Shown here: positions 1-64,000 of the stretch, in pieces | Layout of the letters: each line of letters starts with the position of its first letter | Position numbering within the stretch: position 1 is the stretch's first letter | Virus record (IMG/VR): IMGVR_UViG_3300011113_000123 | Location: 62,001 to 126,000 of that record | DNA length: 64,000 nt | Direction: 5' to 3' (one strand) | DNA from: a virus | Program-made: the position numbers and the translations under genes | The notes under the pieces: generated by a model | Seen by the model: only the letters and a program-made list of their open reading frames with translations | What the model was told of the DNA's origin: nothing | Databases searched by the model: none

Positions 1-1
1 C

Positions 2-376
2 GAAGTGATTATGAAGCACTTCCCAGATTGGCGTCGTGTGCTGAATGAGTTGCAGCGATATTCAGTCCGCGGTACTATTGACTCGGGTATCCTTGCGTCG
101 GTTGACAACGTAGAGATCAAGGAGCTTGTAAAGTATCTGAAGGCTAAAGAGTTTGAGGCTATGCGAAAGTGGGTCAGCCAAAACTCTAGCATGGACGTTA
201 ATGTGCTGTTCCGTAAGTTGTACGATGCAGCCAGCACGATCATGAAGCCAGAGTCTATTCCGCCGCTCGTTCTTACCCTAGCCGACTATCAGTACAAGGC
301 TGCGTTCGTGACTGACCAGGAGATCAATTTGGCTGCTTGCATGACCAACATTATGATCGACTGTGAGTTCAAATGA
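2..376 (+). CDS. 44: sliding-clamp loader large subunit gp44, 3' part
   Basis: This is the C-terminal part of the ATPase subunit of the T4-type clamp loader, which with gp62 opens the gp45 clamp and loads it on DNA. The reading frame is open to the left window edge, so the AAA+ motor domain lies outside. The visible part carries the FPDWRRVLNELQRYS segment, matching the FPDFRKTIGELDSYS region of T4 gp44, followed by the helical collar domain. Its stop overlaps the start of the gp62 gene (ATGA), the usual T4 order 44-62-regA. The GTG/ATG codons near the edge are internal, not the true start. Confidence 0.9.
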   Translation, partial: EVIMKHFPDWRRVLNELQRYSVRGTIDSGILASVDNVEIKELVKYLKAKEFEAMRKWVSQNSSMDVNVLFRKLYDAASTIMKPESIPPLVLTLADYQYKAAFVTDQEINLAACMTNIMIDCEFK

Positions 377-765
377 GCAACCCCTTTGTCTATGTTGATA
401 GTGTATGTTCCACCAAAAAGAACCTCATGCGAGGGACTGCGAACGACGAGCTCGCTGAAAAGGAGTACAAGGCGTATCTAACGAATCGTTCGCTGTCATA
501 CCACCAGGACGCTATATTCTACGCCAACGAAATGAATAGGCGTCCTCAGCTCGACAATAAGCTGCAATACGAGTTTTTACTAAATAGCCTGCGGAAGCGG
601 AAAAGATACGCTAAGTGGCAAAAGCAAAAAGCTGATGCTTCCGTTGATATGATCATGGAGTATTTCGGCTACGGTCGCGCAAAGGCAGAACAAGCATTGC
701 AAGTTTTGACTGATGACCAGTTGACCATGATCGAGAAGGCTCTCGATAAAGGTGGAAAGGTATGA
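373..765 (+). CDS. 62: clamp loader small subunit gp62
   Basis: The 130-residue protein is the small, non-ATPase subunit of the clamp loader. It is shorter than T4 gp62 (about 187 residues), as in many distant T4-like phages. The diagnostic segment is RKRYAKWQK (residues 75-83), matching GKRYGKWAK of T4 gp62. It overlaps gp44 by 4 nt and RegA by 4 nt, so the three are translationally coupled. Assignment rests on this motif, size and gene order. Confidence 0.85.
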   Translation: MSNPFVYVDSVCSTKKNLMRGTANDELAEKEYKAYLTNRSLSYHQDAIFYANEMNRRPQLDNKLQYEFLLNSLRKRKRYAKWQKQKADASVDMIMEYFGYGRAKAEQALQVLTDDQLTMIEKALDKGGKV

Positions 766-1169
766 ACACATCAGTCGAAAATATGATCGAGGTAAAGCTC
801 CGATCAGCTGAAGACTTTCTAAAGATCCGTGAAACGCTCACTCGTATTGGCGTAGCATCGCGTCGTGATAAGGTATTGTTCCAGTCATGTCACATCCTGC
901 ATAAGCAGGGTCGATACTACATCGTTCACTTCAAAGAACTCTTTGCCCTCGATGGCAAGCCCACGAACTTCTCTGACGAAGATAAGGGTCGTCGCAATAC
1001 GATCGCTAATCTGCTCGCCGAATGGGAGCTGATCGATATTGTTGACGCCGAACGCACTAAGGATCCTGTGGCTCCGCTGAATCAAATCAAGATTCTAGCG
1101 CACAAGGAGAAGCACGAATGGAAACTCGAAGCCAAGTACAATATCGGCAAAAAGAAGTCAGGCGACTAA
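762..1169 (+). CDS. regA: RegA translational repressor
   Basis: RegA binds the ribosome-binding sites of early phage mRNAs and blocks their translation. The 135-residue product aligns along its length with T4 RegA: DFLKIRETLTRIGVA, KVLFQSCHILHKQG, YYIVHFKE and KHEWKLEAKYNIG have direct counterparts. The ATG at 762 overlaps the gp62 stop and follows GGTGGAAAGG. The T4-like start MIEVKL corresponds to an internal ATG at 783 that lacks a good ribosome-binding site, so the seven-residue extension is probably real. Confidence 0.95.
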   Translation: MNTSVENMIEVKLRSAEDFLKIRETLTRIGVASRRDKVLFQSCHILHKQGRYYIVHFKELFALDGKPTNFSDEDKGRRNTIANLLAEWELIDIVDAERTKDPVAPLNQIKILAHKEKHEWKLEAKYNIGKKKSGD

Positions 1170-1273
1170 GACGTAAGTTCTTCGTCGAATATTCCTGCAA
1201 CTTCCTGAACGCTGTCGCGTTCTTGTCGGTATTGTGCGTTTGGTGCTTCGGTTTGTACCATCAATCATTATAG
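1118..1273 (+). CDS. small membrane protein, 51 aa
   Basis: A short gene overlaps the end of regA in another frame. Its ATG follows AAGGAG at the correct spacing (8 nt). The product begins with a very basic, hydrophilic stretch (METRSQVQYRQKEVRRLRRK) and ends in a hydrophobic segment (residues about 28-47, NAVAFLSVLCVWCFG), the pattern of a single-pass membrane protein with a positively charged cytoplasmic N-terminus. No family is recognised. It fills most of the otherwise empty regA-hsp20 gap. Confidence 0.55.
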   Translation: METRSQVQYRQKEVRRLRRKFFVEYSCNFLNAVAFLSVLCVWCFGLYHQSL

Positions 1274-1293
1274 AGATTTATACGGCACCACCG

Positions 1294-1301
1294 TATAAAT
1301 A
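1294..1301 (+). promoter_or_regulatory. T4-type late promoter, TATAAATA
   Basis: An exact copy of the T4 late promoter box lies about 55 nt before the Hsp20 gene. It is followed by a bulged hairpin with a UUCG tetraloop (1306-1324), then AGGAGG. This implies that transcription of hsp20 depends on a gp55-like sigma factor, which is not in this window. Confidence 0.6.
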
Positions 1302-1354
1302 ACCCGTGACGCCTTCGGGGTCACATTACTAACCTTGCTTAACAGGAGGTCTAA

Positions 1355-1819
1355 ATGACTAAGAATGATTATACCCAAAACACCAATCCTTGGGGTCAGT
1401 TCGATCCATTTTCTGTAGGATTCGACAAGACTTTCAAGCTGCTATCTGCTCATCTCGATGGGATTGGAAAGTCGCTTCCAGGCTACCCGCCATACAATAT
1501 TAAGAAAGTCGACGATAACAAGTATGTCATCGAACTAGCTGTCGCTGGTTTCGCAAAGACTGACCTTGAAGTCGTTCTTGACGGCGGTAAGCTGACAGTC
1601 GCTGGTAAGACTAAAGAAGCCAACGACCTGGATAACGCAAACGCCTATTATTTCTACAAGGGTATCGCAGAGCGCGCATTCACTCGCACGTTCACTCTCG
1701 CCGACTCTGTAGAAATCAAGAACGCCGAAATGATTAACGGTATTCTTAAGATCTGGCTCGAGAACTTGATTCCTGAGCACAAGAAGCCTAAGAAGATCGA
1801 CATCAAGGACGCGGAGTAA
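1355..1819 (+). CDS. Hsp20/alpha-crystallin small heat-shock protein
   Basis: An ATP-independent holdase chaperone of the bacterial IbpA type, common in T4-like phages. The alpha-crystallin domain spans about residues 45-145 of 154. NKYVIELAVAGFAKTDLEV begins it, KLTVAGK and ERAFTRTFTLADSVEI follow, and NGILKIWLE matches the A-x-x-x-n-G-v-L conserved strand. A strong AGGAGG precedes the start, under the late promoter at 1294. It probably helps fold or store virion proteins. Confidence 0.92.
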   Translation: MTKNDYTQNTNPWGQFDPFSVGFDKTFKLLSAHLDGIGKSLPGYPPYNIKKVDDNKYVIELAVAGFAKTDLEVVLDGGKLTVAGKTKEANDLDNANAYYFYKGIAERAFTRTFTLADSVEIKNAEMINGILKIWLENLIPEHKKPKKIDIKDAE

Positions 1820-1845
1820 GTCCCCCGTGAGTTCTTGACTATGAC

Positions 1846-1881
1846 GCTGGGTAGCAACCGCTGCCCAGCATTTATCTTTTT
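1846..1881 (+). terminator. intrinsic terminator
   Basis: A 10-bp stem (1846-1855 with 1860-1869, one G-U pair) with an AACC loop is followed by an A/T tract ending in TTTTT. It would stop transcription from hsp20, and part of the T tract leads directly into the ribosome-binding site of the next gene. Confidence 0.7.
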
Positions 1882-1891
1882 AGGAGCAACC

Positions 1892-2041
1892 ATGTTAGAA
1901 CGAGTGTCACAAGCATATCAATACTACAAAACAATCTTCGAACTCGCTCGCTTATCCGACCAGGATCTGGAGCAGTTAGGTTTGTCGAGATCTGAAATCG
2001 TATTCGTTGCATATAAAGCTATTCTGGTGCAACATGATTGA
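1892..2041 (+). CDS. DUF1127 (YjiS-like) small protein
   Basis: A 49-residue protein with the DUF1127 signature: ELARLSDQDLEQLGLSRSEI matches the common ARLSDReLaDIGLtRsdI core. DUF1127 proteins are abundant in Alphaproteobacteria, where some affect phosphate, carbon or RNA metabolism. The ATG at 1892 follows TAGGAG, and an upstream in-frame ATG (1835) lies across the terminator and is not used. A phage copy may mimic a host regulator, but this is inference. Confidence 0.8.
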   Translation: MLERVSQAYQYYKTIFELARLSDQDLEQLGLSRSEIVFVAYKAILVQHD

Positions 2042-2102
2042 TTTCATCATCGAAGTTAGAGAACTGATGCGCCAGCTTATGGGAAATAGACCGTACGGCT
2101 AA
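2034..2102 (+). CDS. possible 22-residue peptide
   Basis: A short frame (MIDFIIEVRELMRQLMGNRP...) starts inside the last codons of the DUF1127 gene and stops in a GCTAAATA late-promoter-like box (2098-2105). It has no clear ribosome-binding site of its own. It could be translated by coupling but may be chance. Confidence 0.2.
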   Translation: MIDFIIEVRELMRQLMGNRPYG

Positions 2103-2124
2103 ATAGCTTCCGAAAGGAGGCCTC

Positions 2125-2745
2125 ATGTTAGTTACGCATCAACAACTATGTCAGTTCTTTGAAGATACTGATGAACAATGGCTCGCAGAAGTGTTAGAAC
2201 CGCTCAATGAAGTTCTAGCTTTCTACGAGATCAATACTCCCCAAAGAATCTCCATGTTCCTAGCTCAAGTTGGCCACGAGTCAGCAGGTATGTCGGTCAT
2301 GGAGGAAAATCTAAATTATTCTGCTCAAGGCCTTAATAAGATCTTTCCAAAGTATTTCGCCCGCGCTGGGCGTGACGCGAATGCGTTTGCAAAGAAACCT
2401 GAGCTCATCGCGAACGTAGTGTACGCAAGTCGTATGGGTAATGGTCCTCCTGAATCAGGAGACGGATATCGCTATCGCGGTCGTGGATTCATTCAGCTAA
2501 CAGGTAAGTCTAACTATGCGGCATTCGCAGCTGATATGGAGATGTCGCTGGATGAAGTTGTACCTTGGCTTGAAACAGCAGAAGGCGCATGTTGGTCTGC
2601 TGGTTGGTTCTGGGATTCCCGTGAACTGAACAAGTGGGCCGATAAGGGTGATATTGTAACAGTAACCAAAAAGATCAACGGTGGAACAATCGGTCTGGAA
2701 GATCGTAAGCATCATTATGAAGAAGCTCTACACATTTTTTCATAA
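2125..2745 (+). CDS. GH19 chitinase-like endolysin
   Basis: This peptidoglycan hydrolase would degrade the host wall at lysis. The 206-residue protein is a single GH19 catalytic domain. It has the catalytic Glu in GHES (residue 52), EENLNY at 60-65 and the substrate-binding RGRGFIQLTGKSNY segment at about 113-126. There is no signal peptide, so it needs the holin encoded immediately downstream. An excellent AAAGGAGG precedes the ATG, and a GCTAAATA box at 2098 may be its late promoter. Confidence 0.92.
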   Translation: MLVTHQQLCQFFEDTDEQWLAEVLEPLNEVLAFYEINTPQRISMFLAQVGHESAGMSVMEENLNYSAQGLNKIFPKYFARAGRDANAFAKKPELIANVVYASRMGNGPPESGDGYRYRGRGFIQLTGKSNYAAFAADMEMSLDEVVPWLETAEGACWSAGWFWDSRELNKWADKGDIVTVTKKINGGTIGLEDRKHHYEEALHIFS

Positions 2746-2754
2746 GGAGTTACG

Positions 2755-3228
2755 ATGCCTAGATTCGGTAATCCTGATCCAAACGAGGAACCAGTAAAAC
2801 CACCAGTAGCAATGGATCAGCTAGATCCAGCCACAAAAGGCGCGGCTGCTAGACCAGAGTTCAGTTCGAGACCATCGTTCTCTGCTCCTGCGCCTGCAGT
2901 TCCGCAACTATCAGAAGCAGCTCAGCTTGCCACTATTGAACTAGAAAAGCAGAAGTGGGAAGCGGAAAATAACAAGCAGAATGAAGATTGGATGGTCAAG
3001 AAGTGGCGACCCGCAATGGGTTGGTGCTATATGGTTATCTGCGTGCTCGACATGGCTATCTTTCCTATCATGTGGTCAGTCGCGCAGGTTATGGTTAAGA
3101 TGCCGCTTACTCAATGGAATCCTCTAACGCTACAAGGCGCTGGTCTATTCCATCTAGCAATGGGAGCCGTCCTTGGTATCGCCGCATGGTCCCGCGGCCA
3201 AGAAAAGATACAAGGTGTTGCAAAGTAA
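2755..3228 (+). CDS. GTA-type 3-TM holin
   Basis: A 157-residue protein with a Pro/Ala-rich N-terminal half and a membrane C-terminal half. After KKWRPAMGWCYMVICVLDM (residues about 82-100) come hydrophobic stretches near 90-110 and 128-146. The WRPxMGW motif is typical of the 'holin of 3TMs, for gene-transfer release' family found in alphaproteobacterial phages and gene transfer agents. It follows the endolysin by 9 nt, so holin and lysin form a cassette. Confidence 0.8.
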   Translation: MPRFGNPDPNEEPVKPPVAMDQLDPATKGAAARPEFSSRPSFSAPAPAVPQLSEAAQLATIELEKQKWEAENNKQNEDWMVKKWRPAMGWCYMVICVLDMAIFPIMWSVAQVMVKMPLTQWNPLTLQGAGLFHLAMGAVLGIAAWSRGQEKIQGVAK

Positions 3229-3237
3229 GGAAATGAT

Positions 3238-3585
3238 ATGAACGTGAATCCTGTGAATGTAAATGAAGTGCAGAATGCTCAGTTGTCAGTCGTAATGCTT
3301 CGTCTATTGAATGGCGATGAGATTGTAGGTAAGGTTGGAGCAGTAGGTAACATGATCAAAGTCGTGAAGCCTGCTGCTGTCATGATTCAACCAACGGCTA
3401 CTGGTAAAGCAAGCATGGCGTTGGTTGACTTCATCCCTATGGCTAAGAACAAAGAAATCTTTCTCGATCCTCGCAACGTTCTTTTCACATACGAGCCCGA
3501 CGATCAGATCGAAGCTGCTTATCAGCAGAACTTCGGTTCGGGATTAGTGCTACCTAAGAAAGGGATCTTGACAACTGCGTCGTAA
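3238..3585 (+). CDS. Sm-like beta-barrel protein
   Basis: A 115-residue protein with LRLLNGDEIVGKVGAVG near residues 21-37, the strand pattern of an Sm/LSm fold, and a conserved-looking PRNVLFTYEPDDQIEAAYQQNFGSG tail whose core resembles small T4-like phage proteins beside gp43. No RNA-binding residues can be confirmed from sequence. It sits just before the polymerase promoter. The role is unknown, and RNA binding is an inference from the fold resemblance. Confidence 0.5.
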   Translation: MNVNPVNVNEVQNAQLSVVMLRLLNGDEIVGKVGAVGNMIKVVKPAAVMIQPTATGKASMALVDFIPMAKNKEIFLDPRNVLFTYEPDDQIEAAYQQNFGSGLVLPKKGILTTAS

Positions 3586-3602
3586 CGTGATAGAGTATCA
3601 CT
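3568..3602 (+). promoter_or_regulatory. gp43 promoter with palindrome over the -10
   Basis: TTGACA (3568-3573), 17-nt spacer, TAGAGT (3591-3596), then exactly six bases before the gp43 ATG. A perfect 6-bp inverted repeat with a 3-nt centre (GTGATA gag TATCAC, 3587-3601) covers the -10 box. Initiation at the expected distance would give a leaderless polymerase mRNA. The palindrome could be an operator or, on read-through mRNA, a translational hairpin next to the start codon. Confidence 0.65.
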
Positions 3603-6122
3603 ATGACGAAATTCTACACGAATGCAATTGAGTACGGTAACAACATCCTCGTCCGCGGTTACGATCGCGGGCGCCCTTTCAATGAAAAGATTCCCTACAA
3701 ACCAACTCTGTTCCTACCGTCCAAGCGCAAGGATCTTGCGACGTGGAAAGACATCGTGGGTAACACGCTTGATCCTATGCCATTTGACTCTATGCGCGAT
3801 GCTAAGGATTTCATCAAGCGATACGAGGACGTCAGCAACTTCAAGCTGTATGGTATGCCTCGCTTTCTGTATGCGTATCTGAACGAAGAGTATCCTAACG
3901 AAATCGCATACGACCAAGATCTAATCAAGGTTGCGTATATCGACATCGAGGTTAGCTCAGAGTTTGGCTTTCCTACGGTTGAGCGCGCGTCTGATACTGT
4001 TACGGCTATCACGCTCAAGAAAGACGGCGTCTTCCATGTGTGGGGATACGGCGACTTCAGGCCCAATCGCAACGACGTTCAGTATTACCAATGCAACAAC
4101 GAAAAGGAACTGCTACTCAAGTTCCTCAGTGAGTGGAGCTTAGATTATCCTGATCTCGTGACTGGCTGGAACGTCACGTTCTTCGATATTCCTTATCTCG
4201 TTCGTCGTATGAGCGCGGTGCTTGGTGAAAACGAAGCAAAACGCTTTTCGCCATGGCGCATCTTTAAGGAACGTCGTGTTCGTACGAAGTTTGGTAAAGA
4301 AGAATCCGTCTACAACATCGCTGGCGTTGCTACTCTCGACTATCTCGAGATGTATCAGAAGTTCACTTATACTCAGCAAGAAAGCTACAAGCTCGATCAC
4401 ATCGCGTTCGTTGAACTCGGTGAGCGCAAGCTATCGTACGACGAATACGAAACGTTGCATGAGTTCTATATGAATGACTTCCAGCGATTCATCGAGTATA
4501 ACATTCGAGACGTTGAGCTCGTCGAAAAGCTCGACGATAAGATGAAGCTCATATCCATGGCTCTCGCGCTAGCGTACGACGCGAAGGTGACTTTGCTTGA
4601 TGTGTTCACACAAGTTCGTATGTGGGACGTTATCATTCACAATCACCTGTACAAGCAAGGTATCGCTGTACCTATCGAAGGTGGCGGATCTAAAGACGAA
4701 GCGTATGTTGGCGCGTTCGTCAAAGAACCTAAGCCTGGTGGATATGACTGGGTTATGTCATTCGACTTGAACTCTCTGTATCCGCATCTTATCATGCAGT
4801 ACAACATCTCTCCCGAAACGTTGCTGCGTGATGGTCGCAATCGCGCAGTGAAGATTGATGTAACAGTGGATGAACTGCTCGATGGTCATATCCCTGAAGT
4901 TCCAGAAGGATATGGTCTAGCTGCGAACGGCTGTTTCTTCAGCAAAGCGCGTCAGGGTTTCTTGCCTGAGATCATGGAGCGTATGTACAACGATCGTGTC
5001 GTCTACAAAGATAAGATGATCGCTGCTCAGAAAGATTATGAAAAGACTAAGTCTAAGCAAGCATCCAAGGATATCTCTCGATACAAAAACATGCAGCTCG
5101 CTAAGAAGGTTCAGTTGAACTCAGCTTACGGCGCGATTGGTAATCCTCACTTCCGTTTCTTCGATATCAATCAAGCGACGGCTATTACTCTTGGTGGTCA
5201 GCTATCTATCCGCTGGGCTGAAAACGAAATCAATAAGTATCTTAATAAGCTCCTAAAGACTAAGGATACGGACTATGTCATTGCTTCCGATACGGATTCG
5301 TTGTATATCAGTTTTGATAGACTTGTACAAGTGGTCTTTGAAGGTCGAGGATCGCAGCAAAGTGATCCTACAGCACAGAAGCAGAAAATCGTTGACTTTC
5401 TGGACAAGGTGGCTCGTGAAAAGATTGAACCTGTTATTGATGGGATTTATTCGGATCTTGCTGTTCGGATGGAAGCATTCTCGCAAAAAATGAACATGAA
5501 GCGTGAGGTTATCGCTGATCGTGGTATCTGGACTGCGAAGAAGCGATACATCCTCAACGTTCATGACTCTGAAGGTGTGCGATACGCCAAACCCAAACTA
5601 AAGATCATGGGCATCGAAGCTGTTAAGTCGTCGACTCCTGCTGTGTGTCGTCAGGCAATTATCGATGCGCTGAACATCATCATGTCTAAAGAAGAAGAGG
5701 ACTTGCATAAGTTCATCGCTGACTTCAAGTCTAAGTTCTACAAGCTGAGCTTCGAGGAAGTTGCGTTTCCGCGTTCCGTACAAGATCTAACTAAATACGC
5801 AAAGGAAACTAAGAGCATTCCTATCCACGTTCGTGGCGCGTTGCTCTATAACAATCTAGTCAAGAAGCTTAGTCTACAGAAAAAGTACGAGCTTATCAAG
5901 GATGGCGAAAAGATTCGCTTCTCATACTTGAAGATGCCTAATCCTGCTCGCGACAACGTGATTTGTGCGTTTTCATCTTTACCGTCAGAGTTCGACCTTG
6001 AAGAGTATATCGATTATGATATGCAGTTCGAGAAAGCGTTTATGGCTCCTCTCAACTCTATCCTTGAAGTGATTGACTGGCACTCTGAGAAGCGAAGCTC
6101 ATTGGAGGACTTCTTTTCATGA
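3603..6122 (+). CDS. 43: DNA polymerase gp43 (family B)
   Basis: Replicative polymerase with 3'-5' proofreading exonuclease, 839 residues in one uninterrupted frame. Exonuclease motifs: DIE (D114, E116), GWNVTFFDIPYL and YNIRDVEL. Polymerase motifs: A, DLNSLYPHLIMQYN from D388; B, KKVQLNSAYGAIGN; C, ASDTDSLY with D563 and D565; then the KKRYI motif. No intein or homing insertion is present. There is no Shine-Dalgarno sequence before the ATG. The gene appears to be expressed from the promoter just upstream, perhaps as a leaderless message. Confidence 0.98.
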   Translation: MTKFYTNAIEYGNNILVRGYDRGRPFNEKIPYKPTLFLPSKRKDLATWKDIVGNTLDPMPFDSMRDAKDFIKRYEDVSNFKLYGMPRFLYAYLNEEYPNEIAYDQDLIKVAYIDIEVSSEFGFPTVERASDTVTAITLKKDGVFHVWGYGDFRPNRNDVQYYQCNNEKELLLKFLSEWSLDYPDLVTGWNVTFFDIPYLVRRMSAVLGENEAKRFSPWRIFKERRVRTKFGKEESVYNIAGVATLDYLEMYQKFTYTQQESYKLDHIAFVELGERKLSYDEYETLHEFYMNDFQRFIEYNIRDVELVEKLDDKMKLISMALALAYDAKVTLLDVFTQVRMWDVIIHNHLYKQGIAVPIEGGGSKDEAYVGAFVKEPKPGGYDWVMSFDLNSLYPHLIMQYNISPETLLRDGRNRAVKIDVTVDELLDGHIPEVPEGYGLAANGCFFSKARQGFLPEIMERMYNDRVVYKDKMIAAQKDYEKTKSKQASKDISRYKNMQLAKKVQLNSAYGAIGNPHFRFFDINQATAITLGGQLSIRWAENEINKYLNKLLKTKDTDYVIASDTDSLYISFDRLVQVVFEGRGSQQSDPTAQKQKIVDFLDKVAREKIEPVIDGIYSDLAVRMEAFSQKMNMKREVIADRGIWTAKKRYILNVHDSEGVRYAKPKLKIMGIEAVKSSTPAVCRQAIIDALNIIMSKEEEDLHKFIADFKSKFYKLSFEEVAFPRSVQDLTKYAKETKSIPIHVRGALLYNNLVKKLSLQKKYELIKDGEKIRFSYLKMPNPARDNVICAFSSLPSEFDLEEYIDYDMQFEKAFMAPLNSILEVIDWHSEKRSSLEDFFS

Positions 6123-6331
6123 AGAAAAAGACTAAGAAACCCGCAAGGAAACCAACTCGCAACGATCTAGATAAGATGTCGTATGAAAAGCGAGAACGAG
6201 TAAGAAAACAGCTAAGAAAAGGGGCTGTATATACAAGAGCGTTCAAGACACCACAATCATTCGGTGCAGCCAGTCCAGTTAGACATGTTCCGATTGAAGA
6301 GTATTTGAAAGAAATCAAGAGTGATTCGTGA
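6119..6331 (+). CDS. small basic protein, 70 aa
   Basis: Overlaps the polymerase stop by 4 nt (ATGA). The N-terminal 35 residues are very rich in Lys/Arg (MKKKTKKPARKPTRN), suggesting nucleic-acid binding, and the C-terminus is more ordinary (VPIEEYLKEIKSD). No family is recognised. Coupling to gp43 hints at a replication-linked role. Confidence 0.7.
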   Translation: MKKKTKKPARKPTRNDLDKMSYEKRERVRKQLRKGAVYTRAFKTPQSFGAASPVRHVPIEEYLKEIKSDS

Positions 6332-7130
6332 AATCTTAGTGCATCAGGTAGATGCTATGTCTCACGACAGCCGCGTAGCTGTTCTACTATCAGGCGGAGT
6401 CGATAGTGTATCTATTGCGTTTGCTGCGCATCGGCTCGGAAAGAAGGTAGTCGCTTACACGTTTCATCTCGATGGTCAGCCATCATATGATTCGCAGAAA
6501 GCAGTCGAGATCGCAAAGATCATGGAATGGGATTATCGTGTCGTGGTAGTCCCAACCAATAACGTAGAGCAAGACTTCATTCGTTTGGCTAAAGAAGTTC
6601 ACTGCGAAAAGAAAACACACTTCGAGTGTTGCTTTCCGTTTCTATACGTGTACCCACAGATCAAGGAGTATGAAGTTCTAAGTGGATGGGCTGCTGACGG
6701 ATACTATGGTGTATCGAAAAAAGCGAACATTCACTACAAGCATACGAAGGAAAAGTTCGACGAGTTTCGTAAAGACTACTTTGGTGCTAACAATCGCGCT
6801 GGATATATGTGGCATAAACGAATCGCGGAGAAGTTGCATAGCAAACGATTCATTGCTCCGTATCTAGATCCAGACGTTGCTAAGTTCTTTATGAGCAAAG
6901 ATTGGTATGAACTGAATCAGCCATATCAAAAGCATCATGTAGTCGAAGCATTCACTGAGTTCAAGCAGATTGGTGGTGTGAAGAAACATATCAATCTGCA
7001 ACTAGGATCAGGAATAGATAAGCTATTCGAGAAAGAAGTATTGAGCAACACCAATCTTAATTTTTACAATCGCAAGCGAGTTATGGACGTATGTCGTGAC
7101 TGGGCAAACAAAGGAGCAGAGTTGTGGTAA
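6321..7130 (+). CDS. PP-loop ATP pyrophosphatase, asparagine-synthase-like
   Basis: The 269-residue protein carries the N-type ATP pyrophosphatase loop LLSGGVDSVS (SGGVDS at residues 24-29), which adenylates a carboxylate or carbonyl before amide or thio transfer. Two Cys in FECCFPF (about residue 95) and a Lys/Arg-rich C-terminal half follow. There is no glutaminase domain, so it is not a complete asparagine synthetase. Candidate roles are base or tRNA modification. The start is GTG within the previous gene; an internal ATG at residue 13 is the alternative. Confidence 0.75.
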   Translation: MIREILVHQVDAMSHDSRVAVLLSGGVDSVSIAFAAHRLGKKVVAYTFHLDGQPSYDSQKAVEIAKIMEWDYRVVVVPTNNVEQDFIRLAKEVHCEKKTHFECCFPFLYVYPQIKEYEVLSGWAADGYYGVSKKANIHYKHTKEKFDEFRKDYFGANNRAGYMWHKRIAEKLHSKRFIAPYLDPDVAKFFMSKDWYELNQPYQKHHVVEAFTEFKQIGGVKKHINLQLGSGIDKLFEKEVLSNTNLNFYNRKRVMDVCRDWANKGAELW

Positions 7131-7414
7131 AAGTGCCGCAGGAGTATGCTGACTTCGACTTCGGTTTCACTGGAGTTGATGAGAGTGAAATCAAACAAGA
7201 TGTTCTGAGAGAGCTGACTGCTAAGGACGAAGCTCTGTCAGCAAAGGAACTGGAGCTGGCTGATAAGGTAAAGACGCTTGAAGCTATCATCGTCCCTCTG
7301 CTGAACAACCTAATCAAGACAGCGGATAAGGAATACATCTACTGGCCTAATCGTAAAGAAAAGTGTCAGGATATGTTGGAAAAGGTATTGAAGACCACTA
7401 GAGGGGTCAAATGA
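7124..7414 (+). CDS. conserved T4-like phage protein, 96 aa
   Basis: Helical, with a coiled-coil-like middle (ELTAKDEALSAKELELADKV) and the conserved-looking ending IVPLLNNLIKTADKEYIYWP followed by NRKEKCQDMLEKV. Small phage proteins with this YIYWPNR signature occur in many T4-like phages, with no known function. The start is GTG overlapping the previous stop. Confidence 0.65.
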   Translation: MVKVPQEYADFDFGFTGVDESEIKQDVLRELTAKDEALSAKELELADKVKTLEAIIVPLLNNLIKTADKEYIYWPNRKEKCQDMLEKVLKTTRGVK

Positions 7415-7632
7415 GCACCAATATGATTCAGCTGAATCCTCCTATCCCTGTTATGACACCACAGGGTAGGGCTATAGCCCATTTCATTATCGACTATGGT
7501 ATGGAAAACGACTTGATGTGGGTTTGCTTTCAGGATGACACAGGAGAGTGCTGGACCTGGGAAAACGCCTACATCCGCGCTCGTACGAATCAAACCATTG
7601 GGCGTAGAAAGATGAGCAAGATCGATGTTTGA
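7411..7632 (+). CDS. conserved phage protein, 73 aa
   Basis: The body IPVMTPQGRAIAHFIIDYG and WVCFQDDTGECWTWENAYIR resembles a small protein family found in many large phages, function unknown. The ATG overlaps the previous stop by 4 nt. Its 3' end overlaps the next small gene. Confidence 0.7.
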   Translation: MSTNMIQLNPPIPVMTPQGRAIAHFIIDYGMENDLMWVCFQDDTGECWTWENAYIRARTNQTIGRRKMSKIDV

Positions 7633-7804
7633 AGTAACAGAAGACAACTATCTCAGTTTCTTGACGCTTCATGGTCAGGACCCAGAATGCGCGCAACGAG
7701 TAGTAGAAACATATGATGGATCTGCGGGATATCATGAACTCCTATCAGTCCGCATATGGGTAGAAGCGTCAAAGATGCTTCTAAAGAAGCATGCTAACGG
7801 CTAA
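7625..7804 (+). CDS. hypothetical protein, 59 aa
   Basis: A short frame (MFEVTEDNYLSFLTLHGQDP...SKMLLKKHANG) bridges what would otherwise be a 160-nt gap. It starts inside the previous gene and stops inside the next. The acidic-to-basic amphipathic composition looks like real protein. No family recognised. Confidence 0.6.
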   Translation: MFEVTEDNYLSFLTLHGQDPECAQRVVETYDGSAGYHELLSVRIWVEASKMLLKKHANG

Positions 7805-8612
7805 CGTAGATCGTTGGCTTATTATGACGACGGGGATTGCTCTCTCCGTCGTTTCTGCGTGGTACTCAGTCACAGGTCTTACTGCTATTTTCGCTGGTGC
7901 ATACTGGGCTATCATAATCCTAGGAGGCACACTAGAGTTCGGTAAGATCATTCTAGCTTCGTGGCTCTACAGGAACTGGAAGTATATTCCGTTCCTCATG
8001 AAAGCATACTTCACGAGCGCGCTTATCATACTCATGGTTATCACTAGCATGGGTATCTTTGGTTTCTTATCCAAAGCTCACCTAGATCAAGTTGCACCAT
8101 CTGGTGATATAGTGGCTAAGATAGAACGCATCGATGATAGCATCGCGCGCGAGCGCACGCGCATCACGCGAGCAGAGCAGCAACTAACTCAGCTCGACAA
8201 GGCTATCGACTCTATCATAGATAGAAACAATCGTGCGCAAACTGCTCTACAGATACGCCAGCAGCAGAAGAAAGAACGTGATACGTTAGCTGCTGATATC
8301 AAAGATGCGCAGAAAGCCATTGACGTTCTGCTCGATGAAAAAGCTCCGCTCATGAAGAGCACTAGGGCTATCAAGTTAGAAGTTGGTCCTATTCGTTATG
8401 TGGCTGAGTTGATCTACGGAGAAAGCAATGAACGTGATCTAGAATCAGCCATACGCATTATGATACTTCTGCTCGTATTCGTTATTGATCCCCTGGCTGT
8501 GTTGTTGATTATTGCAGCCAGTAAAGAGGTACGTAAAGAAGTAGAGAGTATAGATGCTGTTGCCACCAACGGAGACCTATGGGAACCGATGATCCTGGAA
8601 AAGAAGTCTTGA
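7791..8612 (+). CDS. membrane protein with periplasmic coiled coil
   Basis: 273 residues. Three hydrophobic helices (about 9-27, 32-55 and 68-92), a long charged coiled coil (residues about 107-195, KIERIDDSIARERTRITRAE) and a last membrane helix near 222-243. This topology occurs in conserved T4-like phage membrane proteins of unknown role. It might work in adsorption, superinfection exclusion or lysis timing, but nothing in the sequence decides. The start overlaps the preceding small gene by 14 nt. Confidence 0.65.
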   Translation: MLTANVDRWLIMTTGIALSVVSAWYSVTGLTAIFAGAYWAIIILGGTLEFGKIILASWLYRNWKYIPFLMKAYFTSALIILMVITSMGIFGFLSKAHLDQVAPSGDIVAKIERIDDSIARERTRITRAEQQLTQLDKAIDSIIDRNNRAQTALQIRQQQKKERDTLAADIKDAQKAIDVLLDEKAPLMKSTRAIKLEVGPIRYVAELIYGESNERDLESAIRIMILLLVFVIDPLAVLLIIAASKEVRKEVESIDAVATNGDLWEPMILEKKS

Positions 8613-8637
8613 CAATCGAACACTTACAGAGTAATAT
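8609..8637 (+). promoter_or_regulatory. uvsX promoter
   Basis: TTGACA (8609-8614), 17-nt spacer, TAATAT (8632-8637). Expected initiation about seven bases on gives a message that begins directly with GGAGGTG, the ribosome-binding site of uvsX. The -35 overlaps the stop of the previous gene. Confidence 0.75.
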
Positions 8638-8654
8638 GATAGTGGAGGTGAAAT

Positions 8655-9707
8655 ATGTCGCTTAAAGAAAAGTTGATTAAGAATAGCACGATTGAGTTTA
8701 CGGCTACTCTCGACAAGAGTAAGATCTTTACGAAAAAGGATATGGTCCAAACGACAGTGCCGATGATTAATGTCGCGCTATCTGGTTCAGTGGACGGTGG
8801 TATTACGCCAGGCATTACAATGCTTGCTGGTCCTTCAAAGCATTTCAAAACTGGCTTCGCGCTACTAATGGCTTCTGCCTTTCTGAAGAAGTATTCAGAT
8901 GGTGTGATCTTGTTCTATGACTCTGAGTTTGGTACGCCGCAAGCATACTTCAACACGTTTGGTATTCCATTTGATTCAGTTGTTCATACGCCAATCATGG
9001 ATGTGGAGCAGCTGAAGTTTGATATTATGAAGCAGCTAACTGCGCTTGAGCGCGGCGAGCATGTTATGATCGTCATTGATTCTATTGGTAACCTCGCTTC
9101 CAAGAAGGAAGTTGAAGATGCGCTAAATGAGAAGTCAGTTGCTGATATGTCTCGTGCGAAGCAGCTCAAGTCGCTGTTCCGTATGATCACTCCATATCTG
9201 ACACTGAAAGATATTCCTATGGTTGTGGTCAATCACACCTACAAGGAAATTGGTTTGTATCCGAAGGATATCGTCGGAGGTGGAACTGGTTCATATTACG
9301 GGTCAGATAACATCTGGATCCTTGGTCGTCAACAAGACAAGGATGGTACCGAGATCCAAGGCTATCACTTTGTCATCAACGTGGAGAAGTCACGCTATGT
9401 CAAAGAAAAGTCAAAGATCCCAATCACTATCTCATATGACGGAGGGATTAATCGTTGGTCTGGTCTTCTCGATGTCGCTCTTGATGGCGGCTACGTATCT
9501 AAGCCAAAGGTTGGATGGTACGCGCGAGTGGATCGCACAACAGGAGAAATCGTGCCTCCTAACATGCGAGCCTCAGATCTAGTTGATAACGGCGAGTTCT
9601 GGAAGACTATGTTCAAGGAAACGGACTTCGCTAAGTACATCAAGGAAAAGTATTCTATCGCGCACGGCGCAATCTTGTCGGAGGAAAACGAAGATGCTTC
9701 TGAGTGA
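8655..9707 (+). CDS. uvsX: UvsX RecA-like recombinase
   Basis: Strand-exchange ATPase of recombination-dependent replication and repair, 350 residues. The Walker A is the phage-type GPSKHFKTG at 59-67 (K65), close to GPSKSFKSN of T4 UvsX. Walker B-like VMIVIDSIGNL and a VVNHTYKE segment follow, with GGGTGSYYGSDNIW (DNA-binding loop 2 region). It has its own sigma70-like promoter and a strong GGAGG ribosome-binding site. Confidence 0.95.
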   Translation: MSLKEKLIKNSTIEFTATLDKSKIFTKKDMVQTTVPMINVALSGSVDGGITPGITMLAGPSKHFKTGFALLMASAFLKKYSDGVILFYDSEFGTPQAYFNTFGIPFDSVVHTPIMDVEQLKFDIMKQLTALERGEHVMIVIDSIGNLASKKEVEDALNEKSVADMSRAKQLKSLFRMITPYLTLKDIPMVVVNHTYKEIGLYPKDIVGGGTGSYYGSDNIWILGRQQDKDGTEIQGYHFVINVEKSRYVKEKSKIPITISYDGGINRWSGLLDVALDGGYVSKPKVGWYARVDRTTGEIVPPNMRASDLVDNGEFWKTMFKETDFAKYIKEKYSIAHGAILSEENEDASE

Positions 9708-9900
9708 ATATTGGAGCGACGACAGAACGAAGAGAGCCGAAGTCCATAAGGACTCCGGCGACTTCTATGTTAAGTTCTACGAGGACGAAGAGCTGATTCT
9801 AACTGAGTCATATGTAGATAAGAGTCAAAGCTGGGCTGAAGCGGCTGCTGAAAACTATACGATGGGAATTAAGGTGGTGCAGAATGGCAAGCGTCGTTGA
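9694..9900 (+). CDS. conserved phage protein next to uvsX, 68 aa
   Basis: Starts within the last codons of uvsX after GGAGG. MLLSEYWSDDRTKRAEVHKD, DFYVKFYEDEELILTES and AEAAAENYTMGI look like a small acidic beta-strand-rich protein conserved among T4-like phages, function unknown. An in-frame upstream ATG at 9583 lies inside uvsX and is not the start. Confidence 0.7.
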   Translation: MLLSEYWSDDRTKRAEVHKDSGDFYVKFYEDEELILTESYVDKSQSWAEAAAENYTMGIKVVQNGKRR

Positions 9901-10228
9901 CAATCCAGTCGCAGTGAAGTATAATCATATCACTCGCGAAGATGTACCAAAGTTCGTCTGCATCAAGATAGAGGAAGGCGAGTTTGAGGGTATCATCTAT
10001 CATTATGAAAACGTCAATGTCGGTGAAGAAACAGAAGATGGTGGTGCGCTGTTAAACTTTAACTATCACGTCGTCGAATCGTTTTTGGCTGAAGAAATGT
10101 TAACTGACAGCCTAAAGAAACGTTTCGAAGATACAGTCGCTGGTATTCTTTTCGACATTTTGGTTCAGCAAGTAGGAAGGATTGGGAATGAAGATCGAAC
10201 TGACGATTCTGAAGAATCTGGTTCATAA
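9884..10228 (+). CDS. conserved phage protein before gp41, 114 aa
   Basis: Acidic protein with FVCIKIEEGEFEGIIYHYEN and LLNFNYHVVES. Similar small proteins precede the helicase gene in T4-like phages. It overlaps both neighbours (17 and 47 nt). Its first codons contain a full consensus sigma70 promoter (9897-9925), so the DNA here serves two functions. Confidence 0.65.
   Translation: MASVVDNPVAVKYNHITREDVPKFVCIKIEEGEFEGIIYHYENVNVGEETEDGGALLNFNYHVVESFLAEEMLTDSLKKRFEDTVAGILFDILVQQVGRIGNEDRTDDSEESGS
9897..9925 (+). promoter_or_regulatory. consensus promoter inside a gene, ahead of gp41
   Basis: TTGACA (9897-9902), 17-nt spacer, TATAAT (9920-9925): a 12/12 match to the sigma70 consensus, inside the first codons of the 114-residue gene. 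It would feed the gp41 helicase gene 250 nt downstream. Confidence 0.65.
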
Positions 10229-11609
10229 CGAAGACTTCGCCCGCAAGACTCTACCATTCGTAAAAGAAAACTATTTCAGTGATTCGTCTGAGCGCTTGGT
10301 GTTCAGGCGAATCCATGACTTCATGACCAAGTATAATTCACGCCCGACGCGCGAAGCTATTGGTATTGAAATTGAGTCTAGCACGAACTTATCTGAAGAA
10401 GAGCACAAGCGTTCGCTGGAACTGGTTCGATCACTCGTCGAACCAGAGCCCGTCACGATGGATTGGCTTCTAGAATCTACGGAGGCGTTCTGTCAAGAGC
10501 GTGCAGTGTATAACGCTATCATGGATAGTATCTCTATCCTTGATGGCAAAGACAAGAACCGCACCAAGAACGCTATCCCTGAGATTCTATCAGAAGCTCT
10601 TGGCGTTTCATTCGACAGTCATATCGGTCACGACTTCATCGACGACTTTGAAGAGCGATATGACTATTATCATCGCGTAGAAGAAAAGCTCCCGTTTGAT
10701 ATTGAGTTGATGAACAAGGTTACTCGCGGAGGCTTGTCGCGTAAGTCTCTCAATATCATCCTTGCAGGCACGGGTGTTGGTAAAACTCTTGCGATGTGTC
10801 ACTTCGCAGCAGCTAATCTTGCGATGGGCAAGAACGTTCTCTATATCACTATGGAAATGGCCGAAGAGAAGATCGCCGAGCGTATCGATGCTAATCTGTT
10901 GAACATTGCTACAGAAGACATCAAGCAGCTTCCGAAGGAAATGTACGAAAACAAAATCAAGCGACTTCGAGCAAAGACTACGGGGAAGCTCATCATTAAG
11001 GAGTATCCCACTGCGTCGGCTCATGCTGGTCATTTCCGTCATGTTCTTAACGAGCTTAACCTCAAGCGCAATTTTGTTCCTGATATTATTTACGTTGACT
11101 ATCTTAACATTTGTTGTTCGTCGAGAATCAAGCCAGGAGTAAACGTTAACAGCTACACATACGTCAAGTCTATAGCCGAAGAACTGCGTGGGCTTGCAGT
11201 CGAGCGCAATTTACCTATCGTGTCAGCTACTCAGACAACTCGTTCTGGATATACCAGCAGCGATCCTGGGCTGGAAGATACTTCCGAGTCGTTCGGTCTG
11301 CCTGCTACAGCTGACTTCATGATCGCGCTCGTGCGTGACGAAGAAATGGATGAGCGTGGCCAGCTCATGGTAAAGCAGCTGAAAAATCGTTATAGCGATC
11401 CAGCGGAATACAAGCGATTCTTCGTTGGCGTCGATCGTATCAAGATGCGCCTGTTCGATCTCGAAGACTCAGCCCAAGAAGACATCATCGACGATAGTCG
11501 CGGTGGCAAAACCAAACGCTCTGAATCAGTCATGGACAACACCAAGTTCGGAATGGAAGATCGTGAACGCAACAAACCCAAATCCAAGTTCAGCGGCCTC
11601 AAGTTCTGA
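10182..11609 (+). CDS. 41: replicative DNA helicase gp41 (DnaB family)
   Basis: Hexameric 5'-3' helicase that works with the gp61 primase at the fork. In 475 residues the RecA-like motor has Walker A AGTGVGKT (K201), the ITMEMAEEKIAERIDAN segment typical of DnaB/gp41 (motif 1a), Walker B DIIYVDYLNIC, and SATQTTRSGY plus LKNRYSDP motifs. The N-terminal primase-interaction domain covers about residues 1-170. The ribosome-binding site is AGGAAGG. Confidence 0.95.
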   Translation: MGMKIELTILKNLVHNEDFARKTLPFVKENYFSDSSERLVFRRIHDFMTKYNSRPTREAIGIEIESSTNLSEEEHKRSLELVRSLVEPEPVTMDWLLESTEAFCQERAVYNAIMDSISILDGKDKNRTKNAIPEILSEALGVSFDSHIGHDFIDDFEERYDYYHRVEEKLPFDIELMNKVTRGGLSRKSLNIILAGTGVGKTLAMCHFAAANLAMGKNVLYITMEMAEEKIAERIDANLLNIATEDIKQLPKEMYENKIKRLRAKTTGKLIIKEYPTASAHAGHFRHVLNELNLKRNFVPDIIYVDYLNICCSSRIKPGVNVNSYTYVKSIAEELRGLAVERNLPIVSATQTTRSGYTSSDPGLEDTSESFGLPATADFMIALVRDEEMDERGQLMVKQLKNRYSDPAEYKRFFVGVDRIKMRLFDLEDSAQEDIIDDSRGGKTKRSESVMDNTKFGMEDRERNKPKSKFSGLKF

Positions 11610-11612
11610 GGG

Positions 11613-11658
11613 GCTAAATAATATCGTTCTTGACAACGACGATAATCTACGCTATGCT
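11613..11658 (+). promoter_or_regulatory. tandem late-like and sigma70-like promoters
   Basis: A GCTAAATA late-like box (11613-11620) is followed by TTGACA (11630-11635), 17 nt, TATGCT (11653-11658). Both point to the metallopeptidase gene at 11683, preceded by AGAGGAGG. Confidence 0.5.
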
Positions 11659-11682
11659 AGTCCAATAGTAAGAGGAGGTGTC

Positions 11683-12222
11683 ATGACCTCAAGATTGGAG
11701 TACGCCAAAAATAAAGCCAAGATCAGTATAACAGGCGGATCGCCTTTTAAGCGTAAGATGCTCAAACGAGCAGCCAGATGGATGCTAGGATATACTCTCG
11801 GCACCCGTTTAGCCAACAACATAACGCTGAAGATTCGTATCGATGACTCTTTGGTAAACACTAGGTTCTATGGTTCTGTCATCTGGGAAGACGATAATCA
11901 TCGACCAAGAAGTTACGACATGGAGTTATGCAACTATCTAACTGATAGAACATTGTTCAAGGTTCTTGCTCACGAGATAGTTCACATCAGACAGTATGCA
12001 ACCGGCGACCTTAAAGATCTAGCAACTCAAGCCAACTATTGTAAATGGAAAAACAAGCTCGTACAGGCTGAAGGCAAAGGTAGAATATCGTATTTCAAAC
12101 TGCCGTGGGAAATAGAAGCGAGACGTGATCAAGAGATCATCCTTAGAGAATGGAAAGAAACACACGGCTATCATTTCAGACAAAAGACTGGGGAGTTGTA
12201 TAGTGAGCGTGATAATCTATAG
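11683..12222 (+). CDS. zinc metallopeptidase-like protein (HEIVH)
   Basis: 179 residues with the zincin motif HEIVH at 97-101 preceded by LFKVLA, and a possible third ligand Glu in PWEIEARRD. This is the arrangement of SprT-like or similar small phage metalloproteases. The basic N-terminus (KRKMLKRAARW) suggests nucleic-acid contact. AGGAGG fixes the ATG at 11683. The substrate is unknown. Confidence 0.65.
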   Translation: MTSRLEYAKNKAKISITGGSPFKRKMLKRAARWMLGYTLGTRLANNITLKIRIDDSLVNTRFYGSVIWEDDNHRPRSYDMELCNYLTDRTLFKVLAHEIVHIRQYATGDLKDLATQANYCKWKNKLVQAEGKGRISYFKLPWEIEARRDQEIILREWKETHGYHFRQKTGELYSERDNL

Positions 12223-12430
12223 CAGGGATGATTGCCCTTGGTGTGTTCGAGCTAAAGATATGTTGTATTCTATAGGAAAAGAATACGAAGAGATTAAGAT
12301 TGGTCGTGATCTCACGCGCGAGGAGTTCAAGGAACAGTTTCCAGAAGTTAAAACAGTACCATATATAATCATTGATGGAACCGCTATCGGTGGTTATGAA
12401 AATCTGTTATCACATTATAAGCTCTCATAG
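12203..12430 (+). CDS. glutaredoxin
   Basis: 75-residue thioredoxin-fold redoxin with the active site CPWC (C11, C14), the cis-Pro loop KTVPYIII and the GG motif IGGYENL. It probably recycles disulfides, for example for ribonucleotide reductase. The GTG at 12203 after GGGGAG gives a normal glutaredoxin start (VSVIIYSRDDCPWC). It overlaps the previous gene by 20 nt, and its stop codon lies inside the following tRNA gene (10-nt overlap). Confidence 0.9.
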   Translation: MSVIIYSRDDCPWCVRAKDMLYSIGKEYEEIKIGRDLTREEFKEQFPEVKTVPYIIIDGTAIGGYENLLSHYKLS

Positions 12431-12497
12431 CTCAATTGGTTAGAGCCCGCCGCTCATAACGGTGTAGTTCCAGGTTCGAGTCCTGGTGGGAGCTCCA
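12421..12497 (+). tRNA. tRNA with CAT anticodon (Met or Ile2)
   Basis: Acceptor GCTCTCA/TGGGAGC, normal D, anticodon (loop CTCATAA) and T arms (TTCGAGT), encoded CCA. The paired G1-C72 argues against an initiator tRNA. Elongator Met and lysidine-type Ile2 cannot be separated. It stands alone, 25 kb from the main tRNA region, and its 5' end is shared with the glutaredoxin gene. Confidence 0.92.
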
Positions 12498-12513
12498 TTT
12501 AGTCTGAGGAATC

Positions 12514-12957
12514 ATGAAACTTCTTGTGCCGTTGAACTCTGAACTGATGCATCTACTCAATGATGATTCAGTTCGTCCTGAACTTAGTTATGCGTTTAGA
12601 ACATCAAATGGTCGAGAATGTTTCGTCCTAACGGAAGACGATCCTCGGGCTGTTATCTGTGTAGCATATACACATCAGGTTCCTACGACTGTAGAAGAGC
12701 TTGATGCGTATAGCTTCAATGATACCAACGATCCAAACGGTATAGCAGTTTTCTATACTGTTTGGTCGTACGGTAAAGGCGCTGGGCGCGATATTGTGTT
12801 CAGCGTAGTAGACCACATCAAGCACTTCAAGCCATGGGTCGGGCGATTCGTAACTCTCAGCCCCAAAACCGAGATGGCTAAAAAGTTTCATTTAAGCAAC
12901 GGTGCTTTCACACTCAGTGACAATATTGAGTCCGTGAACTACGAGTATCGCGTTTAA
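12514..12957 (+). CDS. hypothetical protein, GNAT-like features
   Basis: 147 residues. AVICVAYTHQVP, AVFYTVWSYGKGAGRDIVFS, VGRFVTLSPKTEMAKKFHLS and a final short strand give the alternating strand-helix order of GCN5-type acetyltransferases, with GKGAGRD in the place of the acetyl-CoA loop. The match is weak and catalytic residues are not obvious. Probably conserved in T4-like phages. Confidence 0.5.
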   Translation: MKLLVPLNSELMHLLNDDSVRPELSYAFRTSNGRECFVLTEDDPRAVICVAYTHQVPTTVEELDAYSFNDTNDPNGIAVFYTVWSYGKGAGRDIVFSVVDHIKHFKPWVGRFVTLSPKTEMAKKFHLSNGAFTLSDNIESVNYEYRV

Positions 12958-12968
12958 TCAGCCTGAGA

Positions 12969-12976
12969 AATAAATA
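12969..12976 (+). promoter_or_regulatory. late-promoter-like box AATAAATA
   Basis: One mismatch from TATAAATA and only four bases before the RlpA start codon. No Shine-Dalgarno lies between, so if it is used the message would be nearly leaderless. Confidence 0.35.
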
Positions 12977-12980
12977 AGAA

Positions 12981-13340
12981 ATGCGCAACATATTTACAGT
13001 CATTGCGCTGTCTGCTTTTGTTGGCGGATGTGCAACAACAGAAGCAGTCTCGAGTTCATATTATGTTAATGCGACTTGGTATGCTTGCTGCAATCGTACA
13101 GCAAATGGTGAGAAATTCAACCCAAACGGGATGACGGTCGCTCACAGAAGGTATCCTTTCGGAACCATGCTGAGAGTTACTAACCCAGACAACGGCAGGT
13201 CCATAGTTGTCCGAGTTAATGATCGTGGTCCATTTACGAAAGGCGTGGATCTAGACATATCGAGAGGAGGTGCCCAGCAATTGGGGATAATCAATAAAGG
13301 TCGAGCGAAAGTTCGAGTAGAACACTTAACGTCTAGATAA
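12981..13340 (+). CDS. RlpA-like lipoprotein (double-psi beta barrel)
   Basis: 119 residues with a lipoprotein signal (lipobox VGGC, Cys17) and an RlpA barrel: ATWYACCNRTANGEKFNPNG, TVAHRRYPFGTMLRV, VRVNDRGPF and DLDISRGGAQQLG. RlpA proteins bind or cleave denuded peptidoglycan glycan. Being lipidated, this one would sit in the host envelope, plausibly assisting lysis. The conserved Asp of NDRGPF is present. Confidence 0.85.
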   Translation: MRNIFTVIALSAFVGGCATTEAVSSSYYVNATWYACCNRTANGEKFNPNGMTVAHRRYPFGTMLRVTNPDNGRSIVVRVNDRGPFTKGVDLDISRGGAQQLGIINKGRAKVRVEHLTSR

Positions 13341-13391
13341 GATACGTCATTATATCTTCCTTTCGTAGCGTAAGCCAAAATAGGAGATAAA

Positions 13392-14039
13392 ATGAGGCTA
13401 CTAAAAACATTAACAGTAATCTCTGCTGTTGTTCTAGCATCGACTGCATACGCAGCGCCTGGAAACCGAAACAGAGTTACACCAACACAAAATACAACCA
13501 CTACATACATTAACAGCGACGACGAATCTCATGCTTCTTACTGGACTAGAGAAAACAACATCACTAGAGTCACATTACAAGAGCATGTAGAAACTAGAAA
13601 TAGAGTAAAGAAAGTTGCACAAAGACCTGTGCAGCGAAAGTCAAATCCGGTGGTTGTAGCGAAGCAGTTTGAAGGTTTGGATGCCCGTAGGCATAGAGCC
13701 GCGCTTCGTAATCTAATGGATGTAGATCCTTTAAAAGTACCTTGGTGTGCAGGGTTTGTGAACGCAGTTCTTTATCGATCAGGAGTACAAGGAACTTCGT
13801 CACTGCAAGCTAGAAGTTTCCTGCACTGGGGTATGTCTACCAGGAATCCGCAGAAAGGTGATATTGTAGTTTTTACACGAGGAAAAGGTAACACTACTGG
13901 TCACGTTGGATTCTATATGGGACAAGAAGTTGTAGATGGCGTAAAGTATATCCTCGTTCTAGGTGGGAACCAGAACAAGGCTGTCAATGTCGCTTATTAT
14001 CCAGCAAACAGATTGCTTGGATTCCGCACATTTGGCTGA
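13392..14039 (+). CDS. secreted NlpC/CHAP-like cell-wall hydrolase
   Basis: 215 residues: signal peptide to about residue 21 (ASTAYA), a basic linker, then a Cys-His peptidase-like domain (about 115-215) with PWCAGFVNAVLYRSG (candidate nucleophile Cys), PQKGDIVVFTRG, TGHVGFYMG (His) and VLGGNQNKAVNV. This is the pattern of the TIGR02594 family. It probably acts on periplasmic peptidoglycan at lysis. The ribosome-binding site is TAGGAGA, and a strong terminator follows. Confidence 0.8.
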   Translation: MRLLKTLTVISAVVLASTAYAAPGNRNRVTPTQNTTTTYINSDDESHASYWTRENNITRVTLQEHVETRNRVKKVAQRPVQRKSNPVVVAKQFEGLDARRHRAALRNLMDVDPLKVPWCAGFVNAVLYRSGVQGTSSLQARSFLHWGMSTRNPQKGDIVVFTRGKGNTTGHVGFYMGQEVVDGVKYILVLGGNQNKAVNVAYYPANRLLGFRTFG

Positions 14040-14071
14040 TGATTAAGGAGGTGTGTTTTTTGTCATCAGTC

Positions 14072-14102
14072 GGGGAGGCGTGTGGTGCGCCTCCCCTTTT
14101 TT
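14072..14102 (+). terminator. strong intrinsic terminator
   Basis: GGGGAGGCG (14072-14080) pairs perfectly with CGCCTCCCC (14088-14096) across a 7-nt loop and is followed by six T. It closes the 12-14 kb transcription unit just before a late promoter. Confidence 0.92.
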
Positions 14103-14107
14103 GCGTT

Positions 14108-14115
14108 TATAAATA
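14108..14115 (+). promoter_or_regulatory. T4-type late promoter TATAAATA
   Basis: Exact late box directly after the terminator, 39 nt before the next gene. It starts a new late transcription unit. Confidence 0.7.
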
Positions 14116-14153
14116 ACGTATAGCATCAACAGCTAATCAACGAAGGAACGGAC

Positions 14154-14471
14154 ATGAAGTCGTTTAGACAGTACTGCAACGAAGAGTTTTCTTATGTCGA
14201 AGAATCCTCAGAAGGTACAACTTTGAAGGATTACCCGCATCTCCATAAGCATGTTGCGGAAAAACAAAAGAAACAGAAACTTCCAGCCCATTTCATGCAT
14301 AATGTTGGCGATACTCCGGTACATCCTAAGTCTGCAGCTGCTCACAAAAAAGCAGACAGTGCTTTGTCTAGCGGGCATCCTACAGCAAAACGTCGCGCTG
14401 ACGACGTGTATCGCGGCACCTATGATTACGAGGGTTCAGCTGAACGTCGCGTCGCAAACGCAAAGAAGTGA
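14154..14471 (+). CDS. hypothetical protein, 105 aa
   Basis: Lys/His/Ala-rich, starting MKSFRQYCNEEF. Proteins beginning with a MKSFxQ-type head are frequent among head-associated proteins of T4-like phages. The tail carries HPTAKRRADDVYRGTYDYEG. Transcribed from the late promoter at 14108, so a virion or assembly role is inferred. Confidence 0.6.
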   Translation: MKSFRQYCNEEFSYVEESSEGTTLKDYPHLHKHVAEKQKKQKLPAHFMHNVGDTPVHPKSAAAHKKADSALSSGHPTAKRRADDVYRGTYDYEGSAERRVANAKK

Positions 14472-14497
14472 CGATTAATAGTCAAGGACAATAGATA

Positions 14498-15466
14498 ATG
14501 GCTAAAACGATTTCAATCGCTGTGGCAGCACGAATCAATGAAATTTCTGTTTTCAGATATGGTAGTCCTGCTAAGTATAGTTCTAGTGGCGGATTAGCCG
14601 CTAGAAGACAGCTGGAATCTGACATAGAGCCGTTTACTTCGAAAGAAGATATCAGCGAAATCGCAGATCAAGATGGTCGCGCGAAGCTGATGGTCGAGGA
14701 GTTTATCAAATGGGCTAAAAGCAACGGATACTCTGGATCCGTTGCTGATTGTTGGTGGACGGCAAAGCCAGGTGATTTGACTAGAGTAACAGGTAAAACG
14801 GTAGATTCGTCTAAGAATCCGACAGACGTGCTTTTCAAGTTCACTTCTGGTCCAGCTGGATCTGAAGGGTTTCTTGGTTTGTCTGCAAAGTCTACGGGCA
14901 AAGCTAAAGAAATTGGATTTAAGAATCCGGGTGTAGGAACGCTTGAAAATCTACTAGGTATCGAGCTATCACCTATTCTTAATGACTACGTCGCTAGAAT
15001 AGTTAAATTGCATAAGTTTTCTACGACAAGCTCGAAACGAAAAACTGAAATTAGAAGTTCTTCGAAGAAAGTTCAAGACTCTGTGGATGCAATGGGTTCT
15101 TTGGCTATGAAAGATCTAAGAGACGCTCTACTAAAAAAATATAAGGGTATCAAAGATCAGAATTTCATAAAGAACCATATACTAGATGACTGGATGAATT
15201 TTAAAACTGACGATAAGCAAAAGATCTTTCCTCCATACATAAAAGTGACTGGACAAGGAACAAAAGGTAGGTATACAGTATCTATCGTAGATCCTAATTC
15301 AAATTCTAAAATTGATTACATCAAATCTAATAAGATAACTTTTGAAGCAGTTGGTAACGAATCTATTGGTGTTAAAGCTGGAACACATCAGATTATGAAA
15401 ATTCGTTTTAAGTTTGAATCTCAAAAACTGGCTTCCTCTATGAAGTTATCTGGAGAACCTTGGTGA
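14498..15466 (+). CDS. unknown late protein, possible nuclease fold
   Basis: 322 residues, rich in Lys and Ser. NPTDVLFKFTSGP followed by EGFLGLSAKSTGKAKEIGFK has a D...(S/E)xK spacing like the core of PD-(D/E)xK nucleases, but the Glu is replaced by Ser-Ala and no other motif confirms it. The C-terminal third looks beta-rich. It overlaps the ligase-like gene that follows, so the two are probably linked in function. Confidence 0.5.
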   Translation: MAKTISIAVAARINEISVFRYGSPAKYSSSGGLAARRQLESDIEPFTSKEDISEIADQDGRAKLMVEEFIKWAKSNGYSGSVADCWWTAKPGDLTRVTGKTVDSSKNPTDVLFKFTSGPAGSEGFLGLSAKSTGKAKEIGFKNPGVGTLENLLGIELSPILNDYVARIVKLHKFSTTSSKRKTEIRSSSKKVQDSVDAMGSLAMKDLRDALLKKYKGIKDQNFIKNHILDDWMNFKTDDKQKIFPPYIKVTGQGTKGRYTVSIVDPNSNSKIDYIKSNKITFEAVGNESIGVKAGTHQIMKIRFKFESQKLASSMKLSGEPW

Positions 15467-16695
15467 AAAAGCTGTCGACGTTCATCGCTGAGGAAAAGAA
15501 TCTGCATATGGAACACATCGAGGACTTGATCCTCAATGATGGCGTCGCTGGTGCAAAGCAAATCTTCAACTTTCTTATACAGATGCGCAACATGCTTGGC
15601 GGCAGCACCACAAAGAAAGTATCTGGAACTGTGAAGTGGGATGGTGCTCCTGCTATCTTTGCTGGTGTAGATCCTCGCGATGGAAAGTTCTTTGTAGCGA
15701 AGAAAGGCATCTTCAATAAGAACCCAAAGATCTACAAGACACAAGCAGATATCGACGCTGATCTATCTGGCGAATTGGCTGATAAGTTCAGCGTTGCTCT
15801 TCGTGAGTTCAGCAAGCTAGGTATCACGTCTGGTGTATACCAAGGCGATCTCATGTTCACGAAGGGAGATGTTAAAGCAGAAACGATCGACGGGAATAAA
15901 TACTACACGTTCCAACCAAACACAATCGTCTATGCTGTTCCAACTAACTCCGCGCTAGGTAAGACGATCGCTAAAGCAAGCATCGGTGTCGTATGGCACA
16001 CAACCTATACAGGCGACTCGTTCGAGAGCATGAAAGCATCATTTGGTAAGGGTATCGTCGAGAAGCTGAAACAAGTTGGTACGATCTGGATGGACGATGC
16101 TAACTATAAGGACGTCAGCGGAACTGCTACGTTCACAGCAGCCGAAACCGAAAAGTTCAACGCCATACTTTCGCAGGCTGGTAAGATTCTACAGGGATTA
16201 CCAAGCGAAGCTGTAAATGCGTTTTCCAGAGATTCAGAGTTACTGATCCGTGTCAAAACGTACAACAACTCTAAGGTACGAGCTGGCGAAAAGATTATGA
16301 ATACGACTTCACATGTTGCTGGCTTTATCCACTATATGAACGACTATTATCAAAAAGAAGAAGATAAGAAGAAAACGCCTGCTGGTAAGAACGCAGTGAA
16401 AGCTAAGAAAGCTCAGTCGTTTGGACCTATCGTACGAACACCACTGCTTCAGCTGAAATCCATATTTGATTTTATGAACCTGATTGTTGACGCCAAGATG
16501 ATGATTATAGCAAAGATGAATTCAGCAGCGAGTGTCGATACGTTCCTACGTACACGTCAGGGATTGAAGATCACTTCGCCTGAAGGATATGTTGCAGTAG
16601 ATCATTTGACTGGTGGAGCAGTAAAGCTAGTAGATCGTCTGGGATTCAGCCAAGCAAACTTTAGTCCAGACATTATCAAGGGATGGGAGAAATAA
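15463..16695 (+). CDS. ligase-like nucleotidyltransferase (KxDG)
   Basis: 410 residues with GTVKWDGAPAIFAGVDP near residues 54-70, in which KWDG matches motif I (KxDG) of ATP-dependent DNA/RNA ligases and caps. FFVAKKGIFNKNPK and VYQGDLMFTKGD could be the next strands and motif III. Similar proteins of unknown function (I recall DUF6267) occur in T4-like phages. The start is GTG overlapping the previous stop. Ligase activity is unproved. Confidence 0.65.
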   Translation: MKKLSTFIAEEKNLHMEHIEDLILNDGVAGAKQIFNFLIQMRNMLGGSTTKKVSGTVKWDGAPAIFAGVDPRDGKFFVAKKGIFNKNPKIYKTQADIDADLSGELADKFSVALREFSKLGITSGVYQGDLMFTKGDVKAETIDGNKYYTFQPNTIVYAVPTNSALGKTIAKASIGVVWHTTYTGDSFESMKASFGKGIVEKLKQVGTIWMDDANYKDVSGTATFTAAETEKFNAILSQAGKILQGLPSEAVNAFSRDSELLIRVKTYNNSKVRAGEKIMNTTSHVAGFIHYMNDYYQKEEDKKKTPAGKNAVKAKKAQSFGPIVRTPLLQLKSIFDFMNLIVDAKMMIIAKMNSAASVDTFLRTRQGLKITSPEGYVAVDHLTGGAVKLVDRLGFSQANFSPDIIKGWEK

Positions 16696-16696
16696 C

Positions 16697-16801
16697 ATGG
16701 AACTCATTATCGGATTCGCAGCAGGACTCATCGTAGGATGGAACTTCCTACCTCAGCCTACATTCATTAAAGGATGGATTGATAAGATTAGCGGTAAGTG
16801 A
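16697..16801 (+). CDS. 34-residue membrane protein
   Basis: MELIIGFAAGLIVGWNFLPQ forms one membrane helix, followed by FIKGWIDKISGK. The start directly follows the ligase-like stop. Small single-pass proteins of this type are common in T4-like phages. No function is known. Confidence 0.6.
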   Translation: MELIIGFAAGLIVGWNFLPQPTFIKGWIDKISGK

Positions 16802-16947
16802 TATACTGACCCCTCGTAACACTACTCATTATAATGGTTATATCTGAAGTTGTCAAGACGTTTTTATAAATAAAGGGAGCAGAAGGCTACGGCAATCCTG
16901 CTCCCAACTCATATGCGGTCAGGCCACGGCAATCCCGCGAGGATAAA
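16802..16947 (+). promoter_or_regulatory. late promoter and repeated hairpin leader
   Basis: An exact TATAAATA (16865-16872) heads the leader of the 1337-residue gene. The leader then has two hairpins whose loops hold the same 16-base motif, GGCYACGGCAATCCYG (16885-16900 and 16922-16937). The first is closed by GGGAGCAG/CTGCTCCC, the second by GCGG/CCGC. The second hairpin ends at the ribosome-binding site CGAGGATAA. No other gene fits here. Confidence 0.55.
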
Positions 16948-19900
16948 ATGAAGAGCGTTGTATTCACATTCGGGCGTATGAATCCGCCTACGACAGGGCA
17001 CCAGCTACTGGTGAACAAACTGATCGCTCTCGCTCAAACGAGCAAGTCGACTCCTCGCGTTTACTTGTCACATTCAGTCGGCAAGAAAGATCCCCTTCCA
17101 TACGATAAGAAGATCGCGTTCGCTCGTGCAGCGTTTGGTGCTATCGTACGCAAATCAAACTCAAAGAACGTTATTCAGATTCTCAAGGATCTTGAAGAAG
17201 AAGGTTTCACTCACGTCACGATGGTCGTTGGGTCTGATCGCGTTCCTGACTTCACTAGACTACTCAACACATACAACGGCAAGGAATACACGTTCGAAAA
17301 GATTGACGTCAAGTCAGCTGGCGAGCGTGATCCAGACGCAGACGATGTGACAGGTATGTCAGCCAGCAAGATGCGCGCTCTAGCTAAAGACGAAAAGGTC
17401 GCAGAGTTTCTTCGCGGCGCTCCCAACACCCTCAAAGCAGCACAAGCCAAAAGCATGTATACGGCTGTGCGTAAGGCTCTACTAGGAGAAAATGTTATGG
17501 AATATGGCCATGACGAAAAGTTCCTCGAATTCATTTTCGAACAGGATACAAAGGAAGACGACGATCTGACGGATATGCCGTCGGATGGTGAGATCTCAAA
17601 GCACTTCGATTCACTGCATCCAGACGATCTTGATCTCGACGACGCTGATGCTATGATGCTCGATGTTATTCTCGGTAACGAAGAAGAAGAGGAAGAAATC
17701 AAGGAAGCCAAAGTTCTTTCGATTCAGCAGCGTCAGAAGCTATCTCAGCGCATGAAGGCTATGTCTAAGCGTCTAGCTCGTCTTCGTCAGATCAAAGCAA
17801 AGCAGATGCCAGCTCAGCAGCGCCTTCGCATGCGCGCGCGAAAAGCTGCTATTATGCTTCTTCGTAAGCGCGCAACAGGCAAGAAAGATCTAGATTACGC
17901 TTCTCTATCGAAGTCACAGCGCGTAGCAGTAGACACTGCTCTTGTTCAGCGTTTTGGTAATAGTCTCAACAGAATCGTAGATCGTCTATCAACACGTCTG
18001 CTCCCTCGCGTACGCAAGCACGCGCAGGAGTACGTTAAGAAAGCTCGTGAAGAAGTCAAGGAACAAACACTCGATCCAAAGACAAAGAAGCACGTTTCGG
18101 ATCAGAAGCAAGATAATCCTCTGAATCTTGATGCGCTCAAGCTGAACATCTTGAATACTGATCCACAGAAAAATGATCGTGCGGCACCAGATCCAAAGCA
18201 AGCTCATCTGCATAAGAATAAGAAGGCTACACACTTCTTTAAGACATTCGATGAAGGTCGTAAGAGTTCTGCTGATAAGGACGCTCGCGATGCTGGTGAT
18301 ACCAACATCATCTATCAGATGCGTAAGACTATTAATTCGCGCGGCGAGCATGAAACAGTGTTTGCTGATGGGCACAAAGCAAACGTTTCAATCGCAGACG
18401 CCAAGAAACTTCTAGCTAAGTTTGAAGCTATTCGTATGCCTGCTGATAAGCAAGAGTTCACTATCCAGGCTGGTAAGTCTCTTTCTTCATTCAAAAACGT
18501 GCTTGCTCATGGCGTGAAGCAAGAAAAGAAGAAGATTTCGCTTGGCGGTAAGAGCTTCAAAGAGTTTTATCTTGGTGTGGGTCGCTCGCGCACTGTTTCT
18601 GCATATGATAACGATGAACCACCAGGAACTCGTCGCGTTGCTGAAGCTAAGAGCGTTGGTGGCGTAGAGCCAGATGCGAACGATGATCCTAATGTTTCGC
18701 GTAAGCCTAATCCAAAGCTAGACCTGTTGCTTCGCCTTGGTCTAGCAGATACAGACGAGCTGCAGAAGTATCGTCGTGCGCTGCGTTCTAGCAAAAAGCA
18801 AGCTCTTGGTTCGCCTGAGATGCGTAAGAAACTAGCTGATCTGTTGGATAAGCTGATTGATATCGTTACAGGCGATCCATCAACTTATTCGCGCGTCAGA
18901 TACAAGGTACAGGCTCAGGAAGCTATCTCGCTTGTTAATAAGGCTGAAAAGTCTGGTGTAGACGTAACAGTACTAGCTGAAGTGTTCATGCGCGAGATCG
19001 CAGAAACAAGTGATAACAACAGAGCTTTCAATCGCGTGAACTCATTCATTGCTGGCGGGAAAGCTGCTGAATTAGACAGCGATCTGTCAGAAAAGGCAGA
19101 TTTGCCTCACAAGTATCGTGCTGGTCTATCAGACAAAACCGCTGCTGCAAGAAAATCGCATTGGGATAAGATGAACAAGCTGTCTGATCGCGATCCTCGC
19201 GCGTACGAGCCAGCACCTGGAGATGCGACTGCAAAAACAAAACCATCGAAGCACACGCTAAAGTACAAGAGAATGTACGGAGAAGAAGCTATGGACGAAA
19301 GTTCTGAAACAGGATTAGCTGCAAAAGCTAAGAAGTCTGGTGTTTCGCTCGGAACGCTGAAGAAAGTGTATCGTCGTGGCGTCGCAGCATGGAACTCTGG
19401 TCATCGTCCAGGCACAACTCCGCAGCAGTGGGGAATGGCTCGCGTCAACTCTTACATCACAAAAGGTAAGGGAACCTATCATGGCGCAGATAAGGATCTG
19501 CGTGAAGACGAGCTGAATGAAAAGGGTCCAGGTCTGTGGGCTAACATTCATGCAAAGCGTCAAAGAATCAAAGCTGGCTCTGGTGAGCGTATGCGTAAAC
19601 CAGGATCCAAGGGAGCACCTACAGCAGATCAGATTAGAGCAGCTAAGAGCGAAGAAACACAAAACGAAGGTCAAGCTAACTGGGCTAAAGCTCGTAAAGA
19701 AAACGAACGCTCTAGCGTTGCGTATCTGAATCGCGCAAAGAAGTCATACGTTGATCGTAGTGTGACTCCATATAAAGCTGACGACGCTAAGATTGCTGCT
19801 GATTCCATGAAGGATTTCGTAGCCAGAGGCGGTAAGATTCAGCAGCTTCCGCCTGGTAAAAAGACGATCAAGTCGCTCGTTAAACCTAAGAAGTATATGA

Positions 19901-20961
19901 CGCCTAATCAGGCTTCAAAGATTACAGAACAGAACATGACGACACATGATGCAGTTCCTCTCTCGAAGAGAGTGAAGCGCGTTAAGAGCTTCCATGCTTT
20001 CCATCCTCCAGTGAAGGAAACGGTGCAGCGTGATTCTGATATTAGAATGGTTAAAGTTCGTATGCCCGATGGAACTACCAAGTTCCGTAAAGAACGTGCG
20101 CCAGCTAAAGTTCAGCAGGAAATGTATACAGGTTCGGAGCCAACTACAACTAATCCAGCTGATCCAGCAAGTCGTTTCGTAGGAACTAATGCTATTCGTC
20201 AGACGTATGCTAATGTAACTCCTGGCCAGGGATCAGTTGCAGGTGAAATTGCAGTAGCGAAGTATGCGCCCGAAAAGGTCAACTACACATCGTCAATGGC
20301 TAAGAAGACGCATACAGAAGTGGATCAGTCTAAGGATAACCTGAGCAAGAAACACTTCAATGACATTCGCAAGGCTCTTGGTGGTATTCGTGAATCGCAT
20401 GATCTTAACGAAGCGTTTGCTGCTGGATTTGAACTAGCTCCATTCGCGCGCGATTATGGTATGACAGTTCAGTCAGCGTTTGAGCATCATCCAGACGTAG
20501 AACGTATGATGGACGAGTCCAATACCAAAACGACGAAAGCGATTGTTTATAAGGACAATAAGCCATTCGCTATATATCCAGATATGAAATCTGCTCAGAA
20601 AGAATACTATGGTAAGGATGGTTATTCTATCGGCACTGTATCTTTGAGTAAGTCTAAGGCTTTAAAGAAATTAAATCCAGGTCTCAAGATTGTTGAAGAC
20701 TCAATGGATGAAGCTACATATCAAGGGCGCAAAGTTCCACTTAACAAACCTATGAAGGGTGATGTTAAGAAGTCAAAAGTTTATGTTGATCCAGACGGCG
20801 ACGGCAAAGCTAAAAAGATCAACTTTGGTGATAAGAATCTAAGTATCAAGAAAGATCAACCTGCTCGTAAGAGATCATACTGTGCTCGCTCTAGCGGTCA
20901 GGGTAATTTAACTAAGAAAGATAGTGCCAACTATTGGTCACGTAGAGCATGGAATTGCTAA
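16948..20961 (+). CDS. giant mosaic protein with NMN-adenylyltransferase-like head
   Basis: 1337 residues. Residues 1-170 are a nucleotidylyl-transferase domain: GRMNPPTTGH (9-18, the HxGH-type site) and SASKMRA (138-144, the ISSTxxR-type site). The rest is a chain of Lys/Ala-rich modules: a Lys/Arg-rich coiled stretch (235-385), two related helical modules (LVNKAEKSGVDVTVL near 662 and GLAAKAKKSGVSLGT near 789), a DKTAAARKSHWDKMNKLSD module near 727, and a terminal KKINFGDKNLSIKKDQPARK module. Such modules recur in head-associated phage proteins. A late virion or internal head protein is inferred, perhaps processed. Confidence 0.75.
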   Translation: MKSVVFTFGRMNPPTTGHQLLVNKLIALAQTSKSTPRVYLSHSVGKKDPLPYDKKIAFARAAFGAIVRKSNSKNVIQILKDLEEEGFTHVTMVVGSDRVPDFTRLLNTYNGKEYTFEKIDVKSAGERDPDADDVTGMSASKMRALAKDEKVAEFLRGAPNTLKAAQAKSMYTAVRKALLGENVMEYGHDEKFLEFIFEQDTKEDDDLTDMPSDGEISKHFDSLHPDDLDLDDADAMMLDVILGNEEEEEEIKEAKVLSIQQRQKLSQRMKAMSKRLARLRQIKAKQMPAQQRLRMRARKAAIMLLRKRATGKKDLDYASLSKSQRVAVDTALVQRFGNSLNRIVDRLSTRLLPRVRKHAQEYVKKAREEVKEQTLDPKTKKHVSDQKQDNPLNLDALKLNILNTDPQKNDRAAPDPKQAHLHKNKKATHFFKTFDEGRKSSADKDARDAGDTNIIYQMRKTINSRGEHETVFADGHKANVSIADAKKLLAKFEAIRMPADKQEFTIQAGKSLSSFKNVLAHGVKQEKKKISLGGKSFKEFYLGVGRSRTVSAYDNDEPPGTRRVAEAKSVGGVEPDANDDPNVSRKPNPKLDLLLRLGLADTDELQKYRRALRSSKKQALGSPEMRKKLADLLDKLIDIVTGDPSTYSRVRYKVQAQEAISLVNKAEKSGVDVTVLAEVFMREIAETSDNNRAFNRVNSFIAGGKAAELDSDLSEKADLPHKYRAGLSDKTAAARKSHWDKMNKLSDRDPRAYEPAPGDATAKTKPSKHTLKYKRMYGEEAMDESSETGLAAKAKKSGVSLGTLKKVYRRGVAAWNSGHRPGTTPQQWGMARVNSYITKGKGTYHGADKDLREDELNEKGPGLWANIHAKRQRIKAGSGERMRKPGSKGAPTADQIRAAKSEETQNEGQANWAKARKENERSSVAYLNRAKKSYVDRSVTPYKADDAKIAADSMKDFVARGGKIQQLPPGKKTIKSLVKPKKYMTPNQASKITEQNMTTHDAVPLSKRVKRVKSFHAFHPPVKETVQRDSDIRMVKVRMPDGTTKFRKERAPAKVQQEMYTGSEPTTTNPADPASRFVGTNAIRQTYANVTPGQGSVAGEIAVAKYAPEKVNYTSSMAKKTHTEVDQSKDNLSKKHFNDIRKALGGIRESHDLNEAFAAGFELAPFARDYGMTVQSAFEHHPDVERMMDESNTKTTKAIVYKDNKPFAIYPDMKSAQKEYYGKDGYSIGTVSLSKSKALKKLNPGLKIVEDSMDEATYQGRKVPLNKPMKGDVKKSKVYVDPDGDGKAKKINFGDKNLSIKKDQPARKRSYCARSSGQGNLTKKDSANYWSRRAWNC

Positions 20962-20976
20962 TAGAGGAGAAATGAA

Positions 20977-21240
20977 ATGAATGACGCTATTATCTTTGGT
21001 TCAATCGTAGCGATTGTTTTGTTCTTGGGTTGGCTTTGGTGGCCAAAGGAAGAAAAGAAGGAAGAGAAGAAAGAGGAAGCTCCAGCTGCTCCAGTAGAGC
21101 CAGTTGCTGCTCCAGTCGAGTCGCAGATCACTGATGCTGTTACTCAAGCTGCTCCTGTAGTGCCTGACGCACCTACAACAAAGAAGCCAAGAGCAAAGAA
21201 AGCAACTTCTGCTCCTAAGGTTACGAAGAAGGGAAAGTAA
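20977..21240 (+). CDS. single-pass membrane protein with charged tail
   Basis: 87 residues: one N-terminal membrane helix (about 4-22), an acidic/basic EEKKEEKKEEAPAAPVEP stretch, and a Lys-rich C-terminus (KKPRAKKATSAPKVTKKGK). Low complexity prevents family assignment. It lies between the mosaic protein and Dps with short gaps, in the late unit. Confidence 0.65.
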   Translation: MNDAIIFGSIVAIVLFLGWLWWPKEEKKEEKKEEAPAAPVEPVAAPVESQITDAVTQAAPVVPDAPTTKKPRAKKATSAPKVTKKGK

Positions 21241-21241
21241 T

Positions 21242-21682
21242 ATGGATCCACTCGTAGAGTCGCTCAAGAAAGTTCTAGCGAGTAGCTTTTCTTTCTATCT
21301 GAAGGCGCACAACTATCACTGGAACGTAGAAGGTCATAGCTTCTCGGAGTATCACGCCTTCTTGGGTGATCTCTACGCAGAAGTCTGGGGTGCGGTTGAT
21401 CTCATCGCAGAACACATCCGCACTCTAGACGCATACGTTCCTGGTTCACTTACACGTTTCCAGCAGCTGACTTCAATCGAAGATGAGCTTGCAGTTCCAA
21501 CTAGCCGCATGATGATGGCTAAGTTGTTTGCTGACAATCAGCGCATTCTTAACGATCTGCAAGCAGCTCATGCTGTTGCTGAGTCTGCTGGTAAGCGTGG
21601 TATTGTAAACTTCCTTGAAGATCGCATCGACATTCATGAAAAGCATGCTTGGATGCTTCGTTCATTTACTAAAGGTGAATAA
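21242..21682 (+). CDS. Dps-like ferritin
   Basis: 146-residue four-helix protein of the Dps family, which stores iron and protects DNA from oxidation. The intersubunit ferroxidase helix is visible: KAHNYHWNVEGHSFSEYH (H26 and H38) and DLYAEVWGAVDLIAEHI with its acidic ligands. C-terminal GKRGIVNFLEDRIDIHEKH is typical. There is no lysine-rich DNA-binding N-tail. It could protect packaged or nucleoid DNA, and its stop shares a base with the next start. Confidence 0.9.
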   Translation: MDPLVESLKKVLASSFSFYLKAHNYHWNVEGHSFSEYHAFLGDLYAEVWGAVDLIAEHIRTLDAYVPGSLTRFQQLTSIEDELAVPTSRMMMAKLFADNQRILNDLQAAHAVAESAGKRGIVNFLEDRIDIHEKHAWMLRSFTKGE

Positions 21683-22998
21683 TGGCTCAGTTCAGAACCG
21701 ATACGAGTAGATATCTACCTAACTGCAACACGATCTTTGAGGTCGTGATGCTTGCGGATCCTTATGGGAATCGTATCGGTCCTGCTAATCCATCAGGTGT
21801 TGCTGTTGATGCGTTCGGGCGCGCTCGCGTGTCTATGCCGCTTACGCTGTTTGATTCTTCACATAGATATCGCGACAATGGTTTGTGGTCGACATCGAAC
21901 ACGGCAGGCACGACTTATGCGTTTAGTCAGAACGAAGGTCTAGTGAAGCTGAACGTAACAACTGGCGCAAATCAAGAAATCGTTCGCGAAACGATTAAGG
22001 TGTTTTCATATCAGCCAGGTAAATCGTTACAGATCATGAACACTTTTGTGATGGATAAGCCTAAAACTGGATTGAGACAGCGTGTTGGATACTTTGGTGC
22101 AAACAATGGTATCTATCTTGAGCAGTCTAACAGCGATATCTACTTTGTAGAAAGAAACTACACCAACGGAACGTTGAGAGAAAATCGTGTATCTCAAGCC
22201 AATTGGAATGTCGATACACTTCTTGGTAATGTTCCTTCGAGCCCATCGCATCTCACGCTCGACTTGACTAAAGCACAAATTTTGTTTACAGATATTGAGT
22301 GGCTTGGATTGGGAACGGTTCGTTGCGGATTCGTTATTGACGGACAACAAATTCACTGCCATTCATTTCATCACGCAAATGTGTTGGAAACGACTTACAT
22401 GACGACTGGCTCGTTGCCATTGCGTTATGAAATCAAAAACACAGCAGCAACTGCTAACAATAGCACGTTGAAGCAAGTATGCTCGACTGTTATTTCTGAA
22501 GGTGGATATGAACTACGCGGATCACAGCAGTCTGTAGAAACTACGATTGGTAGCCCAAAAGATTTACCGACAGCAGGAACATACTATCCTGTGATATCAC
22601 TACGACTAAAAGCGACGCCTAATCGATTAGACGCTATTGTTATCCTCACTGCGCTTTCGCTTCTTGGTATTACTAACAACGCAAACTATAATTGGCGTGT
22701 AGTTACGGGTGGAACAACAACAGGCGGCACATGGGTAGATGCTGGTTCTGACTCTGCTGTTGAGTATAACAAAACGGGAACAGGATTTTCTGGCGGAAGA
22801 GTTATGGCTAGCGGGTTTCTAAACGGTTCTGCTCAAGGTTCAACGCCTACAGATATTCTAAAAGAAGCGCTGTTCAAGTTTCAGCTAGAACGTAATGGTC
22901 TTACATTAGCACCATTTGAACTAACATTAGTTGCAGCATCAGATACAAACGGTGCAGATATCTATTCATCACTGGACTGGGAAGAGATTTCAAGATAA
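21682..22998 (+). CDS. putative virion structural protein, 438 aa
   Basis: A Thr/Asn/Gly-rich, beta-dominated protein without catalytic motifs. Segments such as SGVAVDAFGRARVSMPLTLF and LTLDLTKAQILFTDIEWLGL resemble structural proteins annotated in marine T4-like phages. Its place in the late cluster between Dps and other virion-like genes supports a structural role (capsid decoration, fibre or whisker). The precise function is unknown. Confidence 0.65.
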   Translation: MAQFRTDTSRYLPNCNTIFEVVMLADPYGNRIGPANPSGVAVDAFGRARVSMPLTLFDSSHRYRDNGLWSTSNTAGTTYAFSQNEGLVKLNVTTGANQEIVRETIKVFSYQPGKSLQIMNTFVMDKPKTGLRQRVGYFGANNGIYLEQSNSDIYFVERNYTNGTLRENRVSQANWNVDTLLGNVPSSPSHLTLDLTKAQILFTDIEWLGLGTVRCGFVIDGQQIHCHSFHHANVLETTYMTTGSLPLRYEIKNTAATANNSTLKQVCSTVISEGGYELRGSQQSVETTIGSPKDLPTAGTYYPVISLRLKATPNRLDAIVILTALSLLGITNNANYNWRVVTGGTTTGGTWVDAGSDSAVEYNKTGTGFSGGRVMASGFLNGSAQGSTPTDILKEALFKFQLERNGLTLAPFELTLVAASDTNGADIYSSLDWEEISR

Positions 22999-23007
22999 GG
23001 AAAGCAA

Positions 23008-23259
23008 ATGTCATATAAGAGCTTAGAATCTGTTATTCGCGAAGCAGCTCGCGGTCCACAAAAAGAAAACAACGAAGTCGATGACGAAGGTAATATGGCT
23101 AAAGGTGAACTGCGTATGATCGCTTCGCGCGCGCAAGAACTTATTTCTATGCTCGACGACAACACTCAGCTTGAGGGATGGGTACAAAGCAAGATCACCA
23201 AAGCTGAAGATTACATCAACTCAGTATATGATTATATGAAAGGTCAGAAAGGAAACTAA
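23008..23259 (+). CDS. conserved T4-like protein, 83 aa
   Basis: MAKGELRMIASRAQELISML and DDNTQLEGWVQSKITKAEDY followed by INSVYDYM form a helical module widespread in T4-like phages, alone or inside larger head-region proteins. The N-terminal third is charged. Function unknown; likely structural or scaffold-related by context. Confidence 0.7.
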   Translation: MSYKSLESVIREAARGPQKENNEVDDEGNMAKGELRMIASRAQELISMLDDNTQLEGWVQSKITKAEDYINSVYDYMKGQKGN

Positions 23260-23260
23260 T

Positions 23261-24493
23261 ATGTCAGTAGATCCAAAGAAGTTTGGTATCACGCCATCTC
23301 TCGTAGAAACAGTGAAGGAAGCTCTGAAGGGAAGTCAGCACAAGATTGACGTTGCTGAACCTAAGGGTAAGATCACTGGAGCAGACTTCAAGAAGTTGCG
23401 CGGTGAAACATCAGATCCAGTTGTTCAGAGTAACCTGGATAAGGTCAATGCAGTTGCAAGCGATCTTAAGAAGATGGCCTCTGAGCCAATTAAGCCAATG
23501 GGCTCTAAGACATCAACAACGAGTCTTCCTAAGGCTACGTTCAATCTGAAGCCACCTATGGGTGAAGCAGCGAAGCCAGACTTCCTCGATCTCGATAAGG
23601 ACGACAATAAGAAAGAGCCAATGAAGCATGCTGCAAAGCAGACTAAGGAAGAAGTCGAGCAGGTCGACGAGCTTTCCAAATCAACTCTTGGCTCTTATGT
23701 TAAGAAGGCTTCAGGTTCTGCTGCAACACATACTGGCGCAGCAGCTGCTTATGGTAGCTCTAGCAAGAGTCCAGATCCAAAGAAGATGGCGCAGCATCAA
23801 GCTGTAGCAACAAAAAGGTCAACAGGTATCGCGAAAGCAGTTGGTAAGCTCACTAAGGAAGAAGTTGAGCAAGTCGATGAACTTTCCAAGTCAACTCTTG
23901 GCTCTTATATCAAAAAAGCTAGTGGAAGAGTTGCAGATAAATCACGTCATGCGGGTGATATTGAAAACAGACGCGACGTTTCACCAGCAGCTAAAGAAGT
24001 TTTGGCAAAACAGAATAGAAAAGTTGATAATTCTTTAAAAGGAATTTCAAGAGCAACAGATCGTCTTGCAAAAGAAGAAGTCGAAATGACTGAAGCTGAA
24101 TCACAGGCTGCAAAGCAGATCGCTGCTAGAAAAGAAGCGATGAAGACGCACATTCAAAAAAAGATCGCTAATAAGCAGATGTCCGCGATGCAGGCTAAGG
24201 CTAATCAGCGTCTGAAGAGCATCAATGCTTCTAACGATAAGTGCAGCTGCGGCGACACGAATGAGTCAAAGATGAAGTGCGAGATGCACGGTGGTAAGGA
24301 TAAAGAAGCTAAGATGGGTCGCGAGAAAATCGAAGTGAATCCACCACTACGCGAAGCAGAAGATCTACCAAAGAAGGTAGTCACTAAGGGTCACGAAATC
24401 GCCAAGTCTCTAATCAAGAGCAAGGCAAAAGTTCGCGAGCCATATGCAGTTGGAATGGCTCAAGCTAAGAAGTCTGCTGGCATCAAGGACTAA
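23261..24493 (+). CDS. repeat-containing head-region protein, 410 aa
   Basis: Lys/Ala/Glu-rich and mostly helical. A 25-residue motif, EEVEQVDELSKSTLGSYVKK followed by ASG, occurs twice exactly 70 codons apart (DNA 23642-23715 and 23852-23925, nearly identical), and a third degenerate KEEVEMTEAESQAAK follows. A CxCG...C cluster (about residues 325-340) may bind metal. DELSKxTLGSYVKKA modules recur in phage head-associated proteins. Late, structural or scaffold role inferred. Confidence 0.6.
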   Translation: MSVDPKKFGITPSLVETVKEALKGSQHKIDVAEPKGKITGADFKKLRGETSDPVVQSNLDKVNAVASDLKKMASEPIKPMGSKTSTTSLPKATFNLKPPMGEAAKPDFLDLDKDDNKKEPMKHAAKQTKEEVEQVDELSKSTLGSYVKKASGSAATHTGAAAAYGSSSKSPDPKKMAQHQAVATKRSTGIAKAVGKLTKEEVEQVDELSKSTLGSYIKKASGRVADKSRHAGDIENRRDVSPAAKEVLAKQNRKVDNSLKGISRATDRLAKEEVEMTEAESQAAKQIAARKEAMKTHIQKKIANKQMSAMQAKANQRLKSINASNDKCSCGDTNESKMKCEMHGGKDKEAKMGREKIEVNPPLREAEDLPKKVVTKGHEIAKSLIKSKAKVREPYAVGMAQAKKSAGIKD

Positions 24494-24496
24494 ATA
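24489..24496 (+). promoter_or_regulatory. late-promoter-like ACTAAATA
   Basis: Two mismatches from TATAAATA, overlapping the previous stop, 54 nt before a structural gene with a GAAAGGAAA ribosome-binding site. Confidence 0.35.
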
Positions 24497-24549
24497 CTAA
24501 ACTATATCATGCCGAGTAGTCACTAACGAAAAGCGGAAAGGAAACGACT

Positions 24550-25287
24550 ATGCCACTTTGGGGTTTTTCAAGAGAGTCAACACAGGTAGCTTCTGGTGCA
24601 AACACAGTAGCTTCTATCGTTAAGGGTTATCGCCCACTTCCACGCGCATCAGGTTCGGAAGAGCCAGATGTTGGTGGAAACATTCAGAACGCTAACAAGC
24701 GCAACATAATTGCAACAACGGTTGGATGGGTTCGTCGTGTTAACAGACGCGATACTCACGGTAACCAGCGTCAGATTGATGAAGTTCTTGTAGCAGCTGC
24801 ACCAGGCGGCGGATTCTATTACACGTCAAACACACATCTAGGGCGCCCAGATATCGTAGAAATTTTCGTTAAGCCAAACGCAAACGGCGTTATCTCAGCG
24901 AACGTTTCTGCGAACTTGTATGTTGTGTTCAATATGCCAGTTCACCTACGCGCTTCTTCGAACGCGCTGTCGATCAACATTGCAAACACAGCCGGTGGTA
25001 ACAACGGAGTGGCGCGTATTGCTGCTTCTGCTGCTGCGCGCGCAAACGTTGCTAACAACGTTCTCGTGTTCACGATGCCTAAGCTACAGGGTCGCGCGGG
25101 ATCACTGAAGGCCACTTATCATATTAATGCTCAATCGATTCTTGTGACAGGTAATCCACTTTATAATCCAGAACAGGGAACAACCCATGCAGCTAACCTC
25201 GTAATCACAGGTGCAGTTGCTAACGGATTGTCAAACGGCTGGGGTGCTCGTATTACTGACTTCACAGTATCACCAAGAGGCGTTTAA
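24550..25287 (+). CDS. putative virion structural protein, 245 aa
   Basis: Ala/Asn/Val-rich beta protein: MPLWGFSRESTQVASGANTV start, central TVGWVRRVNRRDTHGNQRQI and a C-terminal beta-sandwich-like half ending DFTVSPRGV. Similar late proteins in T4-like phages are annotated as structural. No enzymatic motif. Confidence 0.65.
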   Translation: MPLWGFSRESTQVASGANTVASIVKGYRPLPRASGSEEPDVGGNIQNANKRNIIATTVGWVRRVNRRDTHGNQRQIDEVLVAAAPGGGFYYTSNTHLGRPDIVEIFVKPNANGVISANVSANLYVVFNMPVHLRASSNALSINIANTAGGNNGVARIAASAAARANVANNVLVFTMPKLQGRAGSLKATYHINAQSILVTGNPLYNPEQGTTHAANLVITGAVANGLSNGWGARITDFTVSPRGV

Positions 25288-25305
25288 TAGGATCGGAGTC
25301 GCTAG

Positions 25306-25686
25306 ATGGCTGACAAAAAGGTTACACAACTTACATCATTGACGACCACAGCGGCTCCAGATCTGCTGATGATCGTTGATGATCCAACGGGAACACCAGT
25401 ATCGAAGAAGATCACAGTAAAGAACTTCTTCGCTACTGTTCCCTCTAATACCGTATTTACTGCAAACGTAACTGCTTCTGGAAACAGAGTGCAGCTTGCG
25501 TCGAATGTAAACATCACCAAAACTCTTACAGCTAACACAGTCAAAATCACGTTTGGTTCTACACCAGCATCAAACAACGCAACGACTGTGGGTATGGCTG
25601 TAGGAGAGATGCGTTTTACTAATACATATCTTTACATTGCAGTAAACGCAACAACGATTAAGAGAGTAGCACTGAGCACGTTTTGA
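25306..25686 (+). CDS. short fibre-like structural protein, 126 aa
   Basis: MADKKVTQLTSLTTTAAPDL and DDPTGTPVSKKITVKNFFAT is a recurring N-terminal module of phage tail-fibre and head-fibre proteins. A repetitive Thr/Asn beta stretch follows, then MAVGEMRFTNTYLYIAVNAT near the end. Probably a trimeric virion appendage component. Confidence 0.65.
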   Translation: MADKKVTQLTSLTTTAAPDLLMIVDDPTGTPVSKKITVKNFFATVPSNTVFTANVTASGNRVQLASNVNITKTLTANTVKITFGSTPASNNATTVGMAVGEMRFTNTYLYIAVNATTIKRVALSTF

Positions 25687-26132
25687 TGATTGAGCCAATA
25701 CTTGAATTCTTGAAACAAAATAATGCAGCGAGCAATGGTCATAGCGGTCGTAACCTCATCGATCACTTAGTTGGGACCGCAGACCTACTAGCTCAATGGA
25801 ACTGTGATATGGATGTAGTATTGGCTGGCTTGTGTCATTCAGTGTACGGTACAGATTCATATCATACCGTTACCATAGATCATTCTAGGCGTGATGAGAT
25901 ACGCGCTTTGATTGGAGAAAGAGCAGAACGACTTGCGTGGGAATTTGGTAACAGAAAAAACCCACGCATCGTTTCGTTCTTACAGAATAATGAAATAGAC
26001 CTGATAGTTATTGAGTGCGCGAATCTGATCGAGCAACAAGTTGATCCTAGCCAATTAGCTGCTGCGACTGTTGTACAACTACCTGATAATGTTCAAAGAG
26101 CCGTTAACGATTACTTGGGGACATATCACTGA
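25686..26132 (+). CDS. DUF6817-like, HD-type protein
   Basis: 148 residues. HSGRNLIDHLVGTADLLAQW and VVLAGLCHSVYGTDSYHTVT resemble the DUF6817 family, with an HD-like pattern of spaced His and Asp that could bind a metal. It may be a phosphohydrolase, but no substrate is evident. The ATG at 25686 overlaps the preceding stop, and the preceding in-frame TTG is not needed. Confidence 0.65.
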   Translation: MIEPILEFLKQNNAASNGHSGRNLIDHLVGTADLLAQWNCDMDVVLAGLCHSVYGTDSYHTVTIDHSRRDEIRALIGERAERLAWEFGNRKNPRIVSFLQNNEIDLIVIECANLIEQQVDPSQLAAATVVQLPDNVQRAVNDYLGTYH

Positions 26133-26467
26133 TGTCAATAGAAGCAGCAGGATCATACGTTACAGCCAAAGCAGTATCCGCAGCAGGAGGAATGTTTGGT
26201 GGACTAGCAATGTTTGCGTTCATGAAACCTAAATCAATTTTAGACGCAACTATTCGCGGCGGCGTCTGCACAGGATCTGCTATCATATTCGCTCCCGTTC
26301 TTTGCGAGTATTTCGAAACATCACAATCAACGAATCATCTTCTAGCTGCTGGAGCAGTTATTGGGTTCTTAGCATGGGGCGTGCTGTCTATGACGGCGCG
26401 CTTTTTCATTAAGGCTGAAGCATCTAACAAAGATATTGTAGAGGCTGCAAAAGAAATAAAAAAGTGA
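26132..26467 (+). CDS. small membrane protein, holin-like
   Basis: 111 residues with three likely membrane helices (about 14-33, 43-60 and 69-91) and a charged C-terminal helix (FFIKAEASNKDIVEAAKEIK). The layout resembles class I holins, and a spanin pair follows 1 kb later. A holin role is possible but a proven holin-like gene already lies beside the endolysin at 2.7 kb. Confidence 0.5.
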   Translation: MSIEAAGSYVTAKAVSAAGGMFGGLAMFAFMKPKSILDATIRGGVCTGSAIIFAPVLCEYFETSQSTNHLLAAGAVIGFLAWGVLSMTARFFIKAEASNKDIVEAAKEIKK

Positions 26468-26468
26468 G

Positions 26469-26858
26469 ATGAAAGGTAAATTGGACGATTCAAATTTCTT
26501 TCTTTATGCTGCACATCATTATCTAAATCCATGTGTGGACGAGCAAGAGTTCTTAGATGATTTGAACAGGATCAAGAACATTCGTAGGCTGATTGGTCGT
26601 TATGAAAAACACGGCGAGCTGAAGGAGCGATTGATACTGAATCATCTAATGGTGCTCTATAATGTGTTTGAACATAAAGCTATGACGCGAATGCTTGCGT
26701 TTAGGCTGTATGAGTTCTTACCCATACTCAAACCGTTTTTACTCTTGCTGAACTACTGGCCTGAGAAGATAACCGATATAGGATCAACTTGCGAAACGAT
26801 CAGATCAAACGATATCATCATGGATATGCGAGTAGTCGAAATCTTGAGGAAAATCTAA
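26469..26858 (+). CDS. conserved T4-like protein, 129 aa
   Basis: MKGKLDDSNFFLYAAHHYLN, EFLDDLNRIKNIRRLIGRYE and ELKERLILNHLMVLYNVF define an all-helical family found in many T4-like phages (I recall DUF7207), near head/tail genes. No function is established. It is translationally linked to both neighbours. Confidence 0.7.
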   Translation: MKGKLDDSNFFLYAAHHYLNPCVDEQEFLDDLNRIKNIRRLIGRYEKHGELKERLILNHLMVLYNVFEHKAMTRMLAFRLYEFLPILKPFLLLLNYWPEKITDIGSTCETIRSNDIIMDMRVVEILRKI

Positions 26859-27172
26859 TGATCAAAGAAGATATGGGTGGAGGATTAGGTGGTGCACCTG
26901 GAAGCCCAACGACTAGCGGCATCGCTAACGTAGCAGGAGCGAACGTAAGCACTGATCCTGTTCACTGGAGCAAGCGTCAGCCTAAGATGGGCCCTAAGGG
27001 AACAATGAAGAAGTATGGTCAGCCTATGGTGTTCAAGGCTGTGCTTCGTCGTAAAGAAACTAACGAAGCAACTGTATACTATAAAGCTCTGGGTAAGCGC
27101 GTGAAGGCTGTAAGTCGCACCAGTGCCATGGGTAACGGAAGTGATGGATCGGGAGGAAACGGAGGGACATAG
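26858..27172 (+). CDS. glycine-rich conserved phage protein, 104 aa
   Basis: The ATG at 26858 follows GAGGA and overlaps the previous stop. Gly-rich ends flank a core MGPKGTMKKYGQPMVFKAVL followed by RRKE. Similar small proteins occur next to the upstream family in T4-like phages. A late structural role is inferred only from context. Confidence 0.6.
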   Translation: MIKEDMGGGLGGAPGSPTTSGIANVAGANVSTDPVHWSKRQPKMGPKGTMKKYGQPMVFKAVLRRKETNEATVYYKALGKRVKAVSRTSAMGNGSDGSGGNGGT

Positions 27173-27175
27173 CAC

Positions 27176-27637
27176 ATGGGTATAGGCATCAAGATAGCTA
27201 TAGCAGCTATCCTTTTTTCTGTTGTTTCTGGTGGATACTTCTACATTCAAGCTCTACAGGGTAAGCTAGAGGCGGCTGCTGAAGTGCAGCAGCGTATGGA
27301 AGGTGTGATCACCCAGCAGAAGATTGTAATGGAGCAGACCCAGCGCGACTTGAAACTCATGAACGAAATCAATCAGGATGTAGCCGAAAAGGCTCAGGCT
27401 GCACAGAATGAAGTTAACAATCTAAGCCGCAAACTGTCTCGTCTTGATAGCCTATCTAAGGCCCCTCCTAGCGAAACTGAAATGCGCGTCAATCGCGGAA
27501 CGCGAGATGCTTTGCGTTGTAATGAAATCGTGACCGGTTCACCATTGACAGCTGATGAACTAAGTGGTAAGATTAAGAATAATGTGTGCAATGACCTAAT
27601 CCAATCACTCCTACCAAAGAAGGAGCCAGCAAAATGA
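27176..27637 (+). CDS. i-spanin (Rz-like)
   Basis: 153 residues: one N-terminal membrane helix (about 5-25, no cleavage site), then a long periplasmic coiled coil (LEAAAEVQQRMEGVITQQKI onward) and a C-terminal region with Cys-containing CNEIVTGSP and NNVCNDL. This is the topology of inner-membrane spanins, which fuse inner and outer membranes at lysis. It overlaps the lipoprotein gene that follows, as Rz/Rz1 pairs do. Confidence 0.75.
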   Translation: MGIGIKIAIAAILFSVVSGGYFYIQALQGKLEAAAEVQQRMEGVITQQKIVMEQTQRDLKLMNEINQDVAEKAQAAQNEVNNLSRKLSRLDSLSKAPPSETEMRVNRGTRDALRCNEIVTGSPLTADELSGKIKNNVCNDLIQSLLPKKEPAK

Positions 27638-27975
27638 AAATCGTAGTTGCTGGATTGTGCGCCATGCTACTGGCTGGATGTAGCGAAACAGTGAAAGTGT
27701 TTGATAAGCCAGTATTGGTTGATAGAGCACAACTGATCCTTCCTCCAGTTCAGCCTATCAATCAGGGTGAGATGAAATGGATTGTTATTACCCCTGAGAA
27801 TTATGCTTCTAAAGTGAAAGAGCTGAGTGGAAGAGGCGATGTAGTCCTGTTCGCTCTTAACTCTCAAGGCTACCAGACGTTGTCTATGAACGTGGCTGAG
27901 ATGCGTAAGCATATTCAGCAACAGAACGCCGTGATCGCAGCCTATAAAGAATATTACAAACAGGATAAGAAATAG
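27634..27975 (+). CDS. o-spanin-like lipoprotein
   Basis: 113 residues with a lipoprotein signal (LLAGC, Cys16), a Pro-containing linker (LILPPVQPINQGE), and a C-terminal helical part (MNVAEMRKHIQQQNAVIAAY). It starts inside the i-spanin gene (ATGA), so it fits the outer-membrane partner. It is larger and less Pro-rich than lambda Rz1. Confidence 0.7.
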   Translation: MKIVVAGLCAMLLAGCSETVKVFDKPVLVDRAQLILPPVQPINQGEMKWIVITPENYASKVKELSGRGDVVLFALNSQGYQTLSMNVAEMRKHIQQQNAVIAAYKEYYKQDKK

Positions 27976-27977
27976 TC

Positions 27978-28006
27978 TTGACAATCTTCCTTGAGCTTAT
28001 TATAAT
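27978..28006 (+). promoter_or_regulatory. primase promoter, perfect consensus
   Basis: TTGACA (27978-27983), 17 nt, TATAAT (28001-28006), then six bases and the primase ATG at 28013. The predicted transcription start is the A of the start codon. No Shine-Dalgarno is present. Confidence 0.8.
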
Positions 28007-28012
28007 GAACCT

Positions 28013-29020
28013 ATGTCTACTATCACTGATCACAAATATGCACAGATGATCTCGCACAAGCTTCTGCTGTTCAAGCGGAAGTCTGAGCGGGTCTATAACT
28101 TCCGCTGTCCTTTCTGTGGCGACTCACAGAAGAACAAATTGAAAACCAGAGGCTACCTGTTTGAGAAATCAGGTGGACTCATTTACAAGTGTCACAATTG
28201 CGATGTCGGTACTAATCTTGGTAAACTTATTGAGCTCGTTGATCCTGGTCTGGCCAAAGCGTACAGACTAGAGTCCTACAAAGAAAAAGTTTCTTCCAGC
28301 ACAGAAAGCGAAGCGTTCCTGATCCCTAAGACGGAAAAGGAACGTCCTTCTATCATTCTTGACGAGATGCTTCCGCGTCTCGATCAACTTCCTGCGCATC
28401 ATCGCGCAGTGCAATATGCCAAGTCGCGTAGTCTACCGAAAGATCGTTGGAATGATCTATACTACGCGCGAGATTTCAAAGAACTCGAAACGTTGAATCC
28501 AGCCTATGAGGGGCGTTTGGCATCAGACGAACGGCTAGTGATTCCGTTTCGACGCGAGGATAGGTTGCTCACTGGCGTTACAGGTCGCGCTATGGGTAAC
28601 TCATCCTTGCGATATGTTACCATCAGGATCACTGATGATCCGTTGATCTATGGTCTCGATCGCGTGATGCGTGGTAAAACTATATACGTCGTGGAAGGTC
28701 CTATTGACAGCATGTTCCTTGATAATGCTATCGCTGCCGGCGGGACTGACTTCCAACGAGCTCTATATAGTTTGAACGGCGAAAATGTTGTTCTTGTGTT
28801 CGACAACCAGCCGCGCAACAAGCAAGTTGTAAAGCGTGTCGAATCATATGTTCAACGTGGATACCCTATGGTTATATGGAACTCAAGCTGGACATATAAA
28901 GATATCAATGATGCTATACTCTCAGGACTTAGTGTTTCAGCAGTTGAGCATATACTAAATAAATCCACGTTTAAGGGTCTAGCTCTTAAACTCGCAATCC
29001 GAGATTGGAAAAAGTGCTAA
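28013..29020 (+). CDS. 61: DNA primase gp61-type
   Basis: 335 residues. An N-terminal zinc finger (C32, C35, C60, C63: CPFCGD ... YKCHNC) recognises template. The toprim catalytic domain has IYVVEGPIDSMFLDNA (E228), LVFDNQPRNKQVV and YKDINDAI. With gp41 it makes Okazaki primers. The gene has a 12/12 promoter and appears leaderless, so its expression may depend on 70S initiation at a bare AUG. Confidence 0.92.
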   Translation: MSTITDHKYAQMISHKLLLFKRKSERVYNFRCPFCGDSQKNKLKTRGYLFEKSGGLIYKCHNCDVGTNLGKLIELVDPGLAKAYRLESYKEKVSSSTESEAFLIPKTEKERPSIILDEMLPRLDQLPAHHRAVQYAKSRSLPKDRWNDLYYARDFKELETLNPAYEGRLASDERLVIPFRREDRLLTGVTGRAMGNSSLRYVTIRITDDPLIYGLDRVMRGKTIYVVEGPIDSMFLDNAIAAGGTDFQRALYSLNGENVVLVFDNQPRNKQVVKRVESYVQRGYPMVIWNSSWTYKDINDAILSGLSVSAVEHILNKSTFKGLALKLAIRDWKKC

Positions 29021-29039
29021 CGCAGACTCATACTCTGCG
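29021..29039 (+). other. small hairpin after primase
   Basis: CGCAGA/TCTGCG with a 7-nt loop begins right after the primase stop. No T tract follows, so it is more likely an mRNA 3'-end or processing structure than a terminator. Confidence 0.35.
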
Positions 29040-29080
29040 AACGGATAACTATTGTCTAAGAAGAAAAAACGGAGTTCCAT

Positions 29081-30988
29081 ATGTCTAATTCTCTACCGAC
29101 CCTCTATCAACAGTTTATTCATCTTTCGCGTTATTCTAGATTCTTGTGGGACGAGGGTCGTCGAGAAACTTGGAATGAAACGATTAGTCGTTTCTTTGAC
29201 TTCTTCGAAACGCATCTCAAGGATCAGCACAACTACGATATCAAGAAATATCGTGCTGGTCTCGAAGAAGCAGTTCTTTCGCAGAAGGTTATGCCTTCCA
29301 TGCGTTGCGTTATGACAGCAGGCGAAGCGCTCAAGCGCGAGAACGTCGCAGCATATAATTGCTCGTACGTCGCAGTCAATACGCCGCGAGCTTTCGATGA
29401 GATTCTATATGTTCTTATGAACGGAACGGGTGTAGGATTCTCAGTAGAATCAAAAGACGTTGAACAGCTACCTATCATTGCAGAAGATTTCCATCCCTCA
29501 GATACAACCATTTTCGTAGCCGACTCTAAGCTAGGTTGGGCTAAAGCTCTCAAAGAACTCATTCATCTTCTCTACTCTGGACAAATTCCTAAATGGGATC
29601 TCAGCAAGATTCGTCCAGCAGGAACTCCTCTTAAGACGTTTGGTGGTCGCGCTTCAGGTCCTAAGCCTCTCGATGCTCTTTTCAATTTCTGCGTTGATAT
29701 CTTCAAGAAGGCCGCTGGTCGTCGTTTGAATACGCTGGAAGCACACGACATCGTTTGTAAGATTGCTGACATCGTTGTCGTTGGTGGTGTTCGCCGTTCT
29801 GCTCTTATCTCTCTGTCAGATCTGAACGATGACCGTATGCGTATAGCCAAATCTGGTCAGTGGTGGGAAAACGATTCGCAGCGCGCACTTGCTAACAACT
29901 CAGCCGTGTACAAAGAAAAGCCAGACATGGGTTTGTTCATGGAAGAGTGGAAGTCTCTCTATGAGTCGAAGTCTGGTGAGCGTGGTATCTTCAATCGTGC
30001 TTCTGCAAGAGCTACTGTAATCAAGCACGGTCGTCGCGATCCGAACTATGAGTTCGGTACTAATCCTTGCTCCGAGATCATTCTACGCGATAAGGAGTTC
30101 TGTAATCTTACTGAAGTTATCATTCGCGAAACCGACACTCTCGAAACACTGAAGGAAAAGGTCTATTGGGCTACTATCCTTGGCACATGGCAGTCAACGC
30201 TGACGAACTTCCGTTATCTGTCTTCAGCGTGGAAGAAGAACTGTGAAGAAGAGCGTTTGCTTGGTGTATCTCTAACAGGAATCATGGACAATGACCTCAC
30301 AAACGGAAAGCTCCCAGGCCTTAGCGATCGCTTGGAACAGCTTCGTGAAGTTGCAGTCGCCGCGAATGCAAAGGTTGCTAAGGAGCTGGGTATTCCAGTA
30401 TCTGCTGCTGTTACCTGTGTTAAGCCTTCTGGCACTGTTAGTCAGCTTTGCGATAGTGCTTCTGGCATTCATGCTCGCCACAGTCCTTACTATATCCGTA
30501 CCGTTAGAGCTGATAAGAAAGATCCGCTCGCTGCACTGATGATTGATGCTGGTGTTCCAGTTGAAGATTGTGTGATGCGCCCAGACAACGTCTATGTGTT
30601 CTCTTTCCCAATGAAGGCTCCTGAGAACGCAGTGTTCCGCACAGACATGAGCGCAATCGAGCAGTTGGAACTTTGGGTTACGTATCAGGATCACTGGTGC
30701 GAGCACAAGCCTTCTGTCACTATCTCCGTCAAGGAACATGAGTGGCTCGACGTTGGTGCATGGGTCTATAATCACTTCGACAAGATGTCTGGTGTTTCGT
30801 TCCTTCCGTTCAGCGATCACGTTTATAAGCAGGCTCCTTATCAGGATTGCTCGAAGGAAGAGTACGAAGAATTCGCAGCTAAGATGCCTAAGATTATTGA
30901 TTGGGCCAAGCTCAGAGATTATGAAAAGACTGATACTACGACAGGAGCGCAGGAACTTGCTTGCGTGGCTGGCGGGTGTGAGATCTGA
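29081..30988 (+). CDS. nrdJ: B12-dependent (class II) ribonucleotide reductase
   Basis: 635 residues, reducing ribonucleotides to deoxyribonucleotides with adenosylcobalamin. PSMRCVMTAGEAL and AAYNCSYVAVNTP hold the first redox Cys (C94), NGTGVGFSVE is typical of the monomeric class II branch, and GTNPCSEIIL gives the radical-site Cys330. CVKPSGTVSQLCDSASGIH is a conserved phosphate-binding segment, and the C-terminal CVAGGC pair recycles disulfides. Use of class II makes nucleotide supply oxygen-independent but dependent on host cobalamin, as in many alphaproteobacterial phages. Confidence 0.95.
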   Translation: MSNSLPTLYQQFIHLSRYSRFLWDEGRRETWNETISRFFDFFETHLKDQHNYDIKKYRAGLEEAVLSQKVMPSMRCVMTAGEALKRENVAAYNCSYVAVNTPRAFDEILYVLMNGTGVGFSVESKDVEQLPIIAEDFHPSDTTIFVADSKLGWAKALKELIHLLYSGQIPKWDLSKIRPAGTPLKTFGGRASGPKPLDALFNFCVDIFKKAAGRRLNTLEAHDIVCKIADIVVVGGVRRSALISLSDLNDDRMRIAKSGQWWENDSQRALANNSAVYKEKPDMGLFMEEWKSLYESKSGERGIFNRASARATVIKHGRRDPNYEFGTNPCSEIILRDKEFCNLTEVIIRETDTLETLKEKVYWATILGTWQSTLTNFRYLSSAWKKNCEEERLLGVSLTGIMDNDLTNGKLPGLSDRLEQLREVAVAANAKVAKELGIPVSAAVTCVKPSGTVSQLCDSASGIHARHSPYYIRTVRADKKDPLAALMIDAGVPVEDCVMRPDNVYVFSFPMKAPENAVFRTDMSAIEQLELWVTYQDHWCEHKPSVTISVKEHEWLDVGAWVYNHFDKMSGVSFLPFSDHVYKQAPYQDCSKEEYEEFAAKMPKIIDWAKLRDYEKTDTTTGAQELACVAGGCEI

Positions 30989-30990
30989 GC

Positions 30991-31146
30991 ATGGCAGAAA
31001 AAGATCTGTCCTGCCCTTGCGGAGAATACGATTATACAGTGATATACGAAAAACGTGGAAAGAAAGCTACTCCTCAGTTCTGTCCCTTTTGTGGGGCAGA
31101 CGCTGAGGAAGACGAGATACAAGAGTTAGAGGAAGATGATGAATAG
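30991..31146 (+). CDS. zinc-ribbon small protein, 51 aa
   Basis: Two Cys pairs (CPC at 8-10 and CPFC at 31-34) with a short basic hairpin between them form a zinc ribbon; the tail is acidic (EEDEIQELEEDDE). The gene follows ribonucleotide reductase by 2 nt and overlaps the glycosyltransferase start, so it is coupled to both. Function unknown. Confidence 0.7.
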   Translation: MAEKDLSCPCGEYDYTVIYEKRGKKATPQFCPFCGADAEEDEIQELEEDDE

Positions 31147-31852
31147 CGGCATATCTTTTATCATACCTTGTTACAACGAAGAGCAGTTCATTAGAGATTG
31201 TGTTCGTTCTATCAAAGAAGATACACAAGGTATGCCTAACATTGAGATCATCGTTATTGATAATAACTGCACTGATGCAACAGCAGATATCGCAAGAGAT
31301 GAAGGTGCGATTGTTATTAGCGAAGAACAAAAAGGCGTTGTCTTCGCTAGACAACGCGGCTATCTAGAATCTAAGTATGATCTAATAGCAAACATCGATG
31401 CTGACTCTAGGATCCCTTTGGGATGGACCAAAACTGCGCTTAGAACTATGTCTGATGAATCTGTTGTTGCAGTAACAGGTCCGCTGATTTATGATGACGC
31501 ATCTTTGAAACTTAGATTCGCAGTAAGATTATATTACTATCTTGCTTATATCAGTTGCCTACTGATTGGAGTATTTCTTCAAGGCGGAAATTGCTTGATT
31601 AGAAAGTCTGCGTTAGATGAATTGGGTGGTTATGATACTTCTGTAGCTTTTTATGGTGAAGATACCATGACTGCGAAGAGGTTAGAGCGTTATGGTAAAA
31701 TCAAGTTCAATATGAAACTGAATCTTTTCTCATCAGCAAGAAGATTGGAAAAGCAAGGCGTTCTGAAGACAACATGGTTATATCTCGTGAACTATTTGTA
31801 TGTGACTGTGAAGAACAAACCACATACTAACGAGTATAAGGACTTCAGATGA
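31136..31852 (+). CDS. family 2 glycosyltransferase
   Basis: 238 residues, GT-A fold: ISFIIPCYNEEQFIRDCV start, IIVIDNNCTDATADIA, and the metal-binding NIDADSRIP. A hydrophobic segment near residues 130-148 (LYYYLAYISCLLIGVFLQGG) suggests membrane association, as in polyprenyl or lipid A sugar transferases. It directly precedes an LpxH-like enzyme, so it may modify host lipopolysaccharide or a phage glycan. Confidence 0.88.
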   Translation: MMNSGISFIIPCYNEEQFIRDCVRSIKEDTQGMPNIEIIVIDNNCTDATADIARDEGAIVISEEQKGVVFARQRGYLESKYDLIANIDADSRIPLGWTKTALRTMSDESVVAVTGPLIYDDASLKLRFAVRLYYYLAYISCLLIGVFLQGGNCLIRKSALDELGGYDTSVAFYGEDTMTAKRLERYGKIKFNMKLNLFSSARRLEKQGVLKTTWLYLVNYLYVTVKNKPHTNEYKDFR

Positions 31853-32586
31853 AATCTTATAAGACAGTGTTCATTTCCGACATTCATCTTGGCACTAAAA
31901 TGTGCCAAGCACAAAATCTGCTAGAATTCTTCAAGACGTTTGAATGCGAAAGGATGTACCTTGTAGGAGACATCATTGATGGCTGGGCTATGCGAGGAAA
32001 GAAGTATTGGCCTCAACATCACAACGACGTTGTCCAGAAGTTACTAAGACGTGCAAGAAAAGGCACAGAGATTATCTATATTCCTGGTAATCACGACGAG
32101 TTCATGCGCGAATACTGCGATGCTGAGTTTGGTCATATGTTATTGCAGAAAGAAGCGGTGCATGTAGGCGTAGATGGTAAGATCTACTACGTTACTCATG
32201 GCGATCAGTTCGATGTCGTGATCACGAACGCCAAATGGTTAGCACATCTCGGTTCGTGGGCATATGACGTAAGTATTATGATCAGCCTAGGATTGAATAA
32301 GATACGTCATGCTCTAGGTATGCCCTACTGGTCTCTATCTTCATACCTTAAGCAAACTGTGAAGGAGTCTGTGAACTTCATCGGCAACTACGAAGAGACG
32401 CTTTCAGACTATGTTAGTAAGAAGGGTTACAATGGTATTATTTGCGGTCATATACACCATGCTAATATTCGTGATATTAGCAGCGTTAGATATATAAACT
32501 GCGGCGATTGGGTTGAAAGTATGACCGCTATCGTCGAGCATCATGATGGGCGTTTTGAACTAATAGAATGGAAATCAAATGAATGA
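31849..32586 (+). CDS. LpxH-like UDP-2,3-diacylglucosamine hydrolase
   Basis: 245-residue calcineurin-type metallophosphoesterase with all five metal motifs: SDIHLG (D11, H13), GDIIDGW, GNHDEF, THGDQFD and GHIHHA. The helical insert after THGDQFD (AKWLAHLGSWAYDVSIMISL) and CGDWVES end are typical of the LpxH/UDP-2,3-diacylglucosamine diphosphatase group in lipid A synthesis. Overlap with the glycosyltransferase suggests one envelope-modifying unit. Confidence 0.85.
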   Translation: MKSYKTVFISDIHLGTKMCQAQNLLEFFKTFECERMYLVGDIIDGWAMRGKKYWPQHHNDVVQKLLRRARKGTEIIYIPGNHDEFMREYCDAEFGHMLLQKEAVHVGVDGKIYYVTHGDQFDVVITNAKWLAHLGSWAYDVSIMISLGLNKIRHALGMPYWSLSSYLKQTVKESVNFIGNYEETLSDYVSKKGYNGIICGHIHHANIRDISSVRYINCGDWVESMTAIVEHHDGRFELIEWKSNE

Positions 32587-32770
32587 ATCCCTGATGAGCA
32601 TCAATGAACGTTATAGCATGCTGCTCGATAAGTTTGAATCTATCCGCGCTAATGTTCATCTCGTTGCTGGTGAAGAGCTAGAGTTCGCTATGAAGGAAAT
32701 GGATAAGATAGAAACTATCTTGAAACAGCTTGAGGACCTATACCCAGAGGACGTTTCACGCCATATATAA
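32579..32770 (+). CDS. hypothetical helical protein, 63 aa
   Basis: Amphipathic and acidic (YSMLLDKFESIRANVHLVAG, EELEFAMKEMDKIETILKQL), probably a short coiled coil. It overlaps the LpxH-like gene by 8 nt. No family recognised. Confidence 0.6.
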   Translation: MNESLMSINERYSMLLDKFESIRANVHLVAGEELEFAMKEMDKIETILKQLEDLYPEDVSRHI

Positions 32771-32774
32771 CTGT

Positions 32775-33239
32775 ATGGCCAGTTATGATAATCCTTGGAC
32801 TTTTAACGGAATAGAGTTTGACAGTGAAGATATCGGGAACTCCTATGGGTTTGTGTATCTTATTACGACGCCAGAAGGCCAGAAGTATGTCGGAAGAAAA
32901 TACTTCTGGTCAGTCCGCAAAGTACGCGGAAAGAGTCGTCGCCAGCGATCTGAATCCGACTGGAAAACTTACTATGGATCCAGTGACGCCCTCAAGGCTA
33001 AGATCAAAGATTCTGACAAATCCCTCTTCAGACGCGAAATAATTTCTTTACATTCGACTAAAGGTGATGTGAACGTAACTGAAGTCCGACTACAATTTGT
33101 TATGAATGTGTTGGAGGACGAGTCTTTCATCAACGAAAATGTTAATGGTAAGTGGCATCGGCCTCCAGATCACATTGTCGCGAATCGTCGTATTTCTGCT
33201 GAGTACATGTTAATTTTTAGAAAGGATATAAATGTATAA
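32775..33239 (+). CDS. GIY-YIG-type endonuclease
   Basis: 154 residues. YGFVYLITTPEGQKYVGRKY carries the GIY...YIG pair (GFVYLI / YVGRKYF), followed by a basic arm (KVRGKSRRQRSESDWKTYYG) and NGKWHRPPDHI. A widespread T4-like phage protein of this type is annotated as a putative endonuclease. The start at 32775 has no clear Shine-Dalgarno. Host DNA breakdown is a plausible role. Confidence 0.75.
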   Translation: MASYDNPWTFNGIEFDSEDIGNSYGFVYLITTPEGQKYVGRKYFWSVRKVRGKSRRQRSESDWKTYYGSSDALKAKIKDSDKSLFRREIISLHSTKGDVNVTEVRLQFVMNVLEDESFINENVNGKWHRPPDHIVANRRISAEYMLIFRKDINV

Positions 33240-33462
33240 GAAACGATCAGGTTTCGTTAATGGTAGACCATTATATGGCTGGTCGACTGGTAAGCAAACA
33301 AAACCGAATGATTATTATAATCCTTATAAGCGCGATCCACACTTTACTGGTGGAATGAACCGAAAGATACATGAAAGCAAAAAGAACGGTCTTTATTGGT
33401 TGACAGATGAAGAAAGAGAACGTATGATACAGGAGTATATGGAGAACAAAGAAAATGAGTGA
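33232..33462 (+). CDS. hypothetical protein, 76 aa
   Basis: Basic, Tyr/Gly/Asn-rich first half (MYKKRSGFVNGRPLYGWSTG) and a charged C-terminal helix. Overlaps both neighbours by 8 nt. No family recognised. Confidence 0.6.
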   Translation: MYKKRSGFVNGRPLYGWSTGKQTKPNDYYNPYKRDPHFTGGMNRKIHESKKNGLYWLTDEERERMIQEYMENKENE

Positions 33463-34012
33463 AACCGATTCTCTGCCCTCGCATCTAGGCGGACATCTCA
33501 ACAAGACGCATAACGATCGTGGTCTTCTCCAGTATCTTATTGGAGAATACAAAATCAAGTCGTTCCTTGACGTAGGTTGTGGTCCTGGTGGTATGGTCGC
33601 GCTCGCGGGAATGCGCGGGCTCGAAGCTGTTGGCATCGACGGCGACTGGGAAGTTCCTAAAGAGCCAGACACGAATATCGTTATCCACGACTTTACCACT
33701 GGTCCTTGCCTTCTGACGAAAGCTCAGTTTGATCTTGGTTGGTCTGTAGAGTTTCTAGAGCATGTCGAAGAGCGATACATGGATAACTACATGGCTGCGT
33801 TCCAGCGATGCAAGTATGTTGTATGCACTGCTGCGCCGCCAGGCTATCCCGGGCATCATCACGTAAACTGTCAGACTGAGGAATACTGGATTAAGAAGTT
33901 CGACAGTTACGGATTCGATTTTGATCTGCAACAGACAGTTACAATCCGCGCAATGTCTACTATGCAAAAGCCGTTCATGCAAACCACAGGAATGTTCTAC
34001 AGGAGACGATAA
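33455..34012 (+). CDS. SAM-dependent methyltransferase (class I)
   Basis: 185 residues. FLDVGCGPGG (37-46) is the S-adenosylmethionine loop, GIDGDWEVP the acidic strand-2 loop, and WSVEFLEHVEERY the post-strand-4 motif. There is no target-recognition domain, so it acts on a small molecule or glycan rather than specific DNA sites. GHHHVNCQTEEYW resembles small-molecule methyltransferases of sugar loci, in keeping with the neighbouring glycosyltransferases. Confidence 0.8.
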   Translation: MSETDSLPSHLGGHLNKTHNDRGLLQYLIGEYKIKSFLDVGCGPGGMVALAGMRGLEAVGIDGDWEVPKEPDTNIVIHDFTTGPCLLTKAQFDLGWSVEFLEHVEERYMDNYMAAFQRCKYVVCTAAPPGYPGHHHVNCQTEEYWIKKFDSYGFDFDLQQTVTIRAMSTMQKPFMQTTGMFYRRR

Positions 34013-34719
34013 TGAACTACAACTCAATGGATGTCGCTTCAATTAGAAGCAAGATTGCGTATGACGAAGGTCTGCGCAATTTCATGTTGCAAGTATATAA
34101 CTACATGACGTTTGCGCTTGCGCTCAGCGGTCTCGTAGCACTCGGTGTATCTATGTCGCCGACGCTCATGGCTGGCATCTGGGGATCGCCGCTCAAGTGG
34201 GTTGTAGTGTTTGCTCCGTTGGCTATGAGCTTGGGCTTCATGTTCATGGTTGACAAGATGTCTTCGGCTACAGCCAGACTATTCCTGTTTGCGTTTGCTG
34301 CTGCGATGGGATTGAGTCTCAGTTCTATCTTTGCCATCTATAAGATGGGTAGCATCATCCATGTGTTCTTTATCTCGGCTGCTACGTTCGGGGCTGCTTC
34401 GTTGTATGGTTACACAACGAAAAAGGACTTGACAAGCATGGGATCATTTTTTATAATGGGAGCTATTGGTATTGCTATCGCAAGCGTGGTTAATCTGTTC
34501 CTACAGAGTTCAGCCTTCGCTTTCGTTATCAGTATCCTTGCTGTTCTTGTGTTCACTGGCTTGACTGCGTATGATACTCAGCAGATCAAGCAAACGTATG
34601 ATGAAACTGAAGGCGACGAGCGACAGAAGGCAGGCGTGATTGGTGCGCTGATGTTGTACATGGACTTTATCAACATCTTCGTCCATCTGCTACAGATCCT
34701 TGGAGATAAGAAAGAATGA
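34012..34719 (+). CDS. Bax inhibitor-1/YccA-family membrane protein
   Basis: 235 residues with seven hydrophobic helices. YNYMTFALALSGLVALGVSM, LFLFAFAAAMGLSLSSIFAI and FTGLTAYDTQQIKQTYDE are the family landmarks (the last with the conserved Asp sensor). Bacterial members leak Ca2+ or modulate FtsH. In a phage it might delay host membrane damage or control proteolysis. A full-consensus promoter lies inside the gene (34429-34457). Confidence 0.9.
   Translation: MNYNSMDVASIRSKIAYDEGLRNFMLQVYNYMTFALALSGLVALGVSMSPTLMAGIWGSPLKWVVVFAPLAMSLGFMFMVDKMSSATARLFLFAFAAAMGLSLSSIFAIYKMGSIIHVFFISAATFGAASLYGYTTKKDLTSMGSFFIMGAIGIAIASVVNLFLQSSAFAFVISILAVLVFTGLTAYDTQQIKQTYDETEGDERQKAGVIGALMLYMDFINIFVHLLQILGDKKE
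34429..34457 (+). promoter_or_regulatory. 12/12 consensus promoter inside a gene
   Basis: TTGACA (34429-34434), 17 nt, TATAAT (34452-34457), embedded in the Bax inhibitor-like coding sequence. It would transcribe the glycosyltransferase block starting at 34716. Confidence 0.6.
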
Positions 34720-35444
34720 TGGAACCTATTCGTATTTTCGTAGGCACCTCCTCTAACAACGAGGACGCCGAAGCTGAAATGGTTCTGGAGTATACGCTCC
34801 GTAAGAACACCACAGTCCCTCTTGATATTACGTGGATGCGTCAGACCCACGACGAGAACAGCATCTGGGGTGGCTGGGAAACTCGTCGTTGGTCGACTCC
34901 GTTCAGCGGATTCCGTTGGGCTATCCCTGAAGCATGTGATTTCACGGGACGAGCTATCTACATGGACGTAGATCAGCTGAACCTGCGCGATATCTCAGAT
35001 CTATTCTGTATTGACCTTGAGGGTCGTCCGATGGCTGCGCGTCGTGGTGCTCGCTTTGGTGGGCACGAGTTTTGTGTTATCCTTATGGACTGCGAGAAGC
35101 TCGGTGACATGCTACAGCCAGCTGCACGAATGAAACGTAATGCAGACGCGCACCATCGTTATATCGGTATGTTCTCAGGAAGCGACTACGTTCTTGATCT
35201 AGATCCGCGTTGGAACTGTCATGATGGAGATGGTCGTGAGATTGCTGATATCTGGCATCTACATTATACCGACATGGCTACGCAACCATGGAAGCCAGCC
35301 TGGTATACGGGCGTTCCATGCGAGCATCCGCGTCAGGACCTAGTTAAGTTGTGGCATGATACGCGAGCAGAAGCTGCTCTGAATGGTTGGGCTCCGCATC
35401 TCAATAATGAAGTTTATGGTGATTACAGGATTATTGGTCGATGA
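34716..35444 (+). CDS. GT8-like glycosyltransferase
   Basis: 242 residues. IRIFVGTSSNNEDAEAEMVL start, FRWAIPEACDFTGRAIYMDV and DQL with the DxD metal motif (DVD), and HDGDGREIADIWHLHYTDMA near the end. This fits a GT-A (GT8-like) sugar transferase using a nucleotide sugar. First of three adjacent sugar-related genes linked by ATGA overlaps. Confidence 0.75.
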   Translation: MMEPIRIFVGTSSNNEDAEAEMVLEYTLRKNTTVPLDITWMRQTHDENSIWGGWETRRWSTPFSGFRWAIPEACDFTGRAIYMDVDQLNLRDISDLFCIDLEGRPMAARRGARFGGHEFCVILMDCEKLGDMLQPAARMKRNADAHHRYIGMFSGSDYVLDLDPRWNCHDGDGREIADIWHLHYTDMATQPWKPAWYTGVPCEHPRQDLVKLWHDTRAEAALNGWAPHLNNEVYGDYRIIGR

Positions 35445-36160
35445 GACTATTTGCTTCATGCGATTCCGTTTATCTTAATCAACACGCTCCCGCGTTGATT
35501 GCTTCGGCTGCATATGCCGAGAACTCTATTCATCTGCATGTGATTCAGCCGAAGCATGAGGACTTTGAATTCCTAGATCATTTGTCTTCACGATACAACA
35601 AGATCGTTGGTTGGCCTCAGAGCGAGTTTACATATTCGACTGCGCCTATGTGGACTGAAGCTAAAGAGAGCGAATCGCGTCGAACTGTGTATGCTACAGA
35701 TCGTTTCCTTTCTGTCATGACGCAAATGATCGCACGACCAGATCAGTATCTTATCATTGATACTGACTGTCTCATCATGAAGCACATCAGCGAAAGTGAT
35801 TTGCATGGTGATGTGGGTCTGTTCCTTCGTGATCCGCTGCCAGGAACTGTTGGATGGGAAGCGCAAGGTACTCGTTGTGCCGCAGGCGCAGTCTATTACT
35901 CTTCGCGTTCTATAGAGTTCGCTCAAGCTGTTGCTAAACGTATTCGTCAGGGTCCGCTCGCATGGTTCCTCGATCAGGTTGCTATCAGCGAAACGTATGC
36001 GGCGATGAAGGATCGTTATAGATATCAATACTTCGACGGAAACTTCATGGATTGGGAGTTCAAGGAAGGAACGACGATCTGGACAGGCAAGGGTCCACGC
36101 AAGTATGATAATCCAACGTATGTGGCTAAGAAGTGTTATTACGACGGGATGATGAGATGA
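35441..36160 (+). CDS. GT-A-type glycosyltransferase-like protein
   Basis: 239 residues. Start MRLFASCDSVYLNQHAPALI, IIDTDCLIMKHI with a DTD metal-type motif at about 107-109, GAVYYSSRSIEFAQAVAKRI and WFLDQVAISETY, the order seen in GT8/GT-A enzymes. Acceptor unknown. Coupled by ATGA to both neighbours. Confidence 0.65.
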   Translation: MRLFASCDSVYLNQHAPALIASAAYAENSIHLHVIQPKHEDFEFLDHLSSRYNKIVGWPQSEFTYSTAPMWTEAKESESRRTVYATDRFLSVMTQMIARPDQYLIIDTDCLIMKHISESDLHGDVGLFLRDPLPGTVGWEAQGTRCAAGAVYYSSRSIEFAQAVAKRIRQGPLAWFLDQVAISETYAAMKDRYRYQYFDGNFMDWEFKEGTTIWTGKGPRKYDNPTYVAKKCYYDGMMR

Positions 36161-37116
36161 GGAAGATTGCGTTTTTGTTTCCACGCCTTGACGTTACTTT
36201 CAAGGAAGGTCATGTTCCCCAAGCGAGAGGACCGATTCCTCCGATTCGTGTTCACTGGCAGAAACTAGCTGATCGCGTTGTAAACGCACATCGCCTTAAA
36301 GGTGATATGGTGCAGTTCATTGAAAAGCCCTTGTGGCAGTTTACTACGGAGTTCGTGGAATCATTAGACGTTGATATCGTATACGTTCCGCATAAGTCAA
36401 CGGACACGTTCCCAGTCTTTAATAAGGAAGTCCGTTATTATATGCAATCAGTGTTCCCTTTCCAGTTCTATATCGACTCGAAGGGGTTCGCTGGTGGCGC
36501 TTCAAGATATCCGTTTGACTTTGATCGGGATCGTGAAGTGCCGCATGGTAGCTTCTATTCTCAGATGATCGCTCGCGCGCTCACGGGAGAAAGTAAGTTC
36601 GATCAGCCATCTAAAAAGAATCTAAGCCTACCCAACGATTTCGTTCTGTATCTGTGTCAGATCCCGCATGATGAGACTATCAAGTATCATTCAAACGTAA
36701 CTGTCGAACAAGCAGTTGAAACAACTTGTAAGGCTACAGAACAGCTAAATATCCCACTATACGTTAAGGGTCATCCAGTCAATCCCATGAGCATGGTCAA
36801 TCTTATGACCATCGCTTCGCGATATAGACACACCAGATGGATTGAGGATGTTAACATTCATGATTTGATCCCTCACGCGCGAGCAGTCGTAGTCGTGAAC
36901 TCTGGAACTGGTATGGAGACGCTACTTCATAAGCGTCCTATTGTTACTTTCGGGCGTTGTGAGTATGATTGTGTGAGTAATCAAGCTACGACTGATAACA
37001 TCGTCGATATCCTCAGGGATCCTAAATTCGACGAGAAAGAAGTACGAGCGTTTTTCGAGTCGTGGTACGAATGGACCTACGACACAAGAAACAGTAAATC
37101 TTTTGAACGACTTTAG
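36157..37116 (+). CDS. capsule-synthesis-like (KpsS/GT-B) protein
   Basis: 319 residues. LCQIPHDETIKYHSNVTVEQ, PLYVKGHPVNPMS, IHDLIPHARAVVVVNSGTGM and ETLLHKRPIVTFG are typical of capsular polysaccharide synthesis GT-B proteins (beta-Kdo transferase-like), including the late SGTGxE donor-binding loop. ATG at 36157 overlaps the previous stop. The likely activity is a glycosyl transfer. Confidence 0.7.
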   Translation: MRKIAFLFPRLDVTFKEGHVPQARGPIPPIRVHWQKLADRVVNAHRLKGDMVQFIEKPLWQFTTEFVESLDVDIVYVPHKSTDTFPVFNKEVRYYMQSVFPFQFYIDSKGFAGGASRYPFDFDRDREVPHGSFYSQMIARALTGESKFDQPSKKNLSLPNDFVLYLCQIPHDETIKYHSNVTVEQAVETTCKATEQLNIPLYVKGHPVNPMSMVNLMTIASRYRHTRWIEDVNIHDLIPHARAVVVVNSGTGMETLLHKRPIVTFGRCEYDCVSNQATTDNIVDILRDPKFDEKEVRAFFESWYEWTYDTRNSKSFERL

Positions 37117-37125
37117 GAGGCTAAC

Positions 37126-37491
37126 ATGGCATATTGGGGATACCATCTTCTTCTAGATTGCGCAGAACTTGACAACGCAGCAATCACGAGCTATGATACT
37201 ATCTACGCTTTCACGAAGCGCCTCGTCAACGATATCGACATGGTTGCTTACGGTGAGCCACAGATCGTAAACTTTGGATCTGGTAATAAGGCTGGATACA
37301 CTCTTGTTCAGCTGATTGAAACATCTAACATCGTTGCTCACTTCGTACCTGATGATGGTATGGGTGGAAACGCAATGTACCTTGACGTTTTCTCTTGTAA
37401 GGAGTATGATGATCAAGTTGTTATCGCTTTGGTCAAGGAATATTTTGGCGCTAAGTATGTTCGTCCGAACTTCTTGACAAGACAAGCGTGA
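37126..37491 (+). CDS. S-adenosylmethionine decarboxylase-like (SpeD)
   Basis: 121 residues. WGYHLLLDCAELD start, YTLVQLIETSNIVAHFVPDD and MYLDVFSCKEYDD match the SpeD fold. By hand alignment with the Thermotoga type, the pyruvoyl-forming Ser (ETSN), the His (VAH) and the Cys (FSCK) are kept, while the Glu and His of the ESH motif are replaced. It may be a polyamine enzyme or a diverged relative. Phages use polyamines for DNA packing. Confidence 0.7.
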   Translation: MAYWGYHLLLDCAELDNAAITSYDTIYAFTKRLVNDIDMVAYGEPQIVNFGSGNKAGYTLVQLIETSNIVAHFVPDDGMGGNAMYLDVFSCKEYDDQVVIALVKEYFGAKYVRPNFLTRQA

Positions 37492-37502
37492 CGCGGTACA
37501 AT
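37474..37502 (+). promoter_or_regulatory. promoter ahead of tRNA-Gly
   Basis: TTGACA (37474-37479), 17 nt, TACAAT (37497-37502), over the end of the speD-like gene. Predicted start about 8 nt before the mature tRNA. Confidence 0.75.
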
Positions 37503-37516
37503 GAACAATAAAGATT

Positions 37517-37591
37517 GCGGGTATAACTCAGAGGTAGAGTGTCAGCCTTCCAAGCTGTTCGTCGCAGGTTCGAATCCTGTTGCCCGCTCCA
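37517..37591 (+). tRNA. tRNA-Gly(TCC)
   Basis: Acceptor GCGGGTA/TGCCCGC, anticodon loop CTTCCAA, T loop TTCGAAT, encoded CCA. Own promoter at 37474. Confidence 0.95.
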
Positions 37592-37617
37592 ACTTTCTTG
37601 ACTGGTGTAAAATCACT

Positions 37618-37695
37618 ATGTCATTGATCCTCTGCAACTGGATGGCTATCTCTGCTGGCATCATGTTGTGGATTTATAATGTTGTCTTCAACTAA
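37618..37695 (+). CDS. 25-residue membrane peptide
   Basis: MSLILCNWMAISAGIMLWIY and NVVFN form one hydrophobic helix. The frame is open upstream through the tRNA, but this ATG is the only sensible start. No ribosome-binding site is obvious. Doubtful but plausible. Confidence 0.35.
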   Translation: MSLILCNWMAISAGIMLWIYNVVFN

Positions 37696-37704
37696 GGAGT
37701 AAAT

Positions 37705-38232
37705 ATGAAGAATACAGTTATTGCGTTCGCTCTGCTGGCTAGCACTGTTGCTGCTAATGCTACAGACATCTCAAGCATTCCTTCGCGTCTGAGCCCTGCC
37801 GCTCCAGTTGCTGCGCTCGTATCTCCGCCTAAGTTTTGGGTCGGCGTCAACGGCGGTGCTTCTGTAACTAATGGTCTCAACTCCGATTCTCCGTGGAACG
37901 TCGGTGCTGTCGCTGGATATAACTTCTTGAGCTTTGGTCCAGTTTCTGTCGGAGCGGAAGCCGCATATGACTACGTCAAGGGTGGTACTCAGGAAGTTGG
38001 TGGCAATGCAGTCGCTTCTGTCGGTATTGGTTTATTCTCACCATATGCTCTCGGCGGCATTGGATATCGTTGGACCGACTTTGGTAACGAGCGTATCTGG
38101 ACTGTTGGTGCGGGTCTGAAGTATTCTATCGCTCGTAATCTCGAGGTTGATACTCGTTATCGTCGTATCGAAAACTGGGATCGCACGAATCATGATGATC
38201 GTGTAACTCTCGGCGTGAACTACAAGTTCTGA
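37705..38232 (+). CDS. outer-membrane beta-barrel protein
   Basis: 175 residues: signal peptide (MKNTVIAFALLASTVAANA), a Pro linker, then eight or so amphipathic strands (FWVGVNGGASVTNG, WNVGAVAGYNFL, PVSVGAEAAYDYV ... RVTLGVNYKF) ending in Phe, the outer-membrane insertion signal. It resembles small OmpA/porin-family barrels of Alphaproteobacteria. It may alter the host surface, for example to block superinfection. Strong AAGGAG. Confidence 0.85.
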   Translation: MKNTVIAFALLASTVAANATDISSIPSRLSPAAPVAALVSPPKFWVGVNGGASVTNGLNSDSPWNVGAVAGYNFLSFGPVSVGAEAAYDYVKGGTQEVGGNAVASVGIGLFSPYALGGIGYRWTDFGNERIWTVGAGLKYSIARNLEVDTRYRRIENWDRTNHDDRVTLGVNYKF

Positions 38233-38351
38233 TGGCACAGGCCGCATATATAATTGCGGCTCTGCTGTTCTTGACGGCTGGGCTTATGCTTTGGATAGCA
38301 TTCGGTCCAGCCGTTTTCCTTTCCTATCTAGCGTATTCGTTCATGTGCTAA
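38232..38351 (+). CDS. 39-residue membrane protein
   Basis: Almost entirely hydrophobic (AAYIIAALLFLTAGLMLWIA, then VFLSYLAYSF), giving one long or two short membrane helices. The ATG overlaps the preceding stop (TGATG) and the stop is one base before the tRNA, so it exactly fills the space. Confidence 0.55.
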   Translation: MAQAAYIIAALLFLTAGLMLWIAFGPAVFLSYLAYSFMC

Positions 38352-38352
38352 T

Positions 38353-38430
38353 GCCCGCGTAGGCCAACTGGTTAGAGTCAAGAGACTTAAAATCTCTAAA
38401 GTGTCGGTTCGAATCCGACCGCGGGTACCA
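38353..38430 (+). tRNA. tRNA-Leu(TAA), short variable arm
   Basis: Acceptor GCCCGCG/CGCGGGT (G1-U72), anticodon stem AGAGA/TCTCT with loop CTTAAAA, T stem GTCGG/CCGAC, encoded CCA. The region between anticodon and T stems is only AAAGT, so the long variable arm normal for bacterial leucine tRNAs is missing. Confidence 0.85.
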
Positions 38431-38475
38431 TAGCTTTGGCTAGACCATAACGGAAGCGTAACAATAGGGGGGCCC

Positions 38476-38504
38476 TTGACAATTATCCCCTTACCCGCTA
38501 GAAT
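38476..38504 (+). promoter_or_regulatory. promoter placing ATG at +1
   Basis: TTGACA (38476-38481), 17 nt, TAGAAT (38499-38504), then six bases before ATG 38511. Confidence 0.75.
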
Positions 38505-38510
38505 CAGTAA

Positions 38511-38732
38511 ATGGATAGCACCCCGCTACCCCCACCCTATAGCTACGCCCTAGCTATAGCTACCCCGTATAAGGATTTTCTTATGGACCTCGAGTCAATC
38601 TACCGCGATTTTCAAGCCCTCGCTTCTGTAGCTGAAAAGGTTACGTTCCTTAAGCAATTAGCTACGCTTAACCTGCCCTACGATATCAATTACGAAGCGC
38701 TCATTTCCGCTTGGGAACGTAACGAAAATTGA
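38511..38732 (+). CDS. hypothetical early protein, 73 aa
   Basis: The first ATG lies exactly at the predicted transcription start. A second in-frame ATG (38583) follows AAGGA and gives a 49-residue product, MDLESIYRDFQALASVAEKV onward. The N-terminal part (PLPPPYSYALAIATPYKD) is of different, Pro/Tyr-rich character with TAGCTA repeats in the DNA. Two products are possible. No family recognised. Confidence 0.6.
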   Translation: MDSTPLPPPYSYALAIATPYKDFLMDLESIYRDFQALASVAEKVTFLKQLATLNLPYDINYEALISAWERNEN

Positions 38733-38787
38733 TACAAAAAAGTTGAAAAAACTCCAAAAAACTTTTCCGAGTAAAATCAGTGACTTA
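38731..38787 (+). repeat. A-rich noncoding repeat, copy 1
   Basis: GATACAAAAAAG, an A-rich run and AAATCAGTGACTTA recur downstream of another small gene at 59878-59924. Here the 3' half of the terminator hairpin found in copy 2 is absent, replaced by a CCTTTGT/ACAAGG hairpin. Confidence 0.6.
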
Positions 38788-38813
38788 GTGCTAACCCTTT
38801 GTTTTTACAAGGC

Positions 38814-38842
38814 TTGACAACCAGCCTGATACCGTATACAAT
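38814..38842 (+). promoter_or_regulatory. sigma70-like promoter
   Basis: TTGACA (38814-38819), 17 nt, TACAAT (38837-38842). A leader with TTAAGGAG leads to the 34-residue gene at 38877. Confidence 0.75.
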
Positions 38843-38876
38843 CATATATGTAAGGTCGAGTTAAGGAGTTCAGCGT

Positions 38877-38981
38877 ATGTCAGCCACCGATATCCTAGTC
38901 GTGTTCAGCCCCCTCCTCGTTCTGGTCACGATCATGTTCATCGGGTTTACCTACGTTCATTACCTCGATAACCGCCCTTGA
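38877..38981 (+). CDS. 34-residue membrane protein
   Basis: Follows TTAAGGAG at good spacing, with its own promoter. MSATDILVVFSPLLVLVTIM and FIGFTYVHYLDNRP give a single membrane helix. The stop codon is within the -35 of the next promoter. No family. Confidence 0.7.
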   Translation: MSATDILVVFSPLLVLVTIMFIGFTYVHYLDNRP

Positions 38982-39006
38982 CAATCTTTCTAGCGCCCGC
39001 TAGAAT
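38978..39006 (+). promoter_or_regulatory. sigma70-like promoter
   Basis: TTGACA (38978-38983), 17 nt, TAGAAT (39001-39006), for the Ala/Lys-rich gene at 39041. Confidence 0.75.
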
Positions 39007-39040
39007 CAATAATGTACCAACTTGTGGAGACCTGTATATC

Positions 39041-39637
39041 ATGGCTATCAAACTCAACCCCGCTAAAGCTCAGTTCGTTATCGATCTGCTCAAGTCTAAC
39101 TCCAACCGCTTCACGCCTGCTCAGCTTCTGTCTGCGACTGGTAACGAGCGTCGCGCTCGCTCCGCTCTCAGCCATGCTCGTATGGCTGGCATTGTGCTCG
39201 AGGCTGTCCGCGACAGCGGTCGTGCAGTGACTGCGTATGTCGCGAACGGATCGCTCCCCTCGCTTCCTGCGAGCGCTGCGAAAGCGTCTCGTGCGAAGTC
39301 CGCTAAGTCTGCGAAGACTGCTCGCGTAGCTGCGACTCCCAAGGTCAAGGCTGCACCTGCGGTCAAGACCAAGCGTGTCGCTAAGGCTAAGGCTGCTCCC
39401 GCCGCTGCTCCCGTCAAGTCTGACGAGGAAGTTGCTGCGATCAAGGCTAAGAATCTCGAGACTATGCGCGAGGTTTCTCAGCGTCACGCCAAGTTCGAGG
39501 ATCGTCTGACCCCCGAGCAGCGCGCGATCCGCAAGGAGTTCTACGCCGAGGAAGAAGCCATCGCTCGTATGGAAGAGCAGGCTGCGTTGCGCGCCAACGC
39601 TCCGTCCTTCCTGTTCAAGGAATCGTATTCCGAGTGA
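39041..39637 (+). CDS. Ala/Lys-rich, histone-H1-like protein
   Basis: 198 residues. N-terminal 65 residues look like a small helical or winged-helix domain (AQFVIDLLKSNSNRFTPAQL, NERRARSALSHARMAGIVLE); a low-complexity Ala/Lys/Ser/Pro linker follows (residues about 75-135); the last 60 residues are acidic-helical (LTPEQRAIRKEFYAEEEAIA). This resembles H1/AlgP-like DNA-binding tails. The gene is richer in GC than its neighbours. A DNA-binding regulator or nucleoid protein is inferred. Confidence 0.6.
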   Translation: MAIKLNPAKAQFVIDLLKSNSNRFTPAQLLSATGNERRARSALSHARMAGIVLEAVRDSGRAVTAYVANGSLPSLPASAAKASRAKSAKSAKTARVAATPKVKAAPAVKTKRVAKAKAAPAAAPVKSDEEVAAIKAKNLETMREVSQRHAKFEDRLTPEQRAIRKEFYAEEEAIARMEEQAALRANAPSFLFKESYSE

Positions 39638-39640
39638 TCG

Positions 39641-39703
39641 CTTGATTTAACAGTACCACGGGCCCTTGACAACCATATCTGCCCGTGGTATCATTAAATC
39701 AAG
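39641..39703 (+). promoter_or_regulatory. promoter inside a 23-nt inverted repeat
   Basis: Left arm 39641-39663 and right arm 39681-39703 pair at 20 of 23 positions. The promoter of the next gene (TTGACA 39666-39671, 17 nt, TATCAT 39689-39694) lies between and within them. It could be an operator, or as RNA a terminator-like hairpin for the upstream gene. Confidence 0.65.
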
Positions 39704-39719
39704 TTCAATGAGGTTCGCT

Positions 39720-40361
39720 ATGATCAAGTTGTCCAAGGCTTCTAAGATGCCTGCCAAGTCCTGGTCGCTGCAAGCTCGCAAGACCTGCCCTGGCTCTATC
39801 GATCCTAACACGAAGCAGCCTGTTGCTGTTTGTGCTGGCTGCTACGCCGCTGAGGGTTTCTATATGATGCCCGACGCGATCGCTGTTCGTGAGCACAATC
39901 GTGAGGATTGGAAGCGGGCTGAGTGGGTCGATGATATGGTCCACGAGCTGCGTCGGCAGAAGTTCTTTCGCTGGTTTGATAGCGGTGACGTATATCATCC
40001 TGCGCTTGCGTTCAAGATCCTTCTCGTGATGCAGAAGACGCCTCACGTGAAGCATTGGCTGCCTACCAAGTCGTACAAGATCCCGCGCATCCGCGCGATC
40101 CTTGAGCGTATGAAGTTGCTGCCTAACGTTTCTGTTCGCTACTCGTCCGACTCTATGACTGGCGAGTACGATGCTGATCACGGCTCGACGGTTATCCCGT
40201 TCGCTGACTCAGTGACCAGCGCGAGCAAGGTGTGTGATGCGTATGAGCGTTCCGGTAAGTGTGGCGACTGTCGCGCATGCTGGAGCAAGGAAGTCAGCGT
40301 CGTAGCGTATCCCGCTCACGGTCGTCGTATGGGTCGTATCGTAAAGGAACTCGCAGCATGA
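39720..40361 (+). CDS. gp88-like Cys-rich protein
   Basis: 213 residues. SWSLQARKTCPGSIDP, CAGCYAAEGFYMM, FFRWFDSGDVYHPALAFKIL, KHWLPTKSYKIPRIRAIL and CGDCRACW fit the phage 'gene product 88' family. The Cys groups could bind a metal or Fe-S cluster; the TIM-barrel-like pattern and Cys recall radical-SAM relatives, but no CxxxCxxC is present. Start at 39720 after GAGG. Function unknown. Confidence 0.75.
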   Translation: MIKLSKASKMPAKSWSLQARKTCPGSIDPNTKQPVAVCAGCYAAEGFYMMPDAIAVREHNREDWKRAEWVDDMVHELRRQKFFRWFDSGDVYHPALAFKILLVMQKTPHVKHWLPTKSYKIPRIRAILERMKLLPNVSVRYSSDSMTGEYDADHGSTVIPFADSVTSASKVCDAYERSGKCGDCRACWSKEVSVVAYPAHGRRMGRIVKELAA

Positions 40362-40561
40362 CTTGGGTCGCAAAGCCTTATCTGAATCGTAACACGGGTA
40401 TGAAAGAGTTCGAAGATGCTCCGTCAGCCGTGAAGTACCTTGAAGACTTCACTGGCTTCAAGATGGACTACGAAATTAATCGCAAGACTAAGGAGAGGTC
40501 CTATGGCTGGGAGCTATGTGGAAAACTCTACAAAAAGATCGAGAAATCCGGTCGCGCGTGA
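40358..40561 (+). CDS. hypothetical protein, 67 aa
   Basis: ATGA overlap with the gp88-like gene and AAAGGA ahead. MTWVAKPYLNRNTGMKEFED and a Lys-rich end (GKLYKKIEKSGRA). No family recognised. Confidence 0.6.
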   Translation: MTWVAKPYLNRNTGMKEFEDAPSAVKYLEDFTGFKMDYEINRKTKERSYGWELCGKLYKKIEKSGRA

Positions 40562-40661
40562 GTTGCGCACGACTAAATATCGCGCTCGTGTAGTACGTTC
40601 GCGAAAGCAGTATAAGCGAAAGGGTCGCGTAGCTCAGCAGGATAGAGCAACAGACTTCTAA
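40503..40661 (+). CDS. small basic phage protein ending in a tRNA
   Basis: 52 residues. AAGGAGAGGTCCT precedes the ATG. SRNPVARELRTTKYRARVVR resembles the small basic 'KNPVAK' proteins common in large phages. The last 13 codons (GRVAQQDRATDF plus stop) are read from the tRNA-Arg gene, so the C-terminus is dictated by tRNA sequence. Confidence 0.6.
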   Translation: MAGSYVENSTKRSRNPVARELRTTKYRARVVRSRKQYKRKGRVAQQDRATDF

Positions 40662-40699
40662 TCTGTGGGTCGAAAGTTCGAATCTTTCCGCGATCACCA
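40623..40699 (+). tRNA. tRNA-Arg(TCT)
   Basis: Acceptor GGTCGCG/CGCGATC, loop CTTCTAA, T arm GAAAG/CTTTC, encoded CCA. The preceding small gene overlaps its 5' half by 39 nt. Confidence 0.95.
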
Positions 40700-40718
40700 C
40701 TTGACAATGGAGACGAAA

Positions 40719-41123
40719 GTGACTAAGATAGTGATTAGTCGGTGCTATGGTGGCTTCGGCGTTTCTGAAGCTGGTATGCGTCGGTATGCTGAGATCAAAG
40801 GTCTGCCGTTTTATGTTTGGCAAGACCCTCAGTATCCGAAGGCTTCTACTGATATGTTCAAGCTGTACTTCACGGCTGATCCGTCTGGTATGACAAAGAT
40901 TAACAACGAGTTCTATCGTAAGTATAGCTTGTATGATGGAAACCTCGACCGCGCTGATCCTGTGCTTGTTCAAGTCGTCGAAGAGCTTGGTGAAAGGGCG
41001 AACGGTTGGGCTGCTAAACTTGTGATTGAAGAACTGCCTAAGGGGACTCTGTATCGTATCGAAGAGTATGATGGTTATGAGTCCATCGAAACCGCTGAAG
41101 ATATTAACTGGAAGGTAGCATGA
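40719..41123 (+). CDS. conserved T4-like protein, 134 aa
   Basis: TKIVISRCYGGFGVSEAGMR, LYDGNLDRADPVLVQVVEEL and LPKGTLYRIEEYDGYESIE form a family seen in many phages, function unknown. The GTG at 40719 is best placed after GGAG; an ATG four codons upstream (40707) is the alternative. Confidence 0.7.
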   Translation: MTKIVISRCYGGFGVSEAGMRRYAEIKGLPFYVWQDPQYPKASTDMFKLYFTADPSGMTKINNEFYRKYSLYDGNLDRADPVLVQVVEELGERANGWAAKLVIEELPKGTLYRIEEYDGYESIETAEDINWKVA

Positions 41124-41359
41124 AACGAATTATGGCAGTCTCTGTTCTCGCGCTTGGTCTCGCTGGCTGCAACGCGACTGTGTATGATAGCGGATATCAT
41201 CGTCGCCCTGTCGCGTCGGTGTATGTCCAGCCTGCTCCAGTCTACGTTGCACCGCGCCATGTGTATCACCCTTATGCGTATCGACCCGCGCCTCCGCGTT
41301 GTTATACTGTTTGGGAACGTACACACTACGGAATGCGCGAGCGCAGAGTCTGCCACTAG
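41120..41359 (+). CDS. small lipoprotein, 79 aa
   Basis: Lipobox GLAGC (Cys17) after a hydrophobic signal, then a Tyr/Pro/Val/His-rich mature part (VYVQPAPVYVAPRHVYHPYA) and a Cys pair near the end (RCYTVWERTHYGMRERRVCH). Its stop codon shares its last base with the first base of tRNA-Lys. May coat the host envelope; no family. Confidence 0.75.
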   Translation: MKRIMAVSVLALGLAGCNATVYDSGYHRRPVASVYVQPAPVYVAPRHVYHPYAYRPAPPRCYTVWERTHYGMRERRVCH

Positions 41360-41435
41360 GACTCTTAGCTCAGTAGGTTAGAGCAACGGTCTTTTAAACC
41401 GCAGGTCCTGGGTTCGAGTCCCAGAGAGTCCACCA
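41359..41435 (+). tRNA. tRNA-Lys(TTT)
   Basis: Acceptor GGACTCT/AGAGTCC, loop CTTTTAA, T arm CTGGG/CCCAG, encoded CCA. First gene of the main tRNA cluster. Confidence 0.95.
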
Positions 41436-41437
41436 AT

Positions 41438-41511
41438 CCTCCTGTAGCTCAAAGGTAGAGCACACGACTGATAATCGTGCGACCATGGATCGATACCATG
41501 CGGGAGGACCA
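41438..41511 (+). tRNA. tRNA-Ile(GAT)
   Basis: Acceptor CCTCCTG/CGGGAGG, loop CTGATAA, unusual T loop ATCGATA, encoded CCA. Two bases after tRNA-Lys. Confidence 0.93.
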
Positions 41512-41738
41512 AAATAAAACGGGTTGACAACCACACGCCAACCCAGTATGCTACTAAATATGGAACTTGCTGTTTGACAATCGAATCTGGTAGGAACAAC
41601 GAAAGTTGTTTCTTCATGAATGCATCAGAGCGTGGGTGATCGTAAAGCCCGCTAGGCTTTCTCATTCCGTCTAAGTTGGCCATAATTGACGGTGGTTATA
41701 GGAGCTAGATAGCTGGTGCATTCTTGTAGAAACATTTT
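41512..41738 (+). other. noncoding spacer with promoter and hairpins
   Basis: No gene. It contains a promoter (TTGACA 41524, 17 nt, TATGCT 41547-41552) framed by GGGTTG/CAACCC, a GAAA-tetraloop hairpin (AACAAC/GTTGTT, 41595-41610), and a terminator-like AAAGCC/GGCTTT hairpin (41644-41660). Confidence 0.6.
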
Positions 41739-41815
<77 letters not shown>

Positions 41816-41820
41816 TATTC

Positions 41821-41904
41821 GGAGGGTAGCGTCTAAGGTAGACAAACGGTCTTGAAAACCGTGCCACCGCAAGGTTGATGGTTCGATTCCTTTACCCTCC
41901 GCCA
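41821..41904 (+). tRNA. tRNA-Ser(TGA)
   Basis: Acceptor GGAGGGT/ACCCTCC, loop CTTGAAA, long variable arm as expected for serine, encoded CCA. Confidence 0.94.
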
Positions 41905-41909
41905 TATTT

Positions 41910-41985
41910 GCTTCGCTGGTATAGCTGGTGCGTACGCTGGTCTGAAGAACCAGAGGATGCGGTTCGATTCCGTGGTGAAGCACCA
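41910..41985 (+). tRNA. tRNA-Phe(GAA)
   Basis: Acceptor GCTTCGC/GTGAAGC, loop CTGAAGA, encoded CCA. The D arm is weak and the T arm short of one pair. Confidence 0.88.
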
Positions 41986-42036
41986 ATAGCGCCCGTGACT
42001 TCGTGGCGCAGCAGCAAGTTACGAGTCTAAGATTTC

Positions 42037-42127
42037 GCGTGGGCTGCAGAGACGGTGGTTCTGCGACGGACTGTAAATCCGTTCCCTAAGGGTAACGCTG
42101 GAGGTTCGAATCCTTCCCCACGCACCA
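42037..42127 (+). tRNA. tRNA-Tyr(GTA)
   Basis: Acceptor GCGTGGG/CCCACGC, loop CTGTAAA, long variable arm, encoded CCA. The 47 nt before it hold a GCGCC/GGCGC hairpin but no tRNA. Confidence 0.94.
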
Positions 42128-42134
42128 AGTCAAT

Positions 42135-42212
42135 CCTCTGTTAGTGTAGCGGTCAAACATACCCGCCTTTCAAGCGCGGAGATCATCGGTTCAAATCCGA
42201 TACAGAGGACCA
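42135..42212 (+). tRNA. tRNA-Glu(TTC)
   Basis: Acceptor CCTCTGT/ACAGAGG, loop CTTTCAA with one mismatch in the anticodon stem, encoded CCA. Confidence 0.88.
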
Positions 42213-42241
42213 AGTTGCCAACAATCAGGTCATGAACTGAT

Positions 42242-42332
42242 TGGTCGTTCGTCTAATAGGATAGGACTTTCTTGGGAGGTTTCCTGATCAGAAACCGATA
42301 GGAAGATATGGGTTCGAGCCCCATACGACAGG
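42242..42332 (+). pseudogene. aberrant tRNA-like element
   Basis: Acceptor-like TGGTCGT/ACGACAG (one mismatch), D-like GTC...GAC and a good T arm (ATGGG/CCCAT with TTCGAGC). Ten extra bases separate the D arm from a perfect 6-bp arm GGTTTC-CTGATCA-GAAACC, whose loop would read GAT. No CCA is encoded. Either a decayed tRNA or one with an inserted, lengthened anticodon arm. Confidence 0.5.
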
Positions 42333-42342
42333 CATTGATTTT

Positions 42343-42418
42343 GGACCGTTAGCTGAGTTGGTTTTAGCACAGGACTCTTAATCCTAGGACGGGGGTTCGA
42401 ATCCCTCACGGTCTACCA
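42343..42418 (+). tRNA. tRNA-Lys(CTT)
   Basis: Acceptor GGACCGT/ACGGTCT, loop CTCTTAA, encoded CCA. Second lysine tRNA. Confidence 0.92.
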
Positions 42419-42434
42419 TATATAGAAGTATCAT

Positions 42435-42511
42435 TCCCAAGGAGCCTGATTGGTACAGGCACGTGACTGTTAATCACGCCGCTATAGGTTCGAGTCCTAT
42501 CTTGGGAGCCA
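42435..42511 (+). tRNA. tRNA-Asn(GTT)
   Basis: Acceptor TCCCAAG/CTTGGGA, loop CTGTTAA, encoded CCA. Confidence 0.95.
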
Positions 42512-42515
42512 GTTT

Positions 42516-42590
42516 GGTCCGTTAGCTCAGTGGGAGAGCAACTCCTTTACACGGAGAAGGTCGGCAGTTCAACCCTGTCACGGACTACCA
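42516..42590 (+). tRNA. tRNA-Val(TAC)
   Basis: Acceptor GGTCCGT/ACGGACT, loop TTTACAC, T loop TTCAACC, encoded CCA. Confidence 0.93.
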
Positions 42591-42646
42591 CTTTGGTGGC
42601 TTGTAGGAGCATTAAAGAACGGCACAACCGTTCGCCAAAACATTTT

Positions 42647-42722
42647 GGGGGTATAGCTCAGTTGGGAGAGCGTCTGCTTTGCAAGCAGAATGTCGGCGGT
42701 TCGATCCCGTCTACCTCCACCA
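42647..42722 (+). tRNA. tRNA-Ala(TGC)
   Basis: Acceptor GGGGGTA/TACCTCC, loop TTTGCAA, T arm GGCGG/CCGTC, encoded CCA. Preceded by a GAACGG/CCGTTC hairpin. Confidence 0.95.
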
Positions 42723-42725
42723 AGT

Positions 42726-42791
42726 TGACACGGGTAATACAGCGACTCAAATCATCCGTCACTATCGACTGTCGTTGGCGATAGCGTGTCA
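42726..42791 (+). ncRNA. structured spacer RNA
   Basis: TGACACG (42726-42732) pairs with CGTGTCA (42785-42791) and, directly inside on the 3' side, CTATCG (42762-42767) pairs with CGATAG (42779-42784). The two stems can stack, leaving a 29-nt 5' bulge. Neither tRNA nor ORF explains it. Confidence 0.35.
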
Positions 42792-42851
42792 GCATATCGG
42801 GTGGCTACGTAATAAGCCCGCGTGGGTCCACGGTTAGCCCACACCAGTTCC

Positions 42852-42927
<76 letters not shown>

Positions 42928-42939
42928 GAACCAAAATGT

Positions 42940-43018
42940 GGGGTCACCGCACAATAGGGTAAGCGCACTTGCGTTTGTAATGCTAAGGTGATAGGTATTC
43001 GACGGGTGGACCTCAACT
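42940..43018 (+). pseudogene. degenerate tRNA-like element
   Basis: GGGGTC/GACCTC acceptor-like ends, CGC...GCG D-like arm and a loop TTTGTAA (Thr TGT) on a mismatched stem. The T arm does not form, and its 3' part instead makes a perfect hairpin GACGGGT/ACCCGTC (43001-43026). Probably a decayed second threonine tRNA. Confidence 0.45.
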
Positions 43019-43036
43019 AACCCGTCACAGATTTAA

Positions 43037-43112
43037 TGCAGAGTAGAGAAGTGGTCATCTCACGTGGTTCATACCCACGGAATCGTCAGTTCGAATCTGA
43101 CCTCTGCAACCA
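43037..43112 (+). tRNA. tRNA with CAT anticodon
   Basis: Acceptor TGCAGAG/CTCTGCA, loop TTCATAC, T arm GTCAG/CTGAC, encoded CCA. One of three CAT tRNAs here; Met or Ile2 cannot be distinguished. Confidence 0.92.
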
Positions 43113-43456
43113 AGATGTGCTGTAGGATAGTCCTCTGGAGAATACGAGCAGAGTGGTTTCTGTAAGTACCATGACTTCTATGCCTCAGTCTCTAGATTAA
43201 CCAACTAGAGATCGCGTGAGGGCGCTGTTACCGAGCAGCAGGCAAGGTGAGGAGATCATCATCGGTTACTAATTCACAGGGGATGGGAACCTGTGCATCA
43301 CCAATCGTATGACGCGAGCTCAGTTTGCGTCATGAAGCGCGCTGCTGCTGCGATTGGATATAGGCTCAAGCCGCCTGAAGAGTCTTGGTTAAGCAGCCGT
43401 CTAATCCTAATTGAATCTGTCACGCGAAAAGGTGACGCTGGATGGCAGTAACCAGC
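43113..43456 (+). ncRNA. structured noncoding region in tRNA cluster
   Basis: About 340 nt without tRNA or ORF. It is dense in perfect hairpins: TCTCTAG/CTAGAGA (43189-43211), CACAGG/CCTGTG (43275-43295), a two-tier stem CCAATCG/CGATTGG (43301-43357) enclosing ATGACGC/GCGTCAT (43309-43333), and GTCAC/GTGAC (43419-43436). T4 encodes stable RNAs of unknown role in its tRNA cluster, so a stable RNA is plausible here. Confidence 0.5.
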
Positions 43457-43509
43457 TGTGTTATGAAACGGCTAATGCGTTTTCATATTATTAGCCGTTT
43501 CATAACACA
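43457..43509 (+). repeat. 20-bp perfect inverted repeat
   Basis: 43457-43476 and 43490-43509 are exact reverse complements around a 13-nt loop and end two bases before tRNA-Asp. It has no T tract, so it is not a typical terminator. An RNase III or pre-tRNA processing site is the likeliest reading. Confidence 0.9.
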
Positions 43510-43511
43510 TT

Positions 43512-43587
43512 GGCTTCGTAGCTCAGTTGGGAGAGCATCCGCCTGTCACGCGGAAGGTCGCGGGATCGAGACCCGTCGAAGTCGCCA
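43512..43587 (+). tRNA. tRNA-Asp(GTC)
   Basis: Acceptor GGCTTCG/CGAAGTC, loop CTGTCAC, T arm GCGGG/CCCGT, encoded CCA. Confidence 0.95.
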
Positions 43588-43588
43588 T

Positions 43589-43664
43589 TCCAGGATAGTT
43601 CAGTCGGTAGAACATCAGATTCTGATTCTGAGTGTCGGTGGTTCGAATCCATCTCCTGGATCCA
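43589..43664 (+). tRNA. tRNA-Gln(CTG)
   Basis: Acceptor TCCAGGA/TCCTGGA, loop TTCTGAT, T arm GGTGG/CCATC, encoded CCA. No TTG-anticodon Gln tRNA was found. Confidence 0.95.
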
Positions 43665-43668
43665 TTTC

Positions 43669-43743
43669 GGTGCTTGAGCAGGACGGTAATGCGCGGGACT
43701 GCAAATCCTTGAGAACCCAGTTCGACTCTGGGAAGCACCTCCA
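43669..43743 (+). tRNA. tRNA-Cys(GCA)
   Basis: Acceptor GGTGCTT/AAGCACC, loop CTGCAAA, T arm CCCAG/CTGGG, encoded CCA. Confidence 0.93.
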
Positions 43744-43761
43744 TATCAAAGGGAAGTGAGC

Positions 43762-43893
43762 ATGAGTTGGATCGTGATTATACCTGACGATGTTACTGGT
43801 GATATCGTTCAGGAGTTTCTATCTTACTACGACGCCGTTCTGTTTGCAGATTCTTTGCAGCATTATGGCGCGAGACTTCTGTACGATCTATGA
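43762..43893 (+). CDS. hypothetical protein, 43 aa
   Basis: AAGGGAAGTGAGC precedes the ATG. MSWIVIIPDDVTGDIVQEFL, then ADSLQHYGARLLYDL. Its stop overlaps the next start (ATGA), a genuine operon pair set between tRNAs. No family. Confidence 0.6.
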   Translation: MSWIVIIPDDVTGDIVQEFLSYYDAVLFADSLQHYGARLLYDL

Positions 43894-44096
43894 ACTTCGA
43901 CGATCCTCACTTCAAAAGTGAGTTCTGGCGCTGGTTCGATAACATATCACCCGCAGAACGTAAGAAGTTCAAAGAGTACTCAGCTGACATGGCGGAGCTC
44001 TTTTTCTACAATAAGTATTTCAGCAAGGGGATCGACCCCTTCGAAGATCAGGTAGCTCAACTGAATAGAGCATCGCGCTACGAACGCGAAGGTTGA
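43890..44096 (+). CDS. hypothetical protein running into tRNA-Arg, 68 aa
   Basis: Coupled by ATGA to the 43-residue gene. FKSEFWRWFDNISPAERKKF and YSADMAELFFYNKYFSKGID look like real helical protein. The last 16 codons and stop lie within tRNA-Arg(ACG), a second case of a coding 3' end formed by a tRNA. Confidence 0.55.
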   Translation: MNFDDPHFKSEFWRWFDNISPAERKKFKEYSADMAELFFYNKYFSKGIDPFEDQVAQLNRASRYEREG

Positions 44097-44122
44097 GGGT
44101 TTGAGTCCTTCCCTGATCGCCA
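44046..44122 (+). tRNA. tRNA-Arg(ACG)
   Basis: Acceptor GATCAGG/CCTGATC, loop CTACGAA, T arm GAGGG/CCTTC, encoded CCA. Second arginine tRNA; overlaps a CDS by 51 nt. Confidence 0.94.
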
Positions 44123-44205
44123 TATATGTCACCGACGATGTTGTGAGAAACATTGTTTCCGAAAAGAAACATAAGCCGTTTGAATCGGATAGGTGGCCAC
44201 CAACT

Positions 44206-44279
44206 GCGGGTGTAGCTCAATGGTAGAGCAGAACGTTGCCAACGTTACGACGAGAGTTCGATTCTCTCTATCCGCTCCA
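44206..44279 (+). tRNA. tRNA-Gly(GCC)
   Basis: Acceptor GCGGGTG/TATCCGC (two G-U), loop TTGCCAA, encoded CCA. The 83 nt before it hold only small hairpins. Confidence 0.93.
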
Positions 44280-44284
44280 ATATC

Positions 44285-44361
44285 GCCCCTGTAGCCCAAT
44301 TGGTAGAGGTGCCGGTCTTAGAAACCGTAGGTTGTCAGTTCGAATCTGACCTGGGGCACCA
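44285..44361 (+). tRNA. tRNA-Leu(TAG), short variable arm
   Basis: Acceptor GCCCCTG/CTGGGGC (one mismatch), loop CTTAGAA, T arm GTCAG/CTGAC, encoded CCA. Only about five bases separate anticodon and T stems. Confidence 0.9.
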
Positions 44362-44366
44362 TTCAC

Positions 44367-44442
44367 GTCGGAATAGCTCAGTTGGTAGAGCAGTGGTTTC
44401 ATACGCCGCGCGTCGCAAGTTCGATCCTTGCTTCCGACACCA
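44367..44442 (+). tRNA. tRNA with CAT anticodon
   Basis: Acceptor GTCGGAA/TTCCGAC, loop TTCATAC, T arm GCAAG/CTTGC, encoded CCA. Confidence 0.93.
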
Positions 44443-44446
44443 TATC

Positions 44447-44523
44447 GCCCATGTAGCGCAACTGGTAGAGGCGGCGGTTTCAAACTCCGCATGTTGGGGG
44501 TTCGAGTCCCTCCATGGGCACCA
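44447..44523 (+). tRNA. tRNA-Leu(CAA), short variable arm
   Basis: Acceptor GCCCATG/CATGGGC, loop TTCAAAC, T arm GGGGG/CCCTC, encoded CCA. Third leucine tRNA without the long arm; its D arm resembles tRNA-Leu(TAG). Confidence 0.9.
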
Positions 44524-44525
44524 AG

Positions 44526-44592
44526 ATGGGTTGTTTGCGTTAGGGCTTTGCCGCAAGACATGAAAGTATAAGGTTCGCTCTTATACGCCCAA
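44526..44592 (+). ncRNA. truncated tRNA-like element
   Basis: A short TGGGT/GCCCA closing stem, one hairpin TTGCG/CGCAA (44535-44556) and a perfect 7-bp T-like arm GTATAAG-GTTCGCT-CTTATAC (44566-44586). There is no D arm, clear anticodon arm or CCA. Confidence 0.4.
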
Positions 44593-44601
44593 TGAATATA
44601 T

Positions 44602-44677
44602 GCTCGCTTGGTGTTGTTGGTCAGCACGCTAGATTGTGGATCTGGAAGACTTGGTTCGAATCCAAGAGCGGGTACCA
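44602..44677 (+). tRNA. tRNA-His(GTG)
   Basis: Acceptor GCTCGCT/AGCGGGT, loop TTGTGGA, T arm CTTGG/CCAAG, encoded CCA. Confidence 0.93.
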
Positions 44678-44703
44678 TATATAATCGTGGAGGTGATTCA
44701 CGA

Positions 44704-45123
44704 ATGATGAAGATTCTTATTACAACCGCGTTCCTACTTGTTTCCAGCTCTGCAGTCGCTAATCCATACGACTACAGAGTCATTCGCGTTTTAGATGGCG
44801 ATACAGTTGAGTTCGACGCACCGTTCCTACCAAAAGAACTGAAGCAGGTATTGAAGCTTCGTATCGAAGGGGTCGACACTCCTGAGAAAGGGCGGATGGC
44901 TAAATGTGATAGAGAACGCGATCTAGCAGAACGTGCTACTCGTTTCACTCAGCAAAGAGTAGCCAGCGCGAAGAAACATCAAATCGTTATTGTTGGCTGG
45001 GATAAGTATGGTGGGCGAGTGATTGGCGATCTAATGCTAGATGGTCAGTCGCTGAAAAAGATGCTTCTTGACAGCAAGAACGCGATGCCCTACGATGGTG
45101 GTAAGAAAGCGAGTTGGTGCTAA
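44704..45123 (+). CDS. secreted staphylococcal-nuclease-like enzyme
   Basis: 139 residues with a signal peptide (MMKILITTAFLLVSSSAVAN) and an SNase/thermonuclease OB-fold: YRVIRVLDGDTVEF (catalytic Asp), KLRIEGVDTPEKG (Arg and Glu of the site), WDKYGGRVIGDLMLDGQSL. It would cut DNA or RNA in the periplasm, perhaps degrading competitor phage DNA or extracellular DNA. GGAGGTGATTC supplies the ribosome-binding site. A promoter-like TTGACA-17-TACGAT (45068-45096) sits near its end. Confidence 0.85.
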   Translation: MMKILITTAFLLVSSSAVANPYDYRVIRVLDGDTVEFDAPFLPKELKQVLKLRIEGVDTPEKGRMAKCDRERDLAERATRFTQQRVASAKKHQIVIVGWDKYGGRVIGDLMLDGQSLKKMLLDSKNAMPYDGGKKASWC

Positions 45124-45371
45124 TGAGCGGTGCAGCCTGGAATACCAAAAAGAAAACGCCCGAGCAAGAGTGGGACGAGCTCGTCATTATGAAGAACGAA
45201 TATTCAGATATCCTAACCACAGAAGAATGCTTAGTTCCTACCTTTGAAGAATACAGAAAGCAAAGATGGGAAGAAGTTAGAGGAACTCCATACGAGCCAT
45301 CTGGTATGTTTGGTTGTTGGGGATTCAATGTCAGGCTGGAAAAAGAATACAAAATCAAGTATCCTAAATAA
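45123..45371 (+). CDS. hypothetical protein, 82 aa
   Basis: Starts in the TAATG overlap with the nuclease stop. Charged, with KKKTPEQEWDELVIMKNEYS and GMFGCWGFNVRLEKEYKIKY. Its stop codon directly abuts tRNA-Ser. No family recognised. Confidence 0.65.
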   Translation: MSGAAWNTKKKTPEQEWDELVIMKNEYSDILTTEECLVPTFEEYRKQRWEEVRGTPYEPSGMFGCWGFNVRLEKEYKIKYPK

Positions 45372-45457
45372 GGAGCGTGGGCAGGATGGTAATGCAGCGG
45401 TTTGCTAAACCGTAGGACCGTAAGGTTCAATTGGTTCGATTCCAATACGCTCCGCCA
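45372..45457 (+). tRNA. tRNA-Ser(GCT)
   Basis: Acceptor GGAGCGT/ACGCTCC, loop TTGCTAA, long variable arm, encoded CCA. Begins at the base after a stop codon. Confidence 0.94.
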
Positions 45458-45460
45458 TAC

Positions 45461-45534
45461 ATCAGTGAAGTGTTACGGTAGCACGGCGGTCTCCAAAACC
45501 GCAGGCGAGGGTTCGACTCCTTCCACTGGTGCCA
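45461..45534 (+). tRNA. tRNA-Trp(CCA)
   Basis: Acceptor ATCAGTG/CACTGGT, loop CTCCAAA, T arm GAGGG/CCTTC, encoded CCA. Last tRNA of the cluster. Confidence 0.92.
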
Positions 45535-45564
45535 TTTCACTCATATGAATGTTATATCTGCATC

Positions 45565-47097
45565 ATGATTCGTAAGATCATTATCTTCTCACAGAATAAT
45601 GGCGCAGGATTCAATTTCATGAAATCTGCGTCTAATCTTCGTCTATCCTACATGCTAAGATCTGTAGGATACGAGGTGAAGCAGATCCATAACTGTTTGT
45701 CATTCACTCCTGAAGAAATCAAATGGATCGTACAGAACTTTACTCAAGGCGAGCCCGCATTAGCATGTTTCAGTTCTTCATTTATCAATACGACATTTAG
45801 AAAGAATATCGCAGAGCTGAAAGGCATAAACCATATAGAAACTTCTCAAGTAGGCTTCAGATGGGGTTCTGAAGCCTTTTCTTTCTTGCTGAGATCATTC
45901 TCAGTAATCAAAAGCATGAACATACCTATCATGCTAGGTGGATGGGAAATAGAAAAGAACAAGTTTCAAAGCGCGAAGAACAGACACTCTTGGGGATTGG
46001 ATGTTCTAGATAAGTTCGTAGATCTTTATGTCATCGGTAACAATATTGACGTGATCTTAAATTTCACGCGAAACGAACATATTGAATACGAAACAATAGG
46101 CGGCTCGCGAATAGCTATTGCGTCTGATATCGTCGATTTCAGTGACTGCGCTTCGACTCCTCTCATCGAAGATCATATTCTAGAAGACGAAAGTCTTCCA
46201 ACAGAAATAGCTGCTGGATGCATTTTCAGTTGTCAGTTCTGCAACTATGCTGCGCTTGGTAAGAAAAAGACCGAGTATGTTCGTACATATGAAAGTTTAG
46301 AGCGAGAGCTCATTTCCAACTACGAAAACTTCAAGACTCGTATGTATCTCCTCACAGACAACATCATGAATGACTATGAGGAGAAGCTGAAGTTTCTAAT
46401 TAGAATCCGTGAAAAGACTGGAGTCGATATTAGATGGACGGGATACGTTCGTCTCGATACGATCAAACGCAAAGAGCAAGCTCAGCTACTACTCGATTCA
46501 GGTATAGCTGGTGCTACATTTGGTATAGAATCTCTTAAGAAAGATGCTGGACCCAGCATTGGTAAGATGACTGATAAGAGTAAGCTGATTCAGTCGATGG
46601 AAATATTTCGTGGCGTGATAGGAGATAATTGCATAACGACTGGTTCGTTCATAGCAGGGCTCCCGAACGAAACTATCGACGATCTGTTGAAAACGAAGGA
46701 ATGGCTAAACTCAAAAGAAGGAAGATATTTCATAGATCAACACACGTTCACGTCTCTAGTGTTGTTCGACGGAAACGAAAACAAGAATGATATCAACATA
46801 GCTCGAAACGATCCTTTCAGAGACTATGAAAGAACGAACAATCCATACAAGTGGAAAAGCCCTTGGGGAAGTTCTGATGATTTCATGGCTCTTGCTAGAA
46901 AGTTTAATACAGAAGACCGAATGCAGACTGCTGCGTTCTCGCTCCCATTCTTACATAATGTTGGGTTAAAGGTAGAAAATGCAGTCAAGCTGACTAGAAA
47001 CGCAGACAGAGAACTGCAGAAACAAATAATAGGTAAACTTCAACCAAACTACAAGACCAAAATAGAAACATACAAGTCGAAAATGCTAGGTAAATAG
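45565..47097 (+). CDS. radical SAM enzyme
   Basis: 510 residues. The 4Fe-4S motif GCIFSCQFCNYA (C219, C223, C226) and later RWTGYVRLD, GIAGATFGIESLKKDAGPSI and GSFIAGLPNETIDDL are those of radical SAM proteins with a B12-binding-like N-terminal half (MLRSVGYEVKQI, MLGGWEIEKNKFQ). Such enzymes methylate or rearrange unactivated carbons. Candidates here include modified nucleotides or sugars. No Shine-Dalgarno precedes the ATG. Confidence 0.85.
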   Translation: MIRKIIIFSQNNGAGFNFMKSASNLRLSYMLRSVGYEVKQIHNCLSFTPEEIKWIVQNFTQGEPALACFSSSFINTTFRKNIAELKGINHIETSQVGFRWGSEAFSFLLRSFSVIKSMNIPIMLGGWEIEKNKFQSAKNRHSWGLDVLDKFVDLYVIGNNIDVILNFTRNEHIEYETIGGSRIAIASDIVDFSDCASTPLIEDHILEDESLPTEIAAGCIFSCQFCNYAALGKKKTEYVRTYESLERELISNYENFKTRMYLLTDNIMNDYEEKLKFLIRIREKTGVDIRWTGYVRLDTIKRKEQAQLLLDSGIAGATFGIESLKKDAGPSIGKMTDKSKLIQSMEIFRGVIGDNCITTGSFIAGLPNETIDDLLKTKEWLNSKEGRYFIDQHTFTSLVLFDGNENKNDINIARNDPFRDYERTNNPYKWKSPWGSSDDFMALARKFNTEDRMQTAAFSLPFLHNVGLKVENAVKLTRNADRELQKQIIGKLQPNYKTKIETYKSKMLGK

Positions 47098-47099
47098 CT

Positions 47100-47576
47100 A
47101 TGATGAAAAACATGAATCTAGATGAAGTCCGCGAGTTCATTCGTAACACTTCTGACGAAACTTGCATCTATATCGGCGCTGACAGTGAACGCTATTGTGG
47201 AAAAAATAATCTGTGGTACGCCGACTACACGCTGGCTGTCGTGATTCACTACGACGGATCGCGCGGATGTAAGGTGTTTGGTAAGATGGAAACCGAACGC
47301 GACTATGATCAGCGTAAGGATCGTCCAGCTTATCGCTTAATGAACGAAGTGTATAAGGTTGCTCAGCTATACATGGATCTGGCTGAAGCGATTGGAGATA
47401 GACACGCTGAAGTTCATCTCGATATCAACCCTGATATTATCCACGGCAGCAGCTGCGTGGTGCAGCAAGCTGTCGGATACATTCGAGGAACGTGTAACGT
47501 TGTGCCTCGAGTGAAACCCGACGCTTTTGCTGCTTCTTATGCAGCTGATAGATTAAAGGAGATTCTTACCGCATGA
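47100..47576 (+). CDS. RNase H-like nuclease, DUF458 family
   Basis: 158 residues. CIYIGADSERYCGKNNLWYA, DYTLAVVIHYDG, EVHLDINPDIIHGSSCVVQQ and VKPDAFAASYAADRL fit the DUF458 predicted RNase H-like family, with acidic residues in GADSE, LDIN and the final D-A-A helix. Follows the radical SAM gene directly and overlaps the oxygenase by 4 nt. Confidence 0.75.
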   Translation: MMKNMNLDEVREFIRNTSDETCIYIGADSERYCGKNNLWYADYTLAVVIHYDGSRGCKVFGKMETERDYDQRKDRPAYRLMNEVYKVAQLYMDLAEAIGDRHAEVHLDINPDIIHGSSCVVQQAVGYIRGTCNVVPRVKPDAFAASYAADRLKEILTA

Positions 47577-48163
47577 TTACGATAGAAAACTTCATCCTCC
47601 AATATGATAATCTTTTCTCAGCTCAGGAGTGCCAGCAGTTCATCGATTCATTCAATCGTATGGAGCGCGCTGGCTTCACGATCAGTCGTCAGAAAGAAGG
47701 AAATTCGTCGACTGTAAAGAAAGACGATCAGTTCTACTTCTCAGATTTCTTGTCTGGAATGGAACTGGATATATCTGACATAGCACCATTCAAGATGATG
47801 ACGGAGCGTTTCTGGAATAACGTATATCCAGCTTATGCTGAGCAGTATGGCGCTTTGAATCAAATGGCAAACATGACGGTTCGTTTGGCTAAGATTCAGA
47901 AGACTGAGATTGGTGGCGGATATCACATCTGGCACAATGAAGATGATACGCCACAAAACATGCGTCGCGTGGCTACGTTCATTCTGTATCTAAACGATGT
48001 GGATGAAGGCGGAGAGACGGAGTTCTTGTATTACCCAAAGCGAGTTAAGGCTAAAACTGGCAGATTCATTCTGTGGCCTGCTGGCTACACCCACACTCAT
48101 CGCGGCAATCCGCCAATCAGCAATACCAAATATATCGTCACTGGCTGGATGGAAATGACTTGA
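47573..48163 (+). CDS. 2OG-Fe(II) oxygenase, prolyl-hydroxylase-like
   Basis: 196 residues. WHNEDD (H121 with E123/D124) is the proximal iron site, LYLNDVDEGGETEFLYYP and RFILWPAGYTHTHRG carry the distal His, and a late Lys/Thr (NTKYIVTGWMEM) would bind 2-oxoglutarate. Phage members hydroxylate proteins or nucleotides. Distinct from the TET-like enzyme at 54.5 kb. Confidence 0.85.
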   Translation: MITIENFILQYDNLFSAQECQQFIDSFNRMERAGFTISRQKEGNSSTVKKDDQFYFSDFLSGMELDISDIAPFKMMTERFWNNVYPAYAEQYGALNQMANMTVRLAKIQKTEIGGGYHIWHNEDDTPQNMRRVATFILYLNDVDEGGETEFLYYPKRVKAKTGRFILWPAGYTHTHRGNPPISNTKYIVTGWMEMT

Positions 48164-48188
48164 CAACCTGACCTTTTGTGCATATAAT
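48160..48188 (+). promoter_or_regulatory. sigma70-like promoter, TATAAT
   Basis: TTGACA (48160-48165), 17 nt, TATAAT (48183-48188): full consensus, overlapping the previous stop. Leader carries GAGGGG before ATG 48214. Confidence 0.8.
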
Positions 48189-48213
48189 TGATATTGTCAT
48201 GAGGGGTCAGTAT

Positions 48214-48606
48214 ATGGCTATCTTACCAATCTACTACACCACTACCAACATGCGTAAGCGTAAGACTCGTAAGCCAACTCAGGCTATGATTGAGTCTCAG
48301 CGTAAGACACAAGAGTTGCTTGATCGTGTAGGCTATCGTAAGCCAACCAAAACGACTAAGAAATTCACATACTCACTCGAAGTAGAGTCTAATGCAGCTC
48401 CTATGTCTAACACCATTCCTGGTGGCATAGCTGCCAAGCGTGATAAGCTGAACGATCATAAATGGAAACGTGGTGCAGAAGAGTCTGCTGCTACTGTCAA
48501 AGCTATCGAGGATAAGGCTAAACGTCTTGCTCCTGCATTCAACAAAGGTGCAGTGCAATATATCACTGATGAAACTGATGCTAAGTATCTTGGGAGGAAG
48601 GTATGA
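48214..48606 (+). CDS. conserved phage protein, 130 aa
   Basis: MAILPIYYTTTNMRKRKTRK start followed by a Lys-rich helix and YITDETDAKYLGRKV end. Small proteins beginning with MxILPxYFTT occur widely in T4-like phages with unknown role. First gene of a sigma70-type unit. Confidence 0.65.
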   Translation: MAILPIYYTTTNMRKRKTRKPTQAMIESQRKTQELLDRVGYRKPTKTTKKFTYSLEVESNAAPMSNTIPGGIAAKRDKLNDHKWKRGAEESAATVKAIEDKAKRLAPAFNKGAVQYITDETDAKYLGRKV

Positions 48607-48788
48607 ACTTGAAGTATCCAGCTCTATTTATTCTGCTTGCTGCTGGGTTAGGATTGATCAGCGTTGTCTATAAGATAGCGATAACGTTCTGGTCTGACGA
48701 TATGCTGCTAGTGTTCTGCGTTGGTTGTATGTTCGTGTCAGAATACCTGTCATGGATTAACTATTGGATGGAAAGGTACTGGAAATGA
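48603..48788 (+). CDS. small membrane protein, 61 aa
   Basis: Two predicted membrane helices (about 7-27 and 34-52) with a Trp/Tyr-rich end (SWINYWMERYWK). ATGA-type overlaps with both neighbours. No family. Confidence 0.65.
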   Translation: MNLKYPALFILLAAGLGLISVVYKIAITFWSDDMLLVFCVGCMFVSEYLSWINYWMERYWK

Positions 48789-49033
48789 TTTTGACTAAGG
48801 AAGCGCTCGCTGAAATGCTTCGTGGTGATAAGCTGGAAGTATGTTTCACAAAGAAGGATGGCACCAATCGTGTTATGAACTGCACGTTGCAGGAAAACTT
48901 CCTACCTGTGTTTCAGGGTGCAGAAACTCGTAAGGAGAATCCCGAAGTGCTTGCTGTTTGGGATATAGATAATAATGGATGGCGTTCGTTTCGCCTCGAT
49001 TCTATTACTTCTGTGAGGATTGTTAATGACTAA
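48785..49033 (+). CDS. WYL/Sm-like domain protein, 82 aa
   Basis: EALAEMLRGDKLEVCFTKKD, GTNRVMNCTLQENFLPV and VWDIDNNGWRSFRLDSITSV match the small DUF2693/WYL-like beta-barrel proteins of large phages, which may bind nucleic acid. ATG at 48785 overlaps the previous stop. Confidence 0.7.
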   Translation: MILTKEALAEMLRGDKLEVCFTKKDGTNRVMNCTLQENFLPVFQGAETRKENPEVLAVWDIDNNGWRSFRLDSITSVRIVND

Positions 49034-50030
49034 ACTGAATATCGTCGGACTGAAAAACTCTGCAACCAAAGCTAAAGATATGGAGCCAGCAGAGAACGGA
49101 ACGTATGCTCATATTGGTTCCAAGGGTGGAACTGAGCAGATGTACGAAGGGCTCATGGCTCGACTACCTACAGAACTGACTGATAAGTTCAATATCATCT
49201 GCTCGCGCGTGCGCGAAGAAAATATCAGCAAGACTAAGAAGAATATCCTATGGCTCCACGACACATGGGATGATCCAGAGTCGCAGCACCTAAAGGATCG
49301 TAAAAGCCTTGACCGATTCGAGAAACTCGTATTCGTATCACACTATCAGCAATCTACTTACAATCTCGGGCTTGGAGTACCCTATGACAAGGGCGTCGTT
49401 ATCCAGAACGCGATCGTTCCTATCGAGCCTCATGAGAAGCCGCAGGGATCGACAATCAACCTTATCTATCATACCACTCCACATCGCGGACTGGAACTTC
49501 TGATTCCTGTATGCGAGTTCCTTGCTGATAAGGGATTAGACTTCCATCTCGACGTATATTCGTCGTTCAGTATCTATGGATGGCCTGATAGAGACGCTCA
49601 GTTCCAAAGCGTATTCGAGCGTATCAAGAATCATCCTAAGATGACGTATCATGGCTTCCAGCCAAACTCCGTTATCCGCGAAGCTCTGAAGAAGGCGCAC
49701 GTATACACGTATCCGTCGATTTGGCCTGAGACTTCTGGTATCTCAGTGATCGAGGCTATGAGCGCTGGCTGTAACGTTATCTGCCCAACGCTGGCTGCGT
49801 TACCTGAGACTACAGCCAACTTCGCGGTTCAGTATGGCTGGACTGAGGATAATAACAAGCACGCCAATATGTTCGCTGGCATCCTAGCCATGGTTATCCA
49901 GCAGTATCGTAGCCAATTCAACCAAGAGCGGCTCAAGTTCCAGAAAGCCTACTTTGATTCGTTCTACAATTGGGATACTAGAGCTAGACAGTGGCAGGAC
50001 TTCCTAACCTCCCTGAATAGGGGCCCTTGA
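49026..50030 (+). CDS. GT-B glycosyltransferase (GT4-like)
   Basis: 334 residues. IGSKGGTEQMYEGLMARL (acceptor loop), KLVFVSHYQQSTY, NLIYHTTPHRGLELLIPVCE and YPSIWPETSGISVIEAMSAG, the donor-binding E-x7-E type motif. No signal or membrane segment. It could glycosylate DNA or a virion protein. Confidence 0.88.
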   Translation: MTKLNIVGLKNSATKAKDMEPAENGTYAHIGSKGGTEQMYEGLMARLPTELTDKFNIICSRVREENISKTKKNILWLHDTWDDPESQHLKDRKSLDRFEKLVFVSHYQQSTYNLGLGVPYDKGVVIQNAIVPIEPHEKPQGSTINLIYHTTPHRGLELLIPVCEFLADKGLDFHLDVYSSFSIYGWPDRDAQFQSVFERIKNHPKMTYHGFQPNSVIREALKKAHVYTYPSIWPETSGISVIEAMSAGCNVICPTLAALPETTANFAVQYGWTEDNNKHANMFAGILAMVIQQYRSQFNQERLKFQKAYFDSFYNWDTRARQWQDFLTSLNRGP

Positions 50031-50055
50031 CAATTACCCTGCCGCGTGGTATGAT
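50027..50055 (+). promoter_or_regulatory. sigma70-like promoter
   Basis: TTGACA (50027-50032), 17 nt, TATGAT (50050-50055), with a GAGAGGAG leader to the gene at 50079. Confidence 0.8.
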
Positions 50056-50078
50056 AGATATAGTGAGAGGAGTGATTC

Positions 50079-51224
50079 ATGGCTAAGAGCTTACTCAAGT
50101 CTGCGCCCATCAAGAAGAAACGTACTATCACGCCACGCGGTTTCGACGCCAAGCATATGGGCGACGAGCCTTCTTGGGAAAATCAGTTTCTCGTAGATGA
50201 TGACGAGCGTCAGTCGATGCTCGGTCGTGCATACAATTGGTACAACTATTTCTACGAGGCTAAGACTGGGCGCAAGTGGCTCGTCGAGTATATGACAGAG
50301 CAGGGTATGTCCAAGGCTGCTATGTCGATGACCAATCGCGTGTCAGACGCGAAACTCAGCTCGACGATGTGTAATACTGCGCGCATGCTGTCGATGGGTC
50401 TGGAAGACAAGAAGCTTCAAGAGAAGCTGAACAACTATCTCGTCACTCTCGTCGAGCAGGGAGTTGCTATCGCTAAAGCTGAAAAGGCTGCGGCTGCTAA
50501 GGTAGCTCCCGCATATGAAAAGAATCCTGCGGCTGATCTTATCGCTACCATCGAAGAGATGATCGACCACGATCCCGACGAGGAATGGCGCAATTCTTTC
50601 TATAGCTGGCTCAAAGATACGAAGCAGGTCAAGCCGACTCAGGCTCGTGCGATCGCTGACTACTATCGCCCGTGGCTTGAAGAGCTGCGCGAAGTGGCTA
50701 CGACCAAAGACGCTGAACTCAAGTATGCGTATCGTCATCTGAATAAGAAAAAGCTCAAGGAACGTATCGCGCTGTTCACTGGCATCGTCAACGATTGCGA
50801 GTCTCTGGTATCCAATAGTCGTAAGACTGTCGCGCGCAAGCCGCGTAAAACTAAGCCTAAGACGGCTGACAAGATCGTATCCAAGATTAAGTTCCAGAAG
50901 GAAGATACCAATCTTAAGATCGTTTCTGTTGATCCTACAAAGATCGTAGGCTCTACTGAGCTCTGGGTGTTCAATACTAAGTACAACGTCCTTGCTCATT
51001 ATGTTGCTGGCGCTGGTGGGCTTTCCATGAAAGGCACTACGCTCCAGAACGTGAGCGATACATCCAAACAGAAGAAGCTGCGTAAGCCCGCAGATATTCT
51101 GCCTAAGATCACTGGCAGCACGGCTAAGGCTGCTGAACGTACATTCACTTCAATCAAGACTAAGGAAAGCGACCCTAATGGGCGAATCAACGAATACTGC
51201 ATCATCCTTCGCGCAGTCAAGTAA
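50079..51224 (+). CDS. conserved T4-like protein, 381 aa
   Basis: Helical N-terminal two thirds (WYNYFYEAKTGRKWLVEYMT, MSMTNRVSDAKLSSTMCNTA) and a beta-rich C-terminal domain (KIVSVDPTKIVGSTELWVFN, GLSMKGTTLQNVSD). Similar proteins are found in other T4-like phages without function. A Lys-rich PRKTKPKTADKIVSKIKFQK linker could contact nucleic acid. Confidence 0.7.
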   Translation: MAKSLLKSAPIKKKRTITPRGFDAKHMGDEPSWENQFLVDDDERQSMLGRAYNWYNYFYEAKTGRKWLVEYMTEQGMSKAAMSMTNRVSDAKLSSTMCNTARMLSMGLEDKKLQEKLNNYLVTLVEQGVAIAKAEKAAAAKVAPAYEKNPAADLIATIEEMIDHDPDEEWRNSFYSWLKDTKQVKPTQARAIADYYRPWLEELREVATTKDAELKYAYRHLNKKKLKERIALFTGIVNDCESLVSNSRKTVARKPRKTKPKTADKIVSKIKFQKEDTNLKIVSVDPTKIVGSTELWVFNTKYNVLAHYVAGAGGLSMKGTTLQNVSDTSKQKKLRKPADILPKITGSTAKAAERTFTSIKTKESDPNGRINEYCIILRAVK

Positions 51225-51549
51225 TGTTCTGCGCTTTCCTAAGAAAAGCATAAGAACTATCCTACCAGATGAAGATCAAGAAGCTCGTGATGCGGCGCGT
51301 CGTTTGTATGTTGATGAGGTGGTAGAGTCATATGCTTCTCATTTGGCTAACAAGTTGGCTCAGCAAGGTTTCGATGTGTTCCATGATGCGTTCGACAAGC
51401 ATTTTGGCTTTACGATGGAAGCCTTTAGGTCTACGTTGCTTTTGACGATGGAACTGGATCATCCGTTCCAGGAGATCGTCGAGCAAACGGTACAGACGAT
51501 TAAGGATGTTCGCCCAATTGAAGTCGAAGACGATTTCGATCCAGCTTGA
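51178..51549 (+). CDS. conserved small protein, 123 aa
   Basis: LRFPKKSIRTI head and DVFHDAFDKHFGFTMEAFRS, LLLTMELDHPFQEIVEQTV. It resembles a T4-like phage family of about 120 residues with a conserved late HPFQ. The start overlaps the preceding gene by 47 nt. Function unknown. Confidence 0.6.
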   Translation: MGESTNTASSFAQSSNVLRFPKKSIRTILPDEDQEARDAARRLYVDEVVESYASHLANKLAQQGFDVFHDAFDKHFGFTMEAFRSTLLLTMELDHPFQEIVEQTVQTIKDVRPIEVEDDFDPA

Positions 51550-51580
51550 CAACCACGCATAGATAGTATATGATACTATC
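51546..51580 (+). promoter_or_regulatory. RNase H promoter with palindrome over the -10
   Basis: TTGACA (51546-51551), 17 nt, TATGAT (51569-51574). A perfect inverted repeat GATAGTAT-atg-ATACTATC (51562-51580) is centred on the -10. An ATG at the predicted start (51581) opens a six-codon frame whose stop overlaps the gene start (ATGA). Confidence 0.7.
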
Positions 51581-51597
51581 ATGCAATGGAGTTCGTT

Positions 51598-52461
51598 ATG
51601 ATTCTCGTAGATTTTAGCCAGGTCATGATTTCTAACATCATGATGCAGCTAGCCAACAATGAGAGCAAGCTCGAAGAGGATATGGTTCGCCATATGGTTC
51701 TATCGAGTCTGCGTCTATACAAGCGCAAGTTTGGCGCTGAGTACGGCGAGATTGTTATCTGTGCCGACGGTCCTTCGTACTGGCGTCGTGAGATCTATCC
51801 TCACTACAAGGCTGGTCGTCGTAAGGCTCGTGACAAGTCGCAGCATGACTGGTCGCTGATCTTCAATGCACTGCATAAGATCCGTGATGAGATCGCTGAC
51901 AATATGCCTTATCCTGTTCTGCGTTTCGAGCGTGCGGAAGCTGACGACATCATCGGTGCTCTGTGTCACCAGTTTGGTATGCACGGCATGCTCACTGATC
52001 CCAAGATCCTTATCATCTCAGGTGACAAGGACTTCGCTCAGCTGCAGAAGTATGATAACGTCCAGCAGTATAGCCCTATCACTAAGAAGTTCATCGTGCC
52101 TGATGTGAATCCTGAGCGATTCAAGCAGTATCATATCCTGCAAGGTGACGTTGGTGACGGCGTACCTAACTTCTTATCGGCTGACGATACGTTCGTATCT
52201 GGTGGTCGTCAGAAGCCTCTTCCCAAGAAAAAGCTCGAAGAGTGGACGCTGATGAATCCAGAAGAGTTCTGTCAGGGTGAAATGTTGCGCAATTATCACA
52301 GAAACAAAATGATGGTCGATCTTGATTGCATTCCTGACGATCTACAGAAAGAAATCGTATCTGCGTATGCTACATACAATCGTAATCCACGCAGCAAGAT
52401 CTTCAACTACTTCATCGAACATCGCCTGCGTCAACTAACTGAAGCCATCTCGGAGTTCTGA
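51598..52461 (+). CDS. rnh: RNase H / 5'-3' exonuclease (T4 Rnh-like)
   Basis: 287 residues, removing RNA primers from Okazaki fragments. FEN-type motifs: ILVDFSQVM, IVICADGPSYWRREIYPHYK with AGRRKA, RFERAEADDIIGALCHQFG, LIISGDKDFAQLQ and GDVGDGVPNFLS (helix-hairpin-helix metal site). ATG 51598 after TGGAG is preferred over 51586. Confidence 0.93.
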   Translation: MILVDFSQVMISNIMMQLANNESKLEEDMVRHMVLSSLRLYKRKFGAEYGEIVICADGPSYWRREIYPHYKAGRRKARDKSQHDWSLIFNALHKIRDEIADNMPYPVLRFERAEADDIIGALCHQFGMHGMLTDPKILIISGDKDFAQLQKYDNVQQYSPITKKFIVPDVNPERFKQYHILQGDVGDGVPNFLSADDTFVSGGRQKPLPKKKLEEWTLMNPEEFCQGEMLRNYHRNKMMVDLDCIPDDLQKEIVSAYATYNRNPRSKIFNYFIEHRLRQLTEAISEF

Positions 52462-52462
52462 T

Positions 52463-52660
52463 ATGACTAGCTTTATGATCGCTGTTCAAATATGTCTGAC
52501 GCTACTGGTTACTGGCGGCATGACTTATCTCATGATTAAGAACGTCGTCGTCGAAGACGTAAAGAACGTCACTCAGTATCAGAAATTCGTGGCTGTGTTG
52601 CTTCTTATCCACGCCGTCCTCGGTCCTATCGCCCTCATCAATCTTATCTGGAGTTACTAA
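52463..52660 (+). CDS. small membrane protein, 65 aa
   Basis: Two membrane helices (about 5-25 and 41-63) around a short charged loop (EDVKNVTQYQK). TAATG overlap with the MazG gene. No family. Confidence 0.65.
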   Translation: MTSFMIAVQICLTLLVTGGMTYLMIKNVVVEDVKNVTQYQKFVAVLLLIHAVLGPIALINLIWSY

Positions 52661-53079
52661 TGATCGATCTGAATAAGTATGCAGAATTCGTCATGGCTGT
52701 TACGAGCAAGGAAAGCCGCGAAACGCAGGTTTTCATTGACAGGATGAAGGAACTCCAGTATCATGATGAAGATAGCAGGAGCAAGCTCAATCTGTCGTTG
52801 CTGATTACTGCTATGATTGGGCTTACCAGCGAGGCTGGTGAAGCGCAAGAGATTCTCAAGAAGGTTCTGTTTCAGGGTAAGCCGTTCACTGAAGATACTC
52901 GTCAGCATCTCAAGAAGGAGCTTGGTGATGTGATTTGGTACTGGATCAATGCTTGTAATGCTCTTCAGCTCGATCCCAATGAAGTCGTGGCTGAAAACGT
53001 GAAGAAGCTCGAAGCTCGCTATCCTGGCGGCAAGTTCGATGCGTACTACTCCGAAAATCGTAAAGAAGGCGATATCTAA
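52660..53079 (+). CDS. MazG-like nucleotide pyrophosphohydrolase
   Basis: 139 residues with the all-alpha NTP-PPase signature: SEAGEAQEILKKVLFQG and KKELGDVIWYWINACNALQL (E-x2-E / E-x2-D Mg sites) and RYPGGKFDAYYSENR at the end. Phage MazG may lower (p)ppGpp or non-canonical NTPs, relevant when modified nucleotides are present. Confidence 0.88.
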   Translation: MIDLNKYAEFVMAVTSKESRETQVFIDRMKELQYHDEDSRSKLNLSLLITAMIGLTSEAGEAQEILKKVLFQGKPFTEDTRQHLKKELGDVIWYWINACNALQLDPNEVVAENVKKLEARYPGGKFDAYYSENRKEGDI

Positions 53080-53387
53080 TGTCCAAGCTCGTTATGGTCG
53101 ACGTTCTTTCTTCGTTTCGTTTGCGCTACGTAGTTCGTGCAAACACTGTTGAAGACGCGCTCGATGAAGTTGTGATGCGCGAAAACGATGCTGACTTCAA
53201 GGAGTTCAGTCAGAAGCACCTCGAACCAACAGCGATCATCGATCATCGCGAAATCACTGAAGAGGAGTATCTTCAGATCTTCAGTGAAGACAACGACTAT
53301 CTGAAGACCTGGACGGACGAGCAGAAGAGGAATTATATCAACGTGATTGACTATTACGAACAGAAGGAGAATAAACATGGCGCTTGA
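53079..53387 (+). CDS. hypothetical protein, 102 aa
   Basis: Beta-alpha start (LVMVDVLSSFRLRYVVRANT) and acidic rest, like the small ferredoxin-like phage proteins; helix EVVMRENDADFKEFSQKHLE. Overlaps both neighbours. No family certain. Confidence 0.6.
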   Translation: MSKLVMVDVLSSFRLRYVVRANTVEDALDEVVMRENDADFKEFSQKHLEPTAIIDHREITEEEYLQIFSEDNDYLKTWTDEQKRNYINVIDYYEQKENKHGA

Positions 53388-53940
53388 TACCAATAAGTGC
53401 ATGGCAAATATCGTATCGAAGATTGAAGCACAGACTACCGTCGAAAAGCAGGTTGAGTTTCTTCAGTTGCATAGTTCATATGCTTTGAAGGCTGTACTGG
53501 GTTATGGTATGGATCCGAACGTGAAGTGGTTGCTTCCTGATGGTGATCCGCCGTATCGCGGTTTGTTTGACGCTTCTGACCAGGAAGGTCGTTTCTATGT
53601 CGAGTGCAAGAAGCTGATCTATTTCGTTGATAGTGAAGAAGGTCGTCAGGTTAAGCAGATCAAGCGTGAACAGTTGTTCATCCAGGTGCTTGAGTCTATT
53701 GATGCTCGCGACGCGAAGCTGCTTCTTCGCATGAAGAATCGTCAGATCAATATCAAGCCCGAAGCTATCGCTCAGGCGTTCCCTAACATGTGGGAAGCGT
53801 GGGGTCGTACTGTTGCGAAGCCGGTCGTGATCCAGGAGGTAGCTCCTCAGGAAACTCCTTTTCGTACCGAAGAAGCAGAAGTTCCTGTCAAGCGTGGTCG
53901 CGGGCGCCCTAAGGGTTCTACTAAGAAGGAAGTAGCATGA
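53377..53940 (+). CDS. DUF6433-like protein with AT-hook
   Basis: 187 residues. KAVLGYGMDPNVKWLLPDGD, PPYRGLFDASDQEGRFYVEC and ESIDARDAKLLLRMKNRQI match a T4-like phage family (recalled as DUF6433). A C-terminal RGRGRPKGS is an AT-hook-like minor-groove binder. DNA binding is likely; role unknown. Confidence 0.72.
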   Translation: MALDTNKCMANIVSKIEAQTTVEKQVEFLQLHSSYALKAVLGYGMDPNVKWLLPDGDPPYRGLFDASDQEGRFYVECKKLIYFVDSEEGRQVKQIKREQLFIQVLESIDARDAKLLLRMKNRQINIKPEAIAQAFPNMWEAWGRTVAKPVVIQEVAPQETPFRTEEAEVPVKRGRGRPKGSTKKEVA

Positions 53941-54515
53941 ACACCGCCTTTATCATTGGTAACGGAACGAGTCGCTCTGACTTCGACCTAAAGAGGCTCA
54001 AGCCTTATGGAACGATCTATGGATGTAATGCGCTTTATCGTGATTTCCCTGATCACTCTATTCCTGACTTCCTCGTTGCTATTGATGACGGTATTATTGC
54101 AGAGATAGAATTCAGTAGGTTCCCGTCTAATCGTTTCATCGTTCCACCGATTGATGAGCGCTGGGAACCTTCTGAGTGTAACATCGGTCGCCCTCGTAGC
54201 AACGCTGGTATGAATGCTATGCGTGAGGCTATCAAGGCTGGGCATAATCAGCTGATCTGTCTTGGGTTTGACTTCCTCATTGGTGGTAAGAATCAGTTCT
54301 TGTCGAATCTGTATGACGGCACCGAGAACTATGGTCCAGACACTCGCGCGAGCGCGGGAGACAATCCTGGTCGTGTCAACTATCTTCAGTGGTTGGTACG
54401 TAAGCATCCAGACGTTGACTTTATCTTTATCTATCCAGATATCGAAAATGTGACAGTGATTAACGGCGATAATGTCTATTACAACACATTTGAAAAACTC
54501 TTGAAACATACATAG
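53937..54515 (+). CDS. sialyltransferase/DUF115-like sugar enzyme
   Basis: 192 residues, Rossmann-like. AFIIGNGTSRSDFDLKRL, YGTIYGCNALYRDFPD, DFLVAIDDG and QLICLGFDFLIGG recall the DUF115/MptE-like or GT29-related fold that binds nucleotide-activated substrates. It lies next to the TET-like cassette, overlapping the previous gene by 4 nt, and could belong to it. Confidence 0.55.
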   Translation: MNTAFIIGNGTSRSDFDLKRLKPYGTIYGCNALYRDFPDHSIPDFLVAIDDGIIAEIEFSRFPSNRFIVPPIDERWEPSECNIGRPRSNAGMNAMREAIKAGHNQLICLGFDFLIGGKNQFLSNLYDGTENYGPDTRASAGDNPGRVNYLQWLVRKHPDVDFIFIYPDIENVTVINGDNVYYNTFEKLLKHT

Positions 54516-54544
54516 CATCGTAGAAATTAAAGAAGGAGAGTGCT

Positions 54545-55954
54545 ATGGTTAAGAAAATCTATCTTGAACATTCAGATCGAAACAAGATGGATCACTTGTT
54601 GGGTAAGTTCCTCGATCACGACTGCTATGATCTAGTGCTCACCGAGGATACCGATGTTTACGAACCACTGACTCAGTTGCAGATTGACCAGGGCGAAACA
54701 CACAGCGAAAAGAATCTGCTATGTAAGTTCCGTAAAGGTGTGTTCAGCAAAGAAATGACGGACGCGGCATATAAGGCGCTGCGTTCTGGTGCCATCATGT
54801 CAGACAATCGTGGTCTTGCTGCTGGTATCTTTCGCGACACAGCATATCAGAAGCTGCCTGACGGCGAAGGTTCTCGTCGTTGGGTTACAGAGCGCGAGAG
54901 AGCTGTCCTTCAGTATATGTTGAAGGATTCTCCTAAGACTGTTAATGAAGAAGATCAGTTAGAAGAGATCTATAAGAGTAATCCAGACACTCCTCTTCAG
55001 GGGCGCGGTTCTGGAGCGCATAAAGCTAAGGGTGATATTGGCGCAGGTGCTATCTGGATTGTTAACAAGTCGAAAGACTTTGTTTTCGATGACTGGTACA
55101 ACTCTGTAAAAGATAAGAGCCCGGCTGAGCGTCGTATGGCTGCGGATCATATTCTCAATGATCTAATCTCAGACACGACTTATGCTAACGGTGTTCGCTC
55201 AGGCGTTGGTGGCTTCATGGATCGTTATCCGCGTATTCCGTTCTGTCGCGAGACAGGTTGGAGTGCGAGCCATCATAAGCTATACGAAGCTGCGCTTCCG
55301 TTGTTTGAACAGGCTTCGAAAGTGTTCGAGGAAAATCTACCAGTGCGCTTTGCTGGTCAGATGGAAGCTATGAAGCAGCTTGGTCCAGATTGGCAAATCG
55401 GTAACACGCCATACACTACTCTAACCATCAATCGCGACTTCCGCACAGCTGCTCATCGCGACGTTGGTGATCTGTGTGAGTCGTGGGAGTCTCATGCAAA
55501 TCCACGCGGCTTCTCGAATCTGCTAGTATTAGACAACGGAAAGAGCTATAATGGATTCTATCTTTGCTTCCCTGAGTTTCGTGTAGCGGCTGATATTCGT
55601 GCTGGCGATATGATTATGATGAACGCACATCGTATTCATAGCAACAGCCCAGCCTTCGACTACGAAGAAGGCTTCGAGCGTATGTCAGTTGTGATGTACT
55701 TCCGCGAGTCTATGCTGGAGTGTGGTAGCCGTAAGTATGAAGATACACGTCGCAGCTTCGTGTACATGCGCGCGAACAACAAAGAACATCCTTTGTGGAA
55801 AGAAGGATGGAATGGTGTATCGCCTGGAATGTGGGATACTGAAGAATGGGGTGAGTACCTCGGAAACAATGGTCTCACTGACGAAGCAGAAGAAGTCCTA
55901 AGTAAGATTGGTAAGAGTGATCGATTAGTAACTCTCGAAGATTACTTTGCATAA
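54545..55954 (+). CDS. TET/JBP-like 2OG dioxygenase
   Basis: 469 residues. TLTINRDFRTAAHRDVGDL holds the iron site (H304, D306). GFSNLLVLDNGKSYNGFYLC, AADIRAGDMIMMNAHRIHSN (distal His near 365) and ERMSVVMYFRESML (2OG-binding Arg) follow the TET/JBP pattern. Phage enzymes of this family oxidise 5-methylcytosine in DNA to 5-hydroxymethylcytosine, later decorated by glycosyltransferases. A methyltransferase supplying 5mC is not in this window. AAGGAGAG precedes the start, and the next genes fit sugar activation and transfer. Confidence 0.82.
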   Translation: MVKKIYLEHSDRNKMDHLLGKFLDHDCYDLVLTEDTDVYEPLTQLQIDQGETHSEKNLLCKFRKGVFSKEMTDAAYKALRSGAIMSDNRGLAAGIFRDTAYQKLPDGEGSRRWVTERERAVLQYMLKDSPKTVNEEDQLEEIYKSNPDTPLQGRGSGAHKAKGDIGAGAIWIVNKSKDFVFDDWYNSVKDKSPAERRMAADHILNDLISDTTYANGVRSGVGGFMDRYPRIPFCRETGWSASHHKLYEAALPLFEQASKVFEENLPVRFAGQMEAMKQLGPDWQIGNTPYTTLTINRDFRTAAHRDVGDLCESWESHANPRGFSNLLVLDNGKSYNGFYLCFPEFRVAADIRAGDMIMMNAHRIHSNSPAFDYEEGFERMSVVMYFRESMLECGSRKYEDTRRSFVYMRANNKEHPLWKEGWNGVSPGMWDTEEWGEYLGNNGLTDEAEEVLSKIGKSDRLVTLEDYFA

Positions 55955-55969
55955 ATCAAGAGGTCGTTA

Positions 55970-57532
55970 ATGTATTGCGTGATTCCTGCGGCAGGGCGCG
56001 GTGTTCGTTTCAACGAACTAGGTAAGAACTATCCGAAGTGCGTCCTGCCATATAAAGATATTCCAATCATCGTTCATAACATTAGACTGGCTCTCGATTC
56101 GGGAGCCAGAGAAGTTTCTATAGTCGTCGGTCATCAGGGTGATAAGATTCGTGAGATCGTCGGAATGTACTTTCCGGAAGATCCGCGCATCATCTTCTCG
56201 GAGTATCAAGAAACAGCCTCAATAGGTGGTCCTGGCGTTTCAATCTACTGCGGTATCCCTGATGACATCGGTGATGAGTCTGTCCTGATTCTTCTTTCCG
56301 ATATCGTCGTAGAACATGTTTTGATTAACAATTCTAAAACATCCTGGATTTCTGTTCAGCAAGTTCCTGATTGGGAACGCTGGTGTATGGCTGAGACTAA
56401 AGATGGAACAATCGTAAAGTTCCACGATAAGCCGCGCGATATGCCTCCGACTAGTCATGCGGTCAGCGGAGTCTATTACTTTAGAAACGCATCGTTGTTC
56501 CGTAGTTGTTTGATTGATGCTATCAAAGATACTCGTTATGGCGAAGTTCAGATTTCTTCAGCGATGTCGCGCTATATGGAAAAGGAATCTATCTATACGA
56601 AGCCAATCAGGATCGTCGATTTCGGTACGTTGCAAGAGTATCTCGAGAATCGTGGTGTAAAGAACTCGCGTTCGTTCAATACGCTCTATCATTCTGGTGA
56701 TGAAACTACGATCACGAAAACATCTGTTGCTCATCCAGAAAAGATTCATGCGGAAGCTAACTGGTACGACAATCTTCCGACGCCTATCAAGATGATGACA
56801 CCTCGCATCTTTGATAAGACGTTGTATGGTGATCGACCAATGTATACGATGGAGCGTATCGACAGCCCTACGTTGCGTGAGCTATATCTGTATCTCGAAT
56901 CTGATCCTATCTTCTGGGCTGAAATCTTTACGAAACTCTTTGATCTAACCGACAAGTTCAAGTTCTACACGAAGCCTGGTAAGCCAGAGTTCTTCGATCG
57001 TGTCGTAGACAAGACGTTCTCGAGATTCACAGAAGTCGATGCTGATCTCATAGAGAACGACGATCATGCGTTCATGAACAAGTTCTATGAAATGAATCAG
57101 CAGGGTATGTTCAACGTATTCCCTGACTCCCTGTTCCATGGCGACTTCTGCTTCTCTAACATCTTCTATCATCCAGGCAGCAAGCATATCAAGTTCATCG
57201 ATCCGCGCGGCGACGCGTATGGTAACATCTTGTATGACTTGGCTAAGATCACACATTCAGCATACTACCCATACGATTATGTTGATGCGGAACTCTATCT
57301 AAATAAGAGTGGCGAAAAGCTATACATCTTCGATAGTGGCAAAGAAGTCGCTCGCGAAGCGTACAAGAAGCTCTTCGTTGCCAAATACGGTGAGTCAACG
57401 TGGCAGATCAATTTGTTCTTGACAGCTACTCTGTTTTTGAGTATGATTCCCTTACACTCACACAATAAGGTCAACCAAGAGTTATTCTATGCGCTCTATC
57501 GTAAGGCGGCCGCAGACAGCGGATTTGTTTGA
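55970..57532 (+). CDS. nucleotidyltransferase-kinase fusion
   Basis: 520 residues. Residues 1-235 are a sugar-type nucleotidyltransferase (PAAGRGVRFNELGKNYPKCV with GxGxR and PKxxLP, VSGVYYFRN, YGEVQISSAM). Residues about 255-520 are an APH/choline-kinase-like domain with SLFHGDFCFSNIFYH (catalytic HxD...N) and HIKFIDPRGD (metal Asp). Such fusions activate a small alcohol, sugar or amine by phosphorylation and NTP coupling. It likely makes the donor for the glycosyltransferase at 57865. Confidence 0.82.
   Translation: MYCVIPAAGRGVRFNELGKNYPKCVLPYKDIPIIVHNIRLALDSGAREVSIVVGHQGDKIREIVGMYFPEDPRIIFSEYQETASIGGPGVSIYCGIPDDIGDESVLILLSDIVVEHVLINNSKTSWISVQQVPDWERWCMAETKDGTIVKFHDKPRDMPPTSHAVSGVYYFRNASLFRSCLIDAIKDTRYGEVQISSAMSRYMEKESIYTKPIRIVDFGTLQEYLENRGVKNSRSFNTLYHSGDETTITKTSVAHPEKIHAEANWYDNLPTPIKMMTPRIFDKTLYGDRPMYTMERIDSPTLRELYLYLESDPIFWAEIFTKLFDLTDKFKFYTKPGKPEFFDRVVDKTFSRFTEVDADLIENDDHAFMNKFYEMNQQGMFNVFPDSLFHGDFCFSNIFYHPGSKHIKFIDPRGDAYGNILYDLAKITHSAYYPYDYVDAELYLNKSGEKLYIFDSGKEVAREAYKKLFVAKYGESTWQINLFLTATLFLSMIPLHSHNKVNQELFYALYRKAAADSGFV
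57419..57447 (+). promoter_or_regulatory. candidate internal promoter
   Basis: TTGACA (57419-57424), 17 nt, TATGAT (57442-57447), inside the kinase domain and 42 nt before the HAD start. It could separately express HAD and glycosyltransferase. Confidence 0.5.
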
Positions 57533-57881
57533 ACTTAGCCTCGTGGTTGATCTGGACCACACACTATGCGTTGGCGATCTTAGTATAGCGAGTTCAGCTG
57601 AACGATACGCCAACGCAAAGCCAATTGCAGAAACAATCAAGAAATTACAAGAAGCGTACAGTAACGGCTGGTACATCACCATTCTTACTGCACGTCATAT
57701 GCGTTCTTGTCAAAACGATGCAGAGTTTGCGTTCGAGAAGCTAGGTAAGATCACTGAAGACTGGCTTGATCGACACGACGTTCCCTTCGATCAGCTTGTC
57801 TTTGGTAAGCCATATGGTATGTGGTACATCGACGATAAAGCAATGACACTGGATACCTTCCTACATGAATTCCAAGCCTAA
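57489..57881 (+). CDS. HAD-family phosphatase
   Basis: 130 residues. VVDLDHTLC (DxDxT, D21/D23) is motif I, ILTARHM motif II (Thr/Ser), QLVFGKPYGMWYIDDKAM motifs III-IV. This short capless HAD type is common in capsule and sugar-phosphate loci. Overlaps the previous gene by 44 nt and the next by 17 nt. Probably dephosphorylates an intermediate of the modifying group. Confidence 0.82.
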   Translation: MRSIVRRPQTADLFELSLVVDLDHTLCVGDLSIASSAERYANAKPIAETIKKLQEAYSNGWYITILTARHMRSCQNDAEFAFEKLGKITEDWLDRHDVPFDQLVFGKPYGMWYIDDKAMTLDTFLHEFQA

Positions 57882-58695
57882 GATTATCATCACTACGTTC
57901 ATGCGCGAGGACAAGCAGAAAGCTGTGTTCCAGATTCCTGCTTCGCTGCATGAAAACGTTTATATGTTCACTCGCGAAGATCGCGTCGATGAGCTGCGTA
58001 AGTATGTTCCCGAAACGATTCGCATCATCGGTAATCCGATGGATATCGACGGTATCGCTGATATCCGTCAGCGTTGTATCGATCATGTTCCGAAGGGTAA
58101 GGTGTGGTTCATCGACGATCTCGCTACGTTTGGTTGGCGCGATCAGAATCTAAAGCAGTTCAACGATATGCCCGAGCAGAAGTTCGTTGAGATGTATGCC
58201 ACGCTCGACAAAATGCTCGACGACTATATGCAAGTCGGTTTCTCAGCTCGTGGTGGCAACAATCACGTGACTGATCCGTTCAAGGAAGTTGGTCGTGCAT
58301 ACACCACATATGGATTGCGCTCAGACTGGATGGAGCGTGAGGATATTCGATTCGATGGTATGTATCGACAGAATCCTAACGTGAAGCTCTACGAAGACTA
58401 CTGGATCACGCTCTCCATGCTGACCAAGGGTTTCAAGAACGCTATCATCTACGACTATTTCTTCAACTACACTCACAACAACACAGGCGGCAATTCTACG
58501 TTCCGTACGCTAGAACTCCAGGAGCAAGCCGCTCACGAACTCCATAGACACTTCCCACAATTCGTCACAGTAGAAACGAAGGAAGGGGTATGGGGAAAGA
58601 TGGGCATGGAGAATCGTAAGGAAGTTCGCATTCAATGGCAGAAAGCATATCAAAGCTCACAGGTCACTAACACGCTCGACTCGTTCTTCGAATAA
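57865..58695 (+). CDS. TET-associated glycosyltransferase-like protein
   Basis: 276 residues. IDGIADIRQRCIDHVPKGKV, WFIDDLATF (DD at 84-85), YEDYWITLSMLTKGFKNAII and NTGGNSTFRTLELQEQAAHE match the TAGT family (GREB1-related) that is encoded beside phage TET enzymes and transfers a sugar to hydroxymethylated cytosine. The donor-binding DD differs from the usual DDD by Leu at the third position. Gene context with the TET-like enzyme is the main support. Confidence 0.75.
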   Translation: MNSKPKIIITTFMREDKQKAVFQIPASLHENVYMFTREDRVDELRKYVPETIRIIGNPMDIDGIADIRQRCIDHVPKGKVWFIDDLATFGWRDQNLKQFNDMPEQKFVEMYATLDKMLDDYMQVGFSARGGNNHVTDPFKEVGRAYTTYGLRSDWMEREDIRFDGMYRQNPNVKLYEDYWITLSMLTKGFKNAIIYDYFFNYTHNNTGGNSTFRTLELQEQAAHELHRHFPQFVTVETKEGVWGKMGMENRKEVRIQWQKAYQSSQVTNTLDSFFE

Positions 58696-58706
58696 CAGGA
58701 AATCCT

Positions 58707-59159
58707 ATGAACACCGGAATAGGCTATGTCGAATATCGTAATCTGTTTGAGGGCATCCGTAGAGAAAAGCCAGGAGACGAAAGATATCTAATCTACTTCG
58801 GTCGAGCCCATGTTCAAGATCACATAACTAAAGTTGTTTCTAGGGGCCCACTGAAGATTGGTCGAGGAAAGTTCGCAACTGCTCTGATGCGCGGGAGGAA
58901 TCAGCCTGGAGTAGACTTTCGCATATATTCAGAAATCATCGTTCCTTACAATCAAGACACATACGATTGTGAACAACTGATAAAGTCTGTTCTGAAACAT
59001 CGTAACATGAAGATGTCGCAGAACCAGCAGGAACTTTATGATATCAGAGACGAAGAGCTCGAACAAACAGTCAGCGCGATAGTTGAAATCATAAAGGCAG
59101 AAATGCCTGACATCAAGCTGCTGGAAGTTAACAACTACTTTCTAAAAAAGGAAACCTAA
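58707..59159 (+). CDS. T5orf172/GIY-YIG-like protein
   Basis: 150 residues. YLIYFGRAHVQDHITKVV, LKIGRGKFATALMRGRNQPG and VPYNQDTYDCEQLIKSVLKH follow the T5 Orf172/MUG113 version of the GIY-YIG nuclease fold (KIG for YIG, Arg, late Glu). A helical C-terminus follows. Near a DNA-modification cassette it might cut unmodified DNA; this is inference. Confidence 0.65.
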   Translation: MNTGIGYVEYRNLFEGIRREKPGDERYLIYFGRAHVQDHITKVVSRGPLKIGRGKFATALMRGRNQPGVDFRIYSEIIVPYNQDTYDCEQLIKSVLKHRNMKMSQNQQELYDIRDEELEQTVSAIVEIIKAEMPDIKLLEVNNYFLKKET

Positions 59160-59533
59160 TGGACACTCTCATGACCGCAGTGCAAATCGTGATTGCCCTT
59201 GGTATCGGTTACTTCGTAGGTAAGATACTCGCAGGATTCGTTAGCGCATATTTTGCAAAGAACGAAGAACCTGTTATGATTGGAAGTGTGTCTGGTGATG
59301 ACGTACTGGATTTCGATAAGAGCGAAGTCCCGTTCATTCCTGTTCGTATCATTAAAGAGCACAACCAGTATTACGCTTGGTTCTCTGTGAACGAAAAGTT
59401 CATTGGTCAGGCGACTACCATCGAAGAGATCCATAAAGCGGCTTATGAGCAGGTTCTCAGGCAGATGGGGCTTCGGTGCGTGTTCACCCAGGAAAAGATC
59501 AAGGCTAAGCCCAAGACGAAAAAAGGGCCTTGA
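59159..59533 (+). CDS. membrane-anchored protein, 124 aa
   Basis: One N-terminal membrane helix (about 5-31), an acidic linker, and a small globular part (QYYAWFSVNEKFIGQATTIE) ending in a Lys-rich tail. Shares an ATG/TAA base with the previous gene. No family. Confidence 0.6.
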   Translation: MDTLMTAVQIVIALGIGYFVGKILAGFVSAYFAKNEEPVMIGSVSGDDVLDFDKSEVPFIPVRIIKEHNQYYAWFSVNEKFIGQATTIEEIHKAAYEQVLRQMGLRCVFTQEKIKAKPKTKKGP

Positions 59534-59558
59534 CAATTAATCCATAGTCAGCTACAAT
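59530..59558 (+). promoter_or_regulatory. sigma70-like promoter
   Basis: TTGACA (59530-59535), 17 nt, TACAAT (59553-59558), leader with ATGGAG to ATG 59585. Confidence 0.75.
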
Positions 59559-59584
59559 TAAGAGTTAGCTATGGAGAAACGTAA

Positions 59585-59869
59585 ATGTCAAAAGTAAACG
59601 CGCTAGTTTCCAAGTATAACGCCCCTAAAGCTAAGTATAAGGGTGGTGTAGCTAAGTTCGATCCTAGTAAAAAATGGGTCGAATATAGCTTAGATTTAAT
59701 CGAAGCCAAGCGTTTACTTCAAGTCGCTGATTTTACTACTAAATTCGACCTAGTAAAAGTAATAAATCAAATCGAGAATAAAGTAAAGTTCCACGAAAAT
59801 CATGTAGATTTTGATTTCAATTCTGCGCTAAGAAACTTACGTTTAGCTCGCAAATTGTTACGTATGTAA
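59585..59869 (+). CDS. hypothetical early protein, 94 aa
   Basis: Lys-rich and helical (SLDLIEAKRLLQVADFTTKF, ALRNLRLARKLLRM). The DNA is richer in A/T (TAA, TTA, AAA codons) than its neighbours, hinting at a different origin. Own promoter, and a strong terminator follows. Confidence 0.65.
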   Translation: MSKVNALVSKYNAPKAKYKGGVAKFDPSKKWVEYSLDLIEAKRLLQVADFTTKFDLVKVINQIENKVKFHENHVDFDFNSALRNLRLARKLLRM

Positions 59870-59877
59870 CGAATTTT

Positions 59878-59924
59878 GATACAAAAAAGATCAAAAAACT
59901 TTCCCTAGTGAAATCAGTGACTTA
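59878..59924 (+). repeat. A-rich noncoding repeat, copy 2
   Basis: Shares GATACAAAAAAG and AAATCAGTGACTTA with 38731-38787, also directly after a small promoter-proximal gene. Its 3' part forms the left arm of the terminator. Confidence 0.6.
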
Positions 59925-59956
59925 CGTATAAGCTACTGATTTTGCTAGGGTTTTTT
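59903..59956 (+). terminator. strong intrinsic terminator
   Basis: A 16-bp stem (59903-59918 with 59935-59950, two G-U pairs) followed by six T. A smaller CTTA/TAAG stem lies in the loop. Confidence 0.9.
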
Positions 59957-59971
59957 CTTAGGGTAGCGCCA

Positions 59972-60000
59972 TTGACAATCAGCCAGGAACCCCGTAGAAT
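59972..60000 (+). promoter_or_regulatory. promoter placing ATG at +1
   Basis: TTGACA (59972-59977), 17 nt, TAGAAT (59995-60000), six bases, then ATG 60007. A second in-frame ATG (60031) follows AAAGGGA. Confidence 0.75.
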
Positions 60001-60006
60001 GTAAAT

Positions 60007-60276
60007 ATGATGAATCGAAAGGGAAATCAAATGGAATACGAATCTTTCTTCGAGAACGCCCGCCTTGCTCGCGCCAAAGAGCGCGCCGCGAAGCTCGAAC
60101 TGATCGCTGCTGTCGAGCAGTATAGCATCCTGCTGGACAACTACGAGCTCCAGCCTGACAATCACTCCAAGAAAGCGTTGCAGGATTTCCTGAAGCGATT
60201 CCCGAATATCGCGAACTACGATTCCAAGGGTAACTGGATTGGAAACGTTCGTAACGAAAATGGTTGGGTTGCGTGA
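60007..60276 (+). CDS. hypothetical early protein, 89 aa
   Basis: Two in-frame starts: ATG 60007 at the predicted +1 and ATG 60031 after AAAGGGA. The common part is helical and charged (ARLARAKERAAKLELIAAVE) with a basic, aromatic end. GC content is clearly higher than the preceding gene. No family. Confidence 0.6.
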   Translation: MMNRKGNQMEYESFFENARLARAKERAAKLELIAAVEQYSILLDNYELQPDNHSKKALQDFLKRFPNIANYDSKGNWIGNVRNENGWVA

Positions 60277-60277
60277 C

Positions 60278-60306
60278 TTGACAATCAGCCACTAGCCAGG
60301 TAGAAT
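60278..60306 (+). promoter_or_regulatory. promoter placing ATG at +1
   Basis: TTGACA (60278-60283), 17 nt, TAGAAT (60301-60306), six bases, ATG 60313. The first bases after ATG, ATGATGAAAGGAAACGAC, hold a ribosome-binding site for the in-frame ATG 60331. Confidence 0.75.
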
Positions 60307-60312
60307 GAACAT

Positions 60313-60666
60313 ATGATGAAAGGAAACGACATGAATATCGCCTCTGACCTCGAAGCCGCCCTCCAGAAGTATATCGCCCACATTAAGGCTGACTATGCCG
60401 GCTGGGGCGAGCGTTCGACTATTCGCGAAGAGATGATCCGCGAGTTCGACGCCTCCGTTCGCTACGAGCTTCATCGTAAGTTTATCAAGGTTATCACTGG
60501 ACCGCAGACTGGCGTTCACTCGTTTATCATGCTGGCTGACGACGGTAAGTTCAAGCGCGGCGACATTCTCAAGGCGGCTAGCTGGAAAGCTCCGGCTAAG
60601 AACTTCGCTCGTGGTAATGTGCTGGCTGGACAGCTTGATCGTGTCCGTTGGACGGGAGCTCTCTAA
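60313..60666 (+). CDS. hypothetical early protein, 117 aa
   Basis: ATG 60313 (leaderless) or ATG 60331 (after AAAGGA), in frame. MNIASDLEAALQKYIAHIKA, FDASVRYELHRKFIKVITGP and HSFIMLADDGKFKRGDILKA look like a small alpha/beta protein. No family. Confidence 0.65.
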   Translation: MMKGNDMNIASDLEAALQKYIAHIKADYAGWGERSTIREEMIREFDASVRYELHRKFIKVITGPQTGVHSFIMLADDGKFKRGDILKAASWKAPAKNFARGNVLAGQLDRVRWTGAL

Positions 60667-60896
60667 TGAAATATGATCTGGCTAAAGTCACCAAGGTTTA
60701 TATGGGCAAGGATCGCCACTGTCGGTGCGGTTGTGGTGGCGAATACGTGGAACGCGGCGACGCCAAGTTCGACCTTCGCTTGAAGCGGTTCATTAAGATG
60801 TGGTGCGACTACACTCCCGCTCAAGATGACATGGGCGACAACTCGCTGAACGTTTCCTATGGGCAGAATCGTGCTCTTACCGTTTATTTCGACTAG
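60666..60896 (+). CDS. Cys-rich hypothetical protein, 76 aa
   Basis: TAATG overlap with the previous gene. DRHCRCGCGGEY has three closely spaced Cys and a His, perhaps a metal site with a later Cys (KMWCDY). No family. Confidence 0.6.
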   Translation: MKYDLAKVTKVYMGKDRHCRCGCGGEYVERGDAKFDLRLKRFIKMWCDYTPAQDDMGDNSLNVSYGQNRALTVYFD

Positions 60897-60900
60897 GCCC

Positions 60901-60929
60901 TTGACAACCACGTCTGCTCGGTATAGAAT
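60901..60929 (+). promoter_or_regulatory. promoter placing ATG at +1
   Basis: TTGACA (60901-60906), 17 nt, TAGAAT (60924-60929), six bases, ATG 60936, then GTGAAAGGAAACGACATG as in the 60278 module. Confidence 0.75.
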
Positions 60930-60935
60930 GATCAT

Positions 60936-61190
60936 ATGGTGAAAGGAAACGACATGACCGCTGCTGAAGTTCTCCGCCTTGTCGCTAAGGTTAATTTCAT
61001 CAAGATGGATGATCTTGACCGCGAAGCGTATTCTGGCGTCGAGTCTGACGACGCGATGATCGGCTATAATCTCGTCATCGACGACCATGAAGTTGAGTAC
61101 GTCATTATCCTTGACGGAAATAAAGTTTGCCTTATTAACGAAGAAGGCTATGAATCTCAGTACATCCTCGGTGACAATATCTTCGCTTAA
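60936..61190 (+). CDS. hypothetical early protein, 84 aa
   Basis: ATG 60936 (leaderless) or in-frame ATG 60954 after AAAGGA. Acidic, with NLVIDDHEVEYVIILDGNKV strands. No family recognised. Confidence 0.65.
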   Translation: MVKGNDMTAAEVLRLVAKVNFIKMDDLDREAYSGVESDDAMIGYNLVIDDHEVEYVIILDGNKVCLINEEGYESQYILGDNIFA

Positions 61191-61208
61191 TCCAACCTGG
61201 AGATTGCT

Positions 61209-61388
61209 ATGACTGTCAATGAAGCCGTTGCTCTCGCTGCCCGCCTCGAGTCGCTTATCCGCCGCGCTGATATGTTTGGTAAGGATCGCACCTGCATCCT
61301 CGAAGAAATCAACGATATCGCGTTTGACTTGCGCGACTATGCTGACCGCCTTGACGAGGCTATGGAGGAGTTGCTCTGTGATGAGTGA
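61209..61388 (+). CDS. hypothetical helical protein, 59 aa
   Basis: CTGGAGATTGCT precedes the ATG. MTVNEAVALAARLESLIRRA, LEEINDIAFDLRDYADRLDE is a clean amphipathic helical protein and the correct frame here; a longer frame in +1 is an artefact. Overlaps the next start by 8 nt. Confidence 0.65.
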   Translation: MTVNEAVALAARLESLIRRADMFGKDRTCILEEINDIAFDLRDYADRLDEAMEELLCDE

Positions 61389-61584
61389 TACGTTCCTATC
61401 TGCTGAACCAGTTTCTTCTCGCGAGGAAATCATACAAGAGTTGTATGATCGTTTGCGCGCTGTTCGTCGAGCACTCGACGCGAAGTTTCCAGTCTACGAC
61501 GACTTTGAAGTAGGTATCAATTGTCGTTTGGCTAACGAAGAGATGTGGCTGGAAGATCTACTCGATAAGATCGAAAGGAGCTGA
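61381..61584 (+). CDS. hypothetical protein, 67 aa
   Basis: Starts within the previous gene: MSDTFLSAEPVSSREEIIQE, then RLRAVRRALDAKFPVYDDFE. Helical and charged. Upstream extension in the same frame is not coding. Confidence 0.6.
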   Translation: MSDTFLSAEPVSSREEIIQELYDRLRAVRRALDAKFPVYDDFEVGINCRLANEEMWLEDLLDKIERS

Positions 61585-61586
61585 GC

Positions 61587-61751
61587 ATGAAGTATAGAAT
61601 CGCTTTCGCCGCTGCGCTTGGGTTCGTGTTCACGGGCGTATGTCTGTTCGTGTTTGGTACGGAGTATGGTATGATCGTGGGTCTTCTGGGTTCAGCTGTT
61701 CTAGGTTTTGTCAGCGATGGTATCTATAATCGTATATTCGGAGCACGGTAA
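61587..61751 (+). CDS. small membrane protein, 54 aa
   Basis: AAAGGAGCTGAGC precedes the ATG. Two glycine-rich membrane helices (about 5-23 and 27-45). TAATG overlap with the next gene. No family. Confidence 0.65.
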   Translation: MKYRIAFAAALGFVFTGVCLFVFGTEYGMIVGLLGSAVLGFVSDGIYNRIFGAR

Positions 61752-61969
61752 TGCCTTACAAGGAAGTATGGGTCGACGAAGACGATATCAAAGATTTCCA
61801 TGACGATGATCTTGTCGACGAGCTTGAACGTCGTGGATATATCGTCATGCGAAAGGGTACCAGCGAAGACCTGCTGTTCAAGATCAAGCAGTCATATATA
61901 ATTGACTCACCCGATGACTTCCGTAAGTTCATCGAGCAATTTCTAAAAGATCATGGGCATCATGTATGA
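61751..61969 (+). CDS. acidic hypothetical protein, 72 aa
   Basis: DEDDIKDFHDDDLVDELERR then a basic C-terminal half. DLVDELERRGY is a helical motif seen in several small phage proteins. Overlaps the next gene by 4 nt. Confidence 0.6.
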   Translation: MPYKEVWVDEDDIKDFHDDDLVDELERRGYIVMRKGTSEDLLFKIKQSYIIDSPDDFRKFIEQFLKDHGHHV

Positions 61970-62208
61970 CTAACAGAGAAATGATTCAGACTCGGTTCTA
62001 CGAGTTTATCTTTAAATCTATGGACGACATGCGGACTCTGAATCCTGAGCTCAAGGAAGCAGAGGCTGCATATATCGTCATGACTGCTGCGTTCGACGCT
62101 CTTTCCAAGACGTGGATGAACGCATACGGCGCGAAGTACATGGCTGAATACTTTTATCGAGTTGCAGATCAGTATGTCGATCTTTCTAATGAGGAAGTTG
62201 CTAGATGA
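61966..62208 (+). CDS. hypothetical protein, 80 aa
   Basis: All-helical (ELKEAEAAYIVMTAAFDALS, YMAEYFYRVADQYVDLSNEE). Coupled to the dNMP kinase gene by ATGA. No family. Confidence 0.6.
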   Translation: MTNREMIQTRFYEFIFKSMDDMRTLNPELKEAEAAYIVMTAAFDALSKTWMNAYGAKYMAEYFYRVADQYVDLSNEEVAR

Positions 62209-62798
62209 CTAAGATTATCGGAATCTGTGGATTGATTGGCTCTGGTAAGAATACCGCAGCTGAGCATCTCATGCGCGAACATGATTACCTTGGTATTTCC
62301 TTCGCTGAAACGCTGAAGGACGCAGCAGCCTGCATCTTTGGCTGGGATCGTGATATGCTTGAAGGCGCGACAGCAGCAGATCGTCAGACGCGCGAGCTCA
62401 AGGATGAATGGTGGAGCGAACGGCTAGGCTTTGATGTTTCGCCGCGTTATATGCTACAGTTTCTCGGAACTGAAGTGATGCGCAACAATCTCCATACTGA
62501 TATCTGGGTGTTGGCTACCGAGCGGCACATCATCGAAATGGCGCAGGACTATCCTTGGGCTAAGTTCGTGATCAGTGACGTTCGTTTCCCTAACGAAGTA
62601 GCCATGATCCGTAGGCTTGGCGGAAAGGTTATTCACGTTCGTCGTGGCGATCTTCCCGAGTGGTTTGGTCAAGACCCCGAAGATATCCATGCGTCAGAAA
62701 CTGCGTGGAACAACGAACGCTTCGACGCCACGATTCGTAATGATGGCACAGTTGAAGAGTTGAATCAAAACATTGACAATCTGCTCAAAGAGTGGTAG
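62205..62798 (+). CDS. 1: deoxynucleoside monophosphate kinase gp1
   Basis: 197 residues. P-loop ICGLIGSGKNTAAEHL, DEWWSERLGFDVSPRYMLQF, TEVMRNNLHTDIWVLA and FVISDVRFPNEVAMIRRLGG match T4 gp1-type dNMP kinases. T4 gp1 phosphorylates dTMP, dGMP and hydroxymethyl-dCMP, so it feeds the replisome encoded in this window. Confidence 0.9.
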   Translation: MTKIIGICGLIGSGKNTAAEHLMREHDYLGISFAETLKDAAACIFGWDRDMLEGATAADRQTRELKDEWWSERLGFDVSPRYMLQFLGTEVMRNNLHTDIWVLATERHIIEMAQDYPWAKFVISDVRFPNEVAMIRRLGGKVIHVRRGDLPEWFGQDPEDIHASETAWNNERFDATIRNDGTVEELNQNIDNLLKEW

Positions 62799-62801
62799 AA
62801 T
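62773..62801 (+). promoter_or_regulatory. sigma70-like promoter
   Basis: TTGACA (62773-62778), 17 nt, TAGAAT (62796-62801), over the gp1 stop; leader with ATGGAG to ATG 62825. Confidence 0.75.
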
Positions 62802-62824
62802 ATATGTAATGATGGAGCTTGGTT

Positions 62825-63205
62825 ATGAACGTTGGCGATGTGGTTACCATTCGAGTTCGCGATTGTCGTAATGCCTCGATCTACGCGGCTGGCGTAGTGC
62901 GTGAGTTCAGTGAGTATACGGGCAAGATCCTGGATAATCCTAAGTGGGTATCCAGCGATTCCGTTTGCATTTCAACGGGCGATACTGCGTTCCCGTTCCG
63001 TATCATCGATCGCGAGCGCATCGTCAGTCTGAACGAAGCTCCTGTTATCCATACGCCTGTTGCTACTCGCAGCGAAACTTTCATTGTCCCAGGCTCCAAG
63101 CCAGGAGCCACGTATACTGTCACGCGCGATGGCTCCGCCTGGAGCTGCACTTGCGTTGGCTTTGGTTTCCGTAAAGACTGCAAGCATATCAGGGAGTGCA
63201 AGTGA
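62825..63205 (+). CDS. SWIM-type zinc finger protein, 126 aa
   Basis: MNVGDVVTIRVRDCRNASIY begins a small beta-barrel. The C-terminal SCTCVGFGFRKDCKHIRECK has the CxCx(n)CxH SWIM pattern, a zinc module for protein or DNA contacts. Middle FIVPGSKPGATYTVTRDGSA links them. Own promoter. Confidence 0.7.
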   Translation: MNVGDVVTIRVRDCRNASIYAAGVVREFSEYTGKILDNPKWVSSDSVCISTGDTAFPFRIIDRERIVSLNEAPVIHTPVATRSETFIVPGSKPGATYTVTRDGSAWSCTCVGFGFRKDCKHIRECK

Positions 63206-63486
63206 TGAGATACTCGTTGATCCGTGAACGCGATGGTGTTGGTGACTCTGGTCCTATGTGTCAGATTCTAGACTATGAATCATGGAAACCGATTGAAGGC
63301 GAAACGTATCCGCGAGTAGGATGCGGTGTTCGTGTTGGTTCATACATCGCTCGCACATATAGTGGACAGGATTGGTGGCAGTGTACTCCTATCACAGAAA
63401 TCCTTGAAGAGTCTGTAGATGATGAAGGCTATAGGACTGTGAGGTTCAAGACTCGTAACTCTGTCTATACCTGGAAGGAGTTTTGA
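63205..63486 (+). CDS. hypothetical protein, 93 aa
   Basis: TGATG overlap with the previous gene. WKPIEGETYPRVGCGVRVGS, YSGQDWWQCTPITEILEES and RTVRFKTRNSVYTWKEF form a beta-rich small protein. No family certain. Confidence 0.65.
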   Translation: MRYSLIRERDGVGDSGPMCQILDYESWKPIEGETYPRVGCGVRVGSYIARTYSGQDWWQCTPITEILEESVDDEGYRTVRFKTRNSVYTWKEF

Positions 63487-63487
63487 T

Positions 63488-63817
63488 ATGACGCACTCCA
63501 TGAAAGAGATGAACACTCGTTTGCTTTCTGATGGTATTAAGAAAGACGTTGACGATAACAGAATCGTATACTATAAGAACGAAGTAGAGATCCTGCTGAA
63601 AGAGATTGCTCGTCTACGTGAAAAGTGCGATCGCCAGGCTCATATCCTTCGTAGGCTGACGCCCGAGAGTTATCCAGGAACTATGTTTATCTCAGGTGTT
63701 CTGGGAAAGACTGATCAGAATCGTATGCCAGAGAAGCTGCTTGTAGTGCCTGGTTATGGTGTTGAGTTTGCATACGTCTATGAGCGCACTGATAAAACGT
63801 TTGGCGCGGAGTGGTAA
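63488..63817 (+). CDS. hypothetical protein, 109 aa
   Basis: Coiled-coil first half (YKNEVEILLKEIARLREKCD) and a beta-like second half (KLLVVPGYGVEFAYVYERTD). No family recognised. Confidence 0.6.
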   Translation: MTHSMKEMNTRLLSDGIKKDVDDNRIVYYKNEVEILLKEIARLREKCDRQAHILRRLTPESYPGTMFISGVLGKTDQNRMPEKLLVVPGYGVEFAYVYERTDKTFGAEW

Positions 63818-64000
63818 TGTTTACGCCATACGAAAAAGAACACTACGACTTTCTTGACAGTCTGATGTTCGAACTGTATGATGAACAGACTCGCAACCTG
63901 ATCTATGACTTCTATGATAAGTATGATGTGAAAGCATATCTTCCTCGACAGCTGGATCGAAAGAACTGGCTTGAGTACATCATCGAGTTTAGAGAACTGT
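63817..64000 (+). CDS. hypothetical protein, 5' part
   Basis: TAATG overlap with the previous gene; open to the right window edge, 61 codons seen. Acidic and aromatic (MFTPYEKEHYDFLDSLMFEL). A TTGACA-17-TATGAT promoter-like pair (63854-63882) lies inside it. Confidence 0.55.
   Translation, partial: MFTPYEKEHYDFLDSLMFELYDEQTRNLIYDFYDKYDVKAYLPRQLDRKNWLEYIIEFREL

Follow-up and report, generated by a model that had tools for sequence, protein, structure and literature searches.

A nucleotidylyltransferase fused to internal-head-type modules, a probable polyprotein of head cargo in a marine T4-like phage

The window analysed here, a stretch of 64 kb contained in a virus record of 157,580 bases, carries at positions 16948-20961 (+ strand) an open reading frame, P0001, which begins with ATG and runs for 1337 residues without an internal stop. 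Its length is not an assembly artefact, because a 1370-residue relative, 89% identical to P0001 in its best segment, is present on an independent contig (L007); the claim of a single 1337-residue frame made in an earlier note is thus borne out. A single-sequence search of IMG/VR with P0001 returned one relative only, and a profile was therefore needed to find others.

All of the features of P0001 that follow lie on the + strand, and in the sequences quoted a slash follows the Glu of the motif. The N-terminal part (residues 1-183; 16948..17496) is a predicted nucleotidylyltransferase domain of the HIGH superfamily, assigned from a PHROG match, motifs and an AlphaFold fold. It leads into an acidic linker (residues 184-253; 17497..17706; net -24) which ends IKE/A and which contains, directly after the enzyme domain, an internal capsid-targeting-like motif, FLEFIFE (residues 192-198; 17521..17541). 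Beyond the linker are a basic module (residues 254-372; 17707..18063; net +26), a module in common with Melnitz gene 20 (residues 446-530; 18283..18537), a diverged copy of the DUF5824 core which ends LSE/K (residues 656-715; 18913..19092), DUF5824 itself, the core of which begins just past MDE/S at 784 (residues 720-852; 19105..19503), a GLWANIHAKR module following LNE/K (residues 859-905; 19522..19662), and a C-terminal module following MDE/A (residues 1256-1337; 20713..20958). These later modules are mostly basic. The DUF5824 match (PF19141) scores 74.4 bits against a curated cut-off of 25 (E=1e-20), and there are PHROG matches at residues 861-900 (phrog_16028) and 1251-1335 (phrog_7595), while searches of PDB sequences with P0001, its modules, A4 and A5 gave no credible match. 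Two of the modules had been described as related to each other, and so they are: residues 660-715 and 788-853 share 35% identity over 66 aa (E=8e-10). A weak match to the SutA RNA-polymerase-binding motif at residues 954-971 (19807-19860; 17.9 bits, cut-off 29.3) would be of interest in an injected peptide.

Residues 1-183 match the PHROG cytidyltransferase (E=2e-74), and the enzyme family, found in 551 phage records mostly from T4-like cyanophages, counts among the core families of marine T4-like phages. Both motifs picked out in the earlier note, GRMNPPTTGH and SASKMRA, are present in P0001. The first is an (H/T)xGH motif with the upstream Gly and Pro, and the second, as GMSASKMRA, is of the ISSTxxR type; in an alignment of 42 relatives G9, R10, N12, P13, T15, G17, H18, S138, K141 and R143 are invariant. 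The AlphaFold model of the domain (pLDDT 90.8) displays the Rossmann-type alpha/beta fold of the superfamily, and its PDB fold matches are NadD (NaMN adenylyltransferase) and CoaD (phosphopantetheine adenylyltransferase), which fit the model equally well (both E about 1e-5, best 8e-6). On motifs and modelled fold, HIGH-superfamily nucleotidylyltransferase is a safe prediction of the enzyme class but not of the substrate, which is most plausibly a nicotinamide- or pantetheine-type nucleotide. The description of this domain as an active-looking nucleotidylyltransferase therefore stands on its conserved motifs and fold, whereas the specificity for NMN that came with it is unproven, because the fold search does not separate NadD from CoaD. 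The phage S-CBWM1, cited for a virion NMNAT, contains no match to the enzyme profile, and its NMNAT must therefore belong elsewhere.

Elsewhere among phages, the modules of the tail are found as separate genes or in other proteins. The basic module is encoded on its own by Melnitz gene 17 and C48C1 gene 88, both of which have a targeting-like N-terminus, and module 446-530 lies within a longer protein, Melnitz gene 20, which starts MTRYNKTMSE/A. DUF5824 has its own gene in C48C1 (gene 90) and in the IMG/VR loci L055, L077, L045 and L098, as do the LWANIHAKR module in L056 (MLTFKKYLEE/G) and in T7-like phages, and the C-terminal module in L025 (MKSYQQWLNE/A), L053 (MLRFKEWLAE/A) and HTVC008M (gp131). 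The idea that the modules were borrowed from head-associated proteins is supported, since as single genes they have either T4-type targeting-like starts or T7-like scaffold or capsid neighbours. The gene order helicase - DUF6267 - (small basic gene) - enzyme is repeated in the isolates HTVC008M, Melnitz and C48C1. In HTVC008M, a P-loop kinase-like gene (GGPGSGKT; L002:9291-9953) is situated between DUF6267 and the enzyme.

The T4 late-promoter consensus, TATAAATA, is found at 16865..16872 (+), 83 nt ahead of the P0001 start codon. The 157.6-kb genome has 12 copies, every one on the + strand, where 2-3 per strand are expected, and 11 of these are no more than 100 nt from an ORF start, including those of tail sheath gp18 and gp22. 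The element is kept 47-92 nt upstream in all eight scannable members of the P0001 clade. A small gene further upstream (14154..14471, +) has its own TATAAATA at 14108 and a targeting-like start, MKSFRQYCNE/E. Closer to P0001 is a DUF6267 partner gene (15460..16695, +) whose N-terminus, MVKKLSTFIAE/E, is likewise T4-type targeting-like. DUF6267 is present in 80 of 87 enzyme-carrying loci and in some phages (L070, S-PM2) forms one protein with the enzyme, with PHROG 455 spanning both. Its invariant KWDGAPAI, QGD, EGYVA and KLVDR motifs resemble by eye those of ATP-dependent RNA ligases. Searching the PDB by fold produced nothing significant, the best E from profile comparison with T4 RnlA, RnlB and gp30 was 0.11, and comparison with a viral fold library found an RNA ligase at E=0.04 only, so we keep the RNA-ligase likeness as a lead. 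The gene ahead of DUF6267 (14498-15466) is PD-(D/E)XK nuclease-like by eye, without a family match, as are its counterparts HTVC008M gp126 (TPKTDFTIGNNKISLKSG) and Melnitz 15. Downstream of P0001 the cluster contains a Dps/ferritin-like gene (21242-21682; Pfam Ferritin, E=5e-25).

The joints between modules share a single feature. The tripeptide phi-x-E, which is the cleavage motif of the T4 head protease (PMC5694885, PMC9026906), was found just upstream of each of the four modules on which the pattern was tested, in 42/45 (the basic module 254-372), 43/48, 10/12 and 27/28 non-redundant contexts (83-96%), against a background of 23-27% in windows drawn from those same proteins. The flanks of the joints otherwise differ and phi-x-E alone recurs. 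Within P0001 itself there are 26 phi-x-E tripeptides compared to 18.5 in shuffled sequence, a modest excess (P=0.03), and 12 of a restricted form compared to 5.5 (P=0.0035); the sequences are related rather than independent, and the patterns and module starts were set after examples had been seen, so these P values serve as guides. Thirteen phi-x-E are followed by A, G, S, K or Q and are predicted to suit gp21. The same genome encodes gp21 together with gp22, gp23 and a gp55-like sigma, and its gp23 has GLLGE/AAPTN where Melnitz has FLSE/AAPTN and T4 has FLTE/A.

A second T4-like feature is displayed at the N-termini of the relatives. In the T4 capsid-targeting sequence, MKTYQEFIAE/A, mutations assign residues 4 and 7 to targeting and residues 8 and 10 to processing (PMC9026906). 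The enzyme has been detected in the virion proteomes of S-CREM2, S-SM1, S-SCSM1 and S-SZBM1 (PMC10665884, PMC3037559, PMC9602691, PMC9146016), and all four of these examined enzymes have a targeting-like start (MKNFSSFLTE/A, MKKFSAFLNE/A, MKSFLQFLKE/A and MRFRQFIIE/A, respectively). The S-CREM2 sequence has F4, F7, L8 and E10, and several marine sequences keep the exact T4 register. Targeting-like starts occur also in C48C1 (MITFKKYLEE/K) and Melnitz (MQGFKTFLSE/A). The flanking cassette genes 89, 90, 92 and 93 of S-SCSM1 are all annotated as virion proteins, with the caveat from the authors that virion detection may reflect carry-over (PMC9602691). A strict targeting pattern is matched by 53 of 75 distinct contexts for DUF6267 and 33 of 83 for the enzyme, compared to 2.7% of random windows, and many of the remaining N-termini are one residue shorter than the pattern. 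A phi-x-E is present within 18 residues in 64 of 83 enzymes versus 35% of random windows. Against 0.9 expected, the Melnitz-3 genome gives six strict hits among 217 proteins, and three of these fall in cassette genes that follow one another. As a control, 53 of 804 ORFs from the same loci are targeting-like, a figure which overstates the background because many are neighbours resembling the same class. P0001 (which starts MKSVVFTFGR) and the other eight members of its clade do not have an N-terminal targeting sequence. The sole strict match within P0001 is FLEFIFE, and motifs are seen at the same place after the enzyme domain in L007 (FLEFIFE), L020 (FIEFVIE) and L021 (FSKFITE). Since these look-alikes directly follow the enzyme domain, the targeting signal may have moved inside the protein upon gene fusion.

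With modules that relatives appear to pack singly and likely protease sites at its joints, P0001 is probably packed, cut and injected, and we consider it likely to be a polyprotein form of the T4 internal head proteins. Expressed late in this T4-like (Kyanoviridae-like) marine phage, it would co-assemble into the prohead core and be cut there by the gp21-type protease after the Glu of phi-x-E at the module joints. The enzyme and peptides would remain in the DNA-filled head and be ejected along with the DNA, with the enzyme acting from the first minutes of infection. Virion presence is known from the relatives only and would extend to P0001 by analogy. The earlier note had guessed at either an enzyme that travels in the virion or a precursor for the head protease; given the virion proteomes of relatives and the placement of phi-x-E, both probably apply, jointly, save that P0001 does not have the N-terminal targeting sequence of those relatives.

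We regard it as unlikely that P0001 is instead packaged uncut, as a long and flexible protein of head-interior or scaffold-like type, with modules that bind DNA or the capsid and with phi-x-E as an inherited linker. The basic character of the modules would suit such a protein. Moreover, the LWANIHAKR module has its own Met start and no phi-x-E in three Autographiviridae (T7-like) records, in two of which the gene adjoins scaffold or capsid genes, and the C-terminal module of the small phage HTVC202P likewise begins with its own Met and has no phi-x-E. The T7-like module can therefore work without cutting; to our knowledge, T7-like phages have no gp21-type protease. What speaks for cutting in P0001 is that the very motif recognised by the T4 head protease is kept at the joints despite their unlike flanks; the absence of phi-x-E before the stand-alone LWANIHAKR module of T7-like phages also favours the polyprotein reading.

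An auxiliary metabolic enzyme that works in the cytosol, is made late to supply NAD or CoA and has an incidental tail would be consistent with the conserved active-site residues and with the NAD supply proposed by cyanophage authors (PMC9602691). It is nevertheless improbable given that purified virions of relatives contain their enzymes, which have targeting-like sequences, that a late promoter lies upstream, and that a search of the genome for a complete NAD-salvage set found neither an NAPRTase nor a Nudix partner. Although the first His of HxGH is Thr (T15) in 42/42 aligned members and no substrate-specific residues could be assigned, a catalytically dead domain, serving as folded cargo or plugging the DNA end or the portal, is very unlikely because H18, K141, R143 and the other motif residues are invariant and T/HxGH variants exist in the HIGH superfamily.

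The polyprotein reading places P0001 beside T4 IPI, IPII, IPIII and Alt, which are made late, are directed to the prohead core by a short targeting sequence, are cut by gp21 after Glu and are ejected together with the DNA (PMC9026906, PMC5694885). In P0001, by contrast, an enzyme is chained to many modules, several of whose joints have cut-like sites, and the targeting-like motif lies inside the protein instead of at the N-terminus. The NMNAT/cytidyltransferase virion protein of marine T4-like cyanophages (T4-GC190, PHROG 3041/395) belongs to the same enzyme family as P0001, but these proteins are 286-409 aa long with a targeting-like start, whereas the 1337-residue P0001 has no such start and has taken up modules encoded separately elsewhere. 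As is proposed for P0001, the T4 scaffold-core proteins gp22, gp67 and gp68 are cut by gp21 at several sites inside the prohead (PMC5694885); most of their fragments exit the head, but the P0001 cargo would be expected to stay, and no sequence relation of P0001 to them was found. We also considered membership of the polyvalent proteins of phages and conjugative elements, which the account of Iyer et al. 2017 cited in PMC9503650 presents as large, multidomain and thought to be injected with DNA. As presented there, such proteins combine several enzymatic or effector domains; in P0001 one enzyme domain is recognised and the remainder is internal-head-peptide-like with protease-type sites between, and the assignment was not adopted.

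The wider reading, to which we give an even chance, is of a modular cargo system in marine T4-like phages, in which interchangeable targeting-tagged enzymes and basic peptides (the nucleotidylyltransferase, DUF6267, DUF5824, LWANIHAKR and others) would be delivered to the host either singly or, in this clade, as one protease-cut polyprotein and so in a fixed ratio. The virion presence of the enzyme family is already known; the targeting sequences, modular cassette and joint pattern were absent from the literature searched, which contained nothing on targeting sequences in cyanophages nor on DUF5824 or DUF6267. Cyanophage virion proteomes repeatedly show these enzymes with their route unaccounted for, and a T4-type targeting sequence would provide that route. 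If correct, injected proteins would be predictable from sequence alone in very common ocean viruses, and a viral polyprotein strategy would be at work on cargo, matured by the capsid protease. The conserved joints provide testable boundaries for many 'hypothetical' phage proteins.

Further proteins show related features. The product of 23261-24493 in the window contains two copies of a phi-x-E-delimited repeat, EEVEQVDE/LSKSTLGSYVKKASG, and probably belongs to the same internal-head class. The ATP-grasp (RimK-like) protein of Melnitz (L015:82-1131) has a targeting-like start, MTQKFSQFITE/E, and other enzymes may therefore be head cargo too. S-CREM2 gp156 (L100:7613-8326), which is virion-detected and starts MKKLISE/L, appears by eye to be a minimal Pol-beta-type nucleotidyltransferase.

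Follow-up and report, generated by a model that had tools for sequence, protein, structure and literature searches.

Four adjoining phage genes, encoding a TET/JBP dioxygenase, a nucleotidyltransferase-kinase fusion, a small HAD phosphatase and a TAGT glycosyltransferase, are established by sequence comparison as one mobile module. We are confident that the predicted logic of this module is oxidation of a base, activation of a sugar and glycosylation, and thymine seems the probable target. The initial annotation had described the same kind of cassette with cytosine as the modified base; the cassette and its gene families stood up to the analysis, whereas the choice of cytosine lost its footing, the sole C5-methyltransferase homologue in the genome being of the CmoX type.

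The window, that is, the whole stretch of DNA analyzed here (64,000 nucleotides), covers bases 62001-126000 of G000, a virus record of 157,580 bases that genome comparison identifies as a phage of the T4 superfamily and a relative of Stenotrophomonas phage DLP6. No close DNA relative was found in the isolate collection. The ends of the record overlap by ~350 bases at 82% identity and split a baseplate gene, which points to a genome that is circularly permuted and nearly complete, so that the absence of a gene from G000, which was read stretch by stretch, has some weight; several of the comparison records are metagenomic and possibly fragments. Dinucleotide counts gave no useful signal. One of 27 tRNA genes (window 42135-42212) has a UCA anticodon, is assigned to SeC by ARAGORN and may read UGA.

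The four genes and their recurrence

The four ORFs occupy window positions 54545-58695 on one strand (+), with gaps of +15, -44 and -17 nt, and, as initially described, they are in frame and carry their catalytic motifs. The first encodes the TET/JBP dioxygenase (469 aa; 54545..55954, +), a predicted 5-methylpyrimidine (probably thymine) hydroxylase that matches PF12851 (6e-14, 52 bits against a Pfam cut-off of 34.9) and phrog_24024 (1e-100) and resembles human TET2 structures weakly by profile (3e-4); its HxD...H iron triad, H304, D306 and H365, is invariant in seven aligned homologues. At the other end of the cassette, the TAGT glycosyltransferase (276 aa; 57865..58695, +), predicted to transfer a sugar to a hydroxymethyl base, matches PF20691 (9e-7, 29.4 bits against a cut-off of 27.5) and phrog_842 (1e-43), is 45% identical to its DLP6 homologue and carries RQ68, DD84-85 and GGNSTFR208-214. 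Both family assignments, originally made from the letters of the sequence, were thus upheld by profile matches above cut-off.

Between these genes lies the sugar-activating trio of phosphatase, kinase and nucleotidyltransferase, with all three active sites intact. The fusion protein (520 aa; 55970..57532, +), predicted to make a sugar-1-phosphate and then an NDP-sugar, consists of a nucleotidyltransferase (residues 1-228; PF00483, 1.9e-8) and an APH-type kinase (residues 230-520), the latter matching PF01636 at 1.2e-3, which is under the family cut-off and counts against the full explanation developed below. Among 32 homologues, H390-G391-D392...N397 and D411 of the kinase and D217 of the nucleotidyltransferase show no variation, and D111 shows hardly any. 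The AlphaFold2 model built with 32 diverse homologues reached a mean pLDDT of 88 (eight close homologues gave 36), and its N-terminal half falls on the GalU/RmlA enzymes (Foldseek, 1.5e-13), in agreement with the original reading of this gene as a fusion. The HAD phosphatase (130 aa; 57489..57881, +), predicted to act on a sugar phosphate, had likewise been named correctly: D21, D23, T67, K107, D115 and D116, which make up all four HAD motifs, are invariant in eight homologues. The protein resembles small capsule phosphatases (PDB 1xpj, 7e-14, and also 9iqw; TIGR01689 at 9e-18, under the cut-off), and a Pfam search gave no match above cut-off.

Two further genes flank the cassette. Directly upstream of TET, in every locus examined of the window's clade, is a gene for a 192-aa protein (53937..54515, +; phrog_30607) that had no match in a Pfam search and is possibly a glycosyltransferase. 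The ORF after TAGT (58707..59159, +) resembles T5orf172, a GIY-YIG-like family (PF10544, 0.003, under the cut-off), and probably stands outside the pathway.

In the scheme that we propose, the TET/JBP enzyme would hydroxylate thymine in DNA at its methyl group, yielding 5-hydroxymethyluracil in the manner of JBP in base J synthesis. The HAD phosphatase would strip the phosphate off a host sugar phosphate, the kinase half of the fusion would phosphorylate the resulting free sugar at C1, and the nucleotidyltransferase half would convert this sugar-1-phosphate to an NDP-sugar, from which TAGT would move the sugar onto the hydroxymethyl group. The phage would in this way equip its own DNA, after replication, with a glycosylated 5-hydroxymethyl-pyrimidine; that the final base is new, as originally suggested, is plausible, sugar identity aside.

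Some 29 distinct records on a family map of 170 loci contain the four-function set, more than chance would be expected to produce. With the fused gene, four orders occur: TET-fusion-HAD-TAGT, TAGT-HAD-fusion-TET, TET-TAGT-HAD-fusion and TET-TAGT-fusion-HAD. The fusion is split in Synechococcus phage S-CBWM1, where kinase and nucleotidyltransferase have a gene each, next to those for TET, TAGT and HAD. The retention of the set through this shuffling of order argues for one pathway. The isolated phage DLP6 (KU682439), which has a backbone related to that of G000, encodes all four proteins (30-45% identical), but its cassette is inverted and lies in another genomic place, and the phage has neither a C5-methyltransferase nor CmoX.

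Some of these loci merit separate mention. The HAD ORF of DLP6 (L009:25112-25492) is unannotated; in the adjoining stretch (L009:25452-28525), the fusion, AAY80_029, has been named ModA (PMC5349666) and the TET gene is annotated as an SNF2 repair protein, and the remaining annotation of the cassette is hypothetical. The DLP6 paper includes a digest of the phage DNA with 18 enzymes, and its text is silent on which of them cut. At three loci (L156, L157 and L164), a ~620-aa protein encoded beside TET matches HAD as well as APH kinase profiles, giving a further fused version of the sugar arm. Genes for a UDP-galactopyranose mutase or an annotated inositol-1-phosphate synthase at the TET loci of C48C1 (L024:9345-10352) and Cr30 (L025:12272-13453) suggest further sugars or polyols.

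Cytosine, thymine and the source of the methyl group

A cytosine target would call for a supply of 5-methylcytosine, and the first reading proposed looking for a DNA cytosine methyltransferase elsewhere in the genome. Exactly one PF00145 match exists in G000, at G000:50950-52089, outside the window. Once counted in support of cytosine, this C5-methyltransferase homologue came to argue the opposite way, because its best solved relative (8YF3, 9e-104) is CmoX from Synechococcus phage S-B43, an enzyme that carboxymethylates cytosine with Cx-SAM as the donor and refuses SAM (PMC12783734). The published marks of CmoX are an SPPC motif and Arg-350 (PMC12783734); the G000 protein has SPPC at residues 97-100, and its Arg353 aligns with R350. 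Next to this gene is one for a CmoA-like protein (G000:52086-52769; TIGR00740 at 6e-23, under the cut-off), about half identical to S-B43 CmoA. The third component, CmoY, is an asparagine-synthase homologue, a predicted 5-carboxymethylcytosine amide ligase, and was located by direct comparison with S-B43 at window 6321..7130 (+; 53.6% identity over 252 aa, 6e-88; PF00733, 2e-14), a search for an AMP-binding domain (PF00501) having given no match. G000 thus has homologues, 47-54% identical, of all three S-B43 proteins, and differs from S-B43 in the added TET/TAGT cassette and in the position of the CmoY gene, ~16 kb from those for CmoX and CmoA. With all three present, cytosine in G000 appears to be handled by a hypermodification pathway of its own, the predicted products being derived from 5-carboxymethylcytosine.

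The co-occurrence of CmoX and CmoA with the TET cassette in G000 and G003 might be taken to mean that the two sets of genes form one cytosine pathway, in which TET hydroxylates the carboxymethyl group of CmoX-made 5-carboxymethylcytosine and TAGT glycosylates it. We give this scheme hardly any credence: the carboxylate is already used by CmoY (PMC12783734), most phages of the window's TET clade are without CmoX, and one phage (G016) has CmoX without a TET match, so that the two pathways are separable.

Residue 350 offers a quick sequence test to tell carboxymethyltransferases from methyltransferases. In the wider methyltransferase family (L170-L211, L305-L307), where several of the Arg and Leu loci are near-copies so that the counts are not all independent, CmoA adjoins all 19 loci with Arg at this position and TET is nearby in none, and among the 26 loci with Leu, CmoA adjoins none and TET adjoins 20; in several of the other six the methyltransferase gene is near a contig end. 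The TETs beside Leu-type methyltransferases form a clade of their own (support 100/100) on a very long branch, and the TET of the window falls outside it together with its relatives. Moreover, a PF00145 search found no match in nine relatives, of 139-169 kb, that encode TETs of the window's clade, namely, DLP6, Cr30, S-CBWM1, C48C1 and the metagenomic G004-G007 and G011 (these five given as 146-170 kb).

These observations bear directly on the most serious rival, in which 5-methylcytosine, made by the host or occasionally by the CmoX-like enzyme, is oxidized by TET to 5-hydroxymethylcytosine, to which TAGT adds the phage-activated sugar. The TET and TAGT families are confirmed, methyltransferase-TET pairs do exist in other phages (the phage Melnitz and the Leu-type loci), and TAGT enzymes of known product act on hydroxymethylcytosine derivatives, that of T6, for example, on modified hydroxymethylcytosine (PMC13216743), which is why cytosine has to be taken seriously; a host C5-methyltransferase could also supply 5-methylcytosine, and this counts against the full explanation. 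Nevertheless, we regard this route as unlikely, given that the genome encodes no Leu-350 methyltransferase and has instead the Arg-type CmoX with adjoining CmoA, that CmoX of S-B43 takes only Cx-SAM, that DLP6 and S-CBWM1 encode the same functions with no C5-methyltransferase, and that the methyltransferase-linked TETs are a separate clade.

For a TET enzyme that has no supply of 5-methylcytosine, thymine is the natural 5-methylpyrimidine. The preference for thymine comes, then, from the CmoX type of the sole methyltransferase, the negative search for a thymidylate-synthase-family gene, the relatives that have no PF00145 match, the separation of the TET clades and the thymidine-type arm swap described below. 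The full explanation, comprising oxidation of thymine, sugar activation, transfer by TAGT and a separate cytosine pathway via CmoA, CmoX and CmoY, is one that we believe only slightly more than we doubt. Among the points that count against it is the restriction of S-B43 CmoX to GC motifs (PMC12783734), which leaves other cytosines free.

Exchangeable finishing arms and the sugar

In relatives with TETs that are ~79-86% identical, the segment from TET to a conserved ORF of ~120 aa is swapped. In the window, this right-hand landmark is a 124-aa ORF with an N-terminal hydrophobic stretch (59159..59533, +), the homologues of which follow the sugar arm in each of the three types found. The type A arm, that of the window, consists of the fusion, HAD and TAGT; type B (L033, L036, L050 and L053) contains a nucleotide-sugar epimerase (PF01370, 1e-51) together with one TAGT-like protein or two; and type C (L037-L039) comprises ADDT (PF18724, 1e-20), a P-loop kinase (PF18751, 5e-12) and a 255-aa protein. 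ADDT and a kinase of the PF18751 family are also encoded near the TETs of ~40%-identical relatives. A comparable set in phage Tonitrus, made up of a TET-like protein, aGPT-Pplase2 and a 5hmU kinase, has been assigned to hypermodification of thymidine (PMC11955845). The swapped arms would be explained by a hydroxymethyl intermediate common to all, to which different finishing steps can be applied, 5hmU being a better fit than 5hmC. The exchange at one site of an activated sugar, an epimerized sugar, and a kinase with ADDT points to a way in which phages re-equip their DNA against nucleases. Still more tentatively, and with some doubt outweighing belief, we propose that both pyrimidines of this phage are hypermodified by independent post-replicative pathways, cytosine via CmoA, CmoX and CmoY to a carboxymethyl-amide base, and thymine via the JBP-like TET and TAGT to a base-J-like glycosyl-5-hydroxymethyluracil with a phage-activated sugar, the thymine arm being one that close relatives can swap as a whole.

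The HAD-fusion pair has a wider distribution. HAD adjoins the kinase ORF in 73 of 80 loci from bacteria and archaea (L222-L301), mostly with a further nucleotidyltransferase, and the neighbors, judged by eye, look like surface-polysaccharide genes. One could imagine from this that the sugar arm helps to make a glycan of the surface or the virion and has TET as a neighbor only fortuitously, which we consider highly improbable: the arm is co-located with TET and TAGT repeatedly, in four gene orders, different DNA-modification genes take its place at one site, and in RB69-type phages and Thanatos, HAD-fusion pairs are associated with sugars on the cytosine of DNA. In Thanatos, the fusion (TH1_060) and HAD (TH1_061) adjoin a thymidylate-synthase-family gene, as do HAD and the fusion in Enterococcus phage 9183; the DNA of Thanatos bears a deoxypentose on cytosine, and inactivation of TH1_060 nearly halts propagation (PMC12838424). 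A search for a thymidylate-synthase-family gene in G000 and DLP6 found none.

The arabinosyl-cytosine module of RB69 (Mosigvirus) and LC53 shares HAD and the nucleotidyltransferase-kinase with the window, and, in a comparison with viral structure models, the two halves of the window's fusion match RB69 ORF053c and ORF052c in fold, both of which have been published as candidates for the activation of arabinose (PMC6024577). That module differs, however, in adding an SIS isomerase and a thymidylate-synthase-family enzyme of its own, and its fusions are distant: those of the TET type group in a single clade that excludes the arabinosyl ones (support 100/100). Arabinose, brought to mind by RB69, LC53 and Thanatos, was considered as the sugar and not adopted, because the fusion belongs to the separate clade and the SIS isomerase (PF01380) has no match in G000 or DLP6, an absence that also counts against the full explanation. 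A pentose is the leading guess.

Comparison with known systems

An enzymatic analogy for the sugar-activating trio comes from cell-wall recycling, where MupP, AmgK and MurU, a HAD phosphatase, an APH-type anomeric kinase and a nucleotidyltransferase, act in series. The enzyme series in the window is the same, with the kinase and nucleotidyltransferase fused; the fusion scores 33 bits against the MurU model, for which the cut-off is 250, making this a working analogy rather than a case of membership.

Glycosylation of cytosine by a phage methyltransferase-TET-TAGT series has reportedly been described by Burke in 2021 and Pyle in 2024. There, as here, TET is followed by a TAGT-type glycosyltransferase, whereas the phage studied here has no methyl-type methyltransferase, a TET of another clade and a dedicated trio of sugar-activating functions. 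The usual reading of phage TET/JBP enzymes is that they act on 5-methylcytosine; the window and related loci indicate a large clade that has no partner for methylation, and the implication would be that base-J-like DNA is made by viruses.

Base J of kinetoplastids, produced by JBP and then a glucosyltransferase, has in common with the predicted pathway the TET/JBP domain and the sequence of oxidation before glycosylation, and thymine, its substrate, is the base proposed here. The differences are that the glycosyltransferase of the window is unrelated, that the NDP-sugar genes are the phage's own, that the system is viral and that thymine is deduced from genome content only. If thymine is indeed the base, the module would constitute a viral parallel of the trypanosome base J.
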